Of a stretch of DNA of 15,436 bases, positions 1 to 15,436 are shown piece after piece. Source of the stretch: an uncultured Thermoanaerobacteraceae bacterium (lineage in GTDB: Bacteria; Bacillota; DSM-12270; Thermacetogeniales; Thermacetogeniaceae). The notes beneath the pieces are model-generated. The model was not told the origin of the DNA and searched no databases. It saw only the letters and a program-made list of their open reading frames with translations. The stretch covers positions 1 through 15,436 of the forward strand of contig CALGIY010000141.1 of NCBI GenBank assembly GCA_937914965.1, read 5' to 3'. The position numbers were made by a program, and so were the translations under genes. Positions within the stretch are counted from its first letter, which is position 1; each line of letters starts with the position of its first letter.

Positions 1-372
1 TCCAGTAAGGGTACGGGAAACCCGGTGGATATGGAGCAGATTGTTCTGTGGGATCCCGATGTGATCGTTTTTGCTCCAGACAGTATTTACAGCAGTGTTG
101 GCGAGGATAAAGCGTGGCAGAAACTTACCGCAATTAAAAACGGTAATTACTACGAAGTACCCATGGGCCCCTACAACTGGATGGGCTTCCCTCCTTCTGT
201 CAACCGCTATATGGGTATGATTTGGATTGCTCAGCTGCTCTATCCGGACAAGGCTCAGTACGATGTTTATAAAGAAGCGGCTAAATACTATGAATTGTTC
301 TATCACAGCAAACTGACAAAAGACCAATATAAGGCTTTGGTTGCCAACTCACTCTTAAAAGCTGAACAATAG
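1..372 (+). CDS. ABC transporter substrate-binding protein, metal-chelate type (3' part only)
   Basis: The reading frame is open from the window edge, so the gene starts upstream; 123 C-terminal residues are visible. The remaining part fits the C-terminal lobe of the Peripla_BP_2 family (FepB/BtuF-like): an N-P-V-D-M-E-Q-I segment, then W-D-P-D-V-I-V-F ('at this place the family has position/D-P-D-x-I'), a variable stretch, V-P-x-G-P-Y-N-W at the ligand cleft, and a helical C-terminus rich in Tyr and Lys (A-K-Y-Y-E-L-F-Y). Such proteins capture ferric siderophores, haem, cobalamin or related metal chelates outside the membrane and hand them to a FecCD-type permease. The ligand cannot be read from this fragment. 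No intact permease or ATPase follows; a terminator lies about 120 bp downstream, so the partners must be upstream or lost (see 439-465). Confidence 0.8.
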   Translation, partial: SSKGTGNPVDMEQIVLWDPDVIVFAPDSIYSSVGEDKAWQKLTAIKNGNYYEVPMGPYNWMGFPPSVNRYMGMIWIAQLLYPDKAQYDVYKEAAKYYELFYHSKLTKDQYKALVANSLLKAEQ

Positions 373-438
373 GTTGTCAGTGCCTGACTGCGGGGCCGAG
401 GATGCTCTGACCTTTCGGATCAAGAGGCAAATGATTTG

Positions 439-480
439 ATGAAAAGTGCTGTTCCTGCTAAATAAAGAGGGGTTTGCGGC
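439..480 (+). pseudogene. Possible start of a lost FecCD-type permease gene
   Basis: An ATG at 439 opens M-K-S-A-V-P-A-K, then TAA at 463, and the same frame continues R-G-V-C-G-K-L-E before a second stop. Many FecCD permeases begin with a charged segment ending in P-x-x-Y-R-x-x-x-G-x-K, so the TAA could be a mutated Tyr codon. A permease would be the expected next gene after the binding protein. The match is very short and may be chance; nothing recognisable of the permease follows. Confidence 0.2.
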
Positions 481-494
481 AAATTAGAATAAGT

Positions 495-530
495 AAAAAA
501 ACATGGGACCTGCAGGGCCCCATGTTTTTT
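495..530 (+). terminator. Rho-independent terminator after the binding-protein gene
   Basis: ACATGGGACC (501-510) pairs with GGCCCCATGT (515-524) with one A-C mismatch across a short TGCA loop, and a run of six T follows; an A-run precedes the stem, so it may act on both strands. Confidence 0.85.
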
Positions 531-728
531 AGAGGGGGATAATAAAGGTTAATAAAGGATTCACAGCAACTTGCGGCCAGACTGATTTAAATTCTGACAT
601 AAAAATCTTCAGAATGAAAACCAGTCTTTTAGCTTGTCATTCCGCAATAATTCAACAGGGAATACCTGCGAACCAGATGCTGCGGAAACTGACAGTTGCT
701 GTGAATCTACATTTAATATCCCCCTCTA
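530..728. mobile_element. MITE-like imperfect palindrome with TA flanks
   Basis: The left arm (about 530-597) and the right arm (about 609-728) are inverted copies of one another. Matching blocks, from outside in, are TAGAGGGGGATA (530-541) with TATCCCCCTCTA (717-728), GATTCACAGCAACT (558-571) with AGTTGCTGTGAATC (694-707), TTGCGG with CCGCAA, AGACTG with CAGTCT, and ATTCTGA (591-597) with TCAGAAT (609-615). The right arm carries about 45 and 12 extra bases relative to the left. A TA dinucleotide stands at each outer edge (530-531 and 727-728), as expected for insertion by an IS630/mariner-type transposase. No transposase is encoded inside. It could instead be the DNA of a large folded RNA. 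It fills most of the 615-bp gap before groES. Confidence 0.5.
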
Positions 729-830
729 TCGACCAAATATACAAGATAGCAATAACCTTTATCAGGGCCGGGTTCCATATTAAGCCAGCATTCCAAACTG
801 TTAGTTTTTCAGGGTCAACTAGATCTGATA

Positions 831-858
831 TTGTGCAGATAGATTTTCTTTGTATAAT
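831..858 (+). promoter_or_regulatory. Possible upstream sigma-A promoter for groESL
   Basis: TTGTGC (831-836) and a perfect TATAAT (853-858) are 16 bp apart. It lies 67 bp upstream of the CIRCE operator, farther than usual, so it may be a second, less HrcA-controlled promoter or a chance match. Confidence 0.35.
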
Positions 859-882
859 CTGGTGCCTCTGGGGAAATATTTA

Positions 883-911
883 TTGAGAAATGTGGGAACT
901 TGTATTATTAT
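883..911 (+). promoter_or_regulatory. Sigma-A promoter of groESL
   Basis: TTGAGA (883-888) and TATTAT (906-911) are 17 bp apart. The predicted start of transcription, near 918, puts the CIRCE element right at the start of the message, the usual arrangement for HrcA-repressed groE operons. Confidence 0.6.
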
Positions 912-924
912 TGTAGTAAGCTTC

Positions 925-951
925 TTGGCACTCAATCCATGTGAGTGCTAA
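925..951. promoter_or_regulatory. CIRCE operator (HrcA binding site)
   Basis: TTGGCACTC (925-933), a 9-bp spacer, and GAGTGCTAA (943-951) match the CIRCE consensus TTAGCACTC-N9-GAGTGCTAA with a single change (A to G at position 3 of the left arm). HrcA binds this inverted repeat and represses the chaperonin operon until heat or unfolded protein ties up GroEL, which HrcA needs for folding. hrcA itself is not in the window. Confidence 0.95.
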
Positions 952-987
952 TAATGAACAGATAATACCTTTAAGGAGGTGCTAGTT

Positions 988-1275
988 ATGGCCCTGAAAC
1001 CGCTTGGCGAAAGGGTGGTCTTGAAGGTCATCGAAGCGGAGACAAAAACTGAAGGGGGCATTGTCCTACCAGATTCCGCCAAAGAAAAACCCCAAAAAGG
1101 TGAAGTGGTTGCTGTGGGGACCGGGAAGGTTTTGGTGGACGGGAAAAAGATTTCCCTGGATGTTCAAACTGGGGATCAGGTAATCTTCTCCCGCTATGCC
1201 GGTACTGAAGTTAAGGATGGGAAAGAGAAGTATCTCATTGTAAATGAAAGGGATATCCTTGCTGTCGTTGATTAA
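988..1275 (+). CDS. groES: Co-chaperonin GroES
   Basis: A 95-residue protein, the normal size for GroES. It forms the seven-subunit lid that closes the GroEL folding chamber. Visible hallmarks are the start [10 protein letters not shown], the mobile loop region [13 protein letters not shown] that contacts GroEL, the [14 protein letters not shown] segment, and the [14 protein letters not shown] end strand. The start is the ATG at 988, seven bases after a strong AAGGAGGT (973-980); the frame is open a little farther upstream from a GTG at 979, but that codon overlaps the ribosome site. First gene of the CIRCE-controlled operon; groEL follows after 21 bp. Confidence 0.97.
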
Positions 1276-1296
1276 TTAATTTTAGGAGGTTTTTAG

Positions 1297-2883
<1,587 letters not shown>

Positions 2884-2925
2884 AGTAAACCTGGGATGCC
2901 GATGTAGGTATTAGCTGTTTATCCC

Positions 2926-2960
2926 AAAGACCTGTTTTTTCGGAAACAGGTCTTTTTTTT
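2926..2960 (+). terminator. Rho-independent terminator of groESL
   Basis: AAAGACCTGTTT (2926-2937) pairs perfectly with AAACAGGTCTTT (2944-2955) around a six-base loop, and the T-run continues to 2960. Confidence 0.93.
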
Positions 2961-3020
2961 CATAGTAATCCCCACCGCTGCATAAAATGGTTATGATCTC
3001 TCTTGCTGGGGGTATTCCGT

Positions 3021-3707
3021 TTGGAAAAAAAAGAATTGAACCGGCAGTTAAGGTGGGTAATAATCATATTTTTCTTGGCTGTGGCTGCAGGAGGAGTAGC
3101 ATATTATTTTTCCTTTTTAAGGGTTGAGCCAGCTCCTCTTTTGGAAGAAACACTGAGTAAAGCACACCAGGCGAAGAGCTACAGGTACTCCTTGCATGCG
3201 GAACTGGATATTAGCGGCAAAAAAAAGAACTGGATCCAGGTGCAGGGGGAGCGGGCTCCTGGTTGTTATCACTTCTGGGGGAAAACTTTAGGAACCCCAG
3301 TTGAGATCTACCAGTTCGGGATGAGGAGCTATACCAGGGATCCTGTGAGCAGTAAATGGACGGTTTTAGATGGTGTGGATCTCACCAAGCAGCAGCTTTA
3401 TATGGCAGAAATCGATCCTTTAAACAGCTTTCGGTTTAGAAGCACCGGAGAACCACAGCTCGTAGGAAAGGATAAGGTGGGCAAGCGCAAATGCGTGATA
3501 TTAGAAGTAAAACCTGAGCTAGAAAGCAAGTACCTGGAGATCTGGTGGCGGGATTTCACATACCGTTTCTGGATCGACAGGAGAAAGCATGTTTTGGTGA
3601 AGGCAGAGGCCACAGCAATTAGTAAAAACAGCAATGATACAAGTTTAACAATGACAGTGGAATTTTGGGATTTCAACAAACGGATCAAGATTACGCCCCC
3701 ACTCTAG
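3021..3707 (+). CDS. Membrane-anchored exported protein, LolA/LppX-like fold suspected
   Basis: A 228-residue protein of unknown function. A charged start (E-K-K-E-L-N-R-Q-L-R) is followed by one hydrophobic segment at about residues 12-33 and no lipobox Cys, so it is probably held by an N-terminal anchor with the rest outside the membrane. The outer part alternates short strands: Y-R-Y-S-L-H-A-E-L-D-I-S-G, W-I-Q-V-Q-G-E, E-I-Y-Q-F-G-M-R-S-Y-T, W-T-V-L-D-G-V-D-L, V-I-L-E-V-K-P, F-W-I-D-R-R-K-H-V-L-V-K-A-E-A-T and L-T-M-T-V-E-F-W-D-F-N. That pattern is typical of the half-barrel LolA/LppX/RseB folds that bind lipid or act as envelope sensors; this is inferred, with no motif proof. I prefer the TTG start at 3021, seven bases after GGGGGT; the frame is open from a TTG at 3003. 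It stands alone between two terminators. Confidence 0.7.
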   Translation: MEKKELNRQLRWVIIIFFLAVAAGGVAYYFSFLRVEPAPLLEETLSKAHQAKSYRYSLHAELDISGKKKNWIQVQGERAPGCYHFWGKTLGTPVEIYQFGMRSYTRDPVSSKWTVLDGVDLTKQQLYMAEIDPLNSFRFRSTGEPQLVGKDKVGKRKCVILEVKPELESKYLEIWWRDFTYRFWIDRRKHVLVKAEATAISKNSNDTSLTMTVEFWDFNKRIKITPPL

Positions 3708-3747
3708 CTTATTTTCTCTTAGAAAATTGCGGGCCAAACCCCTGTCC

Positions 3748-3776
3748 TCCGCCTGTTAATAAAGGCGGATTTTTTA
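3748..3776 (+). terminator. Rho-independent terminator
   Basis: TCCGCCT (3748-3754) pairs with AGGCGGA (3763-3769) around GTTAATAA, followed by six T. The trkH promoter begins immediately after, at 3777. Confidence 0.88.
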
Positions 3777-3805
3777 TTGACATTTTGTTTCTTTTTTTCT
3801 ATACT
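3777..3805 (+). promoter_or_regulatory. Strong sigma-A promoter of the trkH-trkA-ahcY operon
   Basis: A consensus TTGACA (3777-3782) and TATACT (3800-3805) are separated by 17 bp. This is the best promoter match in the window. The predicted transcript starts near 3812 and has a leader of about 95 bases before the trkH start. Confidence 0.85.
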
Positions 3806-3864
3806 ACGAAAGCGTAGGTAAGTATAATATTGGGAAAACTTATATTGATATGGTTTCTTTGTTC

Positions 3865-3894
3865 CAGTATGACAGATCATACTGTATTTTTTTT
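3865..3894 (+). promoter_or_regulatory. Terminator-like hairpin in the trkH leader
   Basis: CAGTATGA (3865-3872) and TCATACTG (3877-3884) form a perfect 8-bp stem with a CAGA tetraloop, followed by TA and eight T (3887-3894), which run directly into the GGAGGT ribosome site (3895-3900). It has the form of an intrinsic terminator but lies between a strong promoter and the gene, so it would act as an attenuator or partial terminator. No aptamer or leader peptide is recognised upstream. Confidence 0.6.
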
Positions 3895-3906
3895 GGAGGT
3901 CTTCTG

Positions 3907-5298
3907 ATGTACCGCACTTTTCTTGGTAAGACTAGGAAACAGGGGATGGTCAATTTTCTGGGGAGATTTTTCTCCCGTTTCACACCTGCGCGTATACTCG
4001 TCTTTGGTTTTGCAACACTAATCATAGTGGGGACACTCCTTTTAATGCTTCCAGCGGCAGTGCGGAGCGGACACTCCGCACCCTTTCTCACGGCCTTCTT
4101 TACCGCTACTAGCGCTGTTTGTGTTACTGGGCTGGTGGTGGTGGATACAGGAACCTATTTCTCTCTCCTCGGCCAGTTAGTTATCATCGCTTTGATTCAG
4201 GCTGGAGGGCTGGGAATTATGACCATGACCACTTTTTTTGCCATGATCATCGGCAAGAGAATCAACCTGCGGGAGAGGCTGGTCATCCAGGAAGGTTTGA
4301 ATGCTATACAGCTGGAGGGTGTAGTTAGCCTAGTCAAGAGCGTTATCGGAATGACCTTGCTGATCGAGGGGATCGGGGGGGTGCTGCTCTCCATTCGTTT
4401 TATCCCGCAGTTGGGTTGGGTAAAGGGAATCTACTACGGTTTCTTTCACAGCATATCCTCATTTTGCAATGCGGGTTTTGACCTTTTTGGTATCATCTAC
4501 GGTCCTTTTTCCAGTTTGACAGCTTACCGGGAGGATCCGATTGTTTCGCTTACAGTCCCCTGTTTGATTATTCTTGGTGGCCTGGGGTTTCTGGTGATTC
4601 GGGATATATACTATAAGAGGCGTTTTTCTAAGCTTCTGCTTCACTCCAAGGTGGCTTTGGCGATAACAGCGGTGCTGCTTATAGGGGGGACTGGCCTGTT
4701 CTGGCTGCTGGAGCGGGGAAACACTTTACAGTCACTTAGCCCGTTGGGTACATTTTTTGCATCCTTCTACCAGGCAGTTACCCCACGTACCTGTGGGAGC
4801 AACACTTTGAATATTAGTGCTCTGCGTGGAGCAACCCAGTTTTTCTTCGTTATTTTAATGTTTATTGGAGCTTCTCCTGGAAGTACAGGTGGTGGAATCA
4901 AAACTACAACATTTGCGGCGCTTTTGGCTGCTGTCTGGACAGTAGTACAGGGCAAGCCGAGTGCCGAGACATTTAAGAGATCTATACCTCACAGTATTGT
5001 TTATAAGGCGCTGGCTGTTACCATGCTGGCCGTTTTTTTAGTGGCAGGTGTTACCATGTCCTTGGCTATAACCGAAGAAACTACCTTTTTGGCTGCTCTA
5101 TTTGAAGCCACTTCCGCCTTTGGTACGGTGGGACTTACTATGGGGCTAACACCACATCTGAGCAAGATTGGGCAGGTGTTGATCGCCTTGACTATGTACA
5201 TCGGGCGGGTGGGACCCCTGACCGTAGCTCTGGCTTTCTGGCGGCGCCAGCAGTCGGCTCGGTTCAAGTATCCTGAAGAAAAGATCATCATTGGATGA
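3907..5298 (+). CDS. ktrB: Potassium uptake channel subunit, TrkH/KtrB family
   Basis: A 463-residue membrane protein of the superfamily of K+ transporters, the ion-conducting subunit that imports K+ together with a cytoplasmic RCK partner. All four pore repeats show the selectivity-filter glycine: C-V-T-G-L-V (72-77), C-N-A-G-F-D (187-192), T-P-R-T-C-G-S-N (292-299) and G-T-V-G-L-T (406-411). The G-A-S-P-G-S-T-G-G-G segment (321-330) is the loop of the third repeat that gates Ktr channels. The start is the ATG at 3907, six bases after GGAGGT (3895-3900); the earlier in-frame ATG at 3850 has no ribosome site and lies ahead of the leader hairpin. The name trkH would serve equally well; the length fits KtrB/NtpJ. 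trkA/ktrA follows after 13 bp. Confidence 0.93.
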   Translation: MYRTFLGKTRKQGMVNFLGRFFSRFTPARILVFGFATLIIVGTLLLMLPAAVRSGHSAPFLTAFFTATSAVCVTGLVVVDTGTYFSLLGQLVIIALIQAGGLGIMTMTTFFAMIIGKRINLRERLVIQEGLNAIQLEGVVSLVKSVIGMTLLIEGIGGVLLSIRFIPQLGWVKGIYYGFFHSISSFCNAGFDLFGIIYGPFSSLTAYREDPIVSLTVPCLIILGGLGFLVIRDIYYKRRFSKLLLHSKVALAITAVLLIGGTGLFWLLERGNTLQSLSPLGTFFASFYQAVTPRTCGSNTLNISALRGATQFFFVILMFIGASPGSTGGGIKTTTFAALLAAVWTVVQGKPSAETFKRSIPHSIVYKALAVTMLAVFLVAGVTMSLAITEETTFLAALFEATSAFGTVGLTMGLTPHLSKIGQVLIALTMYIGRVGPLTVALAFWRRQQSARFKYPEEKIIIG

Positions 5299-5311
5299 GG
5301 AGATGATATTG

Positions 5312-5977
5312 ATGGCGAAAAAACAGTTTGCGGTCATCGGTATTGGGAGGTTTGGGGGAGGTGTTGCCCGAACATTATACAGGATGGGACATGAGGTGCT
5401 GGCCATTGACAGCAATAAGGATGAGATTGAAAAGATCATGCATGATGTCACTTATGCTGTCCAGGTGGATGCACTCGACTTTGAGGCCATAAAATCGCTG
5501 GGAATCAGAAATTTTGATGTAGTGGTTGTAGGTGTAGGCAGTCACCTTCAGACCAGTATCCTGGTAACAGTGCAGTTGAAAGAGTTGGGAGTAAAATATG
5601 TTGTTGCCAAGGCCTTGAACGATCTTCATGGCAAGGTGCTGGAAAAGGTGGGTGCGGACAGGGTTGTTTATCCGGAGCGTGATATGGGCACCCGGCTGGC
5701 GCATCATCTGGTTTCAACCAATGTGATCGATTACATCGAACTATCTTCGGAATACGGTATCATTGAAATGCAGGTACCTGAAGTGATTATTGGAGTTACA
5801 ATGGGCAAGGCTGACTTGCGTGCCAGATTCGGGGTTACAGTGCTGGCAATCCGCAGGGGTTCAGAGGTTATTGTTTCCCCTGGTGCTGATCATGTTTTTG
5901 AGGAGCATGATATTATGGTAGTGCTGGGAGGAACCGAGGATATTGGAAGGCTGGAAGCGAAGAGTAGAATCAAGTAG
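5312..5977 (+). CDS. ktrA: Potassium uptake regulatory subunit, TrkA/KtrA family (RCK)
   Basis: A 221-residue cytoplasmic protein that forms a ring under the membrane channel and gates it in response to nucleotides. The N-terminal RCK_N Rossmann domain has G-I-G-R-F-G (10-15) and an acidic Asp33 at the end of the second strand, for ATP/ADP or NAD(H). The C-terminal TrkA_C domain (about 135-217) ends in D-I-M-V-V-L-G-G; in several Firmicutes this domain binds cyclic di-AMP, which closes the channel. The single RCK unit, as opposed to the doubled TrkA of proteobacteria, supports the KtrA type. The start chosen is the ATG at 5312, nine bases after GAGGAG; an ATG at 5303 abuts that site and is less likely. 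Same operon as ktrB. Confidence 0.92.
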   Translation: MAKKQFAVIGIGRFGGGVARTLYRMGHEVLAIDSNKDEIEKIMHDVTYAVQVDALDFEAIKSLGIRNFDVVVVGVGSHLQTSILVTVQLKELGVKYVVAKALNDLHGKVLEKVGADRVVYPERDMGTRLAHHLVSTNVIDYIELSSEYGIIEMQVPEVIIGVTMGKADLRARFGVTVLAIRRGSEVIVSPGADHVFEEHDIMVVLGGTEDIGRLEAKSRIK

Positions 5978-6025
5978 TTAGTTCTAGGTTAAGGTATGCG
6001 TAAAATCAGAAAAGGGGAGATAATC

Positions 6026-7291
6026 ATGGTGCGAGAATGTTTGCGGCTAACCGATGAAGACTTGAGCAGTATCGGGCAGCAGCGTGTTGAATGGGCATGG
6101 AGAAAAATGCCTGTTTTGCAGCGGATCAATGAAAAATGGGAGAAGACCCTCCCTCTCAAGGGGATTAAAATTGCTGCCTGTTTGCACATTTCTGCTAAAA
6201 CAGCGAACCTCGCCCGGGTGCTTAAAGCAGGTGGCGCGGACCTGGTTCTTTGTGCCTCAAATCCACTGAGCACCCAGGATGACATTGCGGCGGCCCTCAA
6301 TGTGGTCTACGGGGTCCCGACCTTTGCCCGCCGAGGTGTGGACAATGATTCTTATTACATGCAGATCAATGCCGCTCTGGATACAGAGCCGCATCTGACC
6401 ATTGACGATGGAGCAGACCTGATCACAACCCTCCATAAAGAGCGTCCAGAGCAAGCGAAACTTGTGATTGGAGGCACAGAGGAGACAACCACTGGTGTCG
6501 TAAGATTGAGGGCAATGGCTAGGGACGGTGCCTTAAAATATCCCCTGGTGGCAGTAAATGATGCTTTGACAAAACACCTTTTCGACAACAGGTACGGGAC
6601 TGGGCAGTCCGCCCTGGATGGTATCTTACGGGCAACCAATTATCTCATTGCAGGTTCCACCTTTGTGGTTGTCGGATATGGATGGTGTGGCAGGGGCCTC
6701 GCTGCTCGAGCCCGGGGGCTCGGGGCAAGAGTAGTGGTTGTAGAGGTAGATCCCTTCAAGGCATTAGAAGCCCTCATGGACGGACATGAGGTTACAAATA
6801 TGACGGAAGCGGCGAAAAGAGCCGATTTTATCGTTACGGTCACCGGGGACATTCATGTGCTGGGAGAGCAGCATATACCGTTCTTGAAGGATGGAGTAAT
6901 TGTTGCCAATGCTGGACATTTTAATGTAGAGATCGATATCCCCTTCCTGGCATCACTAGCCCACAAACGCCAGACTGTAAAAGGAGATGTAGAGGAATTC
7001 ACCCTAGAGGACGGCCGACGGATTTACCTCTTAGCTGACGGTAGGTTGGTAAACCTGGCCTGTGGGGAGGGACATCCTGTTGAGGTGATGGACTTAAGCT
7101 TTGCGAACCAGGCTTTGTCAGCTGCTTGGTTGGTCTCTCAACGGGGAAAATTGGAAGCGGGTGTCTACCAGGTACCTCGTGAGATCGATGAACGGGTTGC
7201 GAGGCTTAAATTGGCGGCATATGAAGTTGAGATCGAGGAGTTGACAGAGGAACAGAGGGCGTACCTGGCCTCCTGGGAGATTGGTACTTGA
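6026..7291 (+). CDS. ahcY: S-adenosylhomocysteinase
   Basis: A 421-residue enzyme that hydrolyses S-adenosylhomocysteine to adenosine and homocysteine with tightly bound NAD, clearing the product inhibitor of methyltransferases. Substrate-domain signatures include H-I-S-A-K-T-A (54-60), D-N-D-S-Y-Y (106-111), G-G-T-E-E-T-T-T-G (149-157) and D-N-R-Y-G-T-G-Q-S (187-195). The NAD domain has G-Y-G-W-C-G (217-222), Glu240 and G-H-F-N-V-E-I-D (297-304). The protein ends at W-E-I-G-T without the C-terminal Lys/Tyr tail that most bacterial and eukaryotic enzymes reach into the neighbouring subunit's NAD site; this short form is known from archaea and Thermotoga. The start at 6026 is six bases after GGGGAG; an ATG at 5996 lacks a site. 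It follows ktrA by 48 bp and is probably co-transcribed. Confidence 0.95.
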   Translation: MVRECLRLTDEDLSSIGQQRVEWAWRKMPVLQRINEKWEKTLPLKGIKIAACLHISAKTANLARVLKAGGADLVLCASNPLSTQDDIAAALNVVYGVPTFARRGVDNDSYYMQINAALDTEPHLTIDDGADLITTLHKERPEQAKLVIGGTEETTTGVVRLRAMARDGALKYPLVAVNDALTKHLFDNRYGTGQSALDGILRATNYLIAGSTFVVVGYGWCGRGLAARARGLGARVVVVEVDPFKALEALMDGHEVTNMTEAAKRADFIVTVTGDIHVLGEQHIPFLKDGVIVANAGHFNVEIDIPFLASLAHKRQTVKGDVEEFTLEDGRRIYLLADGRLVNLACGEGHPVEVMDLSFANQALSAAWLVSQRGKLEAGVYQVPREIDERVARLKLAAYEVEIEELTEEQRAYLASWEIGT

Positions 7292-7317
7292 TCAGACCGA
7301 GTGCCTGAAAATATTCT

Positions 7318-7356
7318 GGCCAGTCGGCTTCCTGGCTGGCCTAGTGATATTATTTG
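7318..7356 (+). terminator. Weak terminator or processing hairpin after ahcY
   Basis: GGCCAGTCGG (7318-7327) pairs with CTGGCTGGCC (7332-7341), two G-T wobbles, tetraloop CTTC. Only a broken T-rich stretch follows, so termination would be inefficient. Confidence 0.4.
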
Positions 7357-7364
7357 CCAATTTG

Positions 7365-7373
7365 TGATATAAT
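7365..7373 (+). promoter_or_regulatory. Extended -10 promoter for hpt-guaA
   Basis: TGATATAAT matches the extended -10 consensus TGnTATAAT perfectly. No good -35 is seen at the right distance, which extended -10 promoters tolerate. It would give a leader of about 85 bases before hpt. Confidence 0.6.
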
Positions 7374-7465
7374 AAGACATGCTTTTTTCTGATTATGCCG
7401 TTCTTAAAGGAACTTTTGGAACAGCAGAAGGTGCCATTTCATAACAGATTGGGTGGGGAGTACAG

Positions 7466-7993
7466 TTGGAGAAACTAGAGGTGCTGTTTCCGGAAGATAG
7501 ATTACAGTCAAAGGTCGAGGAGATGGCAGAGCAAATCAATCGAGATTACGCAGGGAAAGAAATCCTGGTTGTTGGCATCCTGCGGGGTGCTTTTGTCTTT
7601 CTTGCGGATCTGGTGCGCAAGCTTAAAGGACCGCTGATTATAGATTTTGTGGCGGTCTCCAGCTACGGGGACGACACTGCCAGTTCTGGAGTTGTCAGGT
7701 TTTTAAAAGATCTAGATGAGAGCGTAGCGGGGAGGCATGTGCTCCTGGTGGAGGATATTATTGACTCTGGCCTGACCCTGAAATACCTTTATAAAAACCT
7801 GAAGGCCCGCGGTCCAGCGAGCCTCAAGGTCTGCACACTGCTGGACAAGCCAAGCAGGCGTAAGGTTGATTTTATTCCTGATTACAATGGATTTACTATA
7901 CCTGATTATTTTGTGGTAGGATATGGCCTTGACCGCGGCCAGCGTTACCGGAATCTTCCTAGTATCTATTATTTTTGCACGGAAAACCATTAG
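7466..7993 (+). CDS. hpt: Hypoxanthine phosphoribosyltransferase
   Basis: A 175-residue purine salvage enzyme that joins hypoxanthine (and usually guanine) to PRPP, giving IMP or GMP. The PRPP-binding motif L-L-V-E-D-I-I-D-S-G-L-T-L is at 93-105, the flexible-loop segment S-S-Y-G-D-D-T-A-S-S-G at 65-75, and the base-binding end V-V-G-Y-G-L-D at the C-terminal part, as in bacterial Hpt. The start is TTG, five bases after GGTGGGGAG (7452-7460); no ATG fits. It stands 24 bp before guaA, so salvage to IMP/GMP and the IMP-derived GMP branch share one transcript. With a damaged de novo pathway this salvage gene could carry much of the purine supply. Confidence 0.93.
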   Translation: MEKLEVLFPEDRLQSKVEEMAEQINRDYAGKEILVVGILRGAFVFLADLVRKLKGPLIIDFVAVSSYGDDTASSGVVRFLKDLDESVAGRHVLLVEDIIDSGLTLKYLYKNLKARGPASLKVCTLLDKPSRRKVDFIPDYNGFTIPDYFVVGYGLDRGQRYRNLPSIYYFCTENH

Positions 7994-8017
7994 AATTTGC
8001 AGAAAGGGGGGTCAGGC

Positions 8018-9418
8018 ATGGGTGAACGGGACCTGATCCTGGTTGTGGATTTCGGAGGAGATTATACTCAACTGGTTGCCCGCCGCATCCGTGAGGCGCA
8101 TGTTTATTGTGAGGTTGTGCCTTATACTGTGACCGGGGAGGAGATACAGAAGAAGAAGCCGCAGGGTTTGGTGCTTTTAGGTGGTCCGGCAAGTGTTGAT
8201 GATAAAGCACCGGTGTGTGATCCTGATTTGCTGCAGGAATACCCGGTACTTGGAATTGGCGAAGGGATGCAGCTGCTGGTTCGTCTGTTAGGAGAAAAGG
8301 TGACCAGGGCAGAGCAGCAGGAAACAGCTGCACCTGGGATACCAGCGGCCATCTTTAATGGTGAGCGCCTTATCTATGGAGCCCAGTTTTACTTGGAACT
8401 GCGTGATACTCCTCGCGGGCAAGAGATGATCGAAAACTTCCTTTATGATATCTGTGGATGCCGGGGTGATTGGACACCCGCTGCCTTTATTGAAGAACAA
8501 ATAGCGAGTATCAGAAAAACAGTAGGCAGCAGCAGGGTAGTGGGGGCTTTGAGTGGCGGTGTTGATTCCACAGTAGCAGCCACACTGGTTCACCGGGCTA
8601 TTGGCGACCAACTGACCTGCATCTTTGTCGACCACGGCTTGCTCCGGAAGGGTGAGCGGGAACAGGTGACAAAGATTTTCCAGGAGAAGCTTGGGGTAAA
8701 CACGATCACAGTTGATGCCCGGGAGCGCTTCCTGACTAAACTTTCTGGTGTCACAGACCCAGAGAAGAAGCGGAAAATTATTGGTCATGAGTTCATCCGT
8801 GTCTTTGAAGAGGAAGCCTCTGGTCTCGGTGATTTTGAGTTTCTCCTCCAGGGCACCATTTATCCCGATGTAATCGAATCAGGAACTTCTGCTACTGGTG
8901 TAGTTAAAAGTCACCATAATGTAGGTGGACTTCCTGATGACATGAGGCTGCGCCTTTTGGAGCCGCTGCGGTTGCTGTTCAAGGATGAGGTGCGCCTTAT
9001 CGGGCAGGAACTGGGTCTGTCTGAGGATCTTGTCTGGCGCCAGCCTTTCCCGGGACCGGGCCTGGCAGTTCGTGTTTTGGGTGAAGTAACCGAAGAGAAG
9101 TTGGACCTGGTCCGGGATGCGGACTATATCCTGAGAGAGGAAATCCGGCGAGCTGGTCTGGATCGGGAGATCTGGCAGTACTTTGCTGCTCTGCTGCCGG
9201 TTAGGAGTGTTGGTGTAGTCGATGGTGAGCGCACCTACGCTCACCCAATTGTGCTGCGGGCGGTTACAAGTGAAGATGCCATGACCGCTGGTTGGGCGCG
9301 GCTGCCCTATGATTTGCTGGAGCGGATAGCCAACCGGATTCTGGGTGATGTTCCAGGTATCAACCGGGTGACCTATGATATCACTCCCAAACCACCTGGC
9401 ACCATTGAATGGGAATAA
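8018..9418 (+). CDS. guaA: GMP synthase with a degenerate glutaminase domain
   Basis: A 466-residue GMP synthase, about 45-50 shorter than usual, which aminates XMP to GMP with ATP. The synthetase half is intact: P-loop S-G-G-V-D-S (179-184), [20 protein letters not shown], and the dimerisation end with [13 protein letters not shown] and K-P-P-G-T-I-E-W-E. The N-terminal glutaminase half is not. D-F-G-G-D-Y-T-Q-L and L-G-G-P-A-S-V are present, but the nucleophile motif G-I-C-Y-G is G-I-G-E-G (Gly81, codon GGC at 8258-8260), the H-P-E motif is Y-L-E (Tyr125), and only 43 residues separate the two where E. coli has 94, so the strand-helix region with the S-H-G-D loop is deleted. I infer an ammonia-dependent enzyme. 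The start at 8018 is six bases after a G-rich site; same operon as hpt. Confidence 0.95.
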
Positions 9419-9428
9419 TTTGGTGAGG

Positions 9429-9453
9429 TGACAAAGGGACGGTCCTTTTGTCA
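9429..9453. repeat. REP-like palindromic element, copy 1
   Basis: TGACAAAGGGAC (9429-9440) and GTCCTTTTGTCA (9442-9453) form an almost perfect 12-bp inverted repeat with one wobble. The core GGGACGGTCCTTTTG recurs at 15024-15038 after purF, with similar TGACAA/TTGTCA ends. Dispersed short palindromes with this GGGACGGTxCTTTTG core are, from memory, found in many anaerobe genomes and may be REP sequences moved by Y1/RAYT transposases. Confidence 0.55.
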
Positions 9454-9466
9454 TTTCAATGACAAT
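9449..9466. repeat. Inverted repeat overlapping the REP-like element
   Basis: TTGTCATT (9449-9456) and AATGACAA (9459-9466) form a perfect 8-bp palindrome around TC. It shares its left arm with the right arm of the preceding hairpin, so only one of the two can form at a time in RNA. Confidence 0.6.
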
Positions 9467-9471
9467 ACTTG

Positions 9472-9500
9472 ATACCTGAATCCTGTCTCAGGTATTTATT
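9472..9500 (+). terminator. Weak terminator-like hairpin before purE
   Basis: ATACCTGA (9472-9479) pairs with TCAGGTAT (9488-9495) around an 8-base loop, followed by TTATTT. The tail is short and interrupted, so it may reduce rather than end transcription between guaA and purE. Confidence 0.4.
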
Positions 9501-9521
9501 TACAGGTAGAGGTGAAAGGAT

Positions 9522-10016
9522 ATGGAAGTACCATTGGTTGGTATAGTTCTGGGAAGCGATTCTGATCTTCCGAAAGTGGAGGAGACAGCGAGCGTTCTGC
9601 GGGATTTTGGGGTACCCTATGAAATGACCATTGCCTCGGCTCATCGCAACCCCGACCTGGCTGCTACCTATGCTCGGGATGCGGAAAAGCGAGGCATCGC
9701 GGTGATCATTGCTGGGGCGGGAATGGCAGCACACCTTCCTGGTGTGCTGGCGGCGTACACCTGCCTCCCGGTTATCGGGGTTCCTCTGCAGGGGGGTGCC
9801 TTGAACGGGATCGATGCCCTCTACTCAATAGTCCAGATGCCACCGGGAGTACCGGTAGCCACGGTGGCTGTCAATGGGGCGCGCAATGCCGCTCTCTTGG
9901 CAATCCAGATGCTTGGTACCAAGGATTCTGGATTGAGAGAGAAGTTCCGGGCATATAAAAAGGAATTGGCCGAGAAGGTGGGCAGGATAAATAACAGCGT
10001 ATACAGAAATATTTAA
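9522..10016 (+). CDS. purE: N5-carboxyaminoimidazole ribonucleotide mutase (PurE class I)
   Basis: A 164-residue enzyme of de novo purine synthesis that forms CAIR. Active-site signatures are G-S-D-S-D-L-P (11-17), S-A-H-R-N-P (39-44) and [12 protein letters not shown] (64-75), the class I pattern. Class I PurE rearranges N5-CAIR made by PurK; no purK is next to it, as in many Clostridia. Either purK lies elsewhere or N5-CAIR forms spontaneously from AIR and bicarbonate, which is known to bypass purK loss at high CO2. The start is the ATG at 9522 after AGGTGAAAGGA. It follows guaA by 103 bp holding three hairpins, and is separated from the rest of the pur genes by a terminator and a purC remnant. 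Confidence 0.95.
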
Positions 10017-10155
10017 AAATATCTAAGTGGTAATGGGATGTAGTGAAACAAATATATGGTTTTAGCGTAGGCGAGTAGGGTGCGACCTGTTCTGCTTCAG
10101 TGAAGAATTGCGATATCTATTCTATTGCGAGTTTTTACAAAATCGAAACTTCTCG

Positions 10156-10194
10156 ATCCCGGGGTCAGGGTAAATTAACCGGGATGATTTTTTT
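10156..10194 (+). terminator. Intrinsic terminator between purE and the purC remnant
   Basis: ATCCCGG (10156-10162) pairs with CCGGGAT (10179-10185) around a 16-base loop, followed two bases later by seven T (10188-10194). It either ends the purE transcript or is the terminator half of an attenuator for purSQLF. I see no known purine, ZTP or T-box aptamer in the 140 bp before it. Confidence 0.7.
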
Positions 10195-10473
10195 ATGGTT
10201 ACAGGACGCTGGAATATCACAAGCATCTTCTCGAGCAGTTCTGCTCGGAGACTAGGGCTTGTAAATGATATTCTGCGTTATTACTTATTCATCAAAAACC
10301 TGGTGCTGGTGGACCTTGAATTGGAATTCAGTTGGCAGAAAGGTGAGATACTACTAGCTGATGAGATAGATTTCCTGATACCTGATGTTTTTGGGATCAG
10401 TTTCCGGCGTGATCTAGGTGGGTTGATACCCACTGATGAGTATTTTGGAAGAAACCGTAAGGAGGGAAACCCA
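10195..10473 (+). pseudogene. purC: Decayed SAICAR synthetase (purC) remnant
   Basis: The frame is open from an ATG at 10195 and runs in phase into purS, but the residues are those of the C-terminal part of PurC. V-N-D-I-L-R (from 10261), L-V-L-V-D-L-E-L-E-F, K-G-E-I-L-L-A-D-E-I and F-R-R-D-L-G-G (10402-10422) align in order with the family's V-N-E-x-L, L-V-D-F-K-L-E-F, G-E-I-x-L-A-D-E-I and F-R-R-x-L-G. The ATP/substrate segment S-P-D-T-C-R-L-W-D that should follow A-D-E-I is scrambled and shortened. Only about 90 of some 235 residues remain; a preceding A-R-R-L-G-L could be the middle of PurC (S-x-x-K-R-L-G) joined by an internal deletion. No ribosome site precedes 10195. It sits exactly where purC is expected. 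An intact copy elsewhere would be needed for de novo synthesis. Confidence 0.75.
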
Positions 10474-10728
10474 TTGTTTGAAGCACGAATCTACATAACT
10501 CTGAAAAAAGGAATACTTGATCCAGAGGGAAAAACAGTCAAACAAGGCCTAAAGTCTTTGGGGTACGACCAGGTAGAAGATGTGAAGACAGGCAAGTACC
10601 TGATCCTCACTCTCAAAACTGCTGATCGAATCGCAGCGGAACAAGAGGTGCGTGAGATGTGTGAGAAACTCCTGGTCAACCTGGTAATCGAGCGTTACAC
10701 ATTTGAACTCCGGGAGGTTGAAGAATGA
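10474..10728 (+). CDS. purS: Phosphoribosylformylglycinamidine synthase subunit PurS
   Basis: An 84-residue protein, the normal PurS size. PurS is the small dimer that bridges PurL and PurQ in the multi-subunit FGAM synthase of Gram-positives and archaea, and helps ammonia pass from PurQ to PurL. Family features are [18 protein letters not shown], the [16 protein letters not shown] segment, and [13 protein letters not shown]. The start is TTG at 10474, seven bases after AAGGAGGG; the frame is open 279 bases farther upstream, but that stretch is purC remnant. Its TGA overlaps the purQ ATG by four bases (ATGA). Confidence 0.93.
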
Positions 10729-11444
10729 GATTTGGAGTAGCGGTTTTTCCCGGGTCCAATGCTGCTGACTGCTACCATATTATCGATCAGGTGCTCGGCC
10801 ACTCTGTTGCCTACATTTGGCACCAGGAGAGGGACCTGACCGGGTTTGATTGTGTGATCCTTCCCGGTGGGTTTTCTTATGGGGATTACCTGAGGGCTGG
10901 GTCAGTGGCTAGTTTGGCCCCGGTAATGGAAGAAACAGTGAAGTTTGCGGAACAGGGGGGGCTTGTTTTGGGTATCGGCAACGGTTTCCAGGTTCTCCTG
11001 GAGGCAGACCTTCTTCCAGGAGCTATGCGCCGCAACGAGATACCCCAGTTTCGCTGTCATGATGTTTTCTTAAAGGTCGAGAGCAACACGCTTCCTTTTA
11101 CCAACAGATACCGGAGGGGAGAGGTGATCAGAGTCCCCAGTGCCCATGGTGAGGGGAACTATTACATTGATCACCAGGAACTGGCCAAGATGGAGCAGCA
11201 GGGACAGGTGGTCTTCCGTTACTGTACGGAAGCAGGGGAGATCACACCTGAGGCCAACCCCAATGGTTCTATTGAAAATATCGCTGGGGTCTGCAGTAAA
11301 AAGGGGAATGTTCTAGGCTTGATGCCTCACCCGGAACGCTGTGCCGAAGAGATTCTGGGCAATACAGCAGGGCGGCGCGTTTTCCTTTCTATTTTGAACT
11401 GGTTGGGAATCAACCAGCAGAAGAAGGTGATTGTGCATGGCTGA
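10725..11444 (+). CDS. purQ: FGAM synthase glutaminase subunit PurQ with Cys-to-Gly nucleophile loss
   Basis: A 239-residue class I glutamine amidotransferase subunit, which normally makes ammonia from glutamine for PurL. The fold looks complete: F-P-G-S-N (8-12), [14 protein letters not shown] (46-59), A-H-G-E-G-N-Y-Y (140-147) and M-P-H-P-E-R (200-205) with the triad His202 and Glu204. The nucleophile motif, however, reads G-I-G-N-G-F-Q: residue 85 is Gly (codon GGC, 10977-10979) where the family has Cys. Without it glutamine cannot be hydrolysed by the standard mechanism, so the subunit may be structural and FGAM synthase may draw on free ammonia. The Cys of the usual S-N-C-D near the start is also absent (S-N-A-A-D). 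It overlaps purS by 4 bp and purL by 8 bp. Confidence 0.95.
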
Positions 11445-13632
11445 TCAGAAACCTGTATGGCAAGAGATGGGACTGACTGCAGGTGAATATGATAAGATCT
11501 GTGAAATTCTTGGGCGTGAGCCAAACTATTTAGAGACGGGACTCTTTGCAGTGCTCTGGTCTGAACACTGCAGTTACAAGAATTCTCGCCCGGTATTAAA
11601 GAAGTTCCCCACAGAAGGGAAACGTGTCCTCCAGGGTCCTGGTGAGAATGCAGGAGCTGTTGATATCGGGGATGGGCAAGCGGTTGTTTTCAAAGTCGAG
11701 AGCCACAACCACCCATCGGCCATTGAACCTTATGAGGGTGCAGCCACAGGTGTAGGGGGTGTCGCGAGAGACATCTTTACCATGGGGGCACGCCCGATTG
11801 CTGCTTTGAATTCCCTGCGTTTCGGGAGTCTGGATGATCCCTGGGTGCGCCATCTTCTCTCTGGAGTGGTAGCGGGGATAGGTGGTTACGGCAACCGCAT
11901 CGGTGCCCCTACAGTTGGGGGAGATATCTTCTTTCACTCGAGTTTCAAGGGAAATCCCTTGGTCAATGCCATGTGTGTTGGCCTGGTAGACCATGATAAA
12001 ATTGTACGCGGGCAGGCTGCGGGACCTGGTAACCTGGTGCTGATTGCAGGTGCCAAGACCGGAAGTGACGGGGTCCACGGCTGCACTTTTGCCTCTGAAG
12101 AGTTGACTGAGGAAACAGAAGCACCGGCAGTGCAGAGAGGGGATCCTTTTATGGAAAAGCTCCTCATGGAGGCCTGCCTGGAGGTAATGGAAAAAGGTCA
12201 TGTAGTGGGGATTCAGGATCTGGGAGCTGCGGGACTTACCAGCTCCAGCGCTGAGATGGCCGGGAGAGCTGACACCGGACTAGAGCTCGACCTTTCTCTG
12301 GTACCGATCAGGGATGAGGGAGTGACTCCCTATGAAATGATGCTCTCCGAGTCCCAGGAACGGATGCTGATGGTACTAGAACCGCAGGATGAAGAAGCAG
12401 TTAAGGAAATCTTCACCAAGTGGGGAGTGGAAGCAACTGTAATAGGAAAGGTGACCGAGGATAATATCTATCGTCTGCGGGACGGGGATGATATTATTGC
12501 CGAAGTTCCTGTCAAGGCTCTCACCGATTCACCGGTCTGGTACCCGGAACAGCGGGAGCCGGAGTATTATCAGCAGCTGCGCTCCTGGAAACCTGATAAT
12601 CTCCCGGTTCCGGAAGATTTAAGTCTTGTTCTATCACAGCTGCTGGCGTCACCCAACATTGCCAGCAAGGAGTGGGTTTACACTCAGTTTGATCATTCTG
12701 TTTTGCTCAATACTGTTGTGGGCCCTGGTGCAGATGCTGCTGTGCTGCGCATCAAGGGAACGCCAAAAGGGATTGCCATGACTACCGACGGAAACTCTCG
12801 CTACTGCTATTTGGACCCCCGGCGCGGGGGAGCCATTGTTGTTGCAGAAGCAGCTCGGAACCTCTCCTGTGTCGGAGCGGAACCAGTGGGACTAACCGAT
12901 GGCCTTAACTTCGGCAACCCTGAAAAACCGGAAATATTCTGGCAGTTTTGTCAGGCAGCAGAGGGTATAAGTGAGGCCTGCCGAGCCTTGGATATTCCTG
13001 TTGTCAGTGGTAATGTCAGCTTTTATAATGAATTTAAAGGGGAGGCCATTTACCCCACACCTGTTGTGGGTATGATCGGCCTTCTTCCTGATGCCAGCAA
13101 GCATGTCACACAGGCCTTCCAGGATTCGGGGGACAAGATCGTGCTGCTGGGCAAATTTGTTCCCCAGTTGGGTTCCAGCGAGTACCTGTCAGTGGTTCAC
13201 GGCCTGGAGGCCGGAGCGGTTCCAGAACTAGACCTGGAACAGGAAAAACGGGTTCAGGAATGCTGCAGGGCTCTTATTAGAAACGGAATGACTAAATCTG
13301 CCCATGACTGTGCTGAGGGTGGACTTGCTGTTGCCCTGGCTGAGTGCTGTATTTCAGGTAAGCTAGGGGCCACCCTGCAGCTGCCTTTTGAGGGTCGGGA
13401 GGACAATTACCTCTTCGGTGAAGTGCAGTCTTGTATAGTGGTTACCTGTGTCCCAGGTGAATTGGCTAATGTTCTGCAAACAGCAGCAAATAGCGGAATT
13501 TCCTCGTTGGTGCTGGGCCAGACCGGGGGAAATCACTTCATTATCCAGGATCAAGCTGGGCGCGTTTTAATCAAACAGCATGTGGAGGAGTTGGATAAGG
13601 TATGGCGGGGGAGCATTTCGAAGTACTTCTAG
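11437..13632 (+). CDS. purL: Phosphoribosylformylglycinamidine synthase subunit PurL
   Basis: A 731-residue small-type PurL, the ATP-dependent subunit that converts FGAR to FGAM using ammonia. Seen in order: [10 protein letters not shown] (42-51) with the conserved active-site His44; [11 protein letters not shown] and the G-V-G-G-V-A-R-D segment that bind nucleotide and Mg; [16 protein letters not shown]; a second repeat with T-D-G-N-S-R-Y-C-Y and [10 protein letters not shown]; and H-D-C-A-E-G-G-L-A near the end. No residue appears missing. The start is ATG 11437 after AAGGTGA; the frame opens slightly earlier at a TTG at 11431, which has no better site. Coupled to purQ by an 8-bp overlap and to purF by 31 bp. 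Confidence 0.96.
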
Positions 13633-15005
13633 ATGAAGATAAACCAAAAGAGGCCTGCGGTGTTTTTGGCATTTATGCCCCCGGCCAGGATGTAGCACGG
13701 GTCACCTACTACGGATTGTATGCCCTTCAGCACCGCGGTCAGGAGAGTGCTGGTATTGCTGTGGGTGACGGGCAAAAGATCACCTGCCGCAAGGGAATGG
13801 GGCTCGTTAGTGAGGTCTTCACAGAAGATACCCTAACAGAGCTTAAGGGGCACATCGCCTTGGGGCATGTTCGTTACTCCACAGCTGGGGAAAGCACAAT
13901 AGAGAATGCCCAACCCCTTAACTTCTACTATCAGCAGGGGATGATCGCCCTGGGGCACAACGGGAACCTGACCAACTGCGCTGAACTCAGGAAGCAGTTG
14001 GCAGAGGCCGGGGTGGTCTTCCAGTCTACAGCTGACAGTGAATTGATTATTAACCTGATTGCCCGGGCTGGGACTGAAGATTTGACATCTGGGATCCTGA
14101 AAACAATGGAACAGCTCCAGGGGTCATATTCCCTGATTATGATGACCGAGAAGAAGATGTTTGGGATACGTGATCCTCATGGGATGCGTCCCCTCTGCCT
14201 GGGGCGTTTGGGGAACGGGTATGTACTGGCTTCGGAGTCTTGTGCTCTGGATACTATTGGAGCGGAATTCATCAGGGATGTGAAACCCGGAGAAGTTGTG
14301 ATGATCGATGAAAAAGGGGTTACTGCCCTGCAGCCCCATCAAGCCGGCAAAAGAGCCTTATGTGTATTTGAATTTGTTTATCTGGCCAGGCCGGACAGTG
14401 TTATTGATGGTCTTAGCGTGCAGAAGGCACGCTACGCTTTTGGGAAGGAGCTGGCCCGGGAATATCCCCTTGATGGTGATATGGTGATCCCGGTGCCTGA
14501 CTCCGGGACAAGTTCTGCCTTTGCGTATGCCATGGAGCGCGGTCTTCCCTTCAGAGAGGGCTTGATGAAGAACCGTTATGTGGGGCGCACTTTTATTCGC
14601 CCGGTTCAGGCGACCCGAGACCTGGGGGTGCGGCTCAAACTCAACCCGATCCGGGAGATGATCTCCGGCAAAAGGGTGATTATGGTCGATGATTCCATCG
14701 TGCGTGGGACTACCTCCGGGAAACTTGTCGAGATGATCCGAGATGCCGGGGCCAAAGAGGTTCACCTGTTGATTAGTTCCCCACCTGTTACTCACAGCTG
14801 TTATTATGGGATTGATACCTCTAAAAGTGGAGAACTGATTGCTGCCAGCCACTGCATTGAAGAGATCCGCGAGCATATCGGCGCTGATAGTTTAGGCTAC
14901 CTGAGCCGCTCCGGTTTACATGCGGCACTGGCTCCCATCAATCCGGGAAATCTCTGTGATGCTTGTTTCTGTGGGGATTACCCGATTCAGGTTCCCTGCA
15001 AGTAG
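13602..15005 (+). CDS. purF: Amidophosphoribosyltransferase PurF
   Basis: A 467-residue enzyme for the first committed step, PRPP plus glutamine to phosphoribosylamine. The Ntn glutaminase domain is intact: Cys19 in E-A-C-G-V-F-G after an 18-residue propeptide, H-V-R-Y-S-T (89-94), G-H-N-G-N-L (118-123) and A-D-S-E-L (144-148). The transferase domain has the PRPP loop V-I-M-V-D-D-S-I-V-R-G-T-T-S (359-372). Cys254, Cys400, Cys452 and Cys455 are placed as the four ligands of the [4Fe-4S] cluster of the Bacillus-type enzyme, which makes it oxygen-labile and matches an anaerobe. The ATG at 13602 lies inside purL with GGAGGAG 11 bases upstream; no other start precedes Cys19. In contrast to GuaA and PurQ, glutamine use appears preserved here. 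Confidence 0.96.
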   Translation: MAGEHFEVLLDEDKPKEACGVFGIYAPGQDVARVTYYGLYALQHRGQESAGIAVGDGQKITCRKGMGLVSEVFTEDTLTELKGHIALGHVRYSTAGESTIENAQPLNFYYQQGMIALGHNGNLTNCAELRKQLAEAGVVFQSTADSELIINLIARAGTEDLTSGILKTMEQLQGSYSLIMMTEKKMFGIRDPHGMRPLCLGRLGNGYVLASESCALDTIGAEFIRDVKPGEVVMIDEKGVTALQPHQAGKRALCVFEFVYLARPDSVIDGLSVQKARYAFGKELAREYPLDGDMVIPVPDSGTSSAFAYAMERGLPFREGLMKNRYVGRTFIRPVQATRDLGVRLKLNPIREMISGKRVIMVDDSIVRGTTSGKLVEMIRDAGAKEVHLLISSPPVTHSCYYGIDTSKSGELIAASHCIEEIREHIGADSLGYLSRSGLHAALAPINPGNLCDACFCGDYPIQVPCK

Positions 15006-15015
15006 ATGCACAGGG

Positions 15016-15042
15016 TTGTCATGGGGACGGTCCTTTTGACAA
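15016..15042. repeat. REP-like palindromic element, copy 2
   Basis: TTGTCA (15016-15021) and TGACAA (15037-15042) pair as outer arms around GGAC (15025-15028) and GTCC (15030-15033). It shares the core GGGACGGTCCTTTTG with 9435-9450. It begins 10 bases after the purF stop and could also act as an RNA end-stabilising hairpin. Confidence 0.55.
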
Positions 15043-15123
15043 ACTGCGATGCACTGGGGATGTTTCCCCTTGAATATAGTTTCACTTCAGAACCAGCAGT
15101 TTTGTTTTCCTTTGTCTGATGGA

Positions 15124-15170
15124 ACCGCCCGGGCGGTAAGGGTGTTTAACTACTTCCGAACCCGGGCGGT
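15124..15170 (+). repeat. GC-rich hairpin upstream of purM
   Basis: ACCGCCCGGG (15124-15133) pairs perfectly with CCCGGGCGGT (15161-15170), and CGG/AAG inside pairs with CTT/CCG with small bulges, leaving a 12-base loop. No T-run follows, so it is not a classic terminator. The left arm also lies within a 14-bp self-palindrome (15124-15137). The 285-bp purF-purM gap otherwise holds the REP-like copy and two short AT-rich inverted repeats (15202-15216, 15234-15253), with no gene. Confidence 0.5.
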
Positions 15171-15290
15171 ATAGGATCTGCTGGGATAGGGGGTGGCATC
15201 TTCCTTTTAAAAAGGATAAAATTATTATGTTAGTTATGGTTTGGATACCATAATTACCACATGATCTATTAGAGATAGGCGGGTCAAAAA

Positions 15291-15386
15291 ATGGAGACAG
15301 AAAAGTCGTTATATAAGGAAGCAGGTGTGGATATCGATGCCGGGGAACATGCTGTGGAATTAATCAAGAAGCATGTTGCCTGGTAA
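15291..15386 (+). pseudogene. purM: Truncated AIR synthetase (purM) start
   Basis: ATG at 15291 opens a 31-codon frame whose Y-K-E-A-G-V-D-I-D-A-G segment, followed by A-V-E-L-I-K-K-H-V, is the highly typical N-terminus of PurM (family pattern Y-K-D-A-G-V-D-I-x-A-G). After K-K-H-V it reads A-W and stops at TAA (15384-15386), where PurM should continue for over 300 residues into its Gly-rich G-G-F-G-G-L segment. The bases after the break belong to a different gene (next entry). Position after purF fits the normal pur order. It is either a real rearrangement or an assembly chimera near a contig end. Confidence 0.75.
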
Positions 15387-15436
15387 CGGGAATTGATCTG
15401 GTAAAAGAACAGATTCGGATTGCATCCGGACTGTTT
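15380..15436 (+). pseudogene. Biotin carboxylase (AccC/PycA) fragment joined to purM
   Basis: The frame from 15380 to the window end reads L-V-T-G-I-D-L-V-K-E-Q-I-R-I-A-S-G-L-F. V-T-G-I-D-L-V-K-E-Q-I-R-I-A-S-G is the near-invariant motif from the catalytic region of biotin carboxylases (acetyl-CoA, pyruvate and propionyl-CoA carboxylases), normally about 300 residues into the protein. No start or preceding part of that protein is present; the frame differs from that of purM. It is cut by the window edge, so how far it runs is unknown. Confidence 0.75.

What the first reader, a model, noticed from the sequence alone, without database searches (positions are those of the whole stretch)
10971..10991. 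PurQ catalytic Cys replaced by Gly in an otherwise intact subunit
Seen: G-I-G-N-G-F-Q at residues 83-89 in place of the near-invariant G-[IV]-C-N-G-F-Q; codon GGC is one base from TGC. His202 and Glu204 and all scaffold motifs remain, and the gene keeps tight overlaps with purS and purL. Known: this Cys forms the thioester intermediate with glutamine. Inferred: PurQ is retained as a structural part of the PurLSQ complex while ammonia comes from solution.
Basis: partly seen in the sequence, partly recalled or inferred. Interest (0 to 1): 0.9.

Follow-up and report, generated by a model that had tools for sequence, protein, structure and literature searches.

The report
Purine enzyme that lost its glutaminase
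A purine-making enzyme in this bacterium has lost the part that takes nitrogen from glutamine, and several other glutamine-using enzymes in its genome and its relatives have lost theirs too, which suggests that these microbes, kin of bacteria from ammonia-rich digesters, build molecules straight from ammonia.

Summary
PurQ (10725-11444) has Gly (GGC, 10977-10979) where glutaminases carry the nucleophilic Cys, and no second purQ was found. It is no error: 8 of 20 family genomes carry Gly, 11 Cys, one gave no PurQ. PurQ stays under purifying selection (dN/dS about 0.13).
In the same genome the GuaA glutaminase domain (in this window), CarA and GlmS have also lost the catalytic Cys. In the family GuaA is glutaminase-dead in 8 of 8 Gly-PurQ genomes and intact in 10 of 10 readable Cys-PurQ genomes; hisH is missing from the six Gly-clade his operons read. 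Gly-PurQ recurs in six other families, Tepidanaerobacter's included. Papers report no glutamine synthetase in Syntrophaceticus schinkii and T. acetatoxydans, but one in Thermacetogenium phaeum, whose enzymes read here keep Cys.
Best reading: a lineage-wide change from glutamine-fed to ammonia-fed amidation, PurQ staying as scaffold of PurLQS. PyrG, TrpG, GatD and PurF keep Cys here, so the change is selective. Activity is unmeasured; glutamine synthetase was not searched in this genome.

The parts
10725..11444 (+). purQ, 239 aa, glutaminase-dead PurQ
   Evidence: ORF; TIGR01737 and NF002957 above cut-off; AlphaFold2 model, mean pLDDT 71.5, best PDB match 3d54_D
10971..10991 (+). GIGNGFQ, nucleophile-elbow motif
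10977..10979 (+). codon 85 GGC (Gly) where Cys is expected
   Evidence: aligned with Cys of 3d54_D
11328..11336 (+). His202-Pro-Glu204, rest of the triad, kept
8018..9418 (+). guaA, 466 aa from ATG 8018: synthetase part intact; GATase part shortened, Cys replaced by Gly (GIGEGMQ), FHPE replaced by FYLE
   Evidence: held from 5 contigs
8258..8260 (+). guaA codon 81 GGC, Gly in place of the GATase Cys
8387..8398 (+). FYLE of guaA in place of FHPE
10474..10728 (+). purS
   Evidence: PF02700, TIGR00302
11437..13632 (+). purL (FGAM synthetase subunit), full length
   Evidence: TIGR01736 944.7 bits
13602..15005 (+). purF, keeps the N-terminal-type Cys (KPKEACGVFGI)
   Evidence: TIGR01134
9522..10016 (+). 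purE
   Evidence: TIGR01162
7466..7993 (+). hpt, directly upstream of guaA
   Evidence: TIGR01203

Best explanation
PurQ of this Thermacetogeniaceae bacterium cannot hydrolyse glutamine because its nucleophilic Cys is Gly. It is kept as a structural or allosteric subunit of PurL-PurQ-PurS, and PurL aminates FGAR with free ammonia. This is one part of a stepwise, lineage-wide change: GuaA (Gly, then the domain is deleted), CarA (Ser or Ala, His and Glu lost, or not found), HisH (gene lost in the relatives whose his operon could be read) and GlmS (Cys1 to Ser) lose glutaminase while the partner synthases persist, save that CarB too was not found in four relatives. The likely driver is life at high ammonium together with loss of glutamine synthetase, reported for named relatives, which makes glutamine scarce and ammonia abundant. 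Shown: the sequence changes, their spread and the selection on PurQ. Inferred: absence of glutaminase activity, use of free ammonia, the scaffold role, and absence of glutamine synthetase in this genome.
For: Gly in 8 and Cys in 11 of 20 family genomes. GuaA glutaminase-dead in 8 of 8 Gly genomes and intact in 10 of 10 readable Cys genomes (Fisher p 2.3e-5, not corrected for kinship); hpt abuts the guaA synthetase in G005, G006, G007, G008 and G015 with no room for a GATase domain. CarA: Ser in G000, Ala in G005, G007, G008, with His and Glu lost; triad kept in 3 of 3 Cys relatives read (G003, G016, G019). hisH absent in 6 of 6 Gly-clade his operons read; HisH over its cut-off in 1 of 14 Gly-PurQ and in 258 of the 384 other genomes of the phylum sample (p 7.7e-6, not corrected for kinship). 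GlmS Cys1 is Ser in G000, G015, G017, G018 and Cys in G019. dN/dS of PurQ about 0.13, Cys control pair 0.09. Gly-PurQ in six other families; at least 9 changes on a 252-row tree. Tepidanaerobacter-like G307: PurQ, GuaA, PyrG and TrpG all Gly, hisH and carA not found. Literature (passages): S. schinkii and T. acetatoxydans lack glutamine synthetase and ammonium transporters, T. phaeum has both (PMC5113046, PMC4374699, PMC5924567). Most amidotransferases can use exogenous ammonia (PMC10526850); HisF works without HisH on ammonium salts in vitro (PMC11350729), and a Klebsiella hisH mutant is rescued by high ammonium (PMC5919458).
Against: No enzyme was assayed. In G000 PyrG, TrpG, a GatD-like protein and PurF keep their Cys, so some glutamine is probably still used. 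PurF keeps Cys in all 12 genomes where it was read, G307 included. G124 has Gly-PurQ with intact GuaA and CarA triads and a HisH, and G399 has an intact GuaA triad, so PurQ loss does not require the rest. P0004 (Cys, 74% identity) nests inside the window's clade, so losses are repeated or there was a reversal. HisH is also below cut-off in 126 of 384 genomes without Gly-PurQ. S. schinkii is reported abundant in low- as well as high-ammonia digesters (PMC5113046). The PurL-ammonia step itself rests on recall and on a general statement in a review.
Confidence: 0.8

Rival explanations
1. Sequencing, assembly or binning error in one metagenome-assembled genome.
For: G000 is a 411-contig draft with 3.3% contamination; G015 purQ carries a frameshift, which fits the Ion Torrent origin of S. 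schinkii Sp3 (PMC4642661).
Against: Gly in 8 of 20 family genomes with different codons around it, protein held from 2 contigs, same residue in other families.
Confidence: 0.01
2. PurQ still hydrolyses glutamine by another nucleophile, or another glutaminase subunit feeds PurL in trans.
For: His202 and Glu204 are kept; C43, C111, C167, C190 and C206 are conserved in both groups; TrpG and PyrG keep their Cys in G000.
Against: No Cys is shared by the Gly group alone, and the Gly group also differs at residues 13, 61 and 63. His or Glu are lost as well in some convergent PurQs (G118 MARPER, G189 MAHFHR, G399 MPLPER). No second purQ found.
Confidence: 0.06
3. The de novo purine pathway is decaying and the cell lives on scavenged purines; PurQ Gly is an early step of pseudogene formation.
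For: The hpt salvage gene lies next to guaA; the GuaA GATase part evolves faster (dN 0.24 against 0.12 for the synthetase part, G000/G018).
Against: PurQ dN/dS 0.13; purE, purS, purL and purF match their families over full length; purQ is present in each of the 8 Gly family genomes (one copy frameshifted) while the GuaA GATase domain is deleted in 6 of them and hisH in the 6 whose his operon was read.
Confidence: 0.07
4. Neutral loss in separate enzymes without any link to ammonia or to glutamine synthetase.
For: G124 shows the PurQ change alone among the enzymes read; losses are patchy between enzymes; S. schinkii also lives in low-ammonia digesters.
Against: Co-loss of GuaA, CarA, HisH and GlmS in the same clade and recurrence in a Tepidanaerobacter-like genome; both S. 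schinkii and T. acetatoxydans are reported without glutamine synthetase.
Confidence: 0.12

Closest known systems
PurQ of PurLQS, Thermotoga maritima (PDB 3d54 chain D)
   Same: Fold, length and motifs; best sequence match (E 4.6e-52) and best fold match (TM 0.74/0.82)
   Different: 3d54 has Cys at the elbow and the Cys-Asp of GSNCD; the window protein has Gly and lacks the Cys-Asp
Human carbamoyl phosphate synthetase 1 (CPS1)
   Same: Catalytic Cys of the glutaminase-like domain replaced (Ser294), domain kept, ammonia used (PMC4655335, passages read)
   Different: One enzyme in vertebrates; here four enzymes of one bacterial genome (PurQ, GuaA, CarA, GlmS), three of them outside carbamoyl phosphate
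Single-domain NadE (ammonia-dependent NAD synthetase)
   Same: Synthetase that uses free ammonia in vivo; [quoted passage not shown]
   Different: That paper's Table 1 gives no share of genomes without a glutaminase part for guaA, purL or carAB; here these parts are dead or gone
Archaeal PurF' (PurF paralogues without the N-terminal Cys)
   Same: Amidotransferase without nucleophile near purine genes, ammonia use proposed (PMC3261824, passages read)
   Different: PurF' is a paralogue near a normal PurF; that survey reports Cys fully conserved in archaeal PurQ, apart from one extra fragment that lacks the whole triad

Membership tests
PurQ (TIGR01737 / NF002957) | Curated sequence score | tested here: met
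   285 and 297.8 bits, cut-offs 177.8 and 212
PurQ (TIGR01737 / NF002957) | Operon with purS and purL | tested here: met
   purE-purS-purQ-purL-purF with overlaps
PurQ (TIGR01737 / NF002957) | PurQ fold | tested here: met
   Model pLDDT 71.5 from 18 sequences; top match 3d54_D
Class I (triad) glutamine amidotransferase, as an activity | Nucleophilic Cys at the elbow | tested here: not met
   Gly85
Class I (triad) glutamine amidotransferase, as an activity | His and Glu of the triad | tested here: met
   His202, Glu204
Class I (triad) glutamine amidotransferase, as an activity | Glutamine hydrolysis | not testable with these tools
   Needs purified complex
Ammonia-dependent amidotransferase (works like CPS1) | Dead glutaminase part kept with intact synthase | tested here: met
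   PurQ under purifying selection, PurL full length
Ammonia-dependent amidotransferase (works like CPS1) | Product formed from ammonium | not testable with these tools
   Needs assay
Lineage without glutamine synthetase | No glnA in the genome | not tested

The most novel reading that the evidence does not exclude
A group of syntrophic bacteria has largely given up glutamine as nitrogen currency: glutamine synthetase is gone and purine, pyrimidine, GMP, histidine and amino-sugar synthesis run on free ammonia, with the former glutaminases surviving as dead scaffolds or lost. The change arose several times, in separate families, in ammonia-rich habitats.
Probability: 0.55. Interest if true: 0.92.

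Novelty: new variant of a known kind. Interest (0 to 1): 0.86.

Why it matters
Textbook metabolism delivers amide nitrogen by glutamine because free ammonia is low and is channelled. A bacterium that has switched off this delivery in several pathways at once would show that the glutaminase half is dispensable where ammonia is abundant, would show in which order such enzymes decay, and would separate the catalytic from the structural role of PurQ. It could also give a genomic marker for dependence on ammonium and bear on the published remark that S. schinkii and T. [quoted passage not shown] The three genome papers whose main text was searched for it (PMC4374699, PMC5113046, PMC5924567) report the missing glutamine synthetase and hold the word amidotransferase nowhere. 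Among the titles and abstracts listed by the paper searches none reports the glutaminase losses; three of those six lists were cut (42, 63 and 75; for example 15 of 426), and the library holds only open-licence papers.

Tried and rejected
Read error, second purQ, alternative nucleophile, pseudogene and unlinked neutral loss were considered and are given as rivals. A loose HisH cut (E up to 0.001) matched 338 of 398 genomes, so the curated cut-off (259 of 398) was used. In the automatic triad table the last two letters for PyrG are wrong, because the reference holds a second FHPE; PyrG was read by eye. Of the 33 pattern hits, 16 are chance frames or other proteins and were dropped. The large-PurL cases (G060, G100, G231) were left out of the count of 14. 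The structure model (five models, mean pLDDT 48.7-71.5) is too rough to judge tunnel or interface and is used for fold only. No Rfam family above its gathering score and no tRNA gene lies in the window; the promoter and terminator scan of 7200-10800 gave chance numbers. G307 as T. acetatoxydans Re1 is inferred: one contig of 2,761,252 bases, PurQ 5 of 241 residues from a protein named T. acetatoxydans, and a genome of about 2.76 Mb implied by 98.7 kb = 3.57% in PMC4374699. G015 as S. schinkii Sp3 rests on rounded 3.2 Mb and 300 contigs against 3,196,921 bp and 301 contigs (PMC4642661). G019 as T. phaeum rests on the exact size 2,939,057 (PMC3551663). The guaA start used (8015) is one codon before the ATG at 8018; this changes no result.

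Full report
What is there. The window is G000 contig 141, a draft genome of 2.0 Mb in 411 contigs, 92% complete. It holds hpt-guaA-purE-purS-purQ-purL-purF. PurQ (239 aa) passes the PurQ equivalogs. Residue 85 is Gly (GGC); in PDB 3d54 chain D the aligned residue is Cys. The rest of the triad is present. One purQ was found in the genome.

It is a clade trait. The family search returned 20 genomes: Gly in 8 (G000, G005, G006, G007, G008, G015, G017, G018), Cys in 11 (G001-G004, G009, G010, G011, G013, G014, G016, G019), no PurQ in G012. The class-level search returned the same 20 genomes. Besides residue 85, the 7 full-length Gly sequences differ without overlap from the 11 Cys sequences at residue 13 (Ala for Cys, with one residue deleted after it), 61 and 63 (Arg in the Cys group); no Cys is shared by the Gly group alone. 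dN/dS is 0.078/0.60 for G000/G018, 0.12-0.23 for four pairs within genus g4, and 0.013/0.139 for the Cys pair G009/G010. PurQ is therefore constrained although it lacks its nucleophile. Among the 120 homologues listed, 12 have Gly and 108 Cys; among 105 further ones listed, 26 have Gly, 1 Asn and 78 Cys.

It is not only PurQ. GuaA of the window has GIGEGMQ for GICYGMQ (codon GGC, 8258-8260), FYLE for FHPE, and a shortened GATase part. G018 has a full-length GuaA with GIGGGMH and FHPE kept. In G005-G008 and G015 the open frame holds the synthetase alone (328 aa; 381 in G008, whose extra part overlaps hpt), and hpt abuts it. G017 has runs of N, but its hpt also ends next to the synthetase and no GATase motif is seen. 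The 10 Cys-PurQ genomes with a readable GuaA keep GICYGMQ and FHPE; G010 gave no GuaA, and G012 only a C-terminal piece. Of the 120 GuaA homologues listed, 7 lack the GATase Cys (P0226, P0227, P0228, P0230, P0248, P0260, P0283, some read by eye). CarA is GISLGHL in G000 and GIALGHL in G005, G007 and G008, each with the FHPE-type motif lost and followed by carB; CarA and CarB were not found in G006, G015, G017 or G018. Three Cys relatives read have the CarA triad. GlmS, a class II enzyme, has Ser for Cys1 and His for the Arg of YRGYDS in G000, G015, G017 and G018, but Cys and Arg in T. phaeum; G005 and G307 gave no GlmS match. The his operon is hisB-hisH-hisA-hisF in G001 but hisB-hisA-hisF in G005, G006, G007, G015, G017 and G018, with hisA fused to hisF in G015 and G018. 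G000 and G008 gave no hisF match of the expected kind, so HisH cannot be judged in the window's own genome. Kept in the Gly clade where read: PyrG Cys (G000, G005, G006, G008, G015, G017, G018), TrpG Cys (G000, G005, G007), a GatD-like Cys (G000) and PurF Cys (G000, G005, G015, G017, G018).

It recurs. In 398 genomes sampled from the phylum the Gly pattern matched 33. Reading the loci gives 14 stand-alone Gly-PurQs: 5 of this family and G050, G091 (f32), G118 (f55), G124 (f26), G189, G260 (f62), G214, G307 (f91), G399 (f21). Three more are PurQ-like ends of large PurL proteins (G060, G100, G231). Other replacements of Cys were not searched, so this is a lower bound. On a tree of 252 PurQs (55 without Cys) at least 9 changes are needed. 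One Cys sequence, P0004, lies inside the window's clade, so even there the loss is repeated or was reversed. HisH above its cut-off is found in 1 of these 14 (G124) and in 258 of the other 384 genomes (p 7.7e-6; not corrected for kinship, and 5 of the 14 are one family). G307, inferred to be Tepidanaerobacter acetatoxydans Re1, goes furthest: PurQ, GuaA, PyrG and TrpG all have Gly, hisH is not found, and carB stands in its operon without carA. G118 and G189 have Ser in PyrG, and G399 has Gly. Against a strict package: G124 has intact GuaA and CarA triads and a HisH, G399 an intact GuaA triad, and G050 and G091 keep the PyrG Cys while their CarA has Gly.

Why. Genome papers state that S. schinkii, T. 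acetatoxydans and Clostridium ultunense lack glutamine synthetase and that T. phaeum has it together with a predicted ammonium transporter; T. acetatoxydans copes with ammonium up to 1 M (PMC5113046, PMC4374699, PMC5924567, passages). Thus in the three named genomes compared here glutaminase state follows glutamine synthetase: in T. phaeum the PurQ, GuaA, CarA, TrpG, GlmS and PurF that were read keep their Cys; its PyrG and HisH were found but not read. Three genomes are few. PMC5113046 also says that S. schinkii is abundant in low-ammonia digesters. Free ammonia serves most amidotransferases in vitro (PMC10526850, passages), HisF without HisH in vitro (PMC11350729, passages), and a hisH mutant of Klebsiella at high ammonium (PMC5919458, passage). 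PurF with Ala or Ser for Cys1 still uses ammonia (PMC3261824, passage). The inference is that high ammonium made glutamine-driven delivery dispensable, that loss of glutamine synthetase fixed this, and that parts needed for assembly (PurQ, CarA in some) were kept while free-standing or modular parts (HisH, GuaA GATase) were dropped.

Open points. Glutamine synthetase was not searched in G000. PurF keeps its Cys in the 12 genomes read, perhaps because that Cys is also needed for propeptide processing (recalled, not tested). GlmS is a problem for a simple model: it is remembered as poor with free ammonia, so how amino sugar is made in this clade is unknown. The habitat of G000 itself is not given; it is inferred from relatives.

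Novelty. Ammonia-fed enzymes with a dead glutaminase are known (CPS1, PMC4655335), and PMC3376133 calls NadE only a second case of direct ammonia use in vivo. A bacterium in which several amidotransferases have lost glutaminase together was not seen among the titles and abstracts listed, three of whose lists were cut.

Noticed in passing
   Followed up: yes
L289 (G000 contig 216) 5538-6620: CarA with Ser for Cys and the FHPE-type motif lost, followed by carB cut by the contig end.
   Followed up: yes
L290 (G000 contig 47) 1479-3308, minus strand: GlmS begins MSGIVGYLG: Ser for the catalytic Cys1; also in G015, G017, G018. How GlmS would then work is unexplained.
   Followed up: partly
L233 (G015), L237 (G018), L240 (G260): hisA and hisF fused in one open frame in genomes whose his operon lacks hisH.
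   Followed up: partly
protein P0260: Phosphoribosyltransferase (PF00156, Hpt-like) fused to a GMP synthetase that has no glutaminase domain (616 aa).
   Followed up: no
L259 and L221 (G016): A Cys-PurQ relative with one his operon lacking hisH and a separate hisH-hisF pair on the contig that bears purQ.
   Followed up: no
L165, L166 (G060, G100) and L162 (G231): PurQ-like ends of large PurL proteins with Gly for the Cys (LGNGFQ or MGNGFQ).
   Followed up: partly
genomes G006, G015, G017, G018, G118, G189, G260: No CarB match although HisF is found: the source of carbamoyl phosphate is unknown.
   Followed up: no
window 3850-5977: TrkH-type potassium transporter and a TrkA-like protein upstream of the purine genes; potassium uptake is a proposed answer to ammonium stress in these syntrophs (PMC5113046).
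   Followed up: no
protein P0147: A PurQ with Asn at the catalytic position (GINNGFQ).
   Followed up: no
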